Positions 1 through 63,150 of a stretch of DNA of 63,150 bases are shown piece by piece (the stretch's first letter is position 1; the number at the start of each line of letters is the position of its first letter). Where the stretch lies: the NCBI GenBank assembly GCA_003242085.1, contig QBML01000030.1, forward strand, positions 1-63,150. The letters run 5' to 3'. The position numbers were made by a program, and so were the translations under genes. The stretch is from Pseudanabaena frigida. Its GTDB lineage: Bacteria; Cyanobacteriota; Cyanobacteriia; Pseudanabaenales; Pseudanabaenaceae. The notes beneath the pieces were generated by a model. That model made no database searches and was not told the DNA's origin. It saw only the letters and a program-made list of their open reading frames with translations.

Positions 1-175
1 TGCAGAACTGATCCCACAGTGACGCACTTTCGCGTCTTTGTACTGCTGTTGTCATGGTTTTATAATTGCGTTTGAGAAGAATTTATAATTAGCTTTCGCT
101 ATGTCATTAATGTAACTTTACATGTGTAGTTTTGTAAAGCATTTGTAACACTAATCTATCCTTAGGTCGATCTAT
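1..175. other. Upstream region of ribD, no gene seen
   Basis: AT-rich stretch at the window edge leading to ribD. I see no open frame of note, no RNA gene and no clear promoter match. A loose inverted pair (CTTTACA near 114-121 and TTTGTAAAG near 131-140) is too weak to call. Confidence 0.4.
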
Positions 176-1297
176 ATGTCTGGATATCCGCACCCACAAT
201 TTGACTCAACACAACACGATCTCTATATGCAGCAATGTATTGAGTTAGCACGACAGGCAAGGGGGCAAACCGCACCAAATCCGATGGTAGGCAGTGTGAT
301 CGTCAAAAATGGGCAAATACTGGGCAAGGGTTTTCATCCGAAGGCAGGACAGCCTCATGCGGAAGTATTTGCAATTCGTGAAGCTGTGCAGACTGGTGAA
401 GATTTAAGTGATGCGACTCTATATGTAAATTTGGAGCCTTGCAATCATCATGGACGAACGCCACCTTGCTCTGAGGCAATTGTCCAAGCGGGTATTGGTC
501 ATGTTGTTGTCGGGGCAATTGATACCGATCCGCGAGTTGCTGGTACTGGTTGCGATCGCCTCCGTGCAGCAGGAATCAAAGTGACGACAGGGATTTTAGA
601 ACAACAATGCTTAGAACTAAATGAGGGCTTTTTTCATCAAGTTAAAACTAATTTGCCCTTTGGAATTTTTAAATATGCGATGACTCTTGATGGCAAAATT
701 GCCACGACATCAGGACATAGCTATTGGATTACAGGAAAAGAAGCGCGGCAAATGGTTCACGATCTCCGTCTTGGCTGTGAAGCCATAATTACAGGTGGAA
801 ACACTGTCAGACTGGATAATCCTCACTTAACAACCCACGGCATGAGAGATCATTGTCCGTTACGTGTAGTGGTGACAAAGAGTTGCGATCTTCCTGAAGA
901 TGCAAATTTATGGAAAATTACTGATACCGAAAAGACTTTGGTTATAACGCTCCCTAATGTAAATCTACAACTTAAGCAAAAGCTACGCGATCGCCAAGTG
1001 GAGGTTTTGGAATTGGGAGATATATCTCCACAAGTCATCATGCAAGAGTTGGGAAATCGTGGCTGCAATACCGTCTTGTGGGAATGTGGAGGTAGATTAG
1101 GTGCGGCGGCGATCAAAGCTCAAATGGTTCAAAAAATCTATGCATTTATTGCGCCTAAACTAATTGGTGGATTTTCCGCTCCTAGTCCAATAGACGATCT
1201 TGGCTTAAACCTTATGACTGACGCAATTAATCTGGTAAGACCACAATTTCAGCAAATTGGTACAGATTTTTTAATTACAGGTTATATCAATACCTAG
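176..1297 (+). CDS. ribD: Bifunctional riboflavin biosynthesis deaminase/reductase RibD
   Basis: Catalyses two cytoplasmic steps of riboflavin synthesis: deamination of 2,5-diamino-6-ribosylamino-pyrimidinone phosphate, then NADPH-dependent reduction of the ribose chain. The N-terminal deaminase (about residues 12-145) shows the zinc site: HAEVFAI for the His/Glu pair and the PC-containing EPCNHHGRTPPC block with both cysteines. The C-terminal reductase (about 155-370) has the family's KYAMTLDGKIAT and ITGGNTVRLDNP motifs and a glycine-rich WECGGRLGAA segment. Length of 373 residues is usual for the family. The ATG start is followed at once by the deaminase fold, so no upstream extension is needed. 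It is a single gene here; other rib genes are not in the window. A strong hairpin begins 34 bases after the stop. Confidence 0.97.
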   Translation: MSGYPHPQFDSTQHDLYMQQCIELARQARGQTAPNPMVGSVIVKNGQILGKGFHPKAGQPHAEVFAIREAVQTGEDLSDATLYVNLEPCNHHGRTPPCSEAIVQAGIGHVVVGAIDTDPRVAGTGCDRLRAAGIKVTTGILEQQCLELNEGFFHQVKTNLPFGIFKYAMTLDGKIATTSGHSYWITGKEARQMVHDLRLGCEAIITGGNTVRLDNPHLTTHGMRDHCPLRVVVTKSCDLPEDANLWKITDTEKTLVITLPNVNLQLKQKLRDRQVEVLELGDISPQVIMQELGNRGCNTVLWECGGRLGAAAIKAQMVQKIYAFIAPKLIGGFSAPSPIDDLGLNLMTDAINLVRPQFQQIGTDFLITGYINT

Positions 1298-1330
1298 CTT
1301 AAGTCGTTTATATGGCAATAGCTAGAGAAC

Positions 1331-1383
1331 AAAACCCAGAAGAGAGTTGCGGCGCGATACGCCGCAACTCTCTTCTGGGTTTT
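1331..1383. repeat. Hairpin repeat after ribD (24-bp stem), AAAACCC type
   Basis: Perfect 24-bp inverted repeat (1331-1354 with 1360-1383, 5-base loop CGATA). It starts AAAACCCAG and ends CTGGGTTTT, the outer signature shared by several hairpins in this window. Outside it, TGGCAATAGCTAG on the left and TTGCTATAGCTATGCC on the right resemble the flanks of the other copies. It may also terminate ribD. Confidence 0.8.
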
Positions 1384-1467
1384 ATGTCTTAACTTATTTT
1401 GCTATAGCTATGCCCAGCTACTTAGCGAGAGCATAAAAATTCGTAAGAAAAATCAGGAACTACTCAG

Positions 1468-2468
1468 ATGCTTAATGCTTATGCCGCGCTTAAAGCAGGT
1501 GGGAAACTGGAGCCATTTGAATATAAACCAGATGCTCTTAAGAAAGAAGAAGTAGAAATTAAAGTCGAGTATTGTGGCATTTGTCACAGTGACCTGAGCA
1601 TGTTGAAAATGATTGGGGTATGAGCCAATACCCGCTAGTTGCTGGTCATGAAGTTGTCGGCACGATCGCAGCCATTGGCGATCGCGTTACCACCGTAAAA
1701 GTTGGTCAACGAGTAGGCTTAGGTTGGTTCTCCCATTCCTGTATGCATTGTGAATGGTGCATGTCTGGAGATCATAACCTCTGTTTGACTGGAGAACAAA
1801 CCATAGTTGGTCGATATGGTGGCTTTGCGGATAAAGTCCGTCCAAATCAAGAATGGGTGATCCCTTTACCTGAAGGAGTCGATCCCGCAGAAGTTGGTCC
1901 ACTCTTTTGTGGTGGCATCACCGTATTTAATCCCATCATTCAATGCAATGTCAAACCAACCGATCGCGTTGCCTTGATTGGAATTGATTGTCTAGGACAT
2001 ATGGCATTGCGGGTTCTCAAGGCTTGGGGTTGTGATGTTACTGCTTTCTCCACTAACCCAGATAAGGAAGCCGAAGCGCGAGAATTAGGTGCAAATCATT
2101 TTGTTAATTCTCGCAATCCTCAAGCGATCGAATCGGTGGCGAATTCTTTTGATTTTATTCTCTCCACTGTGAATGCAGATTTAGATTGGAGTAAATATAT
2201 TAGTGCGCTACGACCTAAAGGTCGTTTGCATTTTGTTGGAGTAGTGCCTAATGCCATTCCAGCCTATGCATTCCCTCTAATTGCTGCCCAAAAATCTATA
2301 TCGGGTAGTCCTTTGGGTAGCCCCGCGACGACTGCACAAATGCTCGACTTTGCTGCAAGGCATGGCATTGAGCCTGTTACGGAAACCTTTGAGTTCAGTC
2401 AGATTAATGAAACGCTAGAACATCTAGAATCTGGCAAAGCCAGATATCGCATTGTATTAAAGCACTAG
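1468..2468 (+). pseudogene. Zinc-dependent alcohol dehydrogenase (CAD/YahK type), frameshifted
   Basis: NAD(P)-dependent medium-chain alcohol/aldehyde dehydrogenase in two frames. From the ATG at 1468 the N-terminal part reads to CGICHSDLSMLK and then hits a stop at 1621-1623. The rest continues in another frame from 1620 (GMSQYPLVAGHEVVG) to 2468. Adding one A to the A run at 1606-1609 restores a continuous 333-residue protein reading ...SMLKNDWGMSQYP..., as in intact relatives. The catalytic zinc ligands (CGICHSD, GHE) and four structural cysteines (CMHCEWCMSGDHNLC) are all present. The Rossmann loop reads GIDCLGH where relatives usually have GIGGLGH. Either a real frameshift pseudogene or a one-base sequencing error in a homopolymer. 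If translation begins only at 1620, the product lacks the catalytic cysteine and cannot be active. Confidence 0.88.
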
Positions 2469-2471
2469 TTG

Positions 2472-2512
2472 CAGAGATGAAAGGTATCGCCCAGCGATAC
2501 CTTTCATCTCTG
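2472..2512. terminator. Hairpin terminator after the alcohol dehydrogenase
   Basis: Perfect 19-bp inverted repeat (2472-2490 with 2494-2512) around a 3-base loop CCA, starting 3 bases past the stop. The right arm is followed by GTTCTGGTTTT. Its position indicates a terminator. It lacks the AAAACCC signature. Confidence 0.75.
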
Positions 2513-2551
2513 TTCTGGTTTTAGCCCCAAAACCTAAATCACATCAATTTT

Positions 2552-2639
2552 TATAGCTATAGCCCTTGTCTCAGGACAAATCAAAACCCAAGCAATTCTT
2601 GGGTTTTATGTCCTAGTACACTTGGCGACAGCTATAGAT
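2552..2639. repeat. Short MITE-like repeat with AAAACCC core
   Basis: Core hairpin AAAACCCAAG-CAATT-CTTGGGTTTT at 2583-2607, enclosed by AGGACAAATC on the left and ATGTCCTA on the right, and by TATAGCTATAG and GCTATAG further out. This is the same nested layout as the longer copies at 15929 and 40928, but with an almost empty middle, so it looks like a minimal or deleted family member. Confidence 0.65.
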
Positions 2640-2686
2640 TAAAATCGCGAATATTCTTCTTCATCTCAGTAATAAAAATACAAAAA

Positions 2687-3301
2687 ATGGATAAAGTTCA
2701 GCAAATAGACCGTCTACCAATTGTGGAAACTTTCCATTCTGTGCAAGGAGAAGGTACTTGGATGGGAGTAAATGCTTTTTTTATCCGTTTGGCGGGTTGT
2801 GATGTTGGTTGTCCTTGGTGTGACACTAAAATCTCTTGGAATGTGAAAAGACATCCTGAAATAGCGATCGCCGATCTAGTCAGTAAAGCTGTCAATGCTA
2901 AACCAGCAATGGTCGTAATCACAGGGGGAGAGCCCTTGATGCACGATCTCACTGAGTTGACGCAACAGCTGAAGAATCAAGGATTACGAGTGCATTTAGA
3001 GACATCGGGTTCGCATCTATTTAGTGGCAATTTTGATTGGGTGACCTTTTCCCCAAAGCAGTTTAAACATCCTCATGCAAGTATTTATGAAAAAGTGAGC
3101 GAACTTAAAGTCGTCGTCAAGGATGAGTCTGATTTGATGTGGGCGGAACAAAACGCGGCAAGACTGCTACCAAATGTGGTGAAATATTTACAGGCTGAGT
3201 GGGAAACCACTAGCAGTAAGGATTTAGTGATGCAATATGTGCTAAGTCATGCGGATTGGCGAGTGAGTATACAAACCCATAAACTATTGGGAGTTAGATA
3301 A
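2687..3301 (+). CDS. queE: 7-carboxy-7-deazaguanine synthase QueE (radical SAM)
   Basis: Radical SAM enzyme converting 6-carboxytetrahydropterin to 7-carboxy-7-deazaguanine, the ring contraction step on the way to queuosine and other deazapurines. The cluster motif CDVGCPWC (CX3CX2C) is at about residues 38-45, followed by a [12 protein letters not shown]-binding stretch near 79-87. The N-terminus carries the substrate-binding VQGEGTWMG loop typical of QueE. Length of 204 residues is normal. The stop is 5 bases before queC, so both are probably one transcript. No preQ1 riboswitch is apparent in the short leader. Confidence 0.96.
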
Positions 3302-3306
3302 TCGAG

Positions 3307-3999
3307 ATGATAGAAGTAGAAAATCCCAAAGATTTGCAACAAACTAAAAAAAAAGCAGTTATTTTGTTGTCAGGTGGACTAGATTCTGCAACAGCAGCAG
3401 CTCAAGCGATCGCAGATGGATATGAGGTAATTGCACTATCCTTTCGTTATGGTCAGCGCCATGAAAGAGAGTTAGTAGCGGCACGGCAAGTTGCCGCAGC
3501 TTTAAATATTAGCGAACATTTTGTAGTAGATGTGAATTTAGCGCAGTGGGGAGGTTCAGCGCTAACTGATGTAAATATTGCAGTACCTATAGAAGGCTCA
3601 CAAGCAGACGAGATTCCGATTACCTATGTCCCTGGACGCAATACAGTATTTATTGCGATCGCCCTATCTCTAGCAGAATCAAAGGAAGCTGAAGCGATTT
3701 ATTTGGGAATTAATGCTGTGGACTATTCAGGCTATCCCGATTGTCGTCCTGATTATTTAGCGGCTTTCCAGAAACTAGCGGCACTTTCGTCTAAAATCGG
3801 AATAGAAGGTCATGCACCGCAATTAGTCGCACCTTTAGTAATAGATTCTAAAACAGATATTGTGCGGCGGGCGAGACGTTTAGGTGTACCAATTGAGATT
3901 ACATGGTCATGCTACCAAGGTGGTGAAGTTCCCTGCGGTGTATGCGATTCCTGCCGAATTCGCGATAAAGCTATTCTAGAAGCCGAAGCTGATATTTAA
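3307..3999 (+). CDS. queC: 7-cyano-7-deazaguanine synthase QueC
   Basis: ATP-dependent enzyme turning 7-carboxy-7-deazaguanine into preQ0. The PP-loop [15 protein letters not shown] lies near residue 20, the YVPGRNTVF motif in the middle, and the zinc-binding cysteines in [15 protein letters not shown] near the C-terminus. All four Zn ligands are visible, so it looks functional. The gene follows queE by 5 bases and overlaps the convergent recN by 4 bases at the 3' end. The 230-residue length is usual. Whether the product feeds tRNA queuosine or DNA modification cannot be told from the window; no dpdA-type gene is present. Confidence 0.97.
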
Positions 4000-5819
4000 A
4001 TATTGGCTTTGATAGTGGCAGCTTGCTCTAGTAATGACTCTGCAAATGCAATTGCTTGAACTAAGGCACTATCTGCTCCCTCCTTAACTATGGTTGTTCC
4101 TTTTTCCTTTTTCCTTTTTCCTTGATTTTTCTCCTCGTCAACACTTTTCCCTGAGGCTATTTGAGCTAATTCTTGTTTGCGTTCTTCTAGTCCTAATAGT
4201 CGAATCTGTACTTGAGTCCGATCGCCTATTACTTGTTTACTAACATGGAAATGACGGTCAGCAATTGCTGCAATTAGAGGCTGGTGAGTCACACAGAAAA
4301 TTTGGGAACTACGGCTGAGCTGCCAGAGTTGGGTGGCGATCGCTTGAGCTACGCGACCTGATATACCTGTATCGATTTCATCAAATACCATCGTGCCAAC
4401 ATTGTGATGAATTTGTTCAGAAGTCATGGTTGTCTCTTTAGTTTCTTGTTTAGTCTTCTGTTTCACAAAACAGGTTTTCAATGCTAATAAGAATCGGCTC
4501 ATTTCTCCACCTGAAGCAGTTTCTGCTAGTGGTTGCAAGGGTTCGCCAAGGTTGGGACTAAATTCAAAAATAATGCGATCGCTACCTAGTGCCGTTGGTT
4601 CAACTGGATAAATGCCAACTTGAAAGCGCACTTTTTCCATCGCTAACATTTTCAGAGCTTCAATTTGTGATTGTTCAAGAGCGATCGCGGTCTGACGACG
4701 CAATTCTGTTAGCTTTTTGCAAGCCTTAAGTAAGCCTTGTAAATCCGCTTCTGCTTTACGCTCTAAGTCCTCAATCGAAATACTTTGATCTGTAAGTTCT
4801 GCTAGTGCCTGCTGCAACTTTTCCGTATAGGCGATCGCTTCGGGTAATGTGCCATATTTGCGGCAGATTTGCTTGATTTGGTTAATTCTTTGCTCTATCG
4901 ATTCCAACTGCTCTGGATCGGAATCGAGACGATTGGCATAGTTGTTAATTTGTCGTCCCGCTTCTTCAACTTGAGCGAGAGCACTAGAAACTAATTCCAA
5001 AATTCCTTCAGCCTCTCGATCCAATGAGACCATCTCTGTGAGAATTAACTCTGCCTGACCTAATAGGTCAGCGCAAGCATTGCCCCCATCATTTTGATAG
5101 AGAGCTTCGTAAACTACATAGCTTTGTTTTTGTAACTCTACACTGTGAGCTAATCGATTACGATCGCTTTCTAGGTTTTCCAATTCATGAGGATCGTCAA
5201 GATTTGCCGCTTCTAGTTCCTTGAGCTGATAGCGCAACATGTCTAAATGCTGTAAGCGATTACGCTCATTTTGTTGGCGGTCAAATAGTGCCTTGCGCGA
5301 TCGCTCCTTGATTTCAAATAATTTGGCTACCTTTTGTCTCTGTAAGGTTAGTGATTGATTAAAAGCCCGATCTCCAAAACTATCTAGCCACTCGCGCTGT
5401 TGAGCAGCCTGACTCAGCAAAATAGTCTGACCTTGAGCTGTAATTTCAACTAGGCGATCGCGCAGTTCTTGAATTTGCTGCTTATTTACGACCACGCCAT
5501 TAATGCGAGAGCGATTACTTTTTGCAGTAATTTCTCGGCTACAAATAATGGCTTCGGCATCGATTGCATCAATCTCTTGAGTTTCTAACCATTGCGAAAC
5601 TAATTGATTCGTAGAGAATGTCGCCTCAATATTGGCGCGATCAGCTCCAGTTCTTAACATACGTGCCGAAACTTTGCCTCCTAGAGCCGCATCAAGAGCA
5701 TCTAGAACGATTGATTTACCTGCTCCTGTTTCGCCTGTAAGAATGTTTAGTCCTGCGTATAGCTCAAGCTCTAATCGATCGATTAAGGCAAAATTTTCAA
5801 TTTTGAGGCTTAGAAGCAT
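3996..5819 (-). CDS. recN: DNA repair protein RecN
   Basis: SMC-like ATPase acting in double-strand break repair. The Walker A motif (GETGAGKS, about residues 29-36), long coiled-coil arms (about 150-380), the ABC signature [13 protein letters not shown] near 456-468 and Walker [13 protein letters not shown] near 490-501 are in the expected order. The 607-residue length exceeds many bacterial RecN. The excess includes a lysine-rich patch near residues 560-575, encoded by a heptamer tract TTTTTCC repeated three times at 4101-4121 (plus strand). It is followed by a short conserved C-terminal helix. The gene converges on queC with a 4-base overlap, so neither gene has room for its own terminator there. 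Confidence 0.96.
4101..4121. repeat. Heptamer tandem repeat TTTTTCC x3 inside recN
   Basis: Three exact tandem copies of TTTTTCC, preceded by a partial TTCC. On the recN strand they encode the GKRKKEKG patch, which is not a recognisable part of the RecN fold. Confidence 0.8.
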
Positions 5820-5837
5820 AGTTTTTTCAAATATATC

Positions 5838-5890
5838 AAAACCAAGTAAATAAAAGCGGCGCGTAGCACCGCTTTTATTTACTTGGTTTT
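5838..5890. repeat. Hairpin between cheA-like gene and recN (22-bp stem)
   Basis: Perfect 22-bp inverted repeat beginning AAAACCAAG and ending CTTGGTTTT, loop 5860-5868. It ends 3 bases before the stop of the minus-strand CheA gene, so it can act as its terminator. The outer AAAACC/GGTTTT ends resemble the repeat family, but the TATAGCAATGC flanks are absent. Confidence 0.75.
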
Positions 5891-5893
5891 ATA

Positions 5894-8800
5894 TTAGATT
5901 GGCAAAGTTTCTCCATTTAAGAGACGTTTTGAGGCACTTAACAGTTCTTCTTCAAGGTAGGGCTTGGTGAAGTATCCCTTCGCTCCAAGCTGGATTGCCG
6001 ATTGACGATGGCGATCGGCTCCACGGGAAGTTAACATTGCTACAGGAATTTCCTTAAGACGTGAATCTTTTTGCAATCTCGACAGTAGATCCAATCCATC
6101 CATTCTTGGCATCTCAATATCGCAGAAGATCATATCGCAAGGTAGTCCAGCTCGGAGTTTTTCCCACGCATCCTGTCCATCCTTGGCTTGTTCTACGCGA
6201 TAGCCAACTTTAGCAAAAGTAAGCGATAACAATTCGCGTACTGTAATCGAGTCATCAACAATCAGTACAGTTGGATCGACAGCAATATCCTCTTCAACAG
6301 GTGGTTGTACTGTGACCCCAGATGTTGAAGGACGTAGCCTGCCACTAGCAATATCAAATAGTTCTAGAACGTTGGCGATCGCCATTACGCGCCCGTCCCC
6401 TAGCACTGTTGCTCCTGCAATTCCCGCAGGTTGGGGAATTGGCCCCTCTAATTGCTTGATTACAATTTCATATTCACCGAGGAACTGATCGACTTGCAGT
6501 GCGAGATAGCTGGTGTCATTACGGAGAATAATGATGCAGAGTTCATCATTTTCTTGCTTACCGTAGATGCTACTGCGGCTGAGGTGGCGACTGTAGGAAA
6601 GTAAATTGGAAAGGTGTTGGAATGGCAAAATTGTATCTCGCCAAGGTAAACAGGGTTGACCTTTCTCATTAAGTACGATTTGGCTTTGAGGGACTTCCAC
6701 CATATCCTCGAAACCGTCAACAGGGAAAGCAACGCGAGCGCGATCGCTAATACAGAACATTGCTTTAGAAATACTAAGAGTCAATGGTAGGCGAATCGTA
6801 AAGGTTGTACCCTTACCGATTGACGATTCCACAATAATTACACCGCGAATTTCATCAAGACAGGTTTTGACAACGTCTAAACCAACGCCACGCCCTTTAA
6901 ATTCGTCGGCTTGAGCTGCAGTACTAAATCCAGGTTCAAATAGCAAAGAATAGACTTCGTTTTCATTAAGGCGATCGACTTCTGATTGCGATCGCACTCC
7001 TTTAGACACCGCACTTTTCTTAACTCGTTCGGGGCTAATACCTGCTCCATCATCGCTAATCGAAATTACGGTTTGGTTACCTTGGTGGTAAGCGCGCACC
7101 GTAAGTTTGCCAGTGGCTGATTTGCCTGCGGCTTGGCGAGTAGCAGGATCTTCCAATCCGTGATCGATCGCATTATTTACAAGGTGAGTAAGTGGATCGG
7201 TAAGCTGTTCTAAGATCGCTTTATCAATTAAGGTTTCACGCCCGTATATTTCTAGCTCGGCTTGCTTGCCAGTTTTAAGGGCGCGATCGCGAATACCTCT
7301 AGGCAGGCGATCGGCAATTTGGGCAAAGGGAACCATGCGTGACTGCTTGAGGTCATCTTGCACTTGAGTGGTAATCGTTCCTAACTGACGAGTTACCTGA
7401 TCGGTTTCACCCACCACAAACTCAATGTCAGATGCAGATTCACGTACACGGACAATCAGCTCGATAATCTCTTGTGAGAGAACGTGGAAAGTGTTATAAC
7501 GATCGAATTCGATTCCCTCGAAGTCATTGGTAACAGAACTATTTGTGCTTGCACTATCACTTGAATAGGATGAATCAAGATTACTACTAAACGATCGACC
7601 GCGACCTGCGGTTAACGAAGCCTCTAATAAAGAGCGATCGTACTGATCTCGCATCCTTTGAGATACATCACTTAACAGCTGAACTTGATGTAGTAGATTA
7701 GTGATAAATTGCTGCAATCGTTCTTGATCTTGTTCTAAAAGGTTACGATTTACCACGAGTTCCCCAACTAGATTGTTGAGACTGTCCAGATATTTTACAT
7801 CTACGCGCATGGTTGAGTCGGTTAACCTTTGCTTGCGCTGAGTCGTAGGAGGACGAACAGGAGTTTTCGTTTTGATAGGACCAACATCTTTCCCAAATGT
7901 ATCTCGAAGCATTCCTTCTAATTCGTCAAATTCATCATTGGACTTTACTGATGAAGTCGAAATAGGAGTTGAGATTTCTGAAAAGTTTGCATTTAGGGAG
8001 TTAGCTGTCGGTGCCTCAAAGCCATTAGAGTCGCCTAAGAGTGCCTCTAATTCATCGAAATTCATATCGTCAGAATCAATAGATTGTTGATTGTTGACAG
8101 ATCCATCAGTACCTTGGCCTCTAAAATCTTGATTCACCTCGCCTGAAGTATTGCTGGAGTTACCAATCATTGCTTCAAGATCGTCGAAGTCAAAATTATC
8201 ATCAATACCATTCAATTCTTCCGCTTGCAATTGATTTCCCGTTTCTATATTTTCGGTAATAGCAGCTCCAGATAACTCTGAGCTTGCTCCATCGAAGTCC
8301 GCAAATTCATCGATGGAACCATAATCTAGCTCCTCTTCAACCGCAAAATTATCTGTTACTAAATTTTCTTCTTCAGGAGTTTGTAGCAAACTAATGTCTG
8401 AGTCATCATCACCTTGGAAAAAATCTACTAAATTATCGATAGTGGTATTAGGTGCAATGCTATCAATATCGCTACTATCGTTAAGGTCAAAATCTTCTTG
8501 GATGAATGTTAGATGTTCATCTATTGAAGTTAACTGGGATGCCGATTCGTCTAGTACATCTACAAAATTATCGACTTCATCATTTTGAGTCAGCGATCGC
8601 GATTCATTAAAAACGAAATCATTATTTAGATCGTCTAGATTATTTTCTAATACAGTTAAATCGTTCTCATCAGCATTGACAAATTCATGTGTCAGACTAG
8701 AAATTTGGCCTAGAGAGCTTTGCTCAAAGAAGTTTTCTTCAGAAACAACGCTTTCTGGGACTTCAATCTCATCGCGCTCTGCAACTTGAGGCGAGTCAAA

Positions 8801-11800
8801 ATCAAAAAATTCGTTCTCTAACTCAACCGAGTCATGTTGAATCTCAACACCTATGTCGTCCCAATCATTACTAATCAAATCTGCATCTACATTCTCATCT
8901 CCATTTTCTTCGGAAGACGAGAAAAAATCGCCTAAATCATCAATACTATTCTCTCGATCGACAAATTTAACTGATTCGTTTTCAAGATCGTCGGTAAGAA
9001 CTTCACTTTCATCAGAATTTTCAAAGAAATCGCCTAAATCATCAATACTTTGTTCTTGACTAGCAGAGTTGGATAATTCGTTTGAAATGTCGTCGTTAGA
9101 GAGCATTTCAGGTTCGCCAGAGTCTGCAAAGAAATCGCCCAGATCATTAGCATCAGAGACATCATTGGTAAGCTCGAGACGATCGGGAACTGCGAAGAAA
9201 TCACCTAATTCATCAGCAATATTAATCTCTTCAGAAGAGTCATTAAAATCAAAAGAGTTTATAGAAGTAGGCTGAGGTTCTTCATTAGTTACGAAAAAAT
9301 CTTCTAGTTCGTCAGTGCTACTTACAGTATCGATAAAGCTGTCAATATTGGCATTGCCAGTATCAATAATATTTTCAATATCTTCAGACTCGCTAAAGAA
9401 ATCATCTAAACTACCAACACTACTTAATTCATCGTTACTACTCAAGGCAACAGAATTAAACTCAAATTCGCTTTCCGCTTCGGATCCTCTGGAGGATAAC
9501 TCATTCTCACTTCCAATATTGCTGCTAGAGTCTGAATTATCGGCAGATCCATCAATCTCATTAAAGAAATTTAGACCATCGCGATCGTCGGAGATGTCTG
9601 TGACATTAGATTGAGCGATCGCAGATGTCAACAAGTCATCAGTGCTTGCATCAGGCAGAAGATTTGAGTCAATAACTATCGATTCATTGAATGATTCTTG
9701 TAAACTGTTGCTTGTTTCTTCAGATTCTTGAGATTCCAAAGTTTCGCTCAAGTCATCATTGTCAAATCCTAGCTCATCAAAAATCCTTAAACCAGAAGTA
9801 TCGATAGTGTCAAAATCTTCACTGCTTGATATAGAAGCTGCATAGTTATTAGACTCAACTTGTTCTAATGTATCAGACTCTAAGTTGTCAGAGAAAGTAT
9901 CAAAATCAGAACTAATGGAATCAACATCATTGTTGAAAGTTGATTCTAATAGATCTTCATCAAGATTTTCGGCGATCGCAAATGGCTCATCTAGTAGCTC
10001 CATCCCTTCTAAAGCGAATGGTTCGTTTAATTCATCTACTTCATTGAAACCACCACTATTGATTTCCTCATTTTCCTGTCTTTCGAGTTCTGCAAAATAT
10101 TCTTCACTAGACAGATCGGCACGATCTTGGTCGCCAACAAACTCTTCTTCGGCAAATAACTCAGAGGAAACCGAGCTATATACTGTTTCGTCAAAATCAA
10201 TATCATCAACGTTTGTGCCAAGATCGATATCATCAATTCGATCGATGATGTCAATCCCTAGATCGAGATCGTCAAATTCACTGTCTAAAGCATTATCTGT
10301 AACCGAGACATTTGTGATGAGATCGTCCAGTTGTGATTCGGATTTGATGTTTTCGTCACTTGATTCGGAGCTTTGATTCCAAGACAGATCGAGATCTTCT
10401 GGGAATAGAGAGGCTTGGGGATCTTTGTTCTCTTCATTTGTAGATTCATCAGTATTTAAGTCGCCAAACAGTTGATCGATCCCAGATTCATCTAAGCCTA
10501 GATTTATAGGAGTAGAGCTTTCAGTGTTGTCGGAATTATTGCTGAGTAAATCTGCAAATTCATCGTGACTATCTATTGGCTCTTCAGAGCCATGGTTTGA
10601 CATATTTGTCTCATTAGATTCAATGTCTTCCCATGCGGCATCGAAATCAATGTCGTCATTTTCAAATAGGATTGCTAAGGACTTTAGTTCTGATGCGCCA
10701 ACCTTTGGCCCATCAATATGTTGATTTTCTGTGATTTCATATTCACCATCCATCCAATCCATTTGATCTGCTTGATCTGCAGTTACTTTAGACAAATTAA
10801 ACATTTCATCACTTGCACGATCTGCAAATAGATCTATATCTACGTCTGGATCTACACGATCTATCGTAGCTATATCTGCATTATCAACTGTTTCAATAGG
10901 AATTTGTAAGTCGTCTATTGCATCATCAGTGATATCTCCAGATGCGGTAGTAAAAATGGTACTAACTTCGTCGTCTTCTGGCTCTGAAAATCGATATGGT
11001 AATAAATTTTGTAGTTGAGCTGATACTGCCAGTTCGGCTTCGCGATTTGACAGCACTAAATCTTGAGCTTCTTTTAGCTCTCTAATCAAAATTGGCGCGA
11101 GTGTTCTGTAAGTATTACTTGGTTGTGTGATCGCGTTTTTAATTTGGGTAACTAAATTAGTCCAATTTCTCAAATCATAGTTATTACCAATATTTTGAAA
11201 ATAGTTGCAAATAGTTTGTAACTGCGATCGACTTTCTGGTGAATCATTGCCACGAAACAATTGCAACATATCGCGCATTTTTGTCGTGACTTCTTGTTGA
11301 AATACGTCCTCTAGGGAAGAAACCAAGACTTTCTGAGGTTCATTAATAACTTGTACTTTTTCTGGAACGAGTATATCCGAGGTTACTCCGTCGTTATCGG
11401 AAACTAATTGATTGAGATACGATTCTAATTCCGCGAAAACAGGTTTTACTCGGTTGCTTGTCTCATTTGTCAGTTCATCGGATATTTTATAGCCAATTTG
11501 TAATTCATCAAGTAGCTCTGCTAATGGATCGAATCCTGCTAATAGTAAACTCTTTAATCTTTCATCAACAGTTATTTGAGGATTTTCTTTGAGGATTTTA
11601 AAAAAGTCTTCTAGTCGGTGAGCAACATGCTGAATGCTGCCGACACCTAACATTGCAGCGCCACCTTTAATAGAGTGAGCCGCACGAAAAAGCTCGTTAA
11701 TTGATTCAGAGTCATCTAGGATTTCTTGTAGGTTTAATACCCCTTGTTCAATCGTCTGAAGGTGCTCGCGGGCTTCTTCGATGAAGTACCCCATGATCCG

Positions 11801-11824
11801 CTGTTGTTGTTGTTCCGAGTTCAT
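5894..11824 (-). CDS. CheA-type hybrid histidine kinase with receiver (PilL/PixL/HmpE-like)
   Basis: Central kinase of a chemotaxis-like pathway, 1976 residues. Domains in order: one Hpt domain (1-125) with phosphoacceptor H50 in RAAHSIKGGA; a low-complexity acidic linker (about 290-1310); P3 dimerisation helices from about 1335 (RVDVKYLDSLNNLVGELV); the ATPase with N-box HLVNNAIDHGLEDP near 1550 and DDGAGI near 1595; a CheW-like domain (about 1690-1840); and a C-terminal receiver (about 1850-1970) with LIVDDS, acceptor Asp near 1900 in FCDIEMP, and the conserved Lys in FTKPY. The linker is rich in D, E, S and N and carries repeated DDLGDFF-like and FDELE-like motifs. It is the last gene of the CheY-CheW-MCP-CheA order, 46 bases after the MCP gene. 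Relatives in Synechocystis (PilL, PixL) and Nostoc (HmpE) control type IV pilus motility. The size of the linker is unusual. Confidence 0.93.
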   Translation of the reverse strand: MNSEQQQQRIMGYFIEEAREHLQTIEQGVLNLQEILDDSESINELFRAAHSIKGGAAMLGVGSIQHVAHRLEDFFKILKENPQITVDERLKSLLLAGFDPLAELLDELQIGYKISDELTNETSNRVKPVFAELESYLNQLVSDNDGVTSDILVPEKVQVINEPQKVLVSSLEDVFQQEVTTKMRDMLQLFRGNDSPESRSQLQTICNYFQNIGNNYDLRNWTNLVTQIKNAITQPSNTYRTLAPILIRELKEAQDLVLSNREAELAVSAQLQNLLPYRFSEPEDDEVSTIFTTASGDITDDAIDDLQIPIETVDNADIATIDRVDPDVDIDLFADRASDEMFNLSKVTADQADQMDWMDGEYEITENQHIDGPKVGASELKSLAILFENDDIDFDAAWEDIESNETNMSNHGSEEPIDSHDEFADLLSNNSDNTESSTPINLGLDESGIDQLFGDLNTDESTNEENKDPQASLFPEDLDLSWNQSSESSDENIKSESQLDDLITNVSVTDNALDSEFDDLDLGIDIIDRIDDIDLGTNVDDIDFDETVYSSVSSELFAEEEFVGDQDRADLSSEEYFAELERQENEEINSGGFNEVDELNEPFALEGMELLDEPFAIAENLDEDLLESTFNNDVDSISSDFDTFSDNLESDTLEQVESNNYAASISSSEDFDTIDTSGLRIFDELGFDNDDLSETLESQESEETSNSLQESFNESIVIDSNLLPDASTDDLLTSAIAQSNVTDISDDRDGLNFFNEIDGSADNSDSSSNIGSENELSSRGSEAESEFEFNSVALSSNDELSSVGSLDDFFSESEDIENIIDTGNANIDSFIDTVSSTDELEDFFVTNEEPQPTSINSFDFNDSSEEINIADELGDFFAVPDRLELTNDVSDANDLGDFFADSGEPEMLSNDDISNELSNSASQEQSIDDLGDFFENSDESEVLTDDLENESVKFVDRENSIDDLGDFFSSSEENGDENVDADLISNDWDDIGVEIQHDSVELENEFFDFDSPQVAERDEIEVPESVVSEENFFEQSSLGQISSLTHEFVNADENDLTVLENNLDDLNNDFVFNESRSLTQNDEVDNFVDVLDESASQLTSIDEHLTFIQEDFDLNDSSDIDSIAPNTTIDNLVDFFQGDDDSDISLLQTPEEENLVTDNFAVEEELDYGSIDEFADFDGASSELSGAAITENIETGNQLQAEELNGIDDNFDFDDLEAMIGNSSNTSGEVNQDFRGQGTDGSVNNQQSIDSDDMNFDELEALLGDSNGFEAPTANSLNANFSEISTPISTSSVKSNDEFDELEGMLRDTFGKDVGPIKTKTPVRPPTTQRKQRLTDSTMRVDVKYLDSLNNLVGELVVNRNLLEQDQERLQQFITNLLHQVQLLSDVSQRMRDQYDRSLLEASLTAGRGRSFSSNLDSSYSSDSASTNSSVTNDFEGIEFDRYNTFHVLSQEIIELIVRVRESASDIEFVVGETDQVTRQLGTITTQVQDDLKQSRMVPFAQIADRLPRGIRDRALKTGKQAELEIYGRETLIDKAILEQLTDPLTHLVNNAIDHGLEDPATRQAAGKSATGKLTVRAYHQGNQTVISISDDGAGISPERVKKSAVSKGVRSQSEVDRLNENEVYSLLFEPGFSTAAQADEFKGRGVGLDVVKTCLDEIRGVIIVESSIGKGTTFTIRLPLTLSISKAMFCISDRARVAFPVDGFEDMVEVPQSQIVLNEKGQPCLPWRDTILPFQHLSNLLSYSRHLSRSSIYGKQENDELCIIILRNDTSYLALQVDQFLGEYEIVIKQLEGPIPQPAGIAGATVLGDGRVMAIANVLELFDIASGRLRPSTSGVTVQPPVEEDIAVDPTVLIVDDSITVRELLSLTFAKVGYRVEQAKDGQDAWEKLRAGLPCDMIFCDIEMPRMDGLDLLSRLQKDSRLKEIPVAMLTSRGADRHRQSAIQLGAKGYFTKPYLEEELLSASKRLLNGETLPI

Positions 11825-11870
11825 AACAAAATCCTCTCAAAGATTAGGGTGTGAGTAGCTAGCAAAAATC

Positions 11871-14228
11871 CTAACGACCTCCCGTTGTTTTATCGCCCGA
11901 ATCAACGCGGAATCGCTCCACAGAATCTTGGAGGCTGCGAGCAACACCCACTAGATTTTGAAGTGAGGCTGACACTCTTTGGGACTCTTGTGAGGTTTCT
12001 TGAGCTGTCAACTCGACTGACTGCATAACCTGCGATACAGTTCGTGAAGTCTCAGTTTGTTTAACTGTATCTTCGGTAATGGATAGTACTAAAGTCTCAA
12101 TACGATGGGACACTTGAATAATATCGGTTAGAGATTGACGTGCCTGTTCAGCACGTTTTGTCCCATCAATAACCTGTTGCGTACCAACTTCCATCGCTTG
12201 TTGTACATTACTGGTTTCACTTTGAATTTGCAGTACGATTTGTTCGATTTCTTTAGACGCTTTAGCTGCACGGTCAGCGAGCTGTCGGACTTCGTCAGCA
12301 ACGATCGCAAAGCCTCGTCCTGCGTCACCTGCTCTCGCTGCTTCAATACTGGCGTTGAGCGCAAGTAAGTTAGTACGCGAAGCAATCTGCGAAATCAAGC
12401 CAACAATCTTAGAAATTTCTTGCGAAGACTCACCAAGACGTTTAACCTTACGTGTTGTTTCAGCAACCGTTTCGCGAATGTCTAGAATACCTGCTACGGT
12501 ACGTTCTACCGCGTCGCCGCCCTTGATCGCAGTTTCGGATGCCAGTTTGGCAACCTGATCGGCTTCACGCGCACTTTCGGCTACACGTTGAATCGATTCG
12601 GTCATCATTTGCACTGAATTTAAGGTGACGCTTAACTCTTCAGCTTGGCGCAACGCATCCGATGACAAACTGCGGGCAAACGCTTCATTTTCGCGGGAGC
12701 TTTCGTTTACCTGACGCGCTGCGATTTTTACTTGGTTAACAATCTCGCGCAGGTTTTGAATTGTTAGGTTAAAGGAGTCAGCCACCGCACCGAGTACGTC
12801 GGCAGTTACCTCAGCTTGTACCGTTAAGTCACCTCGCGCCGCGCCTTCTACGTCATCAAGTAAACGAATTACTTGACGCTGTAAGTCTTCTTTAGCTTGT
12901 TCTTGCTCTGCGGCTTTACGCTGGGCTTCGGTGGTGTTAGATACAATCGACTGAATCATTTGATTAAAGCTTGCCGCCAGTCTGCCAAACTCATCTTCGC
13001 TATATACAGAAGCGCGAGGAGTCATATCGCCACGGATTACTGCCTCAAACTGGGCTTGTAAGTTTTCGGTCGATTGATCGATAAGTTTAGAGGACCGCTT
13101 GCCTAAACCCCAAGCCATTGCCCCACTAGCGATCGCGGCAGCACCAGCCATCATCCAACCTGTATTCCGTACCTGTTCGCGCTGTCCTGTGTTTTGGATC
13201 GAGCTTGTGGCGAGGTTTGTTACTAAGCCTGCCGCAATCATAGCCACAATTCCTGATGCGATCGCTGTTACTAAGCTCTTAGTCTTTAGAGGCATATTAT
13301 CAAATGGCGAAAATAAACCGCCTTGCTCTGAAGCTTCAGTAACTATTTCAGGTCCACCACGCTTGCCCTTACTAACTTGTGTATTGATTGCTCCTAGTCC
13401 AAACAATTCAGCCTCATTATCAGATTGGTTAAATCGCCCTGATGAAATATCTGAGCCGATTACTGCTGTTGTATTGCTTGTACGTACTGAAGTGGCAAAA
13501 TCTTGACTCCCAAAATCTGATAGCGAGCGATCGGAAGCCATTTGAGTTGCTTCAGAATCGCTGAATGAGCTAGAGAACGATGAATCACTAATGTCATCAA
13601 ATTCATCAAATTCATCCATAAAGACAACATCATTATCAGAAGTTGAACTACTAGAGCCACTATTTTGATAACCAGAATTGAAACTAGCCGATCCAGTAAG
13701 TTGAGTCTCTGCACTATAGCTATACTGGCTGGAACCGTTCATTGAAACTTCAGAATCAAAGTCTTCAAAATCAAACTCTTTACTACTATTACGGCTTTGT
13801 CCGCCGCTATCATCTGGAGACCAAGATCCTTGCATATATGTTGATTGAGTGCTGTAGCTATCGTCGTTATAGCCATATTGCTTGTTTTTAAATTCATCTG
13901 CAGATGAACTGACCATATCTCCTAAGTTACCGTCATTGTAACCATCATCAAGATCTACCCTTTCTTTTGCAGCAGCGATCCCGCTATGAGCATATTCAAG
14001 AATTGAGTTGTCGTCAGTCAATTGCAAAACAGTTTCATATTCGCTGATCGAATCTTGATAACGTTCTAGGGCGAGATTAATATGAGCATGAAGTAACCGA
14101 TACATAGGATCGCTAGGACATACTTTGACAAGCTCTTGGGTTAGTTTAGCGGCTTGATTGTAGTCCCCTTGCATATAAGCTAAGGAAGCTTTCTCGTATT
14201 CTTTTTGGTATTGTGTACTTGATGCCAT
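11871..14228 (-). CDS. pilJ: Methyl-accepting chemotaxis protein (PilJ/HmpD-like)
   Basis: Membrane-anchored signal transducer feeding the adjacent CheW and CheA, 785 residues. The N-terminus (1-90) looks like TPR-type helices ([19 protein letters not shown] and so on). Next come a Ser/Asp-rich linker (95-300), two closely spaced hydrophobic segments (about 315-340 and 352-375) with a short loop, two HAMP-like modules (380-500), and the methyl-accepting signalling domain whose hairpin tip is in [23 protein letters not shown] near 620-640. There is no GAF or chromophore-binding domain, so it resembles PilJ/HmpD rather than the phototaxis receptor PixJ. With almost no periplasmic region, the ligand is probably cytoplasmic or another protein. 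The symbol is by similarity of architecture and locus. Confidence 0.88.
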
Positions 14229-14365
14229 GTGCTTTCTCCTAAAATCCCTAAAATCTTTACCATTGGCTCGAAATCATCGCGAAATCATCTCAAAATCATT
14301 TTTCCAGTGTCTTTGTCCCATTGCCATACGCTTAATATCATTTAAATCTAGTTCATAGGCTTTAC

Positions 14366-14893
14366 TTAGGAAGCCCACCTTGCTGATCGCAAAATATTGA
14401 CTTGATCTAGCAACTTCAGTGGTTCACTTTCTTCCATTATCCACTCACCTTTAATAAATGGAGCCATACTATCCGAGCTATTTCTGGAAACATTTAGTTG
14501 TGAAGGATCGAGCCAAGCCATTACACCAATTTGCTCAACCGCTAACCCTAACATCATGCCCTGATCCTCGATCGCAATGATCGAAATTTCTGCTCGGTCG
14601 GTATTAACGGGTGGAGCCTCTCCTAAAAACTGTCCGAGATCGCCTACCCAAATTACTCTACCCCGAATATTAACTGTACCTAACAATAGAGGAGAGACGT
14701 TGGGCATTGGATTAATTCGATCTGGAGCATATTCTAAAACTTGACTGACTCCGATCGCAGGCAAGGCAAATTCAATCCCCGAAGCCACAAAAAACCTCAA
14801 GTGCAGCTCACCTTCTGGAGCTTCAATGCCTTGGTCAAAGTCAGTTGCCTGATCCTGTCCTATTCCGGGGAAGAAGTCTTGATTTCCTACCAT
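14366..14893 (-). CDS. CheW-like adaptor (PilI/HmpC-like)
   Basis: Couples the methyl-accepting receptor to the CheA kinase. The CheW fold runs over about residues 28-165, with the motif LLLGTVNIRGRVIWVGDLGQFLG typical of the cyanobacterial pil/hmp adaptors. I chose the ATG at 14893 (MVGNQDFF, 175 residues). The frame stays open to a TTG at 14917, but the ATG fits the usual start of this family better, from memory rather than alignment. It lies 137 bases upstream of the MCP gene and 153 bases after the CheY gene in the transcription direction, so internal promoters are possible. Confidence 0.9.
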   Translation of the reverse strand: MVGNQDFFPGIGQDQATDFDQGIEAPEGELHLRFFVASGIEFALPAIGVSQVLEYAPDRINPMPNVSPLLLGTVNIRGRVIWVGDLGQFLGEAPPVNTDRAEISIIAIEDQGMMLGLAVEQIGVMAWLDPSQLNVSRNSSDSMAPFIKGEWIMEESEPLKLLDQVNILRSARWAS

Positions 14894-15046
14894 AATCTGG
14901 AAAGCTCTACCTTGCAAAATTGCAAATTTTGGGATGTCTTGAATTTTTAAGTTTTAATTTCTAGAAAATATTAAAGTATTGATGTTAACGAACAGCCCTC
15001 AAATAATCAAGAATTGTGCATATTTTTAGCATTCTTAGTGAAATTA

Positions 15047-15415
15047 TTAAGCTTTTCTAAGTAACTGTTTAACTGTGCCAACCAGTTCTTGCGGCTGAAA
15101 GGGTTTAGCAATATATGCATCAGCCCCCTGTTTCATTCCCCAGTAGCGATCGAATTCCTCACCTTTCGATGAACACATTACGACAGGAACGCGCTCAGTT
15201 TTAGGATCGGTTTTAATGCGACGGCATAACTCATAGCCATTCATGCGGGGCATGACAATGTCCATGACCACAATATCTGGGCAACTACCTTGCATTTGCT
15301 CTAAGGCTTCCACGCCATCACCTGCTGTTTTGACAGTCAAGCCACTACCTTTAAGTAAGTCTTCAATCATTTCTCTCTGTGTGACACTATCTTCAACCAC
15401 CAGAACTACGCTCAT
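15047..15415 (-). CDS. CheY-like response regulator (PilH/HmpB-like)
   Basis: Stand-alone receiver of 122 residues, first gene of the chemotaxis cluster. All phosphorylation residues are present: acidic pair in VVEDSVTQ, acceptor Asp in DIVVMDIVMPRMNGYE near residue 53, Thr/Ser switch in VVMCSSKGE, and Lys in YIAKPFQP. There is no output domain, so it should act by protein contact, probably at the pilus motor. Cyanobacterial loci of this type usually start with a second, PatA-type regulator; none is present upstream here. Confidence 0.94.
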   Translation of the reverse strand: MSVVLVVEDSVTQREMIEDLLKGSGLTVKTAGDGVEALEQMQGSCPDIVVMDIVMPRMNGYELCRRIKTDPKTERVPVVMCSSKGEEFDRYWGMKQGADAYIAKPFQPQELVGTVKQLLRKA

Positions 15416-15928
15416 ACATGAATGCCCCGATAGGATTCTTCCACTAGCAACTCACTAAACAATATATAGGTTATAAGTTAGCGCTTAATTGTTGATTAAA
15501 CTGTTCATATTTTAGTCTTCTCTGAATAAAGAGAGTAGGAATAGAGGCGAAAGTCAAGACACAAAATAGCATGTATAGGTCTTTTAGCTCTCATTAAAAA
15601 TAAATAATTTTTCAAAAAACTTACTTTTTGGAGCTTTTATATCTAACGCCAATTGGGGATAACTTCAAGCTCTTTCCATGATTAGCTTTAGCTTTGTTAA
15701 TCCAATCATAGAGCCAAAACAGCAAAAGTCTCACGACGCAAAGTTCTTGCTGTTTTGGCGCATAACTTAAAAGTACTTAACCCGAGCTGACGTTATCTAG
15801 ATATACGAGGCTTTGCTCCTATATCCAAAGCTAATAATCTATAGCAATCCTAAATCACTTATTGCAATTGCTATGGTTGGGTAAAATGTGCTCTGTGAAT
15901 GTACTTTACCCAATCATTTATATTGCTA
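15416..15928. other. Gene-free region upstream of the chemotaxis cluster
   Basis: About 500 bases without a credible gene. It must hold the promoter of the CheY-first operon, but I see no clear sigma-70 match. It contains an inverted repeat GCCAAAACAGCAA/TTGCTGTTTTGGC at 15713-15759 and a smaller one TGGGTAAA/TTTACCCA near 15879-15912. It is AT-rich. Confidence 0.5.
15713..15759. repeat. Inverted repeat with 13-bp arms
   Basis: Perfect arms GCCAAAACAGCAA (15713-15725) and TTGCTGTTTTGGC (15747-15759) around a 21-base loop. It is neither next to a stop codon nor part of the AAAACCC family, so it may be a remnant repeat or an RNA structure. Confidence 0.6.
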
Positions 15929-16037
15929 TATAGCAATGCAAATGATATCTAAGACAAATCAAAACCCAAATAAGTAGAGGCGGCGCTTCGCGCCGCCTCT
16001 ACTTATTTGGGTTTTATGTAAAACTTGCATTGCTATA
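15929..16037. mobile_element. MITE-like element, complete copy
   Basis: Terminal inverted repeats TATAGCAATGCAA (15929-15941) and TTGCATTGCTATA (16025-16037) enclose a perfect 26-bp hairpin (15961-15986 with 15990-16015, loop TTC) that starts AAAACCCAAATAAGTAG and has a GC-rich tip. It is 109 bases and carries no coding capacity. It ends 5 bases before the stop of comM and could serve as its terminator. The same nested design recurs at 40928 and 57128. Confidence 0.75.
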
Positions 16038-16042
16038 GATAT

Positions 16043-17566
16043 TTAGGTGACACGATCGAGAGTGCGATACTGTACTGCTTCGGCTACATGCGTCACTTGA
16101 ATATTTTCAGTGTTCGCGAGATCCGCGATCGTGCGAGATACCTTGAGAATTCGATCGGTTGCACGAGCCGATAAACCTAGACGCTTAATAGCTGCTTCTA
16201 AGAGGTCGCGAGAAGGATCGTCGAGGCTGCACCATTGTCGCAAATGCCGTGATTGCATCTGCGAATTACAATTGACTTTAGCTTCTTTTTGAAAGCGGTT
16301 TTGCTGAATTTTACGGGATATTTGCACCCGTTCTTTAACCGCACTAGAGTTCTCTCCCTCAGGCGATCGCGTCATCTCATCGGGTTTCAATCTGGAAACG
16401 GTTACCTGTAAATCAATGCGATCCATTAATGGTCCTGATAGCTTTGCCCAATATTGCTCGCGCTGACGTGGGGTGCAGGTACAAGGTTGGACTGAATCAC
16501 CATAATATCCACACTGACAAGGGTTAGTACTCGCAATTAACGTAAACTGAGCTGGAAAGGTTACCGATTGACGGGTGCGCGAAATGCTCACAAATCCATC
16601 CTCTAAAGGTTGTCTCAAAAACTCCAGCACATCTCGTTTGAATTCTGTAAGTTCATCCAGAAAAAGTACGCCGTTGGTGGCAAGGGTGATTTCACCAGGC
16701 CGTGGGAAACTACCGCCACCGACAAGTGAGGGGCCGGAGGCAGAATGGTGGGGACTGCGAAATGGCCGATCGCTTACTAGCCCTTTACCTTTTAATAAAC
16801 CAGCCACTGAGTGAATCCTAGTTACTTCGAGAGCTTCATCAAAGTTCATATTTGGCAAAATGCTGGGTAAGCGTCTTGCTAGTAAAGTTTTGCCAGAGCC
16901 TGGAGGTCCAACAAAAATTAGATTATGTCCGCCTGCGGCGGCAATTTCTAGCGCTCGACGGGCATGATGTTGACCTTTAACATCTTTAAGATCTAGCTTA
17001 AATTCACTTTCATTCCATTTAATTTCAGGGTTGGCGACTACTGGCTGATATTTTTCGGGATGAGCCAGAAAATCTCCTACTTCAGTAATGGTTTGTAGAC
17101 CGTAGACTGATAATCCTTTAACCAGAGCTGCTTCCTGAGCATTTTCTTTAGGTACAATGATGCCAACCATGCCTAGGCGGTGAGCGGCAGCGGCGATAGG
17201 TAATACGCCTGATACCGCTCTCAGCGAGCCATCAAGCGAAACTTCGCCTAAAAACAGATGGTCGCCAAGTAACTGCGGATCGACTTGTTCTGAAGCCGCT
17301 AAAATACCAATGCTAATTGGCAAATCAAAAATCGGTCCTTCTTTACGCAAATCGGCAGGCGTTAGATTGATGACGATTTTTCGCATTGGGAAAGCGTAGC
17401 CAGCATTTTTGATGGCGGCTTTAACCCGTTCTCGACTTTCTTGAACTGCTGTATCAGGTAATCCGACTAAGGTAATTCCTGGCAATCCCCCCGACACATC
17501 TACCTCCACCCCTACTTGAATGGCATCGATGCCTAAAATTGCTGCACTCCAAACCCTTGCTAGCAT
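16043..17566 (-). CDS. comM: YifB/ComM family Mg-chelatase-like AAA+ ATPase
   Basis: Cytoplasmic AAA+ protein of the ComM family, known in competent bacteria as a branch-migration helicase acting on incoming DNA during transformation. The N-terminal ChlI-like domain (1-170) begins MLARVWSAAILGIDA. Walker A GPPGSGKTLLARRLP is near residue 218, Walker B VLFLDELTEF near 299. A cysteine-rich loop CQCGYYGDSVQPCTC and the C-terminal helical Mg-chelatase domain follow. The 507-residue length is normal. It is transcribed alone; many cyanobacteria are naturally competent, which fits the role. Confidence 0.95.
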   Translation of the reverse strand: MLARVWSAAILGIDAIQVGVEVDVSGGLPGITLVGLPDTAVQESRERVKAAIKNAGYAFPMRKIVINLTPADLRKEGPIFDLPISIGILAASEQVDPQLLGDHLFLGEVSLDGSLRAVSGVLPIAAAAHRLGMVGIIVPKENAQEAALVKGLSVYGLQTITEVGDFLAHPEKYQPVVANPEIKWNESEFKLDLKDVKGQHHARRALEIAAAGGHNLIFVGPPGSGKTLLARRLPSILPNMNFDEALEVTRIHSVAGLLKGKGLVSDRPFRSPHHSASGPSLVGGGSFPRPGEITLATNGVLFLDELTEFKRDVLEFLRQPLEDGFVSISRTRQSVTFPAQFTLIASTNPCQCGYYGDSVQPCTCTPRQREQYWAKLSGPLMDRIDLQVTVSRLKPDEMTRSPEGENSSAVKERVQISRKIQQNRFQKEAKVNCNSQMQSRHLRQWCSLDDPSRDLLEAAIKRLGLSARATDRILKVSRTIADLANTENIQVTHVAEAVQYRTLDRVT

Positions 17567-17656
17567 TTACTTGCAAAACTAAGTTTAATGAATATTATCA
17601 ATTAAGCCTATCATACGTAGCTTTGCGATCGGGCAATATGTACGGGGTTTTGTCAT

Positions 17657-17691
17657 AAAAAAGAGACGGTCATTCGTGCCGTCTCTTTTTT
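17657..17691. terminator. Bidirectional hairpin terminator
   Basis: Arms AAAAAAGAGACGG and CCGTCTCTTTTTT (17657-17669 with 17679-17691) flank a 9-base loop and give a T run on either strand. It lies 167 bases past the 3' end of the small minus-strand gene at 17858, in the right direction to terminate it. Confidence 0.7.
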
Positions 17692-17857
17692 TGTTTTATT
17701 TTGCTTAATCATAATGGATATAGCTGTAATTTCTAGATATTAACTTTTACTTCGATCGTAATATTAAAAAATTTTAAAAGTTGAATAAAGTAGTTCAGTG
17801 ATGTCTTAAATCCTTAGTTTATTAAAGTTTTATATAGGCTATTGATGGTTGTGGAAA

Positions 17858-18139
17858 CTAATGTTCTGAAAGACTAAGCGATCTCGTTACAGCATTCTGC
17901 ATTTTTAAAACTTCTGTATTGTAGCTAATAGAAGAATTTTCATGAAAAGATTCATTTAAGAAGGAACCAAGATGATTCGGTTGATAAGATGAGTCAAAAG
18001 GATGTGTAGCTAAGCTACATGCATCCCACGAAGAAAGCACGGGAACGTTCAATCTTGCACAAGACCCAACTCTTCTACCTTCAGGATTGTAGTGTAGACA
18101 CAATCGACAAGATGTAACACAGTTGCTTGAAGAGTCCAT
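17858..18139 (-). CDS. Conserved cyanobacterial cysteine-rich small protein
   Basis: 93-residue protein of unknown function, from the ATG at 18139 (the frame is open to a TTG at 18160). Its core has CVTSCRLCLHYNPEGRR, a further CARLNVPV and WDACSLATHPF: five cysteines in about 40 residues. The HYNPEGRR...C..LNVPV...W.ACSLA..PF pattern matches, from memory, a short protein family confined to cyanobacteria. The cysteine spacing suggests a metal or Fe-S site, which is inference. The serine-rich C-terminal half looks disordered. Confidence 0.75.
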   Translation of the reverse strand: MDSSSNCVTSCRLCLHYNPEGRRVGSCARLNVPVLSSWDACSLATHPFDSSYQPNHLGSFLNESFHENSSISYNTEVLKMQNAVTRSLSLSEH

Positions 18140-18580
18140 ATATTTATTTGGCTTTGCCAAAGGTTACTAAAATCGATTTATTATCCAATCAATTATGTAA
18201 GGTAGTATTTAGTGGCAAATCTTCTTATATGCCTTATAGGGAAGGCTTTATAGCGATCCCAAACAAAATATTAACTTAACAATGTCTTAACTGATTCCTG
18301 TAATGCTTTCATGACAATCTTTTTAGAGATTTTTCTGATTTAAAATAGCTGTTTCAATAATTAAGAAAATATAGAGATTTAATTTTCTTTGCTTTATTCT
18401 AAGTATTTCTACTTAAAATTTAAAATTTTTTTCGATTTATATATTTCATTTCCTTATAAAAATACCTATAGGGGTTTGTATTTTGCCGATGATAAAATAC
18501 AAACCCAAAAACTTTACTGAGATTGATTTTTACTTTGTGTATATGTACTGATCCTATAGGGAAAATATTGTATCTAAACT
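18140..18580. other. AT-rich gene-free region
   Basis: About 440 bases without a gene, very AT-rich. It contains a 13-bp inverted repeat at 18472-18506. It is upstream of the Cys-rich gene and downstream of the glycosyltransferase gene, both on the minus strand. Confidence 0.5.
18472..18506. terminator. Hairpin downstream of the glycosyltransferase gene
   Basis: Perfect arms GGGTTTGTATTTT (18472-18484) and AAAATACAAACCC (18494-18506) with a 9-base loop. It is about 75 bases past the 3' end of the minus-strand glycosyltransferase gene, so a terminator role is plausible. The GGGTTT/AAACCC ends recall the repeat family in inverted order. Confidence 0.5.
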
Positions 18581-19729
18581 TCAATCTAAAAAAATTGATA
18601 AATAGTTAGATAATGTTCTCTGGAATTTTTCAATTCCAAAAGTAAGAATTGCTTTTTTTCTTAATAGATCGGGTTGATAAATTAATTGGTTTTTATGTTT
18701 GCTTAACAAGATTTGGATGATTGCTTCAGCTATTTCTTGGGGATTTTCAGGATTAATTAAAACACCCAACTCACCGTGACATAGCGCATCAACTGCTCCA
18801 TCTAAATTTCCCCCTAAAACTGGCTTGCCACATGCAAGAGCTTCTAAGTACACGATGCCGAATCCCTCCCTCCTACTAGGCATCGCAAATAGGTCACAGA
18901 GATTGTAGTAATCGCTCAAATCTTCGTCTGGGATAAATCCTGCTAAAGTAACGTAATTTTTTAAATTATTTTGTTCGATGATTTTCTCTATCCGATCGCG
19001 ATCGCTACCTTTACCAACAATGATGTAGTGAACATCGGGTATGGTTTGGCAAATAGCTGGCATTGCTGTAAGTAGATGATCGTAGCCTTTGTATTGCTCA
19101 GAAGAGACTAAGCGGGAGACCGTTAGAATAGTTTTTTGCTCGGGACGTAGTCTGTATTTTTCTAATAAATATTTTGGCTTTGTGGTGATTTCCCAATTTT
19201 TAGGGTCGAACGTATTATGCAGAACGCCAACTTTGTCGGGTGATAATCCTTGCTCTTGGCATAATCGATCGCGAGTGAAGTGACTTACTGCAAGAATTAG
19301 ATTGGCAGCATGTAGAGATTTTTTGATTAGTGGATTTTGAATATTCCATGCTTCAACCCCGTGAGCGATCGCTATATATCTTGTACCAATTAATTTTTTG
19401 AGGATGAAGGCGATCGGTGCAAAATTCAGATGCGTGATGATTACTAGCTTTGGTTTCTGAGCGATCGCTAATCTCATTAACTGGAGGGCAAAGAATAGGG
19501 TTCTGAATGGAGAAGCTATTTTCCCCGAGCAATAGATTTGGAGATTATCTATACTTTCTACGTTTTGATCGACTAAATCGGCTGTGTCATTTTTTAGAGC
19601 AACACTTAGGTTTGCTTGAGGATAAAGTGTCTTTAATGCTTCTAATAAAAAGCCTGAAAATACTTGAATCCCACCTTTGGAAAGGAAAAGTTCGGGAATC
19701 CATAGATGGATATTAGTAGGTTTGGTCAT
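18581..19729 (-). CDS. GT4 family glycosyltransferase
   Basis: Retaining GT-B glycosyltransferase of 382 residues, probably making a surface polysaccharide or glycolipid. The N-terminal acceptor domain carries LSKGGIQVFSGFLLEAL with the glycine loop; the nucleotide-sugar domain shows ILTVSRL near 190, then the E-x7-E motif in REGFGIVYLEALACGKPV near 290-307. No signal peptide or membrane span is seen. Substrate and acceptor cannot be named. It stands alone between two gene-poor stretches. Confidence 0.9.
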   Translation of the reverse strand: MTKPTNIHLWIPELFLSKGGIQVFSGFLLEALKTLYPQANLSVALKNDTADLVDQNVESIDNLQIYCSGKIASPFRTLFFALQLMRLAIAQKPKLVIITHLNFAPIAFILKKLIGTRYIAIAHGVEAWNIQNPLIKKSLHAANLILAVSHFTRDRLCQEQGLSPDKVGVLHNTFDPKNWEITTKPKYLLEKYRLRPEQKTILTVSRLVSSEQYKGYDHLLTAMPAICQTIPDVHYIIVGKGSDRDRIEKIIEQNNLKNYVTLAGFIPDEDLSDYYNLCDLFAMPSRREGFGIVYLEALACGKPVLGGNLDGAVDALCHGELGVLINPENPQEIAEAIIQILLSKHKNQLIYQPDLLRKKAILTFGIEKFQRTLSNYLSIFLD

Positions 19730-19770
19730 TTTTTCAATTTAGCCCAAGAGCCTAAAGAGTCGATCGAACG

Positions 19771-19809
19771 AGACAGGATAGGCAGCACTTAGCGCCGCCT
19801 ATCCTGTCT
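19771..19809. repeat. Hairpin upstream of the glycosyltransferase
   Basis: 13-bp perfect arms AGACAGGATAGGC and GCCTATCCTGTCT (19771-19783 and 19797-19809). The loop contains AGCGCC, giving an alternative inner pairing. It sits upstream of the gene, so it is not that gene's terminator. Confidence 0.6.
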
Positions 19810-19877
19810 TGCTGTTCAAGATGATAAGGGCACTTAGCCAAGTTTTTCATCTTGAGCGTTATTTAAGACATCACCTG

Positions 19878-19916
19878 AAAGCTGAGAGGCGGTGCGAAGC
19901 ACCGCCTCTCAGCTTT
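19878..19916. terminator. Hairpin downstream of the 79-residue gene
   Basis: Perfect 18-bp stem (19878-19895 with 19899-19916, loop GAA) with AGAGGCGGTGC at the tip, the same tip sequence as other hairpins in the window. It is 26 bases past the 3' end of the minus-strand gene at 19942. Confidence 0.7.
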
Positions 19917-19941
19917 TGGATAGATATAGATTGAGATCGAT

Positions 19942-20181
19942 CTATGACATGCGACAGAACTGGCCTGAATGTAATTTGATTTCGCCAAAGCCGGGTATCC
20001 ACGCTGCCCATTGACCATCAGGATATTGACACATTAACAATGCCTCCTCGAAACAACTAGATGTGGGCGGCTCTAGCAATGTCACCCAAGTTGAAGGTAA
20101 GGGGTTGAGACATTGTGGATAAGAAGGCTGCTTAATATTTCTAGTAGTTGGGGATGTATGTTGAAGTGTATGGGTTTTCAT
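19942..20181 (-). CDS. Conserved cyanobacterial small hypothetical protein
   Basis: 79-residue protein of unknown function. The C-terminal half (EEALLMCQYPDGQWAAWIPGFGEIKLHSGQFC) has the pattern ALL.CQ...G.W.AWIP..GE..L...QFC, which I recall as a short cyanobacterial conserved family. The N-terminal 35 residues are Thr/Pro/Ser-rich and probably disordered. No transmembrane segment. The compact beta-rich core would fit a binding or regulatory protein, but nothing identifies a role. Confidence 0.7.
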   Translation of the reverse strand: MKTHTLQHTSPTTRNIKQPSYPQCLNPLPSTWVTLLEPPTSSCFEEALLMCQYPDGQWAAWIPGFGEIKLHSGQFCRMS

Positions 20182-20397
20182 AGCTTTATCTCTGCAAATT
20201 TATCAAGCAAATTTTTTATCAAGCAAATTTTTTAGTACTAATTTTTGGCGCTGAGAGCATTATGTCATGGAAACAATATATCTGCCAAATTTAGTATTTT
20301 TTAATACAGAAATATTATTAAAAATTAAGAATTTAAAGTCTATGCTGTAGATTCTTAATCGAACTTAATAAATAATGGGGTAAGCTAATTAGTTTTA

Positions 20398-20445
20398 GGC
20401 AAGATTAGGGTTAATTTAATGGCAAAAAACGGTTAGAATCTTGCC
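20398..20445 (+). promoter_or_regulatory. Inverted repeat just upstream of the M23 peptidase gene
   Basis: Arms GGCAAGATT (20398-20406) and AATCTTGCC (20437-20445) lie 27 bases before the first ATG of the peptidase gene. They could form an RNA stem in the 5' leader or be an operator. No other support. Confidence 0.35.
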
Positions 20446-20472
20446 CTAGTTTGTGGATATTTGGTGGACTGA

Positions 20473-21720
20473 ATGCGCGATCGCCATTATTGGCAAAATA
20501 TAACTGACAAGCTTTGTCTGAGCGATCGCTCGAAACGCTCCAAACTTGGTCAGATATTCGAGCGAGTATCGATGCGGCGATTTCTTATGGTAGCGATCGC
20601 CAGTTTAGCGATCGCGATCGGATGTTGCTTGACTATTGGGGCGGTCGAACCAGTAAAAGCAGCATCAGTTCAGGAATTGCAAAACTATCAAAATTTTGTC
20701 GATCAACAGCGTCAAATCATTCAAAAGCAACAAGAACAAATTAACGCGCTAACTAAGCCCGCCCAGTCTCGACTCGAAGCCTTAAAACGTAATGTCAGAG
20801 TCACCGATGCCCAGATTCAAGACAATGAAAAAAAAATTCGCCAAGCAAAAAATCAACTTCAAACTCTAAATATTAAGCTCCAAGAACTAGAATACGACCT
20901 CAATAAAAAACGAGATGCTACCTCTGCCCGCTTGCGTTATTTACAAAGGCAACAACTGCAACGATGGTGGGTAACGCTGCTAAGCAGTCGAGATCTCAAT
21001 CAATTTGCCGATCGCCGTCGCCAGATCGAACGAATTTATGATGGCGATCGCAAACTATTAGGCGATCTAACTCAAAAATCCGAGCGAGTTGAAAAACAGC
21101 GCAATCAAGTCGTTGCTCAATCCAATGAGATAGAGTTATTGACCCAAAAACTGAGATATCAAAAAGCAAATATTGAAGCTGAAGCACTCGCTCAACAAAA
21201 TGCAATTGAACGACTGAAGAGCGATCGCAAAGCTTTAGCACAAGCAGAAGATCGCCTTGCTGAAGATTCGCGCCGCCTGTCACAAATCATTTTGGCAAAA
21301 GTACAACCCTATGATGGTTTGGTTCTCCCCCCTGGCTCAGGGCAGCTAATGTATCCTACGATTGGGCCAGTTACTAGTAATTTTGGCTGGCGGACGCATC
21401 CGATTTTGGGTACGGAGCGCTTTCACTCAGGAATTGATTTTGGTGCAGATTATGGCAGCCTAGTTTATGCCAGCGAACGCGGCAGAGTAATCTATGCAGA
21501 CTGGTATGGTGGCTATGGTAATGCCGTAATTATCGATCATGGCAATGGCATGACTACGCTTTACGGTCACTGTAGCGAGCTTTATGTTAAAGATGGGGAT
21601 ATCGTCGAGAAAGGACAGCCAATTTCCGCAGTTGGCTCAACGGGATTTTCAACTGGGCCTCACTTACATTTTGAGTTAAGAGCCAATGGTGAGCCAATCG
21701 ATCCAGCAGCGTATTTGTAG
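20473..21720 (+). CDS. M23 family murein endopeptidase with coiled coil (EnvC/NlpD-like)
   Basis: Secreted peptidoglycan hydrolase or activator, 415 residues from the first ATG. A hydrophobic signal segment (about 36-60, FLMVAIASLAIAIGCCLTIGAV, cleavage near VKAAS) is preceded by a long basic leader; starting at the internal ATG at 20572 would give a conventional signal peptide. A coiled coil spans about 65-275. The C-terminal LytM domain has the zinc ligands in RFHSGIDFG and GPHLHFELR and the YGNAVIIDHGNGMTTLYGH strand, so it looks catalytically complete. Such proteins act in cell division or septal remodelling. A hairpin starts directly after the stop. Confidence 0.92.
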   Translation: MRDRHYWQNITDKLCLSDRSKRSKLGQIFERVSMRRFLMVAIASLAIAIGCCLTIGAVEPVKAASVQELQNYQNFVDQQRQIIQKQQEQINALTKPAQSRLEALKRNVRVTDAQIQDNEKKIRQAKNQLQTLNIKLQELEYDLNKKRDATSARLRYLQRQQLQRWWVTLLSSRDLNQFADRRRQIERIYDGDRKLLGDLTQKSERVEKQRNQVVAQSNEIELLTQKLRYQKANIEAEALAQQNAIERLKSDRKALAQAEDRLAEDSRRLSQIILAKVQPYDGLVLPPGSGQLMYPTIGPVTSNFGWRTHPILGTERFHSGIDFGADYGSLVYASERGRVIYADWYGGYGNAVIIDHGNGMTTLYGHCSELYVKDGDIVEKGQPISAVGSTGFSTGPHLHFELRANGEPIDPAAYL

Positions 21721-21749
21721 AGAGTTGCCTTGCTCCGCAAGGCAACTCT
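21721..21749 (+). terminator. Hairpin terminator of the M23 peptidase gene
   Basis: Perfect 13-bp stem AGAGTTGCCTTGC/GCAAGGCAACTCT with loop TCC, beginning on the base after the TAG stop. It is followed by TCTTGTGGGTTTT. Confidence 0.75.
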
Positions 21750-21809
21750 CTTGTGGGTTTTCCCGATCGCTATAGCATTACGCACTTACAATGCTTTGCG
21801 CTCAAACCC

Positions 21810-21868
21810 AAACAAATAAAAAACTTAAAAGCGTTACGAAGTAACGCTTTTAAGTTTTTTATTTGTTT
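21810..21868. repeat. Long hairpin, 28-bp perfect stem
   Basis: Arms 21810-21837 and 21841-21868, loop GAA, start AAACAAATAAAAAAC and tip GCGTTAC/GTAACGC. It is flanked by GCTATAGCATTACGC on the left. It differs in sequence from the AAAACCC copies but has the same build. Confidence 0.75.
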
Positions 21869-21879
21869 TATGCAAAACG

Positions 21880-21920
21880 AGATTACAAAAAACTGCACCC
21901 CGTGCAGTTTTTTGTAATCT
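21880..21920. terminator. Hairpin after the pentapeptide gene
   Basis: Perfect 19-bp stem (21880-21898 with 21902-21920, loop CCC) with the central A/T run CAAAAAACTGCAC. It lies 9 bases past the 3' end of the minus-strand gene at 21929, so it is probably its terminator. Confidence 0.75.
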
Positions 21921-21928
21921 GACTTGAG

Positions 21929-22789
21929 TTACCAAACGTCAGGCAAAATTGCGCCTTGAAAGTCCGTAGTTTCAGCATTTGTCCCACTAAAGTTAGTTTT
22001 ACTGAGATTTGCACTTGTAAATTCAGCTCGATTGAGATCGGCACGACTCAAATCAGCGCCAATGAAATACGCCTCACTACAGTTAGCGCCTCGCAGATCT
22101 GCACCTATGAGATCGCATCCACAAAGATTTGCCCGATAAAGATTTGCGCCAATCAAATTTGCCCTGCAAAGATTTGACTCACTGAGGTCAATATCAACTA
22201 GAGTTGCACCGATTAAATCTGCACCTACTAAAGCCGCGACATTTAGATTGCTATGGGATAGATCTGCTTCGCTCAAGTTTGCTCTGCTAAAGTCAGCACC
22301 AGCTAAGTTCGCCTCTCTTATTTCCGCACGGCTCAAGTTTGCACCGATCAGAATCGCGCCGACCATGCTCACCCCATTTAAGCTAGACATATTTAACTTA
22401 GCTGTTGATAGATCTGCATGATTAAGATTTGCTAATCGAAGATTAGAGCCGCGCAGATCTGCCCCACTCAAATTTGCTTGGCTGAGATTGGCTTCACTTA
22501 GGCAAATCATACTGAGATGAGACGAGCTGAGATTTACACCACTGAGATCTACTCCTCTTAGGTTTGACATACTCATGTCAGCGCCACGCAAGTTAGCTGA
22601 GGACAATTTAACATCACGCAATCGCGCCCCACGTAAATTTGCCATGCTAAGGTCGATTCCAGATAGGTCAACGCCCTCAAGCTGAATTTCGCTGAGATCT
22701 ACACCACGAATATCAGGATGATTCTCTCTCCACTGGTTCCAGCTATTTACGCCTTGGTCAAGCAGTTTTATAAATTCGTCGATCGCCAC
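21929..22789 (-). CDS. Pentapeptide repeat protein
   Basis: 286-residue protein made almost wholly of A(D/N)LXX pentapeptides from about residue 30 to 275, predicted to fold as a right-handed quadrilateral beta-helix of roughly twelve coils. A short helical N-terminal segment (EFIKLLDQGVNSWNQWRENHP) precedes the helix. The start is a GTG. No signal peptide, so cytoplasmic. Pentapeptide proteins are numerous in cyanobacteria and few have known roles; a gyrase-protecting (Qnr-like) function cannot be inferred from sequence alone. Confidence 0.9.
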   Translation of the reverse strand: MAIDEFIKLLDQGVNSWNQWRENHPDIRGVDLSEIQLEGVDLSGIDLSMANLRGARLRDVKLSSANLRGADMSMSNLRGVDLSGVNLSSSHLSMICLSEANLSQANLSGADLRGSNLRLANLNHADLSTAKLNMSSLNGVSMVGAILIGANLSRAEIREANLAGADFSRANLSEADLSHSNLNVAALVGADLIGATLVDIDLSESNLCRANLIGANLYRANLCGCDLIGADLRGANCSEAYFIGADLSRADLNRAEFTSANLSKTNFSGTNAETTDFQGAILPDVW

Positions 22790-22853
22790 AGTTAATCATC
22801 ACTCATAAATCTGGATCGGAATGTGTGGTGTTTCGAGCCACACAACCTAATTA

Positions 22854-24608
22854 TTAATATTTGCGTTCTTGGGGGGTAAAGAGATCGCTATCAATTAGTT
22901 TCAAGCTCATATCGACGGGTCGATCGCTAGTTTTTACCTTATCATCTTCTAGATATCCAAGGGTATGTTTGAGATAATTCGCATCATCACGTTTAGGATA
23001 GTCTTCGCGAGAATGTGCACCTCGGCTTTCTTGGCGTGATAAAGCACTAGACATAATAATCTCACCAACGGTAAACAAACTTTGTAACTCGAGCGCTTGC
23101 ATGAGTTCCATATTAAAAACTGTGCTGTGATCGTCTACTAACAAATCGTTCTCGTAGCGCTCGCGGATAGTTTGCAGCTTTTGTAGGCCATCTTTTAACC
23201 GCTGGTCATCTCGGAAAATCCCACAATGCTCGGTCATTGTGTCTTGCAATTGTTGGCGAATATCGGCAATCCGAGAACTCCCCTGCTTAGACAGGATTCC
23301 TTTGAGCTTAGTCTCGATATTTGTTAAATATGGACGCGGATCGATATCTGGCATTGTGCGATCGCTTACATATGCACCGACTTTTTCGCCAGCTCGTTTA
23401 CCAAAAACTACACATTCTAATAACGAATTTGCGCCTAAACGGTTTGCGCCATGTACCGATAAACAAGCACATTCACCCGCTGCAAAAAATCCTGCGATCT
23501 CCTTACTATCAATGCCAATGACTTGACAATCGATATTTGTGGGTATCCCACCCATCGAGTAATGGGCGGTGGGGCGCACAGGCAAAGGACGATCGATACA
23601 GTCTACACCTGCTAAACGCAAACCTTCCTCACGCGCAAAAGGAATGCGGCTCAATATTTTTTCTCTTCCCAAATGTCGCACATCCAAATGTACATAATTG
23701 CCGCCATCGATCCCACGTCCTTCCATAATTTCACAGGCAATATTGCGTGAGGTAATGTCACGAGGTGAAAGCTCCATCCGATTTTTGCTGATCGGATAAT
23801 TTGCCATGAAGCGATCGCCTAGATCGTTAATCAAATATGCCCCTTCTCCACGTACTGCCTCTGAAATCAATACGCCGACAGGGTATAAGCCTGTGGGATG
23901 GAACTGCACAAATTCCATGTCTTGTAATGGCAAGCCAATATTCGCTGTCAAGCATAAACCATCACCTGTTGAGGCAAAATCATTGGAAGTAGTATTAAAA
24001 ACTCTGCCGTAGCCGCCTGTTGCTAGCAACACTGCCTTGGCTCGAAATACTTCTATCTCTGATGTTTCCAAGCTATAGGCAACAACCCCCTTGATCTCTT
24101 TTCCGTTTATGCCATCTTCATAAATCAACTGCATCACGTACCATTCTTGATAAATCGTGCCGCCTAACCGCCGTAGATTCATCACTAATTCGTGCAAAAT
24201 TGCATGACCTGTTTTGTCTGCCGCATAGCAAGCGCGGCTATTAGTATGTCCGCCAAATGCTCTTTGCGAGATCTTGCCATCTTCAGAACGCGAGAATAAA
24301 ACCCCTAAATGCTCCAGATCGATAATTACTTCAGGGGCAGATTGGGTTAAAACACGAACGGCATTTTGATCGGCGAGATAATCTGAGCCTTTGACAGTAT
24401 CGAAGGCATGGGTCAGCCAATCATCATGGGCATCGACATTTTTGAGTGAAGCGGCGATACCACCTTGGGCGGCGACGGAGTGCGATCGGATGGGATGAAC
24501 TTTAGATATTAGTCCCACACTTTGATGGGGATAATTTTGCGCGATCGCCAATGCTGCTCTTGAGCCTGCTAGTCCACCACCAACAATTAATACATCATGC
24601 TCGATCAT
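22854..24608 (-). CDS. sdhA: Succinate dehydrogenase/fumarate reductase flavoprotein subunit
   Basis: FAD-containing catalytic subunit that oxidises succinate to fumarate and feeds electrons to thylakoid quinones; 584 residues. The dinucleotide fold is [16 protein letters not shown] at the N-terminus. The covalent FAD histidine lies in [13 protein letters not shown] near residue 44. Substrate-site segments [21 protein letters not shown] and RLGANSLLE are present, and the C-terminal capping helices ([27 protein letters not shown]) are intact. The iron-sulfur and membrane subunits are not nearby, which is common in cyanobacteria. The neighbouring yidD-like gene ends 9 bases upstream of its start codon, so co-transcription is possible. 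Confidence 0.95.
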
Positions 24609-24617
24609 AAAACTCTC

Positions 24618-25346
24618 TTAACCGCAACTACCACAATCACCACAACCATTACAATCTAGACCTCCACAGTCTAGCCCACTGCAATCCATCCCTGATAAAC
24701 AATCAGCATTTCCACAACTAAGATCGGGACAGCTCAAATCAGGGCAGTCCATTGCCTCAAAAGGATGATTACAATTGTGATCGTCAAGGCAATCGCTGGG
24801 AATCATGTTAATTCCGTCAGCACAATCGCTACAGTAATCGCAATTATTATCAGCACTGCCGTTACTATTATTCGCTTGCGATCGCAGTTTGCGTCCCCAT
24901 TGCGAACCACCAAGCCGATTTTTGTTAGTATTCTCAGACTCTTCAGAAGTATCGGTATCTTCAGGAATATCAGCATCAGAAATATCAGGATTTTCCAGAT
25001 CGTCCGATTCCATAGCTACAGTGTTAGCCTTTAACCGACTGGCATAATATTTGCCTCTTGCCCTATATTTGGCTCTTCGCTTTTTTAAAATTTCATTAGC
25101 TTCACGACATTCCTGAAATCGCTCTTTAGAATTAGCGATCGCCGTGAAAATACCCTCTTCTGTAATCACGCGCTTAAAATATTGCGAACAGGATTCGCAG
25201 CCGTATAGCACCCGATGGGCACAAGAAAAGCCTTTATATGGTGAAATGAATTTCTGATAGCCACGAATCGCGGTTACGGCTAAACCTCGCGAGGCAACAT
25301 CAAGAATATTGGCGATCGGCAGCCTTGAAGAGATTCTTTTCTGCAT
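24618..25346 (-). CDS. yidD: YidD-like membrane insertion factor with cysteine-rich C-terminal tail
   Basis: 242 residues in two parts. The N-terminal 100 or so match the YidD/DUF37 family: ATRGYQKFISPYKGFSCAHR then YGCESCSQYFKRVI, where family members have ISP...CRFxPTCSxYA; it helps the YidC insertase in relatives. A Lys/Arg-rich stretch, then an acidic Asp/Glu/Ser linker (about 115-150), and a tail (about 165-242) with some 18 cysteines in short motifs such as CDYCSDC, CPDLSC, CGGLDC and CNGCGDCGSCG. The tail is not part of standard YidD and suggests metal binding, by inference only. It is followed 9 bases later by sdhA on the same strand. Confidence 0.82.
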   Translation of the reverse strand: MQKRISSRLPIANILDVASRGLAVTAIRGYQKFISPYKGFSCAHRVLYGCESCSQYFKRVITEEGIFTAIANSKERFQECREANEILKKRRAKYRARGKYYASRLKANTVAMESDDLENPDISDADIPEDTDTSEESENTNKNRLGGSQWGRKLRSQANNSNGSADNNCDYCSDCADGINMIPSDCLDDHNCNHPFEAMDCPDLSCPDLSCGNADCLSGMDCSGLDCGGLDCNGCGDCGSCG

Positions 25347-25484
25347 TTGTCGTCGCTATTAGCCAATTAAACCAACTTGGCTATGATACAAGAGCTATTA
25401 ATCAAGATTCTACAAACCGTAATAATTCTTGTATGGCCAAACCGTTTCATCATTTCGCCCTCTGCAAGCAGCGGTGAGTATTAG

Positions 25485-26174
25485 CTACCATGCAGGATGC
25501 GAAAAAATTGCTTGCATCGTTTTATTACCGCGCAATTGATTAGAAAGCGGCAAATGCCCCCTTGGTGCGTCTAGACTCCAGATAAATTCATTAGGGTAAC
25601 GAGTAAAAGATCCATCTTTTTTCCAACCGATCTTTTGCCAGAACTTTTCCCACCCCTTACCCAGACTCAGCCAGATTTTACGCTGGACAGAAAAGCCAAA
25701 CTTACCTTCTGAATAAACTAGCCAAAGCTGATTAATCGTCTGTAAATCACTAACTGGAATTAGCTGTGCTTCGGTGAAATATAGCCAGCCTCGCGCTAAA
25801 GCCTCGGCACTTGCCGCCTCACAAAGCTTTTTGCTAGTAATCCGATCTGCTTGTTCAAAATCTTGCTTAGCAAGCAAAATCTGAATCTGTTGATAGTCGA
25901 TCGCTTTTTCAGTGCGTAATGTGACTACCCCATTGGGATAGTGCGTTTGAGCGAGGTCGATCGCTTTAGGAAGATCGCTTTGCAATAATGTTTGATGGAT
26001 TTTGCCATCGATCCATGTTGCTTCAGTATTGGCAGCTTTGCGGGCTTGAATAAATTCATCTAAAACCTGTAAGCCTTCTTCTCCAAAATTTGCTAGCTCA
26101 GCGATCACAGGTAATTGATTTGCCTCTTTACCTGAAAATAACTTATCTTTTAACGCAGTCAGCTTTGTATCCAT
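25485..26174 (-). CDS. gun4: Tetrapyrrole-binding protein Gun4
   Basis: Binds protoporphyrin IX and Mg-protoporphyrin IX and stimulates magnesium chelatase, the first committed step of chlorophyll synthesis. The N-terminal helical bundle (1-80) and the C-terminal GUN4 core (about 90-229) are both present. Core motifs are DLQTINQLWLVYSEGKFGFSVQ and the greasy loop around KDGSFTRYPNEFIWSLDAPRGHLP. The 229-residue length is near that of the characterised Synechocystis protein. It is a separate gene on the minus strand. Confidence 0.95.
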   Translation of the reverse strand: MDTKLTALKDKLFSGKEANQLPVIAELANFGEEGLQVLDEFIQARKAANTEATWIDGKIHQTLLQSDLPKAIDLAQTHYPNGVVTLRTEKAIDYQQIQILLAKQDFEQADRITSKKLCEAASAEALARGWLYFTEAQLIPVSDLQTINQLWLVYSEGKFGFSVQRKIWLSLGKGWEKFWQKIGWKKDGSFTRYPNEFIWSLDAPRGHLPLSNQLRGNKTMQAIFSHPAW

Positions 26175-26233
26175 CAGAATCTTAAAAATCGCAAAAATCG
26201 CACCACTTTGAATTTACACCTTTAACTAGCCCA

Positions 26234-26280
26234 AAGAATTTAAAAAGCAGCACCCAATGGGTGCTGCTTTTTAAATTCTT
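26234..26280. terminator. Hairpin terminator after the GERPI-repeat gene
   Basis: Perfect 22-bp stem (26234-26255 with 26259-26280, loop AAT) with A/T-rich outer arms and a GCAGCACCC tip. It lies 7 bases past the end of the minus-strand gene at 26287. Confidence 0.8.
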
Positions 26281-26286
26281 AAGAAA

Positions 26287-26865
26287 TTAGTCGATGAAAC
26301 CCATAAGCCCTGCATTGTCGATGGCATTGGAAGCCACAGGTCTAATGCCACCCATTTCAGAGTAAGTTTCATCGATAACTAAACCTGCTGAACCCACAGG
26401 GCGTTCACCCGCGATATAAAATTTGTCAACAATCACAAACCCATCTTCAACGATCGGGCGTTCGCCTGAGGACATGAATGTGCCTATCACATGCACATCC
26501 CCACTAACAATTGGGCGCTCAGCACCCATGCTGGTGAAAGTGCCGCTAACAACTAACTTGCTAGCTTCGATCGGACGTTCGCCCGAACTATTAAAATATT
26601 CCACTGCGCGAAAACCACCGTCAATAATTGGGCGATCGCCATAATGCTTAAGAGTTTCAGTCACAGTTAACGATCCTTTTTTTTCAATTGGTGCTACGAC
26701 GGGCTTAGATTCTTCTTTCACAGCCAAAGCGGCAATATCGACTGTGCCAGTTTTGGTGGTTGACTCAGTTTCGGATTTAGGTTTGGTAGTGCGAGAAGAT
26801 TTATCTTCTGATTTTGGGCTTTCTGGCTTAATGCTTTCGGCTTTGGGTTCATTATTTGTACTCAT
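26287..26865 (-). CDS. GERPI-repeat hypothetical protein
   Basis: 192 residues, function unknown. The first 60 or so are charged and disordered (Lys/Glu/Ser/Thr/Pro). From residue 64 to about 185 there are six tandem units of about 20 residues with the consensus [LF]xVxxTFxSxGERPIxxxx: the cores read YGDRPI, SGERPI, GAERPI, SGERPI, AGERPV and GGIRPV. The alternating hydrophobic pattern LVVSGTF/VHVIGTF/FVIVDKF suggests short beta strands and a repeat solenoid or sheet. No signal peptide or membrane span. I do not recognise a characterised family. Confidence 0.75.
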   Translation of the reverse strand: MSTNNEPKAESIKPESPKSEDKSSRTTKPKSETESTTKTGTVDIAALAVKEESKPVVAPIEKKGSLTVTETLKHYGDRPIIDGGFRAVEYFNSSGERPIEASKLVVSGTFTSMGAERPIVSGDVHVIGTFMSSGERPIVEDGFVIVDKFYIAGERPVGSAGLVIDETYSEMGGIRPVASNAIDNAGLMGFID

Positions 26866-27193
26866 GCTTTATATTCCTCAAAATTTTTATATTTAAGATA
26901 TTCTCAAAATATGCTCAAAAACTTTTAATTACTTTTAACTTGGTGATGACGATCGCTGGCGCAATCATCGCGATCGTTAAAAAATTTTCTAAAGCCGTAG
27001 CCCTGCTAATCAATTCTACAGACAAAGTTAATACTATAAATATTTTGCCAAGTCATAAAATTTGACTTGAGAATGTAGGTAAAACAAGAGGTTTGCTCTT
27101 AAACCATGAAAATATCTTGTTTTTAAGACATATACAACCCATCACATCTCAAAATACTGTTTATAAGATCTTTTTATCTTACATAGCAATGCA
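26866..27193. other. AT-rich intergenic region with nested stem
   Basis: No convincing gene. A frame of 69 codons at 26856-27065 is hydrophobic and low-complexity and overlaps the divergent gene, so I do not accept it. A nested inverted repeat lies at 27081-27123. Confidence 0.5.
27081..27123. repeat. Nested stem structure
   Basis: Outer arms AAAACAAGA (27081-27089) and TCTTGTTTT (27115-27123). Inside is a second stem GGTTT/AAACC (27090-27094 and 27101-27105). The two stacked stems could form an RNA structure. No gene is directly attached. Confidence 0.45.
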
Positions 27194-27257
27194 AGTAGAA
27201 AACCCAAATAAAGAAAGGCGGTGCGAAGCGCCGCCTTTCTTTATTTGGGTTTTCTAC
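27194..27257. repeat. AAAACCC-type hairpin repeat
   Basis: Near-perfect 30-bp stem with GAAAACCCAAATAAAG outside and GGCGGTGC at the tip (one G-T mismatch). The left flank ACATAGCAATGCAAGTAG matches the family's terminal repeat; the right flank has decayed. It belongs with the copies at 15929, 40928 and 57128. Confidence 0.75.
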
Positions 27258-27471
27258 TATAAATCTTGATGTCTTGAATCTCTATCAAGATTCTCTAAAT
27301 TTGCAACTACCTCAGTAAAAGCTAAAAAAACTGCGAAAAAAACATCTAATCTTAAAAACACGAACATTTAGCTTCAAGTTGAATGTTTTATCCCAGAATA
27401 TCCATTGTTCTATGGGTTTATATGATATTTTAAGAGCACCTGACAAATACATGTAAAAACATGCTAAATAC

Positions 27472-28281
27472 ATGCTTACTCTAAGTAAACCTACGGCAAG
27501 TATTAGTAATATCAAAGGCTTAATAGGTAGCAGTCTTGTAGCGATCGCTGCCTCCACTATTTCTATTGGTGCGTTAACCGATTCTGCAAGTGCTATATCT
27601 CTGATTGGTAACCGAACTAGCGCCACTAATATTAGCGGCAGTATTTCGGCTTATAGCTCTAACCTGATTGACACTATTGATAAGCTCATCGCTATTCAAT
27701 TCACTACTCCCTCAACTGAGCCTCTTGGCTATCTGCTTAACAGCGTAAGTATAAGAGTAGGAAATTATAGAACCACGGCAGGGGAAAGCATTTTCTTAAC
27801 TATTACTGATAATTCCAACTTAACTTCACCTGGCTCGGATTTACCGACTTTATCTTTATCAACACCTACATCCAATACTGTTGGAGTCAAAGATCTTACT
27901 TTTACTTCATCTTCTTCAAGCCCGACTACTTTTGCTCCTAACACCACCTATTGGCTTTTGATTGGTGCTGGAAATGCTTCAACTAGCTTTAATTGGGTGA
28001 GTAATGACGATCCAGGTGCGACCTATACAAGCATTACCCCTACAGGTATAGGTAGTCTTGGTCCTCTCGGCTATCAAGAATCAAGTGATGGTGGGGGAGT
28101 TTATGGCAGCCTGACTAATCAGTTCAGTACTTCAGCCTCAACTCAATTGAGTACTTTTAATATTGATGTTACACCTGTTCCATTTGAGTTTGAAGCTTCA
28201 GGTGGTATTGCAATTCTCGGGGGATTGTTTGTTGCCAATAAGCTAAGAAAGCGTATGCAAAAAAACAAGATTGACAATTGA
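27472..28281 (+). CDS. Secreted surface protein with PFE/PEP-CTERM-like anchor
   Basis: 269-residue exported protein. A signal-like hydrophobic stretch (about 20-42) ends at DSASAISLIG. The body (45-235) is Ser/Thr/Asn-rich beta sequence resembling the 'choice-of-anchor R' type, with the phrases VSIRVGNY, PNTTYWLLIGAG and FNWVSNDDPGATYTS. The C-terminus has VTPVPFEFEASGGIAILGGLFVANKLRKRMQK: a VPFEFE motif, a single membrane helix, then a basic tail. That is the tripartite sorting layout of cyanobacterial PEP-CTERM-like (PFE) proteins processed by exosortase-type systems. The anchor call is firm in pattern; the function of the ectodomain is unknown. Confidence 0.8.
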   Translation: MLTLSKPTASISNIKGLIGSSLVAIAASTISIGALTDSASAISLIGNRTSATNISGSISAYSSNLIDTIDKLIAIQFTTPSTEPLGYLLNSVSIRVGNYRTTAGESIFLTITDNSNLTSPGSDLPTLSLSTPTSNTVGVKDLTFTSSSSSPTTFAPNTTYWLLIGAGNASTSFNWVSNDDPGATYTSITPTGIGSLGPLGYQESSDGGGVYGSLTNQFSTSASTQLSTFNIDVTPVPFEFEASGGIAILGGLFVANKLRKRMQKNKIDN

Positions 28282-28283
28282 AA

Positions 28284-28327
28284 GACATAAAAAAGAGGCA
28301 GCGCTACGCGCTGCCTCTTTTTTTATG
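28284..28327 (+). terminator. Hairpin terminator of the surface protein gene
   Basis: 20-bp stem ACATAAAAAAGAGGCAGCGC (28284-28303), loop TAC, then its complement with one extra T, giving a run of seven T. It starts 3 bases past the stop. It can also serve the convergent gene at 28365. Confidence 0.8.
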
Positions 28328-28364
28328 TACTAACGCGAGTGGCGGCAGCTGTAATACTGGAATC

Positions 28365-28916
28365 TTAGCCTAAGGCGGGAATAACTCTAGGGAGTTCTAG
28401 ACGTTGTTGTGTTGAAGGTCGGCGTGTGCGACCTGATAGGCGGAAACTGAGGCTTTGTAGTTCTATGTGTAGTTGGCGGTTTTCTTTTTGTAAGGCTTCG
28501 ATTTTTTGCTTGATAGGAACAATTCGCTCGGCAAACTTGGCACGATAGATGTTGGGCAATTCCTGTACAACTTGTTCCAGCATTCGATTACGATCGCTCA
28601 TCTCTTGGATCTTTTCGCGTAATTCAACAGCTTCGCGATCGCGCTCTTGTACTTGTACTTGTGACGCGACTAACTGATTTTCGACGATTGCCAATTTTTG
28701 TGCTAAGGAGCGCATTTCTTCTGAATGTTGCTCGTGCACCTCAGGATTTGGTAAAAAAGCAGTGTTACCCTTCACCAAACGAAAAAGTTCTTCAGATAGC
28801 TGTTGAACAAGTAGATCCTTTTGTTCTAGCTCGACCTTAAGTAAATTGATTTCCTGCTGAAGATTTGCGGTCATGCTTTCGGAGGGATTCGCTAGGGTAT
28901 TTACTGTGGCGTTCAT
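28365..28916 (-). CDS. Coiled-coil hypothetical protein
   Basis: 183-residue cytoplasmic protein of unknown function. Heptad-like Leu/Glu/Gln patterning runs over about residues 18-58, 68-120 and 128-160, broken near 60-66 (LPNPEVH). The C-terminal 25 residues are basic and Pro-containing (SGRTRRPSTQQRLELPRV). No membrane span or enzyme motif. It is probably a structural or scaffold protein; that is inference from the coiled coil only. It is divergent from the GAF gene, with 183 bases between starts. Confidence 0.75.
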   Translation of the reverse strand: MNATVNTLANPSESMTANLQQEINLLKVELEQKDLLVQQLSEELFRLVKGNTAFLPNPEVHEQHSEEMRSLAQKLAIVENQLVASQVQVQERDREAVELREKIQEMSDRNRMLEQVVQELPNIYRAKFAERIVPIKQKIEALQKENRQLHIELQSLSFRLSGRTRRPSTQQRLELPRVIPALG

Positions 28917-29099
28917 AGGTACGTTTCGTGGGGGGATTTAGGCTAAGATTTATAGCACACAAGCACTGAATTAGCAATTTGTTGAAATAAGTTCCATCAA
29001 TCCCTAACTCCGAACTAATTTTGGGGCTTTCAACTTCTACAGTGAAGAAAAATTAAAAATCAGTCTAAACTTGCTTTACGCAGCCAATTGGAATCGTGC

Positions 29100-29744
29100 A
29101 TGAACCCTAAAATGATCGACGAACAAGAGCAGCCGAGCCAAGAGCGCCTAAGTGCAAGTCCTTTTCAAGGAAATCGGGATGAACGTATGTTGTTGATTGC
29201 GGCACAATCTGCGATTCAGCTACAAACAACTTTACTTAAAAACTCGATTTCCTATGCTCAGTCTGTCAGCGGTAGCCTGATCCTCAAAACGACACTCAAA
29301 AATTCATTAGAAAACGTGATCAAACTTACTAATGCAGATGAAGGGAGTATTTTTTTGATTGATGAAAATTGGGTAGTTATGGAGAGTATTTTGGCTCGGG
29401 GTCCTATGGCTCGCGATCTTAAAGATTCCGTAATTTCAAAGGTTTTAGATGATGGATTGGCAGGTTGGGCTTTGCGCCATCGGCAAATTGGAATTATCCA
29501 TGATGCGATCGCCGACGATCGCTGGGTGCAATTACCCGATCAGCCATACAAAGCTAGATCGGCTTTGGCGGTTCCTTTGATGTACGGGATCGACGCGATC
29601 GGCATTATCACGCTGACCCATTCGCAGCCTAATCATTTTGATGAAGCGATCGCCATGACCATGCAATACAGTATGGAAAGCATTACTGCAATTATCCTCA
29701 ATGCCCAAATTCATGCAGAATATCGTCCCTTGGGAGTGACTTAA
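29100..29744 (+). CDS. GAF domain protein
   Basis: 214 residues from the ATG at 29100; the frame opens at a TTG at 29088, which I consider less likely. The N-terminal 55 residues are a helical leader. The GAF domain covers about 70-205: LENVIKLTNADEGSIFLID, the GLAGWALRH turn, DDRWVQLPDQPYKARSALAVPLMYG and GIITLTHSQPNHFDE. The bilin-ligating Cys-His pair of phytochrome-like GAF domains is not present, so it is probably not a photoreceptor; it may bind a small ligand. No output domain is attached, so it would act through a partner. Confidence 0.88.
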   Translation: MNPKMIDEQEQPSQERLSASPFQGNRDERMLLIAAQSAIQLQTTLLKNSISYAQSVSGSLILKTTLKNSLENVIKLTNADEGSIFLIDENWVVMESILARGPMARDLKDSVISKVLDDGLAGWALRHRQIGIIHDAIADDRWVQLPDQPYKARSALAVPLMYGIDAIGIITLTHSQPNHFDEAIAMTMQYSMESITAIILNAQIHAEYRPLGVT

Positions 29745-29795
29745 GAACCAATTTTTTGTGGCGCGTCTTCGCCGCGCCACAAAAAATCGGTTCTT
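29743..29795. terminator. Hairpin between GAF gene and the next minus-strand gene
   Basis: 23-bp stem (29743-29765 with 29773-29795, one mismatch) with ATTTTTTGTGGCGCG. It overlaps the end of the GAF gene's stop codon and lies between two convergent genes, so it can end both transcripts. Confidence 0.75.
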
Positions 29796-29817
29796 TATTA
29801 AATCGTTGAGTTGTTAT

Positions 29818-30399
29818 TTAATGTGTCAGCGTTAAAGCAGTGTAAATTGTCCAGCTATCCATGAGTAATAAGAGCAACGTAAACACAAGTAAAATTAGAT
29901 ACATCCAAGGCTGAGATAGAGGTCGTACATCTTGCGTGTTAATCCCCGTACGCTCCTCGACTAACTTGACTAGTCGCGCAAAGCCCACCACTCGCATCGG
30001 TAATAAATAAGCGCGATCTGAGTCTTTACTGACAAAGTAGTAAATAATGCCACCTTGTCCTGTAATTCGGGGCTTTAGGGCTTGGATATCTTGCCAACTC
30101 AACGCCCATCCTTTGCGGAAAAATCTGGGAAACCATTGAGGATAGACTAATTGAATGCCTTCACTATCCAGAATTACGCGATCGCTCAGCGCTCCATACA
30201 AAAATATAAAACCGATCGCCAAGCTAATACTCAACCATGAAGCAGGAATCGCTGAGTGCGTAAAACTGCTCAAAAATGGCAAAGGAGCGGTTAGGGCAAC
30301 GTATAAAAGCAGTAATGTAATTCGAATTAGAGGTGAGACACGAAAGATGTCAGTTGTTGAACTTAGTTGGTTTGATGGTGAGGCTGGCAATTCAGACAT
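29818..30399 (-). CDS. Conserved membrane protein of unknown function
   Basis: 193 residues from the ATG at 30399 (the frame is open to a TTG at 30408). Two adjacent membrane helices lie at about 27-72 (ITLLLLYVALTAPLPFLSSF and WLSISLAIGFIFLYGAL), then a soluble beta-rich region (75-150) with GIQLVYPQW, the ALSWQDIQALKP turn and YYFVSKDSDRAYLLPM. This has the look of a PH-like (bPH/DUF304-type) domain. A C-terminal helix follows at about 168-190. The fold assignment is inference. It stands alone, convergent with the GAF gene. Confidence 0.7.
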   Translation of the reverse strand: MSELPASPSNQLSSTTDIFRVSPLIRITLLLLYVALTAPLPFLSSFTHSAIPASWLSISLAIGFIFLYGALSDRVILDSEGIQLVYPQWFPRFFRKGWALSWQDIQALKPRITGQGGIIYYFVSKDSDRAYLLPMRVVGFARLVKLVEERTGINTQDVRPLSQPWMYLILLVFTLLLLLMDSWTIYTALTLTH

Positions 30400-30555
30400 T
30401 AGGATCAATAAAATAAATAGATTAGGCGCGAAGCACCCACTTTATTTTCTAAGCGATCGCAATTAAATTAACATTGTTCTTTAGGGGTAATCTGATAAAT
30501 GATGGATATGATTAACAATCAAGAACACTTACATACTTTACGGATGGTGTAAAAC

Positions 30556-30936
30556 GTGGGTTGGCGTGTACGTGGCGTTCGTGGTGCAACAACAGTTGAG
30601 GCAAATACATATGCAGCCTTAGAGAGGGCTGTACTAGAGCTTATGGAGGAGATCGAGGCGCAAAATGACATCGATCCGCGAGAAATAGTCAGCGCCACTT
30701 TTTCGGCAACAACCGATATTGATGTGGTTTTTCCTGCCAAAATCGCTCGATCGCGATCTCAATGGGAAAATGTGCCACTTTTAGATGTCCAACAAATGTA
30801 TGTTAAGGGCAGTCTAGAGCGTTGTATCAGGGTATTAATTCATGTAAATACGCCGCTCGAACAACATCAAATTAAGCATATCTACTTAAACGGAGCAAGA
30901 GATTTGCGTCCCGATCTTGTCTATGCTCAAATCTAG
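30556..30936 (+). CDS. aroH: Chorismate mutase, AroH class
   Basis: Converts chorismate to prephenate in phenylalanine and tyrosine synthesis. It is the monofunctional trimeric AroH type: 126 residues, N-terminal VRGVRGATTVEAN with the active-site Arg, central PREIVSATFSATTDID, and RCIRVLIHVNT with the second catalytic Arg. The start is a GTG, because the family motif begins only three codons later. A hairpin ends the gene. Confidence 0.95.
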   Translation: MGWRVRGVRGATTVEANTYAALERAVLELMEEIEAQNDIDPREIVSATFSATTDIDVVFPAKIARSRSQWENVPLLDVQQMYVKGSLERCIRVLIHVNTPLEQHQIKHIYLNGARDLRPDLVYAQI

Positions 30937-30937
30937 C

Positions 30938-30972
30938 AAAGTAGAGGGCGTGCTTAGCACGCCCTCTACTTT
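30938..30972 (+). terminator. Hairpin terminator of aroH
   Basis: Perfect 16-bp stem AAAGTAGAGGGCGTGC and its complement, loop TTA, followed by CTGGGTTT. It begins 2 bases after the stop. Confidence 0.75.
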
Positions 30973-31019
30973 CTGGGTTTATTGCTATAAAATCAGTTCA
31001 AACGTAAGATAATAGCCCT

Positions 31020-33095
31020 ATGGTCACAAGAATTTTTCTGTGTAACGAGCAGACAGAGCCAGAGATTCGCGATTTCATTCGTGAAGCGATCGCTGATATC
31101 GCTGAAGGGGAGCAGTATATCGTTACGTGGAACTGCGGCAATATTCAAACTCTCAAGGTGGGCGATCGCGCTTATTTTAAGCGCATCGGTAGCGTTAATC
31201 AGGGCTATTTTGCTTCGGGGACAGTGGTGCCTGCGGATCGCGAATACCAACTGAAGCAGCGATCGGCGCGTTATCGCGAACTCAGCGAGGCGTATGACAT
31301 TGACTCTCAGGCTAACAATTTTCGGGTATGGGTGGCTTGGGATGCCTGTGTTAGCTTCGATGAGCCACTCAGGACTGACTATTTGCGCCAGCTACCACAT
31401 TTTCAAGGAATGCCCCTCGAACCGCAGAGTGACGCAGGCGTATTTCGCGAAGAATACGTGCGAATGCTCGATCGCGAGTGGGAGCGCCAAACTCAGAAAG
31501 CATTTCGAGCTGGGAAGGGGATTAGTCTGGTCGATGTGTATTATCGGTGGGGTCTAGAAGATATTCAGCAAGGTTTTCCTCAGGATGCATTGGAGTCATT
31601 TAGGCAAGCCCTGAAACTAAATCCTAATTTCATCAAGGCATATTTAGGTTTGGGAGATGCCCATGTCAGTTTGCGCGAATATGCCAAAGCCGTTGGCGAT
31701 TATGGCAAAGCAATTTCCATGCGTCCCGATAAAGCTCGTCTAGCTTATTTCAAGCGTGGCGAAATTAATTTCTTATTAGGGCAGCTTCAGCAAGCGATGG
31801 CGGACTTTCAGGCAGCGATCGATATCGATCCTAATTACGCGGATGCTCATATGTCCTTGGGCAATACTTACTTTAAGCTCAAGAGTTACGAACAGGCGAT
31901 CGCTTGTTACAGTCGTACTATTGAGTCAAGTCCCGATCGCGACTTAGCGGTTTTTCGGCGTGGGCGATCGCATTACATTCTTAAGGAATTTCCTGAAGCG
32001 CTACGGGACTTTAGCCATGCGATTGAGTTACAGCCTAGTAATGTCGATGCCTATTACTATCGTGGTTTGACCTATTCTCATCCCAGTATTGCCGATGAAA
32101 CCCTCGCTGGCGATGATCTCCGCAAAGCAATTGTCTTGTATCAAACTCAAGGTAAGCCTGAAAAGGCGAGAAAAGCTAAGGAGTTTTTAGAAACCCTCGC
32201 GATCGATTCTTTGCCAAAAGCTAAACCAAGAAGTACCTATGCGATCGCTCCTTCTGAGTCCGCTCAGCCTGAAGTAGTTGTGGAGACTGCCCAGCCTAAA
32301 AATACGATCGTCAATGATGACGAAGAAACTAGCGAGCTAATTATCGAGACTCAGCCAATTGAGATTCCTGTTTCCAGTCCGATCTCCAGTGAAGAGGCGA
32401 TCGCGGCATTTGCTAGTTCTGAGGTTGATAGTCCTGATTCATCTGAGGCGAACGCCAAAGTTGTAGAGGTTGAAAAACTAGTTGAGAAAATTGTCGAGGT
32501 AGAAAAATTAGTTGAAGTTGAAAAAATTGTTGAAGTTGAGAAAATTGTCGAGGTAGAGAAAATTGTAGAGGTAGAGAAATTAGTCGAAGTTGAGAAAATT
32601 GTTGAAGTTGAGAAGGTAGTTGACCGCGTAGTTGAGAAATTTGTTGATCGCGTAGTCGAAAGGATTGTGGAGAAGCCGATTCCTTTTTCAATTGAAGATC
32701 CGAGCACTGCTGAAAAGCTTGCCATGATCTCGGTAATGGCACAGTATATGCGTGATGGGTGGATGGTACGATCGGTTGATAAATCTCAAGTCGGCTACGA
32801 TCTCGAATGCACTAAGGACGGTCTTTGCGAAGCTGTGATTATCAAGAGCTTTACTAGCGATCGCGAATCCTTTGCCATTTCTGCGATCGAGATTGAAAAT
32901 GCCCGTAGCAACAGGGATTTTGTACTGTGGGTAGTAAGTGGTGCTGCTGAGAATCCTGAGTTACGTTGTCTGCGTGGACGTGAACTATTCGAGCAATTCG
33001 ATCTTGATCCGCTTGCGTTTGCTGCCAGAGTCAGACAAGCAGCCGTCCAACTAGAATTTGCGCCAGTATCTCTAGAGATGCCACAATTTGAGTAA
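31020..33095 (+). CDS. EVE-like, TPR, VEVEKI-repeat and NO VEIN/DUF3883-like multidomain protein
   Basis: 691-residue cytoplasmic protein of unknown function. In order: residues 1-115 resemble EVE/PUA-like modules (VTWNCGNIQTLKVGDRAYFKR, then GYFASGTVVPADREY); residues 170-390 hold about six TPR units (ALESFRQALKLNPNFIKAYLGLGDAH and so on); 390-480 is an acidic linker; 481-557 is a tandem hexapeptide tract VEVEKI/VEVEKL ending in VDRVVEKF-VDRVVERI; and 560-677 resembles the DUF3883/NO VEIN C-terminal domain (DGWMVRSVDKSQVGYDLECTKDG, AVIIKS, then FVLWVVSGAAENPELRCLRG). The nuclease-type IEVK strand of that family is here AVIIK, so the catalytic Glu seems lost. EVE and DUF3883 modules are both common in modification-dependent restriction and other defence proteins. 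Domain calls are from pattern recognition; the combination is inference. Confidence 0.7.
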   Translation: MVTRIFLCNEQTEPEIRDFIREAIADIAEGEQYIVTWNCGNIQTLKVGDRAYFKRIGSVNQGYFASGTVVPADREYQLKQRSARYRELSEAYDIDSQANNFRVWVAWDACVSFDEPLRTDYLRQLPHFQGMPLEPQSDAGVFREEYVRMLDREWERQTQKAFRAGKGISLVDVYYRWGLEDIQQGFPQDALESFRQALKLNPNFIKAYLGLGDAHVSLREYAKAVGDYGKAISMRPDKARLAYFKRGEINFLLGQLQQAMADFQAAIDIDPNYADAHMSLGNTYFKLKSYEQAIACYSRTIESSPDRDLAVFRRGRSHYILKEFPEALRDFSHAIELQPSNVDAYYYRGLTYSHPSIADETLAGDDLRKAIVLYQTQGKPEKARKAKEFLETLAIDSLPKAKPRSTYAIAPSESAQPEVVVETAQPKNTIVNDDEETSELIIETQPIEIPVSSPISSEEAIAAFASSEVDSPDSSEANAKVVEVEKLVEKIVEVEKLVEVEKIVEVEKIVEVEKIVEVEKLVEVEKIVEVEKVVDRVVEKFVDRVVERIVEKPIPFSIEDPSTAEKLAMISVMAQYMRDGWMVRSVDKSQVGYDLECTKDGLCEAVIIKSFTSDRESFAISAIEIENARSNRDFVLWVVSGAAENPELRCLRGRELFEQFDLDPLAFAARVRQAAVQLEFAPVSLEMPQFE
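32463..32690 (+). repeat. In-frame tandem repeat coding VEVEKI hexapeptides
   Basis: Tandem 18-base units of the form GTTGAAGTTGAGAAAATT, varying mainly in third codon positions, encode about ten VEVEK[ILV] units. Length is an exact multiple of three, so copy-number change would keep the frame. Confidence 0.85.
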
Positions 33096-33109
33096 TAAGA
33101 TGCAAATTC

Positions 33110-34723
33110 TTACTGCCAATATAGTCCAACTAAACCATATTCAAAAAACACAGACATCGAAGCAAGTTTTGTAAGAGTTATATTCGCAACTATAAACGTT
33201 GCGATGGGAGCAATATAAGCCCAACTGTTTATAAACTTATCCGTGAGAAAAGCGATCGCTAGAGTGTTGATTGGATAAATATAAAAGCCAAATCTTGGAC
33301 AGTATTTAGTAGGACTCCAAATCTCTGACTGAGCCGCCACAAAGAACATAGCGACTAACATCACACTACAAAAACATACAGAAATATTAAATAAAAGTTG
33401 GTTACCTTCAGGATTAGCGACATCTCTTTTTTTGATGGCGAGGTAGACTAATAAGCTCGTAGAAGCGATCGCACCAAATATCATGCCAGCATCTAGATAT
33501 GCCATAAATCCATTAGATATAAATTGCCCAATTCGATCAATATCGAAATTCAAAATTGCCTTAGTCCAATTTTGAAAGCTGTAAGTAAGCCCACTTGATG
33601 GGCTACTGAGACTTTGGATATTTCCTAATGTTCCGAGTATTTGTTGAAGTGAAATATATTTCCAAAATATATTTAATATAATTGATAGTAATGGAATTAA
33701 AATACCTAAAACTGGACGCTTGTATATAAATAATAAAATTGCACTGATTAGAATAAGTGGATAGACATCATAGACTAATGAACCTGAAACAATTAATAGG
33801 ATTAGTAAAGGAGTATTAATGAATTCATTGTGAATTAGTTCTAGAGTTGACCATAAAATAATAGCTGAGAATGCAAATGCTGACATATGCGGAGAAGGCT
33901 GGGCAACAAAATGAACAAACCCCCAACTTGATGCACAACAAAGAATTGTAATATTGAGCGCTCTCACACTAAAATTCACAATTTCACCAATGCGATACAT
34001 GGCAATACAAGCACTTATCCAAAGAAAAATATTTAGGCTAAAACTCATAAACCATCGATGTCCCTGAATTCCTACCAATGAATTAAGATAGCCATAGAAA
34101 AAACGAGTCAAAAATACTGAAAAAGCAGCATCATAACTTGGTTCTGTGAATATTTTCTCTGACGGAATAAAATGACGCATATCACAGTGCACAGGAAAAT
34201 TGGCATCTTCATAAGAACATTCCCAAGTAAGATTATTATCTTTTCCTGATACATAGTTAGAAGGTTGTCGATCAATTAGTCGAAATGAATATGTGAATGG
34301 AGAGTCTAGAAATAAATGTGTAAAAGAGTTAAAGAAAACAATAGCGATCGCTAAACATAAAATAATTAATTGTTTTCGATGTTGAAAATATTTAAAAAAC
34401 TTGTATCCAATCAAGCTAATTATACTGAGATAGAGAATCCAACTAATAAATTCTAGTTGAGGAGAAATTGTAACTGGTATTCGTAAGGTTATTAAAAATC
34501 CTAATAAAAAATACCATCTGGAATATTTAATATCAAGCGATATTTTAGTAAAAAAATACCACATGCTTATAAAAACAAAAGTTGGTAAAAAATTCAATAA
34601 GCCAATCTTTGTAGAAATCAAAATACTCGTCCAATAGCAATGTCCTATTAATGCAATTAATATGATGCCAATATCTTTGATTTCAAAGGATTTTGGCTTA
34701 TTAGTTTCGCAACTTATCGTCAT
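33110..34723 (-). CDS. Polytopic membrane protein of unknown function
   Basis: 537-residue protein with about twelve hydrophobic helices and one large hydrophilic loop (about 150-205), which carries WECSYEDANFPVHCDMRHF with two cysteines. The loop's position after the fourth or fifth helix and the YDAAFSVFLTRFFYGYLNS segment recall GT-C-like membrane glycosyltransferases, but the acidic catalytic motif is not evident, so I leave it open. It starts 16 bases after the end of the SRPBCC-like gene and is probably co-transcribed with it and with the Rieske gene. Confidence 0.72.
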   Translation of the reverse strand: MTISCETNKPKSFEIKDIGIILIALIGHCYWTSILISTKIGLLNFLPTFVFISMWYFFTKISLDIKYSRWYFLLGFLITLRIPVTISPQLEFISWILYLSIISLIGYKFFKYFQHRKQLIILCLAIAIVFFNSFTHLFLDSPFTYSFRLIDRQPSNYVSGKDNNLTWECSYEDANFPVHCDMRHFIPSEKIFTEPSYDAAFSVFLTRFFYGYLNSLVGIQGHRWFMSFSLNIFLWISACIAMYRIGEIVNFSVRALNITILCCASSWGFVHFVAQPSPHMSAFAFSAIILWSTLELIHNEFINTPLLILLIVSGSLVYDVYPLILISAILLFIYKRPVLGILIPLLSIILNIFWKYISLQQILGTLGNIQSLSSPSSGLTYSFQNWTKAILNFDIDRIGQFISNGFMAYLDAGMIFGAIASTSLLVYLAIKKRDVANPEGNQLLFNISVCFCSVMLVAMFFVAAQSEIWSPTKYCPRFGFYIYPINTLAIAFLTDKFINSWAYIAPIATFIVANITLTKLASMSVFFEYGLVGLYWQ

Positions 34724-34739
34724 TGTGAGAGCTTACCTT

Positions 34740-35324
34740 CTATTTGGAATTGCCATAATACTTAACGTAGTCATCTTTATAAAGCATGAACTGATGATCG
34801 GCTAGATATACAGAGTTATTCCCTCTACCGAATAATTTTTCGCGGCGATAGATCATTTCTATATCCTCTTCATCTTTCTCAATTTTGAGTTTCTCTATCC
34901 CTTTTTGTAGCCAATGTCTTAGAGGGTAAAGCCAAAAAGGAAGTTTGATGTCAACATCAAGAATACTAATTGTTGTGTCCTTCTCAGGATGAGGTAAATA
35001 CTTGAGATCGGTGCTGACAGATATGAGATGGTGAATACTCGGAATATACCAAGGAGAAGGCTTAACATTATAGTTTTTGAATTGAGCTGGTGGTACATAT
35101 TCACAGGTATAAACTTGTCCCATGCTTATCCCTAAGAGTTTCCATGTCTGGCGAACAGTAATTACTCGGCTATGATGTTCGTGGTGCAGAACTTCATATT
35201 TATCTGTATAGGCACTGTGTAAAAAGATATAGTGTTCACTGTCTAGATATGCGGCTACAGCGATCGCGATCGGTGCATCTAGTTCATAGGTTAATGTGAA
35301 TTTATAATTCATGGATAGTGCCAT
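34740..35324 (-). CDS. Putative SRPBCC/START-like protein next to a Rieske protein
   Basis: 194 residues. The opening TLTYELDAPIAIAVAAYLDSEHYIFLH looks like the first strand and helices of the SRPBCC (START-like) fold. The C-terminal DIEMIYRREKLFGRGNNSVYL resembles tails of Rieske oxygenase-associated proteins, though I recall this only loosely. Histidine-rich YEVLHHEHHSRV lies near residues 46-55 and could bind metal. It sits between the Rieske gene (72 bases upstream) and the polytopic membrane gene (16 bases downstream), all on the minus strand. Function unknown. Confidence 0.6.
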   Translation of the reverse strand: MALSMNYKFTLTYELDAPIAIAVAAYLDSEHYIFLHSAYTDKYEVLHHEHHSRVITVRQTWKLLGISMGQVYTCEYVPPAQFKNYNVKPSPWYIPSIHHLISVSTDLKYLPHPEKDTTISILDVDIKLPFWLYPLRHWLQKGIEKLKIEKDEEDIEMIYRREKLFGRGNNSVYLADHQFMLYKDDYVKYYGNSK

Positions 35325-35396
35325 ACCTGTAAAGATTTAAGAGTTGTGACGATTAGCATGAATCGCTTCTATCACTTTATTTATAATGTTTAGATA

Positions 35397-35795
35397 CTAA
35401 ATCTTTGATTGCCTGCGGACATAAATTTTATCTTCATCGATTTCATATTCAAGTTGATTTAACTTGTATTTTGGAGTTGTTTTAGGCTTAAAGTGTTCGG
35501 TCGGATAGCGTAACTTCTCCCAAATTATTTCGTTGGGATTTTCTATAAAAATTCCTGTAGATAGATCGAAAATATAGCCATGCCAAGGACATTGCAAAGT
35601 ATGAGACTTAGCGCAATACTTGCCCTGACTTAGATACCCACCCATATGCGGACATATGTCTGCAATTACTAAGATTTCATCCGCCCGTTTAATTACAACT
35701 ACCTGTAATTCTTCCCCAAGATCCACAAGATTAATAACTTCAGGTTTAAGTTGATTAATGTAAATTGGCTTAGAGTAAAAATTATTCTTATCCAT
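35397..35795 (-). CDS. Rieske [2Fe-2S] domain protein
   Basis: 132 residues from the ATG at 35795 (open to a TTG at 35837). Both cluster motifs are present: CPHMGGYL (CXH) near residue 45 and CPWHGYIFDLSTG (CX2H) near 65. It is a small soluble ferredoxin-like Rieske protein without a membrane anchor, so it is not the b6f subunit. A Rieske domain next to a possible SRPBCC protein suggests a split Rieske oxygenase or its electron donor, which is inference. First gene of the minus-strand trio. Confidence 0.88.
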   Translation of the reverse strand: MDKNNFYSKPIYINQLKPEVINLVDLGEELQVVVIKRADEILVIADICPHMGGYLSQGKYCAKSHTLQCPWHGYIFDLSTGIFIENPNEIIWEKLRYPTEHFKPKTTPKYKLNQLEYEIDEDKIYVRRQSKI

Positions 35796-36134
35796 TTGCT
35801 TTTTTATTGAAAAGTAGCCAGTTTTTGCTGCCCTCAACTTTACCTCAAACTCTAATAATTGTGTTTGCAGGTGGCGATGAAATTTAAATTTACAGCCTTT
35901 TGCTTGCTAAAGAGATACAAGAAAAGCTTTAAAAGTGTTACTAGGCAACACTTTTAAAGCTTTTCTTTGGTTTTATGGAAGCGCAAAGCGCTGTATACAT
36001 CCAGATAGCGATCTCTCAATTCCTAAATTTAGTTGTAGCGATCGCCATATAAACCGAATATCAGGCAGAAACAAAGACTCTTAAGGCTTGCTATATTATG
36101 GAGAATTAAAGCCATTGTTTAGAGATCAAGTTTT
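35796..36134. other. Intergenic region with hairpin, divergent promoters expected
   Basis: Separates the Rieske gene (minus strand) from the aminopeptidase gene (plus strand). Both promoters must lie here, but no clear match is visible. It contains the hairpin at 35919-35967 and several GCGATCGC sites. Confidence 0.5.
35919..35967. repeat. Hairpin with 21-bp stem between divergent genes
   Basis: Perfect arms AAGAAAAGCTTTAAAAGTGTT (35919-35939) and complement (35947-35967), loop ACTAGGC. Being between two divergent starts, it cannot be a terminator of either, so it is a repeat element. Downstream TTGGTTTTATGG recalls the GGGTTTTATG end of the main family. Confidence 0.7.
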
Positions 36135-38774
36135 ATGACGCGCAAATCTTGGGATAGCTATTTAGAATCAGGACTAGAATTAGGCTTCTGGGATGGAGAG
36201 AGCGATAAATCCAAGAAACACAAGTCTTTTCAATTGCCAGGGGCAAAGCCACATTACAACCCCGATCGCCCAGGGCAAGTCGAGCATATTGCCCTTGATT
36301 TGGTTTTAGATATTCCACAGCAATCGATAGCAGGTACTTGCAAGATTCGCCTCAGACCCGTGCGTGATGGTGTTACCGATTTGACTTTGGATGCTGTAAA
36401 TTTGCGAATTGATTCTGTGGCGATTAGCGATAGGATCGAAGCAAAGCCAAATCCAGACAAAGCTAAAAGTAAGTTTGACTACGATGGCGAGTTTCTAAAG
36501 ATTTATCTGAATGAACCAACTAAAGCAAATGTACCAATTGAAATTGCGATCGCCTATGCTGCGGAACAACCTCAACGGGGAATTTACTTTGTGCAGCCCA
36601 CTGAGCATCAACCCGATAAACCCACGCAAGTTTGGACTCAAGGCGAAGATGAGGACTCTCGCTATTGGTTTCCTTGTTTCGACTATCCTGGACAATTGGC
36701 TACTTCTGAAATACGGATTAAAGTACCCAAAGACTTGAGCGTGATTTCAAATGGCGAACTGATTGAGGTTAAAGAGAATAAAAAAGAGAAGATTTATCAT
36801 TGGTCTCAAAAAGAAGTGCATCCTAGCTATCTGATGACCTTAGCGATCGGTGATTTTATTGAGGTTAAAGACGAATGGAAGGGTAAGCCCGTAACTTATT
36901 ATGTCGATAAGTCTCGCACTGCCGAAGAAGCGATTTTGACGATGGGCAAAACGCCACAAATGATCGAGTTCTTTAGTGAAAAATACGGCTATGACTATGC
37001 TTTTCCTAAATACGCACAGGTTTGCGTCGCTGATTTTATCTTTGGTGGCATGGAAAATACTTCCGCAACTCTTTTAACCGATCGCTGTGTATTAGACAGC
37101 AGAGCCGCACTTGATAATCGCTCTAGCGAAAGCCTTGTTGCCCATGAATTGGCGCATCAATGGTTTGGCGATCTATTAGTGATTAAGCATTGGTCGCACG
37201 CATGGGTTAAAGAAGGCGCAGCAACCTATGCGGAAGTTCTCTGGACAGACCATGAATATGGATCTGAGGAAGCTGCCTATTATCGTCTTGGTGAAGCACG
37301 TAATTATATTTCGGAAGATCGCGATCGCTACCGCCGTCCAATGGTAACTCATGTTTATCGCGAAGCGATCGAGCTATACGATCGCCATATTTACGAAAAG
37401 GGTGGCTGCGTTTACCACATGTTGCGGACTGAGTTAGGCGATGAATTGTTCTGGAAAGCAATCCATCATTTTGTGCGAACCAATGCCCATAAAACAGTTG
37501 AGACAATTGATTTGCTAAGAGCGATCGAAGAATCAACGGGCAAAAATTGCATGTTCCTTTTCGATCAATATGTATTTCGAGGTGGACATCCTGAGTATAA
37601 AGTCGGCTATAGCTGGGATGGGGACAATAATCTGGCTAAGGTTACAGTTTCCCAAACTCAAGATGAACTCTTCGATCTGAAGATTCCCATTGGCTTTGGC
37701 TTTGAAGAAGTATCTGAGACTCAAATATTTACCGTGCGTGTATTTGAGAAAGAACAAGCTTTTTACTTCCCATTGAAAAGTAAGCCTAAATACATTAGCT
37801 TCGATCGCGGTAATAACTATCTCAAACAGGTCACGCTCGACTATGGCATCGCCGAACTCAAAGCTGGCCTACAGTTTGACCTCGATCCCCTAGCTCGTAT
37901 CCAAGCGGCTGAAGCCTTAGCAAAGAAAGGTGGTTTGGAATCTGTAAAAGCTCTTGGCAAAGCACTTTTAGAAGAACCATTCTGGGGTGTGCGCGTCGAG
38001 ATTGCCGACAACCTTGCGTCAATCAAACTCGATCAAGCTTTTGAAGCCTTAGCCAAAGGATTAGAAGATGTGAATGCGAAGGTGAGAACGGCAGTACTCA
38101 ATGGTTTGTCACAAAACAAGGTGCAGAAGAGCTTAGATCTAATCAAACCCTTCATCAAGAAAGGCGATCCTAGCTATGTTGTCGAAGCAACAGCAGCAAG
38201 GCTGACGGGAGATCTTGCCGCAACATTGAGTGCGGAACGCGAACCTTCGAAAGTGGTAAAGTTGTTGCAAACAGTACTTAAGGAACGCGCTGGCTGGAAC
38301 GAAGTAGTGAGATCGGGCGCGATCGCTGGTTTAGCCAAAATCAAAGATTCTGATGAAGCTTTGGAGACTGTCATCAAATATACGGAACCTGATGTACCTC
38401 AACCTTTACGCCTAGCGGCAATTCGCGCCTTGGGTGCGATGGGTAAATCGCAAACCAAACCCAAAACCGAACAAATTCTCAATCGCTTAAAAGTCATCGC
38501 TCAAGAGACTTTTTTCTTGACACAAATGGCTGTAGTCGCTTCTTTGGGACAAGTTGATAATGCGGCAGCGATCGGTGTATTGCGATCGCTGTCTGACTCT
38601 ACTCCCGATGGACGAGTCCGCCGTGCTGCCGATGAAGCAGTTCAGCGCGTACAGAAAGCGATCGGTAAGGACGCAGGCTTGAAACAACTGCGCGAAGAAC
38701 TCGATCAAGTTCGTAAAGACAATCAAGAGCTTAAAAGTCGATTGGAAGCGATCGAGGCAAAGTCTAAATCGTAA
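36135..38774 (+). CDS. pepN: M1 family metallo-aminopeptidase with HEAT-like C-terminal repeats
   Basis: Cytoplasmic zinc aminopeptidase removing N-terminal residues from peptides, 879 residues. The GGMEN exopeptidase motif is near residue 303. The zinc site HELAHQWFGD plus the downstream Glu in WVKEGAATY (HEXXH-X18-E) is complete, and the catalytic Tyr region follows. After about residue 575 the protein changes to alpha-helical repeats (QAAEALAKKGGLESVKALGKAL and similar units of about 35 residues to 840) and ends in a short coiled coil. The HEAT-like tail is seen in cyanobacterial M1 proteins and may serve binding. The symbol is by family. Confidence 0.93.
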   Translation: MTRKSWDSYLESGLELGFWDGESDKSKKHKSFQLPGAKPHYNPDRPGQVEHIALDLVLDIPQQSIAGTCKIRLRPVRDGVTDLTLDAVNLRIDSVAISDRIEAKPNPDKAKSKFDYDGEFLKIYLNEPTKANVPIEIAIAYAAEQPQRGIYFVQPTEHQPDKPTQVWTQGEDEDSRYWFPCFDYPGQLATSEIRIKVPKDLSVISNGELIEVKENKKEKIYHWSQKEVHPSYLMTLAIGDFIEVKDEWKGKPVTYYVDKSRTAEEAILTMGKTPQMIEFFSEKYGYDYAFPKYAQVCVADFIFGGMENTSATLLTDRCVLDSRAALDNRSSESLVAHELAHQWFGDLLVIKHWSHAWVKEGAATYAEVLWTDHEYGSEEAAYYRLGEARNYISEDRDRYRRPMVTHVYREAIELYDRHIYEKGGCVYHMLRTELGDELFWKAIHHFVRTNAHKTVETIDLLRAIEESTGKNCMFLFDQYVFRGGHPEYKVGYSWDGDNNLAKVTVSQTQDELFDLKIPIGFGFEEVSETQIFTVRVFEKEQAFYFPLKSKPKYISFDRGNNYLKQVTLDYGIAELKAGLQFDLDPLARIQAAEALAKKGGLESVKALGKALLEEPFWGVRVEIADNLASIKLDQAFEALAKGLEDVNAKVRTAVLNGLSQNKVQKSLDLIKPFIKKGDPSYVVEATAARLTGDLAATLSAEREPSKVVKLLQTVLKERAGWNEVVRSGAIAGLAKIKDSDEALETVIKYTEPDVPQPLRLAAIRALGAMGKSQTKPKTEQILNRLKVIAQETFFLTQMAVVASLGQVDNAAAIGVLRSLSDSTPDGRVRRAADEAVQRVQKAIGKDAGLKQLREELDQVRKDNQELKSRLEAIEAKSKS

Positions 38775-38780
38775 TTCACC

Positions 38781-38817
38781 AAAAAGAGAGGCTGCACTTT
38801 GTACAGTCTCTCTTTTT
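38781..38817 (+). terminator. Terminator of the aminopeptidase gene
   Basis: 14-bp stem AAAAAGAGAGGCTG with CAGTCTCTCTTTTT (one G-T pair), loop of 9, ending in a T run. It begins 6 bases after the stop. Confidence 0.8.
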
Positions 38818-38847
38818 GATTATTAGATTGTCGATATGCTGAGCTAC

Positions 38848-39480
38848 TTATATGGAAATTTGATTATGGCGATTTTGCCAATAGAATGCGATCGCCAAAT
38901 TAATCCACTTGAAGATGTAATAGAGAGTAGTAAAAACGATAAAAAATAAAATTGTGCCAAAGAAGAAATTAGGATTGGCAAGATTGACGATCGCATCATG
39001 AATAACGCGACGAGGCTGTGAAATTACATCCCAGCTATTTAATCGATTAAATCTTCCCCAATACACACCGATCGCACAGATAAAATTCAAAATTATTTCT
39101 AGACTAACTATATTTTTGATTAGCTTTAGCCCGCTCGCATATTGAATTAACTTAATTGCAGAAAGAACGTAGCATTGAAAGCCTAACAATATGAAAACAG
39201 TATATTGTGGGATCAAAATAAAAATTATGCCATTATCGGAAATCTCCGCCGATCGCGAATCATCAACGAAATGGATGATGTCGGTGATGATATAAGGTGC
39301 ATTCGGCAGAAATAAGATGAAAACTACTAATCCGAGCCACCATATAGGATTGTGAGGTAATCTCTTTGGCGATCGCTTAGCAAATAAAATGAAACTAAGC
39401 ACACATGGAATTATTGCTAAAAATAAATTCCAACCCATCCATCGAAAGTTTGCCAAGAACTGCTCAAATGCTTCTGCCAT
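38848..39480 (-). CDS. DUF1361 membrane protein
   Basis: 210 residues from the ATG at 39480 (MAEAFEQF). An upstream extension to 39648 would overlap the divergent gene and looks non-coding. It has six or so membrane helices with the family's LFLPNAPYIITDIIHF motif near residue 55-70 and the loop GRFNRLNSWD. It belongs to DUF1361, an integral membrane family of unknown role found across bacteria. Confidence 0.88.
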   Translation of the reverse strand: MAEAFEQFLANFRWMGWNLFLAIIPCVLSFILFAKRSPKRLPHNPIWWLGLVVFILFLPNAPYIITDIIHFVDDSRSAEISDNGIIFILIPQYTVFILLGFQCYVLSAIKLIQYASGLKLIKNIVSLEIILNFICAIGVYWGRFNRLNSWDVISQPRRVIHDAIVNLANPNFFFGTILFFIVFTTLYYIFKWINLAIAFYWQNRHNQISI

Positions 39481-39556
39481 TATTTTTGCTCCGTAGTATG
39501 TTGTTAGGTGACTCTTTGCACTAACTATCAAATATTTTTTAAGAAGATTAACTTCT

Positions 39557-40321
39557 ATGATAAATAGTTTCCCAATTTCGCAAGACTGGTTAATTGCACT
39601 CGCGCTCAATACAGTGCTCGGGGCGATCGCTTTGTTGTTACCGCGCAAGGTGTTGACTACCGCAGGTATTTGTCATGCATGGATTTTAGGGATTGTCGTT
39701 TGGGGCTGTTTGGGCTGGCAGGGTTATACAGTAATTTTAAGCTATCTGATCCTTGGTTCGGGGGTAACCCGCATCGGCAAAGATATCAAAGAGGCAAAAG
39801 GCATTGCCGAAAAGCGTGATGGTGCGCGAGGTCCTGAAAATCTCTGGGGTTCTGCGGCAACTGGTGCAGTTTGCGCGATCGGTCAAGCGATCGCCCCTAA
39901 TCCTCTGTGGCTATTAGCTTATGTTGCCAGTCTGAGTACCAAACTCGCAGATACAACTGCTAGCGAAATTGGTAAAGCCTATGGCAAAAGTACATTTTTG
40001 ATTACTACTCTTAAACCAGTTCCCGCAGGTACAGAGGGCGCAGTCAGTTTAGAAGGTACGATCGCTGGTGTAGTCGGTTCTCTGTTGATCTCGGCGATTG
40101 GTTGGTCAGTAGGTTTATTAATCAGTCCTTGGGATTTACTCTGGTGTGCGATCGCTTCCTTTATTGCGACCAATATCGAAAGTTTAATCGGCGCAACTTT
40201 ACAAGAAAAATATGATTGGCTTACCAATGAAATTGTCAATGGAATTAATACAACAATTGGTGCGTTGATTGTGGTTTTAATCTCACAGTTATTACTAATA
40301 ATTAACCTTAAGTTAACTTGA
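39557..40321 (+). CDS. DUF92/TIGR00297 membrane protein, VTE6-like (phytyl-phosphate kinase family)
   Basis: 254-residue integral membrane protein of the DUF92 family. The plant and Synechocystis members (VTE6) phosphorylate phytyl phosphate for tocopherol and chlorophyll phytol recycling. Visible family features: NTVLGAIALLLPRKVLTTAG at the N-terminus, KRDGARGPENLWGSAATGAV, the conserved SLSTKLADTTASEIGKAYGK loop and PAGTEGAVSLEGTIAG. About six helices. That it acts on phytyl phosphate here is inference from the family. Confidence 0.88.
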   Translation: MINSFPISQDWLIALALNTVLGAIALLLPRKVLTTAGICHAWILGIVVWGCLGWQGYTVILSYLILGSGVTRIGKDIKEAKGIAEKRDGARGPENLWGSAATGAVCAIGQAIAPNPLWLLAYVASLSTKLADTTASEIGKAYGKSTFLITTLKPVPAGTEGAVSLEGTIAGVVGSLLISAIGWSVGLLISPWDLLWCAIASFIATNIESLIGATLQEKYDWLTNEIVNGINTTIGALIVVLISQLLLIINLKLT

Positions 40322-40470
40322 ATTTAACCTTATAAAGTAAATCAAAAGCTATAGCTATAAAATTTATAGCTTTGTTAGAGAAGACTACGATTTACAAACA
40401 AAAAAAGTCGATTAACTACTAAAATAAATATCGTATTTTTATGTATGTTTATTTGAAATGGAGTTGACTC

Positions 40471-40839
40471 TTGACTACAATCGATCTGTTTAAAAATGAT
40501 AAGAATTTTGTGATTATTCCCGCGGGGCAGGTAATCTTCGAAAAGGGAGGAGTTGCCGATCGCATGTATGCAATTGTTGAAGGTGAAGTCGAAATATCAA
40601 TCGACGGTAAGTTATTTGATGTCAGTGGTGCTGGTGGAATTGTTGGAGAAATGGCTTTAATCAGCTCATCACCAAGAAGTGCAACAGCGATCGCTAGAAC
40701 TGAGTGCAAACTAGTACCTGTCGATGAAAAACGCTTTACATTTTTGGTGCAGCAAACACCAAACTTTGCGATTAATGTAATGAAGATTATGACCGAGAGG
40801 ATTAGAAAGTTAGATGCTATTGTCCTTCAAAGTCAATAG
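40471..40839 (+). CDS. Cyclic nucleotide-binding domain protein
   Basis: 122 residues consisting of one Crp/Fnr-type effector domain with no DNA-binding part. The phosphate-binding cassette reads GIVGEMALISSSPRSATAIA, including the Glu and Arg that contact cAMP or cGMP. The start is a TTG at 40471, chosen because GGAG at 40460-40463 is 7 bases upstream and no in-frame ATG fits. It would act by binding a partner. It stands alone. Confidence 0.9.
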   Translation: MTTIDLFKNDKNFVIIPAGQVIFEKGGVADRMYAIVEGEVEISIDGKLFDVSGAGGIVGEMALISSSPRSATAIARTECKLVPVDEKRFTFLVQQTPNFAINVMKIMTERIRKLDAIVLQSQ

Positions 40840-40927
40840 TAAATAAAATCTAATAATTGCTTTTTTAAGTGTAAAAAGTATGTTCGGAGATAAGTACTTA
40901 CTTCTACTTTTTGCACTTTACTGAAGT

Positions 40928-41043
40928 ATGGCAATGAAAGATATAGCTAGGACAAATCAAAACCCAAATAAATAGAGGCGGTGCTTTGCACCGCCTCTAT
41001 TTATTTGGGTTTTATGTCCTAAGCAAACCTTGCATTGCTATAG
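40928..41043. mobile_element. MITE-like element, complete copy
   Basis: A perfect 26-bp hairpin (40959-40984 with 40988-41013, loop TTT) of the AAAACCCAAATAAATAG type, bracketed by AGGACAAATC/ATGTCCTA and the right end AAACCTTGCATTGCTATAG. The left end (ATGGCAATGAAAG) is a decayed terminal repeat. The 55-base core is the exact reverse complement of the core at 57158-57212. Confidence 0.8.
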
Positions 41044-41135
41044 AGGGAAAATGAGATAAGGTTTTATTAATTGGGGATTTGCATTAAGCCTGTTAAAGTT
41101 ATTTATAAATTTTTTTAACTAGAACTAGATACTTC

Positions 41136-41927
41136 ATGCAAATAGCAACTTGGAACGTAAACTCGGTTCGTACTAGGATTACGCATGTTTGTGATTGGTT
41201 ACAGGCAAATCCTGAAGTCGATCTGTTGTGTTTGCAAGAAACAAAGGTTGTTGATACCGACTTTCCCCATACCCCATTCACTGAATTGGGCTACCAAACT
41301 TATATTTATGGACAGAAGTCCTATAACGGTGTGGCAATGATTGCGCGATCGCCCTTACAGGATATTCAAACTGGATTTGCCTCAGTATTAGGTGAAATTA
41401 CCGATCCTAGCTTGGACGAGCAAAAACGCCTGATTACAGGTAAATTTGGGGATGTCCAGATTGTGAATATGTATGTGCCCAATGGTTCGGAAGTGGGGAG
41501 TGAAAAATACGAATATAAATTGCGCTGGTTGAAGTTGTTGCGCGAATATTTGCAAGCTTTGCTAGCTAAAAATTCTCATGTGCTAATTTGCGGTGATTTT
41601 AATGTGGCGATCGCTGATATAGATATCTACGATCCGAAGGGGCGGGAAAATAAGGTGATGTCAACGGATATCGAACGTGAAGCTTTGGCAGAAGTCTTGA
41701 ACCTTGGCTTTAAAGATATATTTCGGAAGTTTGAATCTGCTGGGGGGTACTATAGTTGGTGGGATTATCGATCTGGAGGTTTTCAGCGCAATCGCGGTTG
41801 GCGAATTGATTACCATTTCCTTACAGAGGCTCTTTATGAAAGAGCAACTGCCTGTGCGATCGATATTGAGCCCCGAAAACTCACTCAACCTAGCGATCAC
41901 ACTCCTGTAATTGTGACTATTGATTAA
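41136..41927 (+). CDS. xthA: Exodeoxyribonuclease III
   Basis: AP endonuclease and 3'-5' exonuclease of base excision repair, 263 residues. Opening ATWNVNSVRTR (metal-binding Asn), LQETKV (Glu metal ligand), the YNGVAMIARSP strand, CGDFNVA (catalytic Asp, Asn), and the C-terminal GGYYSWWDYRSG...WRIDYHFLT and PSDHTPV (Asp-His pair) are all in place. Single gene on the plus strand. Confidence 0.96.
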   Translation: MQIATWNVNSVRTRITHVCDWLQANPEVDLLCLQETKVVDTDFPHTPFTELGYQTYIYGQKSYNGVAMIARSPLQDIQTGFASVLGEITDPSLDEQKRLITGKFGDVQIVNMYVPNGSEVGSEKYEYKLRWLKLLREYLQALLAKNSHVLICGDFNVAIADIDIYDPKGRENKVMSTDIEREALAEVLNLGFKDIFRKFESAGGYYSWWDYRSGGFQRNRGWRIDYHFLTEALYERATACAIDIEPRKLTQPSDHTPVIVTID

Positions 41928-41970
41928 GTAAAGCTATTTAGGCTTTAATCTAATCCAGATAATTTTTAAA

Positions 41971-42065
41971 TAGCTGGGCGTAATCAAATATAAAACCCAA
42001 AACCTGTGGCGCACGCGCAGCGTGCGCCACAGGTTTTGACTCTGGTTTTTTAATTATGCCCAGCT
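41971..42065. repeat. Hairpin repeat with TAGCTGGGC ends
   Basis: Perfect 18-bp hairpin (41999-42016 with 42020-42037, tip GCGCACGC) inside outer arms TAGCTGGGCGTAAT and ATTATGCCCAGCTA. AAAACCC lies just left of the stem. The outer arms differ from the TATAGCAATGC type, so this is a second end-type; a half copy (ATGCCCAGCTACTT) also follows the hairpin at 1331. Confidence 0.65.
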
Positions 42066-42149
42066 ACTTAACAAGTCTTGCATTGTATGGCTTGTTAAAA
42101 ATTATCTGTAATTCATTACTCTAAATCCAGTGATAAGAGAGCTTTAGCT

Positions 42150-42599
42150 ATGAAATACCGCATCTTTTGCGCGATCGCGCTACTCCTCATATTGCTTTTG
42201 TTTCCCTTGCCAGCATGGGCAGCGAATCCTAGTCAAGTTATCCAACTACAAACTACTAAAAGCTGTCAAGTTTGTGATTTGACAGGAGCTTATTTACCAG
42301 TTAAAAACTTAGACTATACTTACCTTCTTGCATCCGATCTCAGTAAAGCAAATTTGGTAGGAACTAGCATAATTTACTCTAATCTCAGTCGAGCTAATCT
42401 TAGTGGAGCCAACCTGAGTTATGTTAATTTTAAGCACACTAAAATGCTTTTAGCTAATTTTACTAACGCAATTTTTGATAAAACCGACCTCACTGAGGCA
42501 GATCTTTCTAGTGCAACTATATCAGAAGCCCAGTTGGCAAAAGCTAAGCTTTGTAAAACAGTTTTACCAACTGGATTGATATCCAATCGCGATTGTTAG
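42150..42599 (+). CDS. Exported pentapeptide repeat protein
   Basis: 149 residues. An N-terminal signal peptide (FCAIALLLILLLFPLPAWAA, cleavage after AWA near 24) is followed by a cysteine pair CQVCDLTGAYL and then about 15 A(D/N)LXX-type units to residue 135 (LSKANLVGTSIIYSNLSRANLSGANL). Short beta-helix in the periplasm or thylakoid lumen. The lumenal CXXC-pentapeptide layout resembles small cyanobacterial lumenal pentapeptide proteins; role unknown. Confidence 0.88.
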   Translation: MKYRIFCAIALLLILLLFPLPAWAANPSQVIQLQTTKSCQVCDLTGAYLPVKNLDYTYLLASDLSKANLVGTSIIYSNLSRANLSGANLSYVNFKHTKMLLANFTNAIFDKTDLTEADLSSATISEAQLAKAKLCKTVLPTGLISNRDC

Positions 42600-42645
42600 T
42601 AAACAAGATTGTTTTGGTCTCTATAGTAATGTAAGTTTTGCCTAC

Positions 42646-42688
42646 AAATAGACAGAGGCAGCGCTTCAGGCCGCCTCTGTCTATTTGG
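42646..42688. repeat. Decayed hairpin repeat after pentapeptide gene
   Basis: 18-bp stem CAAATAGACAGAGGC with GCCTCTGTCTATTTG (one mismatch). The left flank CTATAGTAATGTAAG and the right end GGGTTT...GTGCAATGAT are eroded versions of the family ends, so this looks like an old copy. Confidence 0.6.
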
Positions 42689-42783
42689 GTTTGAGGGCAA
42701 AGTGCAATGATTCCTGATGTTATGTGGAAGTCTCATTCCCTAACCCCGTCTCCTACGAAAGAAGGGAAGTAAAGCTAGTTTAT

Positions 42784-43815
42784 CTATTTTAGATAGATAG
42801 AATCCGCTGTGCCATCAATTATAAAATCGGCGATTAGCTTTGCTGTAATTGGTGCGAAGAGAATTCCATTGCGATAATGTCCAGTGGCTAAGGTCAAATT
42901 CTCATAATCACTAGCTCCTAGAAGTGGAACTTCATTAGGAGCATGGGGACGAAATCCCCACCATGTCTCGGTAATCGGCATATCAGCGATCGCAGGATAT
43001 ACAGAAATAGCTCTATTTAATAATTGTGCAACTCCTTCGGCAGTGTTTCCCTGTGAGAAGCCATTATCCTCAACTGTTGCTCCAACTACGATCGCTCCAT
43101 CTTGACGCGGCACAATGTAGCAGCTTGGCGCATAAATCACCCGTTGTAATTTGCGATCGCGATCGAATACTGAAAGCATTTGTCCTTTGATGGGCTTAAT
43201 CGGCAATGGTATCAGCGATCGCGTCCATGCACCTGTCGCCAGAATATAGCGATCGCTTAGTAATTTACCTGCACTAGTATCAAGGTGGAGTACACGATTT
43301 TGGTCGCGCACAATTTCATATACCGTTGTACCTTCTAAAATTTTGATTGAGAGCGATCGCGCTGCGGTTAATAGAGCTTGTGTAAGTTTGCGATTATTTA
43401 CTTGTCCGTCTTCAGGTAGCCAGAGAGACCCAACAATCGACTCTCCCAACCCAGATTGACGCTGATGGGATTGTTCGCGGTTGATATATTTGGGATGTTC
43501 GGATATTAATTGGCGATCGCTCTCTTCTAAAACTGGAGCAATCATCCCACAACACCAATAACCACAATCTTGTCCAGACAAGCGCATCAAGTTCGCAATC
43601 CATTGCGGATACATTTCCCGACTGCGGATTCCAAACTCTAATAGATCGCCTTCTAGACGTTCTGCTTCAGGTGCGAGCATTCCTGCCGCCGCCCATGTTG
43701 CACCTTGTCCGCATAGTTCGCGCTCAACCAAAGTGACATCTGCCCCTTTTTGAGAAAGGGCGATCGCGGTTGCTAAGCCGATAATGCCACCACCAATTAC
43801 TAAAACATCAGTCAT
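42784..43815 (-). CDS. thiO: Glycine oxidase ThiO
   Basis: FAD-dependent amine oxidase producing iminoglycine for the thiazole moiety of thiamine, 343 residues. The N-terminal Rossmann motif is VIGGGIIGLATAIALSQKGADVTLVE. ATWAAAGMLAPE, the LATGAWTRSL strand, GQMLSVF and the C-terminal ETWWGFRPHAPNEVPLLGAS plus GHYRNGILFAPITAKLIAD fit ThiO. No TPP riboswitch is visible upstream. Glycine or D-amino-acid oxidase of the same fold is the alternative. Confidence 0.92.
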   Translation of the reverse strand: MTDVLVIGGGIIGLATAIALSQKGADVTLVERELCGQGATWAAAGMLAPEAERLEGDLLEFGIRSREMYPQWIANLMRLSGQDCGYWCCGMIAPVLEESDRQLISEHPKYINREQSHQRQSGLGESIVGSLWLPEDGQVNNRKLTQALLTAARSLSIKILEGTTVYEIVRDQNRVLHLDTSAGKLLSDRYILATGAWTRSLIPLPIKPIKGQMLSVFDRDRKLQRVIYAPSCYIVPRQDGAIVVGATVEDNGFSQGNTAEGVAQLLNRAISVYPAIADMPITETWWGFRPHAPNEVPLLGASDYENLTLATGHYRNGILFAPITAKLIADFIIDGTADSIYLK

Positions 43816-43866
43816 TCTATTTTGCCCAATTCACATTGCCATAGCGCTTTGCGCTAAATTAAAACC

Positions 43867-43912
43867 TAGATTTTTTTAATAGTGGAGCAAAGCTCCACTA
43901 TTAAAAAATCTA
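43867..43912. terminator. Hairpin between thiO and the methyltransferase gene
   Basis: About 21-bp stem (TAGATTTTTTTAATAGTGGAGC against its complement, one-base bulge), loop AAA. It lies 5 bases past the 3' end of the minus-strand methyltransferase gene, so it is likely its terminator. AAAACCTAGA on the left and TATTGGTTTA on the right echo the AAAACC/GGTTT ends. Confidence 0.7.
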
Positions 43913-43917
43913 TTGGT

Positions 43918-44577
43918 TTAGTTGTCGAGTTCGCAACGAGTTGCTACTACAGCATAAAACGGATCGCTGCTAGCCATACCTAACATCGCTAAAAAAGGAG
44001 AACTCGGTCGTACGTTTGCGACTAGTTCGGGACGGGTGAAGCCTTTGGGCACAGAGGCAAAATACTTAAATACCAACTTCGGGCGATCGCCTTCCTCTGC
44101 ATCCCGCCATGCTTGAATTGCCTTTTGATAAAACATCCGATTTGAGAAACTAATAATGGCAATTCCGCCAACTTTGAGAATGCGATGAATTTCCGCAAAT
44201 ACAGCCTCTGGATATTGTAAATACTGCACTGAGACTGTATTTAACACGGCATCAAAAGACCGATCGGCAAAGGGTAGTAATTGTTGTTTATTCAGGTTTT
44301 GGACAAAATAATGGTTTAAGCGCGGATTCTTTGCCAATTCTTCTGCATTTAGTCCATGTCCCTCAACATGGGTAAATTCCATTTCTGGGGGTAGATGCGA
44401 TACCCAGCTACTCATTAAGTCGAGGATGTGGGTATTGGGTTGTAGGTGCTGACGATAAAGCTCAGTCAGTTGCTCAATAAAGCGATCGTCTACATGGGTG
44501 ACAAAACGCGGATAGTCATAGAACAGCGCATCATCAGAGTTATCGAGTTTTGTACGTTGTTCCGAAGCAAGTTGCAT
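43918..44577 (-). CDS. Class I SAM-dependent methyltransferase
   Basis: 219 residues with a Rossmann methyltransferase core: motif I in HILDLMSSWVSHLP (a variant in which the usual DxGxG glycines are replaced by D-L-M-S-S), an acidic motif II (VEGHGLNAEEL), DAVLNTVSVQYLQYPEAVFAEIHRILKVGG for motifs III-IV, and IISFSNRMFYQKAIQAWRDA. Methyltransferases with this N-terminus (FYDYPRFVTHVDDRFI) are common in cyanobacteria and plants; the substrate is unknown. Confidence 0.87.
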   Translation of the reverse strand: MQLASEQRTKLDNSDDALFYDYPRFVTHVDDRFIEQLTELYRQHLQPNTHILDLMSSWVSHLPPEMEFTHVEGHGLNAEELAKNPRLNHYFVQNLNKQQLLPFADRSFDAVLNTVSVQYLQYPEAVFAEIHRILKVGGIAIISFSNRMFYQKAIQAWRDAEEGDRPKLVFKYFASVPKGFTRPELVANVRPSSPFLAMLGMASSDPFYAVVATRCELDN

Positions 44578-44607
44578 AGGTAGTTATAAGTGGGGTGGTG
44601 CAATTCG

Positions 44608-44681
44608 TAGGATGGGTTAGCGACAGCGTAACCCATAATTCTTGACTAATGGATGCGTTGTTTTGCACTAACGCATCCTAC
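44608..44681. repeat. REP-like palindromic repeat
   Basis: Two small stems, ATGGGTTA/TAACCCAT (44612-44619 and 44629-44636) and GGATGCGTT/AACGCATCC (44651-44659 and 44670-44678), framed by GTAGGAT and ATCCTAC. This GTAGGxTGxGTTA sequence is widespread between bacterial genes and recurs at 51867-51940. Confidence 0.75.
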
Positions 44682-44760
44682 AAATAATTAAGCCTTCTTA
44701 TTTAGTAAGAGATACCAATCTAAATCATACTCAAATCCCATGATTAAGTTTTGTTAAGAT

Positions 44761-44779
44761 TCTAATGAAAGTAATTGTC
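44761..44779 (+). promoter_or_regulatory. Candidate Fur box upstream of isiA
   Basis: TCTAATGAAAGTAATTGTC matches 13 of 19 positions of the consensus Fur box GATAATGATAATCATTATC. It lies 110 bases upstream of the isiA start codon. isiA is Fur-repressed in studied cyanobacteria. Site is by match only. Confidence 0.5.
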
Positions 44780-44818
44780 AATAAAGACTTCTCTAGTAGG
44801 ATTAACGAAGCAAATTAT

Positions 44819-44842
44819 TGCAACTAATTCCTATTAGTTGCA
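44819..44842 (+). promoter_or_regulatory. Perfect palindrome in the isiA leader
   Basis: TGCAACTAAT (44819-44828), loop TCCT, ATTAGTTGCA (44833-44842): ten perfect base pairs 47 bases before the start codon. Probably within the 5' leader, or an operator. No T run follows, so not a terminator. Confidence 0.45.
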
Positions 44843-44888
44843 TCTCAATATCTGAAATTTTGATAACTTACTGTCGAGCTGAATAGCT

Positions 44889-45920
44889 ATGCAAATCTCT
44901 GAAAATTCCAACATAAAATCCGATTGGTGGGCTGGGAATGCCCGTTTTGCCGATCTATCTGGACTTTTTATCGTCGCTCATGTGGCTCAAGCAGCATTAA
45001 TCGCTTTTTGGGCTGGTGCTTTTACTCTGTATGAAATCTCTTGGTATAGAGCCGATCTGCCTATGGGTAGCCAAGGTTTGATTTTACTGCCTCATCTTGC
45101 TTCGTTAGGAATTGGAGTTGGCGAAGGCGGCACAATTATTGATAGTTATTCTTATTTTGTAATTGGCTCAATTCATCTGATCTCTTCCGCAGTTTTAGCG
45201 GCTGGAGCATTGTTTCATCTGACTAAAACCCCATCTAGCCTCAAGGAGCTAAAGGGCTTTGCCAAAAATTTCCACTTTGAATGGAGTGACTCCCGCAAAT
45301 TGGGGATTATCTTGGGACACCATTTGTTGTTCTTGGGCGCTGGTGCATTAATGCTTGCAGCCAAAGCAATGTACTTGGGTGGACTTTATGATTCCACAAT
45401 TCACGCTGTCAGAGTCGTCACCGAACCAACGCTGAATCCTCTAACTATCTATGGTTATCAAACCCATTTCGCGGATGTGAATAGCTTAGAAGATCTAGTT
45501 GGTGGACATATTTACGTAGGGATTATGCTACTGGCTGGAGGTGTTTGGCATGTAGTGATGCCACCTTTGGATTGGGCGAAGAAAGTCTTGATCTTCTCTA
45601 GTGAGGCAATTCTTTCTTATTCTTTGGGAGGAATCGCACTAGCTGGTTTTGTTGCTTCATATTTCTGTGCAGTAAATACTCTTGCTTATCCAGTGGAATT
45701 CTATGGCGAAGTTTTGCAAGTAAAACTAAGTGTGATGCCTTTCTATGCTGACACCGTGACCTTACCCTTCGGAGCGCATACTCCTCGCTGCTGGCTAGCT
45801 AATGCTCATTTCATCTTAGCATTCTTCTTCTTGCAAGGACATTTGTATCACGCGCTTAAAGCGATCGGCTTTGATTTCAGTCGTGTTAGTCGTGCCCTAA
45901 ATATGACAACTGCGGAATAA
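44889..45920 (+). CDS. isiA: Iron-stress chlorophyll a-binding protein IsiA (CP43')
   Basis: Thylakoid membrane antenna of the CP43/Pcb family that forms rings around photosystem I under iron limitation. 343 residues, six membrane helices, close in size to the characterised IsiA. Chlorophyll-ligating histidines are seen in the helices: [100 protein letters not shown]. The large lumenal loop between helices V and VI of true CP43 is missing, as expected. No isiB (flavodoxin) follows; instead a hairpin, a possible small peptide and iron ABC transporter genes do. A Pcb-type antenna is the alternative, but the iron context favours IsiA. Confidence 0.93.
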
Positions 45921-45930
45921 AAAAATTGTA

Positions 45931-45961
45931 CTCAAAGGTTTGGCTTTGCCAAACCTTTGAG
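45931..45961 (+). terminator. Hairpin just after isiA
   Basis: Perfect 14-bp stem CTCAAAGGTTTGGC/GCCAAACCTTTGAG, loop TTT, 11 bases past the stop. There is no T run after it, so it may be a processing or attenuating stem that lets part of the transcripts read into the iron uptake genes. Confidence 0.6.
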
Positions 45962-45986
45962 AAGAAAAATATTAGAGAACGAAATC

Positions 45987-46076
45987 ATGGCGATGTTTCT
46001 TGGCAGTCTGCTCACGATCGCATCATTAACCTATCTGGTCAACTTTTGGGTACTGATGTTTCTGATCAAAGGATAG
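45987..46076 (+). CDS. Possible 29-residue single-span membrane peptide
   Basis: Open frame of 29 codons between isiA and the FecCD permease. It begins MAMFLGSLL and ends LMFLIKG, with an almost unbroken hydrophobic stretch and one terminal Lys, i.e. one membrane helix. AGAGAA lies about 10 bases upstream as a weak ribosome site; a second in-frame ATG is at 45993. It does not match the small photosystem or cytochrome subunits I can recall. It could be a real small subunit or a chance hydrophobic frame. Confidence 0.4.
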   Translation: MAMFLGSLLTIASLTYLVNFWVLMFLIKG

Positions 46077-46212
46077 ACAATTGCGAGTTGAGGAATGGAT
46101 TAGCTGGTGCGATCGCCACTTGAAATTGCATCGCAACTTTAGCGAAAAGTCATTTTTATAATTAAGCTGGATTTGTAAAGTTAGGATTAGAGTTATTCAG
46201 GAAATTTGATTG

Positions 46213-47238
46213 ATGGCAGTTCAAAAGTTTAAATTTAATCATCATTCACTTTTGCGCGATCGCTTTATCCCAACTTTAGCCTTGTTAACGCTCGGACTGC
46301 TGCTAACGATGGCAGTGTCGCTATGTCAAGGAGCTGTTCCACTTAGTTGGAACGATCTCTGTCAAGCGCTTTGGCATCAAGGCGAATCAATTAATCAGAC
46401 GATTATTTGGGAATTGCGATTACCGCGCATTGTGGCGGCGATGGTGGTTGGTGCGGCGCTAGGAATGTCGGGAGCATTGTTGCAAGGCATGTTGCGAAAT
46501 GGACTTGCCGATCCCTTTGTGTTGGGGATTTCCGCAGGTGCGGGACTCGTGGCGATCGCCATGATTACCCTTGGCGTTGTGCAGACTTTGGTTCCCTTAG
46601 GTGCTTGGATTGGCGCGATCGCTACGGCGATACTCGTTTATACCCTTGGCTACTTGGGTGGTGGACTATCGGTTGAACGCTTGATTTTGGCGGGTGTGGC
46701 GATTAGTTCTATGTTTGGTGCAATCCAAACTACGTTGCTACTACTTGCTGATGATGGCAGGATTCAGGCAGCGCTAAATTGGCTGATTGGGAGCCTGAAT
46801 GGGCGTGGCTGGACTGAGGTGAATAATGTTACTCCCTATGTGGGTATGGCGCTAATTGCAGGTTGTTTGTTGGCGCGTCCCCTGAATTTGCTGAATCTCG
46901 GTGATGACATTGCCTCAGGATTGGGAACTTCGCTCGTGCGATCGCGTTTGGCGATCGGGGCAGTAGCGAGTTTGCTAGCGGCAAGTGCGGTAAGTATGGC
47001 GGGGCTAATCGGTTTTGTCGGTTTGGTCGTACCGCATGGCGTGCGCCTTTTAGTCGGTTCCGATTACCGTTGGATTTTGCCATGTTCGGCGATCGGTGGT
47101 GCTTGGGTGTTGACGCTGGCGGATTTGCTATCGCGACTTGGCGCGGTGGAATTACCTGTGGGCGCAGTAACAGCATTACTAGGTTCGCCATTATTTATCT
47201 GGTTGCTCTATCGTCGTGGCAAAAGGAGTGAAGGATGA
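46213..47238 (+). CDS. FecCD-family iron (heme or siderophore) ABC transporter permease
   Basis: Inner-membrane permease of 341 residues from the ATG at 46213 (a TTG overlaps it at 46210). About ten helices and the family motifs: ELRLPRIVAAMVVGAALGMSGALLQGMLRNGLADPFVLGISAGAG near residues 65-110, LAGVAISSMFGAI, and the ATPase-contact region AGLIGFVGLVVPHGVRLLVGSDYR near 260-285. It overlaps the ATPase gene by 4 bases (ATGA), so the two are translationally coupled. Confidence 0.94.
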   Translation: MAVQKFKFNHHSLLRDRFIPTLALLTLGLLLTMAVSLCQGAVPLSWNDLCQALWHQGESINQTIIWELRLPRIVAAMVVGAALGMSGALLQGMLRNGLADPFVLGISAGAGLVAIAMITLGVVQTLVPLGAWIGAIATAILVYTLGYLGGGLSVERLILAGVAISSMFGAIQTTLLLLADDGRIQAALNWLIGSLNGRGWTEVNNVTPYVGMALIAGCLLARPLNLLNLGDDIASGLGTSLVRSRLAIGAVASLLAASAVSMAGLIGFVGLVVPHGVRLLVGSDYRWILPCSAIGGAWVLTLADLLSRLGAVELPVGAVTALLGSPLFIWLLYRRGKRSEG

Positions 47239-48092
47239 ATAATTCTCTGCATCATGATTCCGCCTACGATCTAACGGATGCTTTATTGGAAGCTCAAAAT
47301 CTGTTTGGTGGTTATACCAAACAAGCAATCATTAAGGATGTGTCGTTATCCTTGCATAAAGGAGAATGGCTGAGTCTCGTCGGCGCAAATGGTTCAGGCA
47401 AATCAACTTTATTAAGATTATTTAGCCGTATACTTACGCCCCAAACGGGAACAGTTCTACTCGATGGCAAAGCGATTCATCAACAATCTGCCAAGTTAGT
47501 TGCGCGTCAGCTTGCTATTTTGCCACAACAACAAACGATTCCTTCGGGTTTAACGGTAAGGCAACTCGTAAGTCTTGGGCGTACACCTCACCAACCTTGG
47601 TGGCAATGGGATCTCGGCTTTGAAGATTACGAGAGGGTAGAAGTCGCGATCGCCCAAACGCAACTTACGGAATTAAGCGATCGCCCCGTCGATCGGCTTT
47701 CGGGCGGTGAGAGGCAAAGGGCTTTTCTGGCGCTGACTTTAGCTCAAGATCCCCAAGTTCTATTACTCGATGAGCCAACGACATTTTTGGATTTACATCA
47801 TCAGTTAGAGCTATTAGAACTATTGAAATCTCTTAATCAACAGCGACAATTGTCGATTATCACGGTGCTGCACGATCTCAATCTGGCGGTGCGTTATAGC
47901 GATCGCCTTGCGATGCTCAAGTACGGATCGATTGAGGCGATCGGCACTCCTGCGGAGGCAATTACCCCTGAAAATTTACGTCAAGTTTTTGATGTAGAGG
48001 CTGTGACGATGATTACGCCTGTGGGTTTACAGATTTGTCTGCTATCACCATCTCAAACCTTAGTTAGAAGTCGCGATCCGACAGTTTCCTAA
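47235..48092 (+). CDS. Iron (heme or siderophore) ABC transporter ATP-binding protein
   Basis: Cytoplasmic ATPase of the FecE/BtuD type, 285 residues. Walker A GANGSGKSTLLRLF near 48-61, Q-loop in QLAILPQQQTI, signature LSGGERQRAFLALTLAQ near 155-171, Walker B VLLLDEPTTFLD and H-loop VLHDLNLA. A good ribosome site AAGGAG lies at 47223-47228. It pairs with the permease just upstream. Confidence 0.95.
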   Translation: MNNSLHHDSAYDLTDALLEAQNLFGGYTKQAIIKDVSLSLHKGEWLSLVGANGSGKSTLLRLFSRILTPQTGTVLLDGKAIHQQSAKLVARQLAILPQQQTIPSGLTVRQLVSLGRTPHQPWWQWDLGFEDYERVEVAIAQTQLTELSDRPVDRLSGGERQRAFLALTLAQDPQVLLLDEPTTFLDLHHQLELLELLKSLNQQRQLSIITVLHDLNLAVRYSDRLAMLKYGSIEAIGTPAEAITPENLRQVFDVEAVTMITPVGLQICLLSPSQTLVRSRDPTVS

Positions 48093-48105
48093 GTCAGTTT
48101 CCAGA

Positions 48106-48180
48106 GATCCCCCTCAATCCCCCATTTTTAAGGGCGAAGAAAAAAATTCTCCCCCCTTAAAAATGGGGGCTGGGGGGATC
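48106..48180. repeat. GATCCCCC-type long inverted repeat
   Basis: Arms GATCCCCCTCAATCCCCCATTTTTAAGGG and a near complement (CCCCTTAAAAATGGGGGCTGGGGGGATC at 48153-48180) around an A-rich loop. This GATCCCCC...GGGGG...GGGGGATC repeat is known from many filamentous cyanobacteria. It separates the ATPase gene from the receptor gene. Confidence 0.8.
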
Positions 48181-48252
48181 GTATTTCCATCAAAAAAGGG
48201 CAAGCGCCAACTTGCCCTCAAATTATCGACATCAAATCGACATCAACATCAT

Positions 48253-50901
48253 ATGAAATTTCATAACATTCTGTTCAAGAATGCGACACTCTTATTGTTT
48301 AGCATTCCCATATCGCTGTTATTTGCTGAATTAGCGATCGCTACTGATTCATCGTCACAGGAAATCAATTCGGCAAATAAAAAATCCCCGATCGCCCAAG
48401 CATCGATCATTCAAGTTACCAAAGTTCAAATCAATCCTAGTGCTGCAAAATTAGAAATTGTCTTAGAAACACAGGATGGGCGATCGCTTCAAATTGACAC
48501 ATCTAAATTTCGGATTGAAGGCAGTAACCTCATTGCGGATATTCCTAGCACTGTCTTAGCTTTACCTGAGAGGCAGGAATTCAAAGCTGATAATCCCACA
48601 CGGGAAATTAGCAATATTAGCGTTACTCAACTCGACGCAAATACAATTCGCGTAAATGTGCGGGGAAATGGCAAACCGCCAACTCAGGAGGTGACGCTAA
48701 AGACCCAAGAAAAAATCTATAGCCTCAATCGCGATGAGGAGCCTGACGAGGAAATTACGGTGACGGGAACAAGAACAGCCCGTCCTGTCAGACTTACCCC
48801 TAGCTCGATCGCTGTCATTGATGCCGAAAAGCTCGATCGAACTCTATCGCAGGATTTACGCGATGTCTTTCGTTATGAGCCAAACGTTTCGGTTGGTAAT
48901 AATCGTCGTTATGGATTGCAGGACATCAATATTCGTGGTTTAGGCGGCAACCGTGTTCTCATTCTCAATGATGGAATTCGTGTACCTACGCAGTTCTCCT
49001 TTGGCACACCTTCGCTAGGGCGTGACTATGTTGACCTCGAAAGTTTGCAACGAGTTGAAGTAATTCGCGGGCCCGCTTCAGCCCTTTATGGTAGTGATGC
49101 TTTGGGAGGTGTGGTTAGTTTTCGTACGATCGAACCAGGGGATTTACTCAAAAAGATTCCCGAACAATCCGTTGTTACGAGTTTATCCACCAATGTCGAA
49201 ACCGTCGATCGCAGTTTTACAAACACTGCCGCGATCGCTTTTCGTGACGGCAATTTTGAAGGATTACTTGGCTATACCCGCCGTGATGGAGCCGAAGCTA
49301 GAGTCCCTACGGGTAATGAATTTGTTGATAGTCGCAGCAATGGCAGAAATAACTGGATTGGCAAATTAGTCTATCGCATCGATCAAACCAGCAAAATTGG
49401 CATTGCTGCCGAAATTTTCCGCAATCGCGATAACTTTATAGTTGCGCCAATTACGGCGGCGGGATTACAAAGTCCAACGGGGTTTATTGGACAGAATGAG
49501 ACGCTCGAAAATAATACTTCACGCGATCGCTTTAGTATTTCCTACGACTTCAACGATCCTAACAGCACAGGATTTTTAAATGCTGCTAAAGCTCAGTTGT
49601 ACTATCAAAATTCTGAAGTCAATGAGTTGCGAACTCAAGACTTTGTGCGGACTGGTGCAGGTGTAGACCGAAGACGGTTACGAAATCTGACTAACAGCTT
49701 TCTCGATCGAGTCTTCGGCGGCGAAGTACAACTACAAAGCCGCTTCAAAATCGATGAGATTCCTAACCAATTAACCTATGGAATCGATATTTCCAACACT
49801 CGTAACGAACGAGTACGCAATGGTGTCGAAAATCGCTTTAATGCTGCTGGCACAAATATTCTTACTACTAATGTTGTTGGGGCGGATAACTTTCCTGTTA
49901 AGGATTTCCCAGATTCCAATACTTTCCGTTTAGGGATTTATGCTCAAAATGAAATTGCTTTTAGCGATACTTTCACGCTAATCCCCGGAATTCGATTTGA
50001 CTCCTATCAACTTAATACAGCAATTGACGAACTTTATCTTCGCAATTCGCCTGATGTCACAGCCGCTAACTTTAGTGACTCGGCAATATCTCCGAGTCTT
50101 GGCTTTGTCTGGCAAACTGCCCCCGAATGGACGTTGTTAGGTCGCTATGCCAAAGGTTTTCGCACTCCTCTATATAGCGAAATCAACTCTGGATTTACAA
50201 ACCTCACTAGCCCAGGATTTCGTTATAAAACTCTATCTAACCCAAATCTGCGCCCAGAAACCAGCGATACCTTTGAGATTGGCATTAGAACTGCCTATCC
50301 ACAATTTAATGCGAGCTTGACTGGGTTTTACAACCTTTACAACAACTTCATTCAATCCAATGCCTCAGCAGGGACAGCGACTATAAGTGGAATCCCTAAT
50401 GTCAGTCTATTTCAAACTCAGAATGTGGCGCGCGCTAGTACCTATGGCTTTGAACTGAGTGGAGAGTATAAGTTTAGTCCAGACAATGATGGATTTAGCC
50501 TGATTGCGGCTCTAGGGCTAACTGTTGGTGATAATTTGACCACTAATCAACCCCTTGAAACTATCGATCCAATCAAAGCTGTGCTTGGATTGCGCTATCG
50601 CGCCCCAGAAAATCTCTGGGGTGCTGACTTGAGTACTACTTTTGCAGGTCAGCCCAGACTGGCCAGCGATCGCCCTGCAAATTCCTATACACCTCAAGGT
50701 TATACGGTTGTTGACTTGACTGGTTTCTACAAAATCACACCAAGATTAACTCTCAACCTCGGTGTATTCAATCTGCTCAATAATCAGTATTTTCTCTATT
50801 CCGATGTCCGTCCTCTAATCACGGCTCCTGCTCCGAGCGATCTCGCTAGATACGCTCAGCCAGGCATCAGTTTGAGGGCTGGATTGACGTTCGTATTCTA
50901 A
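48253..50901 (+). CDS. TonB-dependent outer membrane receptor with AMIN domain (heme/siderophore type)
   Basis: Outer-membrane gated channel for iron complexes. Start at ATG 48253, giving 882 residues with a signal peptide (LLLFSIPISLLFAELAIA). The frame is open back to 48163, but that part lies in the repeat. Residues about 50-155 are an AMIN domain (VTKVQINPSAAKLEIVLET), common in cyanobacterial receptors. A TonB box DEEITVTGTR is near 168, then the plug (about 175-300; LQDINIRGLGGNRVLILNDG, RVEVIRGPASALYGSDALGG) and a 22-strand barrel. The barrel has GFRTPL and NPNLRPETS, matching the FRAP and NPNL boxes of heme receptors, but no histidine between them. Terminal residue is Phe, as needed for barrel assembly. 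Confidence 0.93.
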   Translation: MKFHNILFKNATLLLFSIPISLLFAELAIATDSSSQEINSANKKSPIAQASIIQVTKVQINPSAAKLEIVLETQDGRSLQIDTSKFRIEGSNLIADIPSTVLALPERQEFKADNPTREISNISVTQLDANTIRVNVRGNGKPPTQEVTLKTQEKIYSLNRDEEPDEEITVTGTRTARPVRLTPSSIAVIDAEKLDRTLSQDLRDVFRYEPNVSVGNNRRYGLQDINIRGLGGNRVLILNDGIRVPTQFSFGTPSLGRDYVDLESLQRVEVIRGPASALYGSDALGGVVSFRTIEPGDLLKKIPEQSVVTSLSTNVETVDRSFTNTAAIAFRDGNFEGLLGYTRRDGAEARVPTGNEFVDSRSNGRNNWIGKLVYRIDQTSKIGIAAEIFRNRDNFIVAPITAAGLQSPTGFIGQNETLENNTSRDRFSISYDFNDPNSTGFLNAAKAQLYYQNSEVNELRTQDFVRTGAGVDRRRLRNLTNSFLDRVFGGEVQLQSRFKIDEIPNQLTYGIDISNTRNERVRNGVENRFNAAGTNILTTNVVGADNFPVKDFPDSNTFRLGIYAQNEIAFSDTFTLIPGIRFDSYQLNTAIDELYLRNSPDVTAANFSDSAISPSLGFVWQTAPEWTLLGRYAKGFRTPLYSEINSGFTNLTSPGFRYKTLSNPNLRPETSDTFEIGIRTAYPQFNASLTGFYNLYNNFIQSNASAGTATISGIPNVSLFQTQNVARASTYGFELSGEYKFSPDNDGFSLIAALGLTVGDNLTTNQPLETIDPIKAVLGLRYRAPENLWGADLSTTFAGQPRLASDRPANSYTPQGYTVVDLTGFYKITPRLTLNLGVFNLLNNQYFLYSDVRPLITAPAPSDLARYAQPGISLRAGLTFVF

Positions 50902-50962
50902 ATACAGTCGGCGCAAAGCGCCGCCCCATCCTAACTATAAAATTCAACAGGAGAAACTTAAA

Positions 50963-51307
50963 ATGACCGTACAATTTCGACATGTAATGCTGATGGTGAA
51001 AGATATTCCTGCTGCTGCCAAGTTCTACAACGAAGGGCTGGATTTAGAAATCACTAAGTTGAGTCCCAATATGGCAGAACTAGATGCGAATGGAACGAAG
51101 ATTATCATGCATGGCGTCGAGGAAGATCCTCAAACTGGAGGATCGCCAATTCTCAGTTTTCATGTGGACGATGTGCTTGAGGCGATCGCGAAATTAGAAT
51201 CTCTTGGCGGGAAGTTAGAAGGACGCATCCGCGAACCTTTCTTTGGTAAAGTTGCCGCCGTTCGTAGTCCCGAAGGACATCTGCTCAGCCTACTACAACC
51301 TAAATAA
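50963..51307 (+). CDS. VOC (glyoxalase/bleomycin resistance) family protein
   Basis: 114 residues, a single vicinal-oxygen-chelate domain: RHVMLMVKDIPAAAKFYNEGL at the start, SPILSFHVDDVLEAIAKLESLGG in the middle and PEGHLLSLLQP at the end, with His and Glu at the usual metal positions. A ribosome site CAGGAG is at 50949-50954. It sits inside the iron uptake cluster on the same strand, but nothing ties it to iron directly. Confidence 0.88.
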   Translation: MTVQFRHVMLMVKDIPAAAKFYNEGLDLEITKLSPNMAELDANGTKIIMHGVEEDPQTGGSPILSFHVDDVLEAIAKLESLGGKLEGRIREPFFGKVAAVRSPEGHLLSLLQPK

Positions 51308-51315
51308 ATAGGTAA

Positions 51316-51344
51316 GGATTGGAGGCGCGAAGCGCCTCCAATCC
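51316..51344 (+). terminator. Hairpin after the VOC gene
   Basis: Perfect 13-bp stem GGATTGGAGGCGC/GCGCCTCCAATCC, loop GAA, 8 bases past the stop and 16 bases before the next gene. Confidence 0.7.
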
Positions 51345-51359
51345 AGATCACATAAAATT

Positions 51360-51869
51360 ATGAAAAACATGACCTTTGAAGAAACGATCGCCTATACCGA
51401 AACTTTACTTGCTCGTAAAGATCTCGACGAATCCCAACTAAAATCAGAGATTTCGATGCTTGTGAAAACATCAAATGGAGCAAGAGGATTTTTTGTTTCC
51501 TTTTTAACAGGAGAATGGGAATTAGCAGATCGTCCCAGCCCTGCCATTATTCAAGCCTTGCAATCTGAACCCAATGCGATCGCTGAATTGCTTGTGAAAA
51601 ACCTCGCCATGTCCACCGCAATGGCAATCACCCATCGACGCAATGGAAAACCCGATCTTGCCGATGATTCCGATCGCGTAGCGAAACGTACTGCTCTGTT
51701 AATTGAGAAAGTAGATTTGCCCGAAGTTCAAGCAATTGCCATCCAAATGCGGGATTCAACAACCTCAAATGTTGGAGAGTACTCAGCATTCTTTGCGAAA
51801 TGGGGCTATGACACTGAACAAAAACAAGCGATCTCTAATGCTTTAATATCGTCCAGATTAACTTCGTAG
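51360..51869 (+). CDS. Helical hypothetical protein in iron uptake cluster
   Basis: 169 residues, function unknown. Predicted mostly alpha-helical (EETIAYTETLLARKDLDESQLKSEISMLVKT, IIQALQSEPNAIAELLVKNLAMSTAMAITHRRNG, SDRVAKRTALLIEKVDLPEVQ). No signal peptide, membrane span or enzyme motif. Its place between VOC and binding-protein genes in an iron island suggests a link to uptake, which is inference. The TAG stop lies within the first bases of a REP-like repeat, so the repeat supplies its last codon. Confidence 0.75.
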   Translation: MKNMTFEETIAYTETLLARKDLDESQLKSEISMLVKTSNGARGFFVSFLTGEWELADRPSPAIIQALQSEPNAIAELLVKNLAMSTAMAITHRRNGKPDLADDSDRVAKRTALLIEKVDLPEVQAIAIQMRDSTTSNVGEYSAFFAKWGYDTEQKQAISNALISSRLTS

Positions 51870-51940
51870 GATGTGTTAGGCGCTAGCCGTAACGCATCAA
51901 TTCATAGGGTGCGTTACACTTCGCTAACGCACCCTACGCA
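51867..51940. repeat. REP-like palindromic repeat
   Basis: Two stems: GATGTGTTA with TAACGCATC (51879-51897 region) and GGGTGCGTTA with TAACGCACCC (51907-51934 region), framed by GTAGGAT and CCCTACG. Same type as 44608-44681. It begins on the stop codon of the preceding gene. Confidence 0.75.
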
Positions 51941-51994
51941 GGCTAAATACTATAAAAAAGATTTTCAAAAACTCTAAACGCTATATTAAAAAAG

Positions 51995-52924
51995 ATGTTT
52001 TATCGAGTATTTCAATTTATGCGATCGCTAAGAAACTGGGTGATTATCCTTATAGTCTCCATATTTACCGTGGCATGTAATCCTGCTATTTCTTCTCAAT
52101 CTCCAATCTCTCCCGTTTCCAATACTTCCCAAACTACAGCTTCTGAAGCCAAACCTGTCGCGGCTCCTAAGGTAGTAGCTTTAACTTCCCTATCAGCAGA
52201 TATTATCTATCGCTTGGATAAAACTAAATTAGTTGGTATTCCCGGAAGTCGCTTGTTAAGAGAGAATGCTGAAATATCTAAAATCACTCAAGTCAGCGAG
52301 GGACAAACTCCTCCAAATCTAGAGAAAATTATCGCGCTCAAACCTGACTTAGTAATTGGCGCAACAGGATTTCACGATCGAGTTCTAGAAAAGCTAAAAG
52401 GGCTGGGCATCAAGACCATGACTTCTAGCATTACCAGTTGGAAATCATTAGAGGAATTGACCAAAGCGATCGCTACTGAAATTCAAGCCGATCCCACTGC
52501 CCTAATTCAGTCCTATCAATCTTTGCTGACAGCTAAATCTACGAAGCCAGAACCAACTCTTGTTTTAGTCAGTTCTCAACCAATCCTTGCCCCTAATAAA
52601 AACAGTTGGGCTGGAGATTTGCTGACACAGTTCCAAATTAACAATGTTGCGGCGGAACTACAAGGGCAAAGCCCTCAAAAAGGCTATATCACTCTCTCTG
52701 CGGAAAAAGTCTTAGAGGCTAATCCCAAAGTCTTGATTCTAGTTGATGTAGGCGATGGCACGATTGACAAGCTCAAAACAGCGCCGTTTTGGAACAAACT
52801 TGATGCTGTGACTAGCGATCGCGTCTATACCTTTGACTATTACGGATTAGTTAACCCCGGAAGCATTGAGGCAATTTCTAAAGCTTGTAACAAACTACAA
52901 ATGATTTCTACAGAAAAAGCCTAA
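51995..52924 (+). CDS. Iron-complex ABC transporter substrate-binding lipoprotein (BtuF/HmuT/FecB-like)
   Basis: Periplasmic binding protein for the FecCD-type transporter, 309 residues (301 if the ATG at 52019 is used). Signal sequence with lipobox FTVAC near residue 28. A Ser/Thr-rich linker leads to the fold: KVVALTSLSADIIYRLDKTKLVGIPGS, then EKIIALKPDLVIGATGF near 115-130, and VLEANPKVLILVDVG in the second lobe. One long helix connects the lobes. It lies far from the permease pair (about 3.9 kb) but on the same strand, and the exbB gene follows. Confidence 0.92.
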   Translation: MFYRVFQFMRSLRNWVIILIVSIFTVACNPAISSQSPISPVSNTSQTTASEAKPVAAPKVVALTSLSADIIYRLDKTKLVGIPGSRLLRENAEISKITQVSEGQTPPNLEKIIALKPDLVIGATGFHDRVLEKLKGLGIKTMTSSITSWKSLEELTKAIATEIQADPTALIQSYQSLLTAKSTKPEPTLVLVSSQPILAPNKNSWAGDLLTQFQINNVAAELQGQSPQKGYITLSAEKVLEANPKVLILVDVGDGTIDKLKTAPFWNKLDAVTSDRVYTFDYYGLVNPGSIEAISKACNKLQMISTEKA

Positions 52925-52977
52925 AACAATACTTCTTATTGATTATCGGTCAACTTAAAAATCTATGGCTAAAATCT

Positions 52978-53634
52978 ATGTCCAAACTATTTGACACCCT
53001 AGTTGCGGGTGGAGTAACGATTATTCCACTCATGATCTGCTCATTTTTAGTTGTCACGTTAGCGATCGAGCGATCGATTTTTTGGTCGCGCATTAGCAAA
53101 CAGCAGAAGCGAGTCGTGAGAACTGCGCTACAAATTTATCCAGAAGATCCTGCTCAAGTCGAAGATTTTCTGCAAAACCACATCAACTTACCGATCGCCC
53201 GCATTTATTTAGAAGCGATATCGATTCCTAACGCCACACCCACCGAATTTGCCCTTGCCCTTGATGCGCGTACCCAATCGGAAATGCCGCGACTCAAGCG
53301 TTTCAATAATATTTTTGAAATTATTGTCGGCTTAGCTCCTTTACTTGGATTACTTGGTACAGTTACTGGCTTGATTGCTTCCTTTGGCTCACTGACATTA
53401 GGAGATGTTGGTGGTTCTAAGGCGCTTAATGTCACAGGTGGCATTAGTGAAGCACTTATCTCTACAGCTACTGGTCTGATTGTGGCTGTGATGGCTCTAA
53501 TTGCCGCAAGTATTTTTCGATCGCTCTATGCTCAACAAGTCGCCTACTTTGACGAATGCTGCACCCAATTGGAACTACAGCATTTGCGATCGCTTCGACA
53601 ACAAAAACATGCACAGGTGAACTCCCATGTCTAG
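52978..53634 (+). CDS. exbB: ExbB/TolQ/MotA family proton channel
   Basis: Inner-membrane energiser that uses the proton gradient with ExbD to drive TonB. 218 residues from ATG 52978 (MSKLFDTL); an upstream TTG at 52939 is less likely. Three helices: about 13-33, 116-140 (IVGLAPLLGLLGTVTGLIASF, the family signature) and 160-182 (ISTATGLIVAVMALIAASIF), with the conserved Thr/Glu positions ISEALISTATGL. It overlaps exbD by 8 bases. Confidence 0.95.
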   Translation: MSKLFDTLVAGGVTIIPLMICSFLVVTLAIERSIFWSRISKQQKRVVRTALQIYPEDPAQVEDFLQNHINLPIARIYLEAISIPNATPTEFALALDARTQSEMPRLKRFNNIFEIIVGLAPLLGLLGTVTGLIASFGSLTLGDVGGSKALNVTGGISEALISTATGLIVAVMALIAASIFRSLYAQQVAYFDECCTQLELQHLRSLRQQKHAQVNSHV

Positions 53635-54055
53635 AAGAACTCGCCGTCGTCATGATGAGGATCTCTCAGATCGGCCAATGGAAATTAAGAATGTAGTACC
53701 GCTTTTAGATGTTCTATTTGCGCTACTGACCTTCTTTGTCCTTTCTTCATTATTTCTCAATCGCACGGAAGGATTGCCTGTAAGTCTGCCCAAAGCGCAA
53801 TCGGGAACAATGCAAAAATCACCTGCCCGCGCCACTATTAGTGTCAATGAAAAGACAGAAGTATTCTTAAATAAACAAAAAATCGAAATTGCCGAAGTTA
53901 GCGATCGTGTCAAACAACTATTAGAACCAAATCAAGATCTTGTCGTAGTTCTCAATGCCGATCGCAGCGTCCAGCATGGCGATGTCGTACAAATCATGGA
54001 TCAACTGCGTCAAATTCCCCGCGTCAAAATGGCGATCGCTACTAAAAATAATTAA
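53627..54055 (+). CDS. exbD: ExbD/TolR family protein
   Basis: Partner of ExbB, 142 residues, with one N-terminal membrane helix. The proton-carrying Asp is in MEIKNVVPLLDVLFALLTFFVLSSLFL near residue 28. The periplasmic domain (about 60-140) holds ISVNEKTEVFLN and VVLNADRSVQHGDVV. Starts 8 bases before exbB ends, so translation is coupled. The mazE start is 62 bases after its stop. Confidence 0.95.
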   Translation: MSRRTRRRHDEDLSDRPMEIKNVVPLLDVLFALLTFFVLSSLFLNRTEGLPVSLPKAQSGTMQKSPARATISVNEKTEVFLNKQKIEIAEVSDRVKQLLEPNQDLVVVLNADRSVQHGDVVQIMDQLRQIPRVKMAIATKNN

Positions 54056-54084
54056 AAGAATAATTAAAGAAAAACGTTTATACT

Positions 54085-54098
54085 TATGTTTAAACATA
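54085..54098 (+). promoter_or_regulatory. Palindrome upstream of mazE
   Basis: TATGTTTAAACATA, a perfect 14-base palindrome 18 bases before the mazE start codon. Position and symmetry suggest an operator for MazE/MazEF autoregulation. Confidence 0.45.
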
Positions 54099-54116
54099 CG
54101 CTTTGAGGTTGTAGCG

Positions 54117-54371
54117 ATGACAAAAGTAGTACTCGATCTCAAAACATGGGGCAATAGCTTAGGAGTCCGCTTACCTGCGGCGATCGCCCGTGCCGCCAAA
54201 CTGCACAAAGATCAAAGGGTAAAACTATCGGTTATCGATGGACAAGTAATCATCGCACCAGTATTTAACGAATCCCCTAGCCTAGAAGAAATGATAGAAA
54301 ACTTCGATCCTGCAATACATGGCGGTGAAGCAATGCCCACATCGCAAAGACTAGGCGCTGAGCAATGGTAA
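54117..54371 (+). CDS. mazE: MazE-type AbrB-fold antitoxin
   Basis: 84-residue antitoxin from ATG 54117. The swapped-hairpin DNA-binding fold reads LKTWGNSLGVRLPAAIARAAKL...VKLSVIDGQVIIAP, the standard SpoVT/AbrB pattern. The acidic C-terminal tail (LEEMIENFDPAIHGGEAM) would wrap and neutralise the toxin. Overlaps mazF by 7 bases. The pair lies between exbD and tonB. Confidence 0.93.
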   Translation: MTKVVLDLKTWGNSLGVRLPAAIARAAKLHKDQRVKLSVIDGQVIIAPVFNESPSLEEMIENFDPAIHGGEAMPTSQRLGAEQW

Positions 54372-54736
54372 AAGCCAATTGGATACCCGATCGCCAAGAC
54401 ATTATCTGGATCGATTGCAACTCGCAAATAGGGCAAGAGATGCGAGACGTTCACCCTTTCCTAGTTCTATCCCCCAGCACCTTTAATAACAAAACTTCCC
54501 TAGTAATTGGCTTGCCAATGACCACAGCCGAATATAACGCTGACAATCCCTTTGCTGTGGCAGTAGGCAAAGCATCAGGTCGTAAAGTTGCCCAAAACAG
54601 TTATGTGCTTTGTCATCAGCCAAAATCTTTTGACTGGCGAATGCGTGGCGCAAAACCTCACCCATTAGGCAAATTAAACGAAGATTTGTTTTTACAAGTA
54701 TGCGATCGGCTCAACAAAATCATTCAACTTGCGTAA
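54365..54736 (+). CDS. mazF: MazF-type endoribonuclease toxin
   Basis: 123-residue sequence-specific mRNA interferase. Family features: DIIWIDCNSQIGQEMRDVHPFLVLSPSTFNNKTSLVIGLPMTT with the conserved Arg and the Pro-Val/Leu-Leu-Ser strand, then VLCHQPKSFDWRMRG near 85-100. It belongs to the MazF/PemK fold. Both toxin and antitoxin look intact. Cleavage site cannot be predicted. Confidence 0.94.
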   Translation: MVKANWIPDRQDIIWIDCNSQIGQEMRDVHPFLVLSPSTFNNKTSLVIGLPMTTAEYNADNPFAVAVGKASGRKVAQNSYVLCHQPKSFDWRMRGAKPHPLGKLNEDLFLQVCDRLNKIIQLA

Positions 54737-54772
54737 CTAAAATCAAGCTCATCAAATAACGAGGTAATCACC

Positions 54773-55966
54773 ATGAAAACCATATCTGAACTTGTGGATA
54801 TCCAATCAAAAAAAGAGAGCCAAGCTTTAGCATCCTTATTATTCTTCGGGTTTATCGGTTCCACTTGTGTTCATGCAGCAGTGATGATTACTCCAATTCC
54901 TAATTTGTGGACAACTGTTAGCAAAGAATCAGATGACTTAATGGAAGTTGTGGTAGATACAACGAAAACAACTGAAGAGAAAATTGCCGAAATCGCCAAA
55001 GAATCAGAACCAGTTACTAAAATAGAAGCAAATCACCCCGTAGATGTAGCCCCACTAGCGATCGCCCTTGCCCCTGAAATGACAGTTCCTCTGCAAGAAG
55101 GCAAAGACTCTCCTGCTCCAGATCAATTCAAACCCTTAACCACAACAGGAACGAGTGACACAAAGATGCAGATGGGTGGCGGTTCGATTATTGCTAAAGA
55201 TGGCAATGGTTCTGGCTTTGGCAAAGCAAAAATTCCCACAGGCTTTGTACTTGGTGGCAAAATTAACGGTATTCCTAATGGTAAAAAAGATGGAGTAATT
55301 GGTGGTGTCGTCAATGGCAACCCAAACGGGAAAGGAACTCAAACCAGCACATTACCTCCTGCCGTAACTACACCTAATGAAACTAAGCCCCTAAAACTTG
55401 AATGCCTCAGTTGTCCAAAGCCCCAATATCGCGGTAAAGAGGGAACGCCCAGAGTTACTTATGATATTGCTCCCGATGGTAGGGTTACGAATGTACGGTT
55501 ACGTCAATCTAGCGGTGATGAGCAAACCGATCGCGAAACCATCGAGGCAATGAGCAAATGGCAATTTAATCCGCAAACCCTACCTGAAGGTGGGCGTACT
55601 GACGTTAAGGTGCGAGTCACTTTTGAAGAGCAAGGTTCTCAATTTCAGCGTCAAAACGAAGAGCGTCGTCGCGAGGCTGAGCAACTAGCCGAACAACAAA
55701 GAGCTGTACAAGAGCGTCAACAGCTTGAAGCAGCGCGATCGCAACCAGCCCCTACAGCAATCACACCAGTTAATACACCAACCCCAGAGCGCTCGTCCTC
55801 AGTGGTTAATACTCCTGCTAATACCGCAGAGCCAATTACTACACCAGTGATTAACCCTAATCCTGCATCGCCGCCACCAGTTTCACAGCCAGCGGAGCCT
55901 GTGCCTGTAATTACTAGACCTGAACCTAAATTAGCTCCACCACCGCCATCATTAAGCGGAAAATAA
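54773..55966 (+). CDS. tonB: TonB family energy transducer
   Basis: 397 residues. One N-terminal membrane helix (LASLLFFGFIGSTCVHAAVMI, about 20-42), a periplasmic spacer rich in Gly/Lys/Pro (60-200), the TonB C-terminal domain (about 205-285; CPKPQYRGKEGTPRVTYDIAPDGRVTNVRLRQSSG, then EAMSKWQFNPQTLPEGG), and an unusual further extension of about 110 residues: a Gln/Arg/Glu coiled stretch (RQNEERRREAEQLAEQQ) and a Pro/Thr-rich tail ending PPPPSLSGK. Ribosome site GAGG at 54761-54764. Serves the upstream receptor by context. Confidence 0.92.
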   Translation: MKTISELVDIQSKKESQALASLLFFGFIGSTCVHAAVMITPIPNLWTTVSKESDDLMEVVVDTTKTTEEKIAEIAKESEPVTKIEANHPVDVAPLAIALAPEMTVPLQEGKDSPAPDQFKPLTTTGTSDTKMQMGGGSIIAKDGNGSGFGKAKIPTGFVLGGKINGIPNGKKDGVIGGVVNGNPNGKGTQTSTLPPAVTTPNETKPLKLECLSCPKPQYRGKEGTPRVTYDIAPDGRVTNVRLRQSSGDEQTDRETIEAMSKWQFNPQTLPEGGRTDVKVRVTFEEQGSQFQRQNEERRREAEQLAEQQRAVQERQQLEAARSQPAPTAITPVNTPTPERSSSVVNTPANTAEPITTPVINPNPASPPPVSQPAEPVPVITRPEPKLAPPPPSLSGK

Positions 55967-56172
55967 CAAAAATCTATATCTAGCCCAAAATTTAGATCTT
56001 TATCCCTAGAATGTAGGGCGATCGTACTAAAATCAAAGTTGCAATCTCGCTTCATTATCGGTAGCATAGGGAATAATAAAAAATGTAATAAAACGCAACA
56101 ATCAAAAATATTTGATTTTTTGCAACTGGCTAGCCCAAAACGCATACTAGATAAAAGATAAGAAATTTGACG

Positions 56173-56178
56173 AAGGAG
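56173..56178 (+). promoter_or_regulatory. Strong ribosome-binding site of crtR
   Basis: AAGGAG seven bases before the ATG at 56186 fixes the crtR start. Confidence 0.7.
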
Positions 56179-56185
56179 TGACACA

Positions 56186-57133
56186 ATGCAGCAGCAGGGC
56201 AAAGCCCTAACTGTTCCAATCGGTCTGATGGGTGCAGCGCAGGGATTTAATCCGACGATACTACTGCTACTAGGTTCGATTGTTTTAGCAACCGCATCGA
56301 CAACAGGGTATTGGGTATGGGGCTGGGCAGACTGGCTCGTATTTGTTTGTAACTTTTCATCGCTTTATGTGTTAGGGACAGTAATTCATGACGCTTGTCA
56401 TGGAGTTGCTCATCCCAACCGCATTGTTAATGCAGCGATCGGACATATTGCGGCAATATTACAGGGCTTTGTATTTCCAGTGTTTACTCGCGTTCACATG
56501 CAGCACCACGCTCATGTGAATGATGAAGAGGACGATCCCGACCACTATGTTTCGACAGGTGGCCCATTGTGGTTGATCGCTGCTCGATTTTTTTATCATG
56601 AAATTTTCTTTTTCCAGCGTCGTCTATGGCGCAATTACGAATTGCTGGAATGGGCAATTAGTCGGTTAATAGTTGTTGCGACAATCATTGTTGGCTATTA
56701 CTGGGGTTTTCTCGGTTACATGATGAACTTCTGGTTTGTTCCCGCTGCTGTAATGGGACTTTTGCTAGGATTGTTTTTTGATTATTTGCCCCATCGTCCT
56801 TTTGTTGAGCGATCGCGTTGGAAGAATGCCAGAGTTTATCCTGGACGATTTCTTAACATCATGTTGTTAGGACAAAATTATCATCTAGTTCATCACCTTT
56901 GGCCGAATGTACCTTGGTATTATTACGAAAGTGCCTACTATCAAATGAAGCCACTTTTAGACGCTAACGGGTCTCCTCAGACGTTGGGGATTTTTAAAAT
57001 GCCTGACCTAGCTGGCTTTTTGTACGACGTTTTTTTAGGTATTCGTTTTCATGGTCATGGTGACAAATCTGAGAAACACAATTCTAAAAAATCAAAAAAT
57101 AATTTAAGGTCGGTTTCTGTTAACGAGTCATAG
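56186..57133 (+). CDS. crtR: Beta-carotene hydroxylase CrtR
   Basis: Membrane di-iron hydroxylase of the desaturase superfamily, adding hydroxyl groups to beta-ionone rings to make zeaxanthin. 315 residues. The histidine boxes are HDACHG near 71, HMQHHAH near 107-113 and HLVHH near 233, with an additional His at LPHRPF; all iron ligands are present. About four hydrophobic segments. The basic C-terminal tail (GHGDKSEKHNSKKSKNN) is poorly conserved. It is downstream of the iron island on the same strand, with a 219-base gap, so probably a separate unit. Confidence 0.95.
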   Translation: MQQQGKALTVPIGLMGAAQGFNPTILLLLGSIVLATASTTGYWVWGWADWLVFVCNFSSLYVLGTVIHDACHGVAHPNRIVNAAIGHIAAILQGFVFPVFTRVHMQHHAHVNDEEDDPDHYVSTGGPLWLIAARFFYHEIFFFQRRLWRNYELLEWAISRLIVVATIIVGYYWGFLGYMMNFWFVPAAVMGLLLGLFFDYLPHRPFVERSRWKNARVYPGRFLNIMLLGQNYHLVHHLWPNVPWYYYESAYYQMKPLLDANGSPQTLGIFKMPDLAGFLYDVFLGIRFHGHGDKSEKHNSKKSKNNLRSVSVNES

Positions 57134-57243
57134 CGATGCAAGGTTTGATTAGAACATAAAACCCAAATAAATAGAGGCGGTGCAAAGCACCGCCTCTATT
57201 TATTTGGGTTTTGGTTTGTCTTAGTTATCTCTCGCATTGCTAT
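57128..57243. mobile_element. MITE-like element, complete copy in reverse orientation
   Basis: Ends CATAGCGATGCAAGGTTT (left) and CGCATTGCTATA (right) enclose a perfect 26-bp hairpin (57158-57183 with 57187-57212, loop AAA). Core is the exact reverse complement of 40959-41013. It overlaps the crtR stop region on its left side. Confidence 0.8.
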
Positions 57244-57253
57244 ATAAATTGAA

Positions 57254-57304
57254 GTAATCACAAAAAAGAAGCCTCGCTTAGCGAGGCTTCTTTTTTGTGA
57301 TTAC
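57254..57304. terminator. Hairpin terminator between crtR and the DUF760 gene
   Basis: Perfect 24-bp stem (57254-57277 with 57281-57304, loop TTA) with CAAAAAAGAAGCCTCGC. Bidirectional; lies 28 bases past the end of the minus-strand DUF760 gene. Confidence 0.8.
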
Positions 57305-57331
57305 TGAATATATGTGCTGTTATCACTAGTT

Positions 57332-57643
57332 TTATACTTCTGGACTCGATAAAGCATCTAAAGAATTATCTAGCTGCATTCTGGTTTCCATCTGGCGAAT
57401 GAAGTATCCAGTCATCATTGCAGAACCAATCAAGTTAGCTAGATTTTCGCGATCGGTGGTAATGCTCACATTGAAGTGCGAAGGGGGCAAAATGCCAACT
57501 AAGTTTTGAATGTTTTGGTTAATGATCTGTTGGACTTCAGGACTGACAGACTGTGCAACTGTTGCTAGGGTCTCGGGAGACTGTTTTTTGAGATAGTCAA
57601 GTAAAAGATTGTTGCCAGAATTGAGTTCGCCAAGGTTAAACAT
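57332..57643 (-). CDS. DUF760 family protein
   Basis: 103 residues. LLLDYLKKQSPETLATVAQSVSPEVQQIINQNIQNLVGILPPSHFNVSITTDRENLANLIGSAMMTGYFIRQMETRMQL is the DUF760 pattern found in cyanobacteria and chloroplasts. Helical, soluble. Function is not established for the cyanobacterial members; some plant relatives are linked to chloroplast protein handling, which I mention only as weak context. Confidence 0.85.
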   Translation of the reverse strand: MFNLGELNSGNNLLLDYLKKQSPETLATVAQSVSPEVQQIINQNIQNLVGILPPSHFNVSITTDRENLANLIGSAMMTGYFIRQMETRMQLDNSLDALSSPEV

Positions 57644-57744
57644 ATTTGCTTTCCTGTATACCTATTAATTCACTAGATATATTCTTACTGATGCAATAGC
57701 GGATTTTTGAGTCGGAAAACCGTATTTAACCGAACTAAAAACGT

Positions 57745-57771
57745 TAAAGCCCTTGCAATGCAAGGGCTTTA
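57745..57771. terminator. Terminator after ssb
   Basis: 12-bp stem TAAAGCCCTTGC/GCAAGGGCTTTA, loop AAT, ending 3 bases before the ssb stop on the minus strand. Confidence 0.75.
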
Positions 57772-57773
57772 GT

Positions 57774-58145
57774 TTAGAAGTCGTCGTCATAGCCACCGCT
57801 ACTACTGCTTGCGGCTTCATTATCTTTGCGAGATCCAAGTAGTTCGAGTCGATCTACTCTAATTACTGGCTTTTGGCGTTCATCGCCTGTGGTGCGATCG
57901 TTCCAGCGATCGAATTTGAGCGAGCCTGAGATACCGATCAAGCTACCTTTTTTGACATAGTTCGCAGCCACTTCTGCGGTTTTGTCCCAAACTTCTAAAT
58001 CGAACCAATCGGGTGGATCGTCACGGTTGCTAGTATTGCGGTTAACAGCGATCGCAAAATTACAAACCACTTTGCCAGATTCAAAATATTTGACTTCAGG
58101 ATCGCGTCCTGCTCGCCCAACTAGATGGACTTTGTTTAGGGTCAT
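57774..58145 (-). CDS. ssb: Single-stranded DNA-binding protein
   Basis: 123 residues with one OB fold: VHLVGRAGRDPEVKYFESGKVVCNFAIAVNR, WFDLEVWDKTAEVAANYVKKGSLIGISG, LKFDRW. Acidic tip YDDDF is a shortened form of the usual DDDIPF protein-interaction tail. Coats single-stranded DNA in replication and repair. It ends the minus-strand run after the topoisomerase gene, 57 bases apart. Confidence 0.95.
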   Translation of the reverse strand: MTLNKVHLVGRAGRDPEVKYFESGKVVCNFAIAVNRNTSNRDDPPDWFDLEVWDKTAEVAANYVKKGSLIGISGSLKFDRWNDRTTGDERQKPVIRVDRLELLGSRKDNEAASSSSGGYDDDF

Positions 58146-58202
58146 AAGACAAGCATCAAAAACGTATAGATTTTTTTCATTTTATCTGTTTTTCGGTGAT
58201 AT

Positions 58203-60926
58203 CTATACGACGCGAATAACTTTTTCCGATCGCGCTAGGTCGCTTTCACCAGCAAAAATCGAACGTCCTTGGCTATTTGGCAATTCTAAAGGAATTGCAC
58301 CCAAGGGCATTTGGACGGTTCTCAGTCCTGATTCGTTGTCTTGTCCGATGAGGAAAGTTACAGGGAGATCTAATCGGGGTTTGGCGATTACGGTCATACT
58401 GACTAATTTATCGGTGCGCGATTGGAATTTGAAACATTGAGCGCCGATAGCTCCTCTAACCGCCGCTCGAATATTTGCCGCAGATATGCGTTTGGCATAG
58501 CCTTCGGCGGTGATCAAGATCAGTTCGGAACTAGGATAATTATTTAAATCGAGTACAGATACTCCAATTTGAGCTTCTGAACTTCCCAAGCGTAGAGCAA
58601 TATTTCCTGCAGCGGATCGTCCTACTGTGGGGATCTGGGTTTCATCGGCTTTGAGACGCAAAATTCTACCTGCGGAAGTAGCGATCGCGAGTTCTTGTTC
58701 TAAACCAACAACATCCGCCCAAAAGAGCGAATCATCTTCCTTAAATTTGGCAGCAATTAGACCTCGTGCCGTCATATCGGCAAATTCGGCAAGCGGCGAT
58801 CGTTTGATTTTGCCTTGACTCGAAAGTAAAACTAAACCTGCTGTGGATGATGCATCCTTTTGCCAAACAAACTGCGAGACAATTTTTTCGGTGCTATCGG
58901 GTAAAAGCGTAATTAAGGGAGTACCACGTCCTTTACCTTTGACAATGGGAACATTACCTAAAGCTAGCGGAAATGCTCTACCTGCTTCCGTTAGCACCAC
59001 CATTTCCCGATCGCTGCGAGTGTTGTAAGAATAGATTGTCACATCGTCATTTAAGTCAGCAGATTGTGATGCTTTAGAATTACCTTCAAAGCTCTTGATA
59101 TAGCCTTTATGAGTGATTTGTACGGTAATATCTTGCGGTTCTGCGATGGGAATATTTAGCTCAGTGGTGAGAGAAATCAGGGGAACTTCTACTGGTTTTG
59201 GCTGTTTATTTGTTGTTTTAGTTGAGGATTTGGGAGATTTGCGATCGCTTGCTTTTTCAGTAGGTTGCTCTGCTACTTGCACGGTTTCAAGCGTTTTTTG
59301 AATTGCCTGAGTGCCTTTAGCTTTTGAAGTTGCTTTTGTTGATTCAGATTTCTCTGTAATTGGGCTAACTTCAAGATCTAGGTTCTTATGATTTTCTAGT
59401 AACTGCCATGCTAGATGAGTCCGACGGGGATCGCTATGACGTTTTTTATGCTCGCGTAACTCCTTTTTTAGAAACTTCATTAACTCGCGGCGATCGCTGA
59501 GTAATCTATCTAACTTAACGATTTGCTGTTGCAAAGTTTCCAATTCTTCGCGTAGTTTCTGTTGCTCGATTGCCGTAATCCGACGTAAAGGCATCGAGAG
59601 GATGGCTTCGGCTTGAGTTTCGGAAAGCGAAAATTCAGTTTGTAAGTCAGTCTTTGCAAGGGCGCTATTATTTGCAAACCGTAAAATCCGAATCAAGCGA
59701 TCGAGATCTTGGAGAACTAGTACCAGTCCTTCCAATAAATGCGATTTTTCTTGGGCTTTCTTCAATTGATAGCGAAAACGCTTAACTAGAGTTTCTTCTC
59801 GGAAGGTAAGGAACTCTTGTAGTAGTTCGCGTAAACTCATTTGCTTTGGTTGCGAACCTTGCAATGCCAATAAACTTGCGCCAAAGGTTGATTGCAGCGC
59901 TGTTTGGCGGTAGAGCTGATCGAGAACTACTTCAGGTACTGCATCTTTCTTTAGCTCGATCACGACCCGCATTCCTTCGCGATCGCTCTCATCCCGAATA
60001 TCAGAAATGCCTTCGATTTTGGCATTGTTCACTAGTTCCGCAATTTTTTCGATCCAAGCTGATTTATTTACCTGATAGGGCAACTCGGTAATGATAATCG
60101 CCTGTTTCGTGCGTTTGCCCGTACCTTTACCGCCAAAATGTTCCACTGCCGCGACACCGCGAACGGTAATACTACCGCGTCCTGTTAAGTATGCCTCGCG
60201 CACACCATCGGCGCTCATAATGATCCCGCCTGTCGGAAAGTCAGGAGCAGGGATTAAGGTCAGCAGTTGATCGTCGGGTAAATTTGGGTTGTCAATCAGA
60301 GCGATCGCCCCATCCACAATTTCACTCAGGTTATGAGGTGGGATATTCGTTGCCATCCCCACAGCAATGCCCGTAGAGCCATTAAGCAACAACATTGGTA
60401 GCTGGGCGGGCAATACCGCAGGTTCTTGCTCCGAACCATCAAAGTTATCAACAAAGTCAACAACATCTTCTTCAATTTCGCTCAGCATCGCCTCGTTGCC
60501 GATCGCCGCCAAACGACATTCGGTATAACGCATCGCCGCCGCAGGATCGTTATCTACCGATCCAAAGTTGCCATGTCCCGCCAGCAATGGGTAACGGCTA
60601 GAAAAGTCCTGCACTAGTCTCACTAGCGCATCATAAACAGACTGATCGCCATGCGGGTGGTACTTACCCAGCACATCACCAACGACGCGGGCGCACTTAC
60701 GAAATGGGCGATCGGGTACAAGTCCTAGCTCGTGCATGGCGTAGATAATTCGTCGATGCACTGGCTTAAGACCGTCACGGGCATCGGGTAGGGCACGACC
60801 GACGATGACGCTCATCGCGTACTCTAGGTACGATCGCTGCATTTCAGTTTGCAGTGAAGTCGATACGATCCTGCCCCCGTTAGACTCCGATCCAAAATCT
60901 AACTCTTGCTGCCCTTGCTGTACCAT
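58203..60926 (-). CDS. gyrA: Type IIA topoisomerase subunit A (GyrA/ParC family)
   Basis: Breakage-reunion subunit of gyrase or topoisomerase IV, 907 residues. The catalytic Tyr134 is in [10 protein letters not shown]; the helix [12 protein letters not shown] has Gln95 where E. coli GyrA has Ser83. The tower and coiled coil lead to a Lys/Thr/Ser-rich linker (about 530-600) and then a C-terminal beta-pinwheel. The gyrase box QRRGGKG is not found in the first blade (region [21 protein letters not shown]), which points to a ParC-like or divergent paralog; many cyanobacteria have two such genes. Symbol gyrA is by family and may need changing to parC. Confidence 0.93.
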
Positions 60927-61047
60927 AAAATCTACGAACGCTGTAAACGAAAATCACAATAATAAACACAATGTAACAGCAAACTCAAGCTGTATAGTGA
61001 TTTTGGGTGTGATAAGTAGTAATTTTCTGGGCGGTCGCCTTTGATGA

Positions 61048-61077
61048 CGGTAATTTTGTAGCTGTCAAAATTACCGC
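61048..61077. repeat. Short hairpin upstream of the topoisomerase gene
   Basis: Arms CGGTAATTTT and AAAATTACCG around GTAGCTGTC. It lies in the gap between two minus-strand genes. Confidence 0.5.
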
Positions 61078-61099
61078 GCTCTAAGCTTTTTCAAAACCT

Positions 61100-61148
61100 A
61101 AATAATTTTCCGAAAGTATTGCTTAGTAACACTTTCGGAAAATTATTT
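61100..61148. terminator. Hairpin after the DUF2779 nuclease gene
   Basis: Perfect 18-bp stem AAATAATTTTCCGAAAGT/ACTTTCGGAAAATTATTT with a 13-base loop. It lies 48 bases past the end of the minus-strand nuclease gene and can terminate it. Confidence 0.65.
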
Positions 61149-61195
61149 GTGCTAAATAAAAACTAAACAGACTATAAGGAAAAAAGCTCGTAGTT

Positions 61196-63103
61196 CTAAG
61201 TCTTGCCACACAAGTTTTGCCAGTGCGTCCAAATAATTACCATCGCCATCGTGTCGAGTCGGCAATATTGATAGAGCAATTCTTTCCATTGCGATCGCAC
61301 GTCTTGATTATTTTCATTATCCCGATTTTCACCATACATCAGGTCTTGATAGGCAAGCATCGCACCTGCTCCTTCATTGACAACTTGAATGCGATCGCCT
61401 ATTTGTAATTGGGGTAAAACATCGTAGGGACTGAGGATTTCGCCATCAACTTCGCGATAATATTCTTGGAAATGGGGAATTTCGTGGAGATAGGAATTAG
61501 TTTTCCAAACCGCAGGCAACACGCACTTTAGAGAAGTACGTCCTTTCATTAAGGGATGGAAATAATGCTTGAGAGTGAGGGCATTCATATCGACTAAATG
61601 AGATTTGCCCTTATTGCCGAGTTTGGCGGTATTCGCCAGCCATGTTTGCAGTTGGGGATTTTGATAGTCATAGGCCTGCATTTGATAGTAGATATCGCGC
61701 AAGACGCTATTTTCGTGGGTTGCCCATGTCAAAATTGTGCCGCGATCGCCTAAGCATTCCATTAAAGATTCGGCGAATTGAAAATTTGGGAAAGTATTTT
61801 CTAGATCGAGCCATTCTGTTTGAATCGGTAACGCATCTGGTTCAGCGATCGTATGACAACTCCATTGAAAAGCGACCTGCTCGTAGGGTTGCATCCCTGC
61901 GCGATAGGGAATTGCCATGCGTGATGTCTCAAAATCAATAAAGTGAATTGGATATTCAATCTGTTTGACGATTTGAGGAAGATGCTCTGATATCCATTCC
62001 TTATTTTTTTGAGTGTATTCGATTTGTATGAGTTGACGGTAGCTATAGGTGTAGTCATTGAGTTCTTCTAAGGGAACATCAAACATGCTTACTTTCTTTT
62101 GCTGAATTAGTTCGTTAACTAACGGTGTTTCATTGCCACCAATTCTGCCCATTTGATAGAGATCTAATACATGATGTTCGCGATCGGCTAAGTCACCCCA
62201 ACATTCTTTAAAACCATCTCGCGGATCGCGATCGCTAGCGCGGTATTCGCAGCCTTTGCAGCTTTTACTAATTGGTGCAAATATTTCAGGCGATCGCTCG
62301 ATCAGATAATTGATATATTTTTGGGATGAGGCGATCGTTGGCGTGATTAATTCAGCAACTTCTGTCTCAATGCTAACTTTGGTCAAAAAGCGATCGCTTT
62401 GAAGATCTTCGATATTGCCTGTAAAGTTAATATTAATTCCATTTAATTTAGAAAAAGAATTGCGATGCGTAGATGAGCGCTGAATCTGGAAGTAGGATGC
62501 GAGACGATCGATGGTGGTGGTTTTAGCGCGATCGGGAACGAGCAAATAAGGAGAGATTTGAGCTGTAAGATTGGGTAGAGATTCAGTTAGCATTTCTTGC
62601 AAAATTCCAACTTGATACGCGACATCTTCAATTATATATCTCCATTCACCGCCGACTTTACCAGTACGCTTGTTGCGAAACAGTGAGAGATTGCGATATT
62701 TTACTAAGTCTTCGTGGGCATTGCTATCAAAGCCCTTAGACCTGATTTCGATAATCTCAATGCGATCGCCCTGTTTGACGAGAATATCGGCACGGGCTAG
62801 TTTGTGCCCAGAATAGAGAACTGGCTCAAAGAGAACCACATTCTCTTTTTGTAATTGGGCGATCGTTTCTTGAGCGGCATTGGCAATACTTTCATCGGAG
62901 TTGAGATTGGCGGAAATATAGATGCCATCGGGATAGAGAAGGTGAGCAATCTTGCTGATGATGAAATTCCCATCTGCTAATATTCTGGTATACGAATCAA
63001 CACGATCGATAGTTGGATAGCCCAGCTTCTTGTAATAAAGTTTGGTCGTACAGCTGCGGGCGGTCTTGAGATCGGATTTCGTCAGATAAATAGGATGGGG
63101 CAT
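61196..63103 (-). CDS. Cas4/RecB-like nuclease fused to DUF2779 domain
   Basis: 635 residues. The N-terminal half (1-300) looks like a PD-(D/E)XK nuclease of the Cas4/RecB type: RADILV supplies the Asp, IEIIEIRSKG the Glu-x-(Lys) strand with Arg in place of Lys. Four cysteines (SCTTK near 17, CKGC near 281-284, and ECW near 298) could hold a [4Fe-4S] cluster. The C-terminal half (about 375-635) is DUF2779, opening IHFIDFETSRMAIPYRAG, with WATHENSVLRDI and the closing YQYCRLDTMAMVIIW motif, giving DEDD-like exonuclease acids (DFE, D in LVDMNAL, D in CRLDT). Role unknown; DNA or RNA processing by inference. It is complete and stands alone at the end of the window. Confidence 0.83.
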   Translation of the reverse strand: MPHPIYLTKSDLKTARSCTTKLYYKKLGYPTIDRVDSYTRILADGNFIISKIAHLLYPDGIYISANLNSDESIANAAQETIAQLQKENVVLFEPVLYSGHKLARADILVKQGDRIEIIEIRSKGFDSNAHEDLVKYRNLSLFRNKRTGKVGGEWRYIIEDVAYQVGILQEMLTESLPNLTAQISPYLLVPDRAKTTTIDRLASYFQIQRSSTHRNSFSKLNGININFTGNIEDLQSDRFLTKVSIETEVAELITPTIASSQKYINYLIERSPEIFAPISKSCKGCEYRASDRDPRDGFKECWGDLADREHHVLDLYQMGRIGGNETPLVNELIQQKKVSMFDVPLEELNDYTYSYRQLIQIEYTQKNKEWISEHLPQIVKQIEYPIHFIDFETSRMAIPYRAGMQPYEQVAFQWSCHTIAEPDALPIQTEWLDLENTFPNFQFAESLMECLGDRGTILTWATHENSVLRDIYYQMQAYDYQNPQLQTWLANTAKLGNKGKSHLVDMNALTLKHYFHPLMKGRTSLKCVLPAVWKTNSYLHEIPHFQEYYREVDGEILSPYDVLPQLQIGDRIQVVNEGAGAMLAYQDLMYGENRDNENNQDVRSQWKELLYQYCRLDTMAMVIIWTHWQNLCGKT

Positions 63104-63150
63104 ATTGCCTAATATTTCTAATTTCTAAAATATAGTTTTTCGTTTAGGAG
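63104..63150. other. Window edge
   Basis: 47 AT-rich bases upstream of the nuclease gene; too short to interpret. Confidence 0.4.

Follow-up and report, generated by a model that had tools for sequence, protein, structure and literature searches.

Type IV restriction enzymes of the EVE-PD-(D/E)XK and EVE-HNH kinds combine an EVE domain with a nuclease-family domain in a single chain (PMC7641849; VcaM4I, excerpt of PMC7897488). The NOV_C (DUF3883) family is found in SNF2 helicase fusions, in which it has been termed "a novel REase domain" (excerpt of PMC3710099). In the CoCoNuT type IV systems, which are McrB/McrC-based, multigene and predicted to target RNA, a member of the restriction lineage has retained its nuclease fold without the catalytic motif (PMC11090510).

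Here, we describe a protein encoded in a 63,150-nucleotide stretch of DNA from Pseudanabaena frigida (contig QBML01000030.1; referred to as the window). As in the EVE type IV enzymes, an EVE domain and a nuclease-family domain share one chain; however, the Pseudanabaena protein lacks the catalytic acid, carries a VEVEKI spacer, has at least five TPRs against one TPR-like stretch, and is encoded in every genome of its genus, whereas those enzymes are patchily distributed. It has the NOV_C family in common with the SNF2 helicase-DUF3883 proteins (L010 and L133 in our set), but these are helicase-fused (by eye for L010 and L011), longer, and have their catalytic residues in place. CoCoNuT differs in its components and predicted target, and the likeness, drawn by description, is that of a nuclease fold kept without a working motif. 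Also related to the window protein are EVE-TPR-HNH_2 proteins (L078 of Nostoc, L080 of Fortiea, and L005), in which a homologous front end carries HNH_2, and a plasmid protein with the same domain order (see below). We recognized no paper covering this protein in the open-license literature.

Results

The gene proposed in a sequence-only reading of the window was a real open reading frame of 691 codons (Table 1). The domains listed in that reading (EVE, TPRs, a hexapeptide tract, and NOV_C) were largely recovered, but its "long coil" was not, as the repeat unit is 6 residues rather than a heptad.

Table 1. Features of the Pseudanabaena frigida locus (window coordinates)
Feature	Position	Strand	Basis or remark
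Whole gene	31020..33095	+	ATG-start ORF, 691 aa; EVE - TPR - acidic linker - VEVEKI tract - NOV_C
EVE (PUA-like) modified-base reader domain (by fold), residues 1-160	31020..31499	+	AlphaFold2 model and fold matches
Tyr85 codon, aligned to pocket Tyr82 of 2eve	31272..31274	+	Alignments
TPR region, residues 168-395	31521..32204	+	Pfam TPR_1, TPR_2; five stretches pass, first at 172-203
Acidic linker, fast-changing, residues 396-479	32205..32456	+	dN/dS
VEVEK[IL] hexapeptide tract, residues 480-553	32457..32678	+	Repeat and hexad counts
NOV_C/DUF3883 (restriction-endonuclease-like) domain, residues 557-691	32688..33092	+	PF13020
Asp594 codon (GYDL), catalytic Asp position, kept	32799..32801	+	Alignment
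Ile607 codon, ExK acid position, lost	32838..32840	+	V or I in 26/26 genus copies
Lys609 codon, catalytic Lys position, kept	32844..32846	+	Alignment
Chorismate mutase, upstream neighbor, 83 bp away	30556..30936	+	PF07736, E 1e-46

The AlphaFold2 model of residues 1 to 160 (pLDDT 87.3, pTM 0.84) adopted the PUA-like fold on which the sequence-only reading had staked its EVE-like N terminus. The best fold matches in VIA were 2ar1, which we take to be an EVE structure (Z 11.6, rmsd 2.8, 127 aligned), and 2eve (Z 10.7, rmsd 2.8, 122 aligned), with further matches to THYN1-DNA 5j3e (Z 10.0), YTH structures (best row, 9.7), and VcaM4I 6yex (Z 8.8); Foldseek TM-scores were only about 0.5. By sequence, the Pfam EVE profile (PF01878) gave 12.8 bits for the window protein, under the 23-bit cut-off, and 24.1 bits, above it, for the relative L006. 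The top two entries in a PDB sequence search were 2ar1 and 2eve (E 0.041 and 0.048). The latter is an EVE structure, in which Y82, like W82 of VcaM4I, is the aromatic residue of the base pocket (excerpt of PMC7897488). Tyr85 of the window protein was placed on Tyr82 of 2eve by profile alignment, although this alignment is weak, and was invariant in 12/12 aligned rows (window included). Judged by the modeled fold, the assignment of residues 1 to 160 to an EVE-type modified-base reader largely holds.

The repeats that follow were matched by Pfam TPR_1 (E 5.6e-38) and, at the first stretch, by TPR_2. Since one more degenerate repeat is possible beside the five stretches that pass, the earlier count of about six TPRs was fair. 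The linker had a median dN/dS of 0.188 (over residues 396 to 490). The hexapeptide tract is a degenerate 18-bp tandem repeat with 8 hexads in the window copy, 5 to 9 among 25 full-length Pseudanabaena proteins, and none in three full-length sister-genus proteins.

The predicted NO VEIN/DUF3883-like C terminus was borne out by NOV_C PF13020 at 38.3 to 38.7 bits (38.3 when the C terminus was scanned alone; cut-off, 22.1), which matched every copy scanned (the window copy and 14 more, 15 in all). The loss of the ExK acid, noted earlier for this one sequence, is fixed in the genus and hence not a defect of one genome, as none of the 26 copies has the acid. Nor is the acid missing from NOV_C generally: the D...(E/D)xK set was complete in 47 of 48 NOV_C matches outside the genus among 194 phylum genomes (1 undeterminable). 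Each of the four readable sister-genus copies lacked a catalytic residue, with D/A/K at the three positions in G325 and G326, D/S/R in G322, and K/E/K in G324, in which the Asp position alone deviates and ExK is retained. A relocated active-site acid occurs in some PD-(D/E)XK enzymes. Judging from the residues present, an acid such as Glu604, five residues ahead of Lys609 and kept in 26/26 genus copies, could rescue catalysis. A type IV enzyme requires a sensor and a catalytically competent nuclease; the sensor fold was found here and the nuclease residues were not. The fold model of the C terminus (pLDDT 56.6) was too poor to judge the fold, and searches with it yielded no meaningful match (best Foldseek E 0.43; VIA Z of at most 6.8); no PD-(D/E)XK restriction enzyme was prominent in these searches, which is uninformative at such model quality. 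RnlA toxin rows appeared in the same search at Z 4.3 to 4.9 amid unrelated rows and were not used.

The relative with an intact site was WP_264268008.1 (P0002) from a mobilizable plasmid of Tolypothrix sp. PCC 7712, where an integrase adjoins the gene. It is an EVE-TPR-NOV_C protein of 394 aa and is homologous to the window protein over EVE and the first TPR (E 1e-44) and over linker and NOV_C (3e-24), but it lacks a VEVEKI tract, has an intact D...EIK, and contains a single TPR-like stretch (27.2 bits against a cut-off of 27.8). In the NOV_C tree (23 rows), P0002 grouped with Pseudanabaenaceae (99/95), outside them (96/82); the EVE tree did not resolve its position. It was the one plasmid relative found, and its eight other plasmid records all matched over its C-terminal part only. 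With just this one plasmid protein as an intact relative, the direction of change is read from one near outgroup and the phylum NOV_C baseline. Among phage records, four matched the window protein, mainly over the TPR stretch, and none matched P0002; pattern-based scans of viral contigs yielded no relative. In NCBIfam, the best 25 of 32 matches to the whole protein were TPR-type models, the EVE part had only a chance-level TruD match, and NOV_C had none.

Orthologues were present in all 26 Pseudanabaena genomes (window copy counted), as a single full copy in each. The same architecture was found in three of seven sister genera, and the gene was rare among the other phylum genomes sampled. The universal presence in cyanobacteria that, joined to a housekeeping phenotype, would have spoken against the sequence-only reading is seen within the genus but not in the wider phylum sample. 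Purifying selection was strong, with a median dN/dS of 0.026 for EVE and 0.036 for NOV_C and values of 0.026 to 0.048 for all parts but the linker. The chorismate mutase gene lay upstream on the same strand in 23/26 genus loci, at 68 to 94 bp in 18 of the 23, and at 169 to 388 bp in three; in G302 and G282 the distance exceeded 1 kb and other genes intervened. It was not beside the gene in three sister-genus loci. The patchy spread usual for defense genes was therefore not found, and presence in every genome together with this upstream synteny led us to reject a mobile defense-island gene.

PADLOC-DB 2.0.0 gave TPR models on the repeats of the window protein (E 8.5e-5 to 0.0094, one labeled C3a198) and one weak TmtA match at the C terminus (E 0.0065). 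The earlier statement that no partner genes surround the gene held for its four near neighbors, which had no PADLOC match, but not for the genus, as a restriction-modification pair lay just downstream at 4 of 25 other loci. Its presence at only these loci led us to reject the pair as a partner.

Discussion

We consider it probable that the protein descends from an EVE-PD-(D/E)XK modification-dependent (type IV) restriction endonuclease and has been domesticated with loss of catalysis. Such a nuclease would have been taken over by the chromosome, with cutting lost and the reading and adaptor parts kept. Because the cutting site is lost, the protein probably still recognizes chemically marked nucleic acid but does not cut it. 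The EVE domain would still flip out and read a modified base in DNA (or RNA), NOV_C may bind nucleic acid or act as a structural part, and the expanded TPR array and VEVEKI spacer may recruit a protein of the host; a response by cutting would thus have turned into one of reading or recruiting. Sequence and model both support the earlier suggestion that TPRs link an EVE-type reader to a nuclease-family domain without its catalytic acid, which possibly binds rather than cuts.

The EVE domain might instead read modified tRNA or rRNA, with TPR-NOV_C as a scaffold, in a housekeeping factor of RNA metabolism in which modified DNA has no part. The RNA-reading YTH and the ASCH structures among the EVE fold matches, the genus-wide presence, and a putative RNA methyltransferase gene (by eye) upstream in seven loci are in line with this, but relatives on the EVE branch are fused to restriction-type nucleases (HNH_2, HNH, and the intact NOV_C of the plasmid), and no RNA gene is in fixed linkage across loci. 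We regard this explanation as rather unlikely.

Under domestication, the mark could be one made by the host, in which case loss of the nuclease would have been needed. The protein might bind 5-methylcytosine in CGATCG/HIP1 sites and recruit a partner via its TPRs, a proposal about host DNA methylation to which we give a low probability. The mark is a speculative candidate because an m5C methyltransferase was present in 26/26 genus genomes and the window holds 113 HIP1 sites (1.06 expected). Loss of the acid would then be self-protection, because a live copy would cut a chromosome that, in the window, has a CGATCG site about every 265 bp. The methyltransferase was also present in four of seven genomes without the EVE gene from the rest of the order, and at E 1e-60 none was detected in G322, which has the EVE gene; as a constant partner of that gene it is a weak candidate.

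Ancestry and domain content, and the restriction-modification pair at some loci, would suit a working anti-phage protein that senses phage DNA modification and acts via partners of its TPRs or uses a relocated acid for cleavage. This is very unlikely in view of the single full copy in every genus genome, the low dN/dS outside the linker, the lost ExK acid, the nature of the PADLOC matches, and the viral contig scans. The same copy number and selection, together with the chorismate mutase synteny, argue against the present-day defense gene proposed earlier: a defense role suits the ancestry rather than the gene as it is today. Joint action with chorismate mutase in the control of aromatic metabolism, suggested by the common upstream position, is highly improbable given the variable spacing and the sister-genus loci, and we know of no tie of EVE or NOV_C to the aromatic pathway.

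It is often stated that restriction and other defense genes have been recruited to cellular roles. To our knowledge, few bacterial cases pair a fixed descendant whose site is dead with a relative still living on a mobile element. For the probable domestication proposed here, the sequences provide such a series: a plasmid EVE-TPR-nuclease with its residues in place, several lineages whose sites are broken in different ways, and a dead form tightly conserved and present in every genome of one genus. Should base reading by the EVE domain persist, the protein would be a candidate for reading DNA or RNA modifications in bacteria. If the HIP1 proposal were true, it would be a restriction enzyme turned methyl-DNA reader in a bacterium and would help to address the long-standing question of what HIP1 and its orphan methyltransferases do.

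Domain composition of the protein

The window protein is best classed as an EVE-TPR-NOV_C protein of a type IV restriction lineage; it occurs throughout the genus Pseudanabaena and has lost its nuclease site. The sequence-only reading had described a fusion of EVE-like, TPR, hexapeptide and NOV_C (DUF3883) parts, and this observation was right: all lie in one open reading frame, Pfam matched TPR_1 in five stretches (E = 5.6e-38) and, in the last 151 residues scanned separately, NOV_C (PF13020, 38.3 bits; cut-off, 22.1), and a degenerate tandem repeat with an 18-bp unit encodes the hexapeptide tract. The EVE match in the first 168 residues remained below the Pfam threshold (12.8 bits versus 23).

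An AlphaFold2 model of residues 1 to 168, built on 11 sequences, reached a pLDDT of 87.3 and a pTM of 0.84. Its top Foldseek matches were 2ar1, which we take to be an EVE domain (E = 2.8e-6; TM, ~0.55), and then 2eve (E = 1.2e-4; TM, ~0.5); VIA-align gave Z values of 11.6 and 10.7 for these two. Lower Z values went to THYN1 in complex with DNA (10.0), the top YTH row (9.7) and VcaM4I, an EVE-HNH restriction enzyme (8.8). The N-terminal domain is thus predicted to have a PUA-like fold that is closest to EVE, which leads by 1 to 2 in Z. The same two entries were the best PDB sequence matches of a 5-row profile, at weak E values (0.041 and 0.048), and in this weak alignment Tyr85 of the window protein, unchanged in 12 of 12 aligned rows including the window, falls on Tyr82 of 2eve. 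2eve and THY28/THYN1 are described as EVE domains, with Y82 of 2eve and W82 of VcaM4I as pocket residues (PMC7897488). The domain reading largely stands, EVE by modeled fold and NOV_C by profile.

Features of the window and of related loci
Feature	Sequence	Position	Strand	Length (aa)	Remark
EVE-TPR-NOV_C gene	window	31020-33095	+	691	ORF, ATG start
HIP1 sites (examples)	window	31086-31093, 31162-31169
First two downstream genes	window	33110-35324		537, 194	no match in Pfam or NCBIfam
Third downstream gene	window			146	Rieske-like
GERPI-motif protein	window	26287-26865		192	several GERPI-type motif copies (by eye)
C5 methyltransferase of window genome	G000, C65 (L226)	29696-30814
Stand-alone EVE gene	G302, L106	5720-6211			34% identical
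Restriction-modification pair	G305, L088	3142-5099	-
EVE-TPR-HNH_2 type gene	L122	793-2019	-		in-frame stop; genome from another family
P0002-like remnant	G024, L182	1507-1605		33	inside 60-aa frame

Active site of the NOV_C domain

Because the structure model of the C-terminal region was poor (pLDDT, 56.6) and fold searches were uninformative at that quality, the NOV_C fold is predicted from sequence. DUF3883 has been called "a novel REase domain" (PMC3710099). Compared with GYDI...FIEVK in L010, a protein that is SNF2-like by eye, the window motif GYDL...VIIK keeps Asp594 and Lys609 and has Ile607 in place of the acid. The loss of the ExK acid, claimed from the window sequence, holds across the genus: all 26 copies have V or I there (the G310 copy being truncated at its start). 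Among sister-genus genomes the catalytic triplets read D/A/K (G325 and G326), D/S/R (G322) and K/E/K (G324); a NOV_C match was not found in G323.

As a baseline, 194 phylum genomes were scanned with PF13020, which matched 50 times across 46 of them; two of these matches belong to the genus (the window's and one other copy), and the other 48 were compared. D...(E/D)xK was kept in all 30 search-returned loci and, read by eye, in 17 of the 18 fetched later; L172, with the ExK half alone in frame, was not counted among the 17, which include one locus with the motif amid stop codons (L167) and four (L173 to L176) whose scores do not exceed the cut-off and which resemble another EVK family by eye. 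Without these four, retention was 43 of 44. By its residues, the window's NOV_C domain appears to have a broken active site. Since the catalytic set proved incomplete on testing, the protein is not classed as a restriction enzyme.

Distribution and selection

The EVE and NOV_C domains were each found in 26 of 26 genus genomes including the window (92 to 98% and 83 to 95% identity), in a single open frame of 680 to 726 aa in all but G310, whose copy is split across two contigs. G302 also has a stand-alone EVE gene, followed by small ORFs that resemble toxin-antitoxin genes by eye. Among the 12 non-genus genomes of the 38-genome order sample, EVE was present at 52 to 74% identity in 5, from three of seven sister genera (the halves lying on separate contigs in G325), and NOV_C in 4; EVE was not found in the other 7, from four genera. 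In phylum samples, a protein search detected EVE in 6 of 292 genomes (3 of the genus) and a profile search in 12 of 386 (4 of the genus); 5 of 292 genomes matched the window's NOV_C domain (3 of the genus, 2 SNF2-type).

Nei-Gojobori dN/dS was calculated for 300 pairs from 25 genus copies; many pairs were saturated, and medians use only those with 0.05 < dS < 1.2 (32 to 223 per region). Medians were 0.026 for EVE, 0.048 for TPR, 0.188 for the linker (residues 396 to 490), 0.046 for residues 491 to 555, 0.036 for NOV_C (560 to 650) and 0.046 for the tail; the nuclease-type domain is therefore almost as tightly conserved as the reader. From genus to genus, TPR and NOV_C diverge faster than EVE (identity to the window: EVE, 52 to 76%; TPR, 29 to 44%; C terminus, 36 to 40%). 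Each of the 25 genus copies of full length has 5 to 9 VEVEK[IL] hexads; the three full-length sister-genus proteins have none, and their TPR-to-NOV_C stretches span 26, 51 and 423 residues in the alignment.

Genomic neighborhood

In 23 of 26 genus loci a chorismate mutase gene lies upstream in the same orientation, 68 to 94 bp away in 18 of these 23; of the remaining three loci, L103 runs into a contig border, and no such gene stands in the sequence examined for L092 and L105. Downstream, 25 other genus loci were surveyed, three ending within 1.3 kb. The window's three downstream genes were not found at any of them; a PepN-like gene comes first at some, and a two-gene restriction-modification pair occurs in four (G301, G305, G308 and G310). 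In G305 (L088), a HindVP-type restriction enzyme (PF09519, E = 7e-137) is paired with a C5 methyltransferase; similar pairs directly follow the EVE gene in L089, L090 and L103, families having been tested in L088 only. The downstream site resembles an insertion spot. A relative of the GERPI-motif protein lies near the EVE gene in 7 of the 25 loci. No neighbor recurs consistently enough to be proposed as a partner.

Related proteins and direction of change

Among 72,556 plasmid records, tblastn with the EVE domain gave a single match, P0002 (WP_264268008.1; 394 aa), annotated as a "DUF3883 domain-containing protein" and encoded on a mobilizable plasmid of Tolypothrix sp. PCC 7712; its gene adjoins a site-specific integrase, with a cytosine methyltransferase 1.4 kb away. 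It scored above the Pfam cut-off for NOV_C (39.6 bits) and below it for TPR_1 (27.2) and EVE (13.3), and its motif VGYDL...VENVEIK has all three catalytic residues. BLASTP aligned it with the window protein over EVE and the first TPR (39%, E = 1e-44) and over linker and NOV_C (30%, E = 3e-24). In a NOV_C tree of 23 rows (6 genus, 3 sister genera, P0002 and 13 others picked from fetched loci), P0002 grouped with Pseudanabaenaceae (99/95) and outside them (96/82). In an 18-row EVE tree, Pseudanabaenaceae formed a clade (85/89) branching in the order L110, L107, L109, genus; the placement of P0002 was not settled, and L110 and two others were flagged as long branches. On the simplest reading, an ancestor would have carried an intact nuclease site, the acid would have been lost before G322, G325/G326 and the genus split, and Asp would have been lost separately in G324. 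A remnant in G024, which shares 70% identity with the C-terminal end of P0002, is perhaps the trace of a lost copy.

The front end recurs in EVE-TPR-HNH_2 proteins from L078 (Nostoc), L080 (Fortiea) and L005 (HNH_2, E = 8e-15 to 3e-13), each with one TPR-like stretch below Pfam cut-offs; L005 and L078 match HNH/restriction models in PADLOC. L122 holds a gene of this type with an in-frame stop. L006 is EVE-HNH, with EVE above the cut-off (24.1 versus 23). In L125 and L126, whose genomes belong to a different class within the phylum, an EVE-like domain sits in long proteins with an AAA+ motor, McrB-like by eye. EVE-PD(D/E)XK, EVE-HNH and EVE-McrB are type IV system classes in Bell et al. (PMC7641849); TPR, DUF3883, cyanobacteria and Pseudanabaena gave no match in a term search of its main text. 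The earlier defense interpretation fits the ancestry, a type IV restriction lineage, and not the present-day gene.

Host C5 methylation as a candidate mark

The EVE domain of VcaM4I flips 5mC and 5hmC (PMC7897488). A single C5 methyltransferase group is represented in each of the 26 genus genomes; 19 other genus copies (20 fetched) were 74 to 83% identical to that of the window genome. Orphan CGATCG methyltransferases, often m5C, are reported to accompany the HIP1 palindrome GCGATCGC, with mismatch repair directed by methyl-C as Elhai's proposal, and Pseudanabaena PCC 7367 is listed without a recognizable one (PMC4390886). The genus-wide group is perhaps the CGATCG enzyme, and likely so if G322 is PCC 7367, which is a guess. 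The window holds 113 HIP1 sites versus 1.06 expected, and 238 CGATCG sites versus 12.8 expected.

Host 5mC at CGATCG/HIP1 is a speculative candidate for the mark that the EVE domain would read. At E = 1e-60 the methyltransferase group was found in 8 of 12 other order genomes, 4 of the 5 with the EVE gene and 4 of the 7 without; counted against the 5mC reading are G322, which has the EVE gene and no methyltransferase found at that threshold, and the order genomes with the methyltransferase and without the EVE gene. If host 5mC is read, an active 5mC-dependent nuclease would be a danger to the cell that makes it, and the loss of the nuclease site would be explained in this way.
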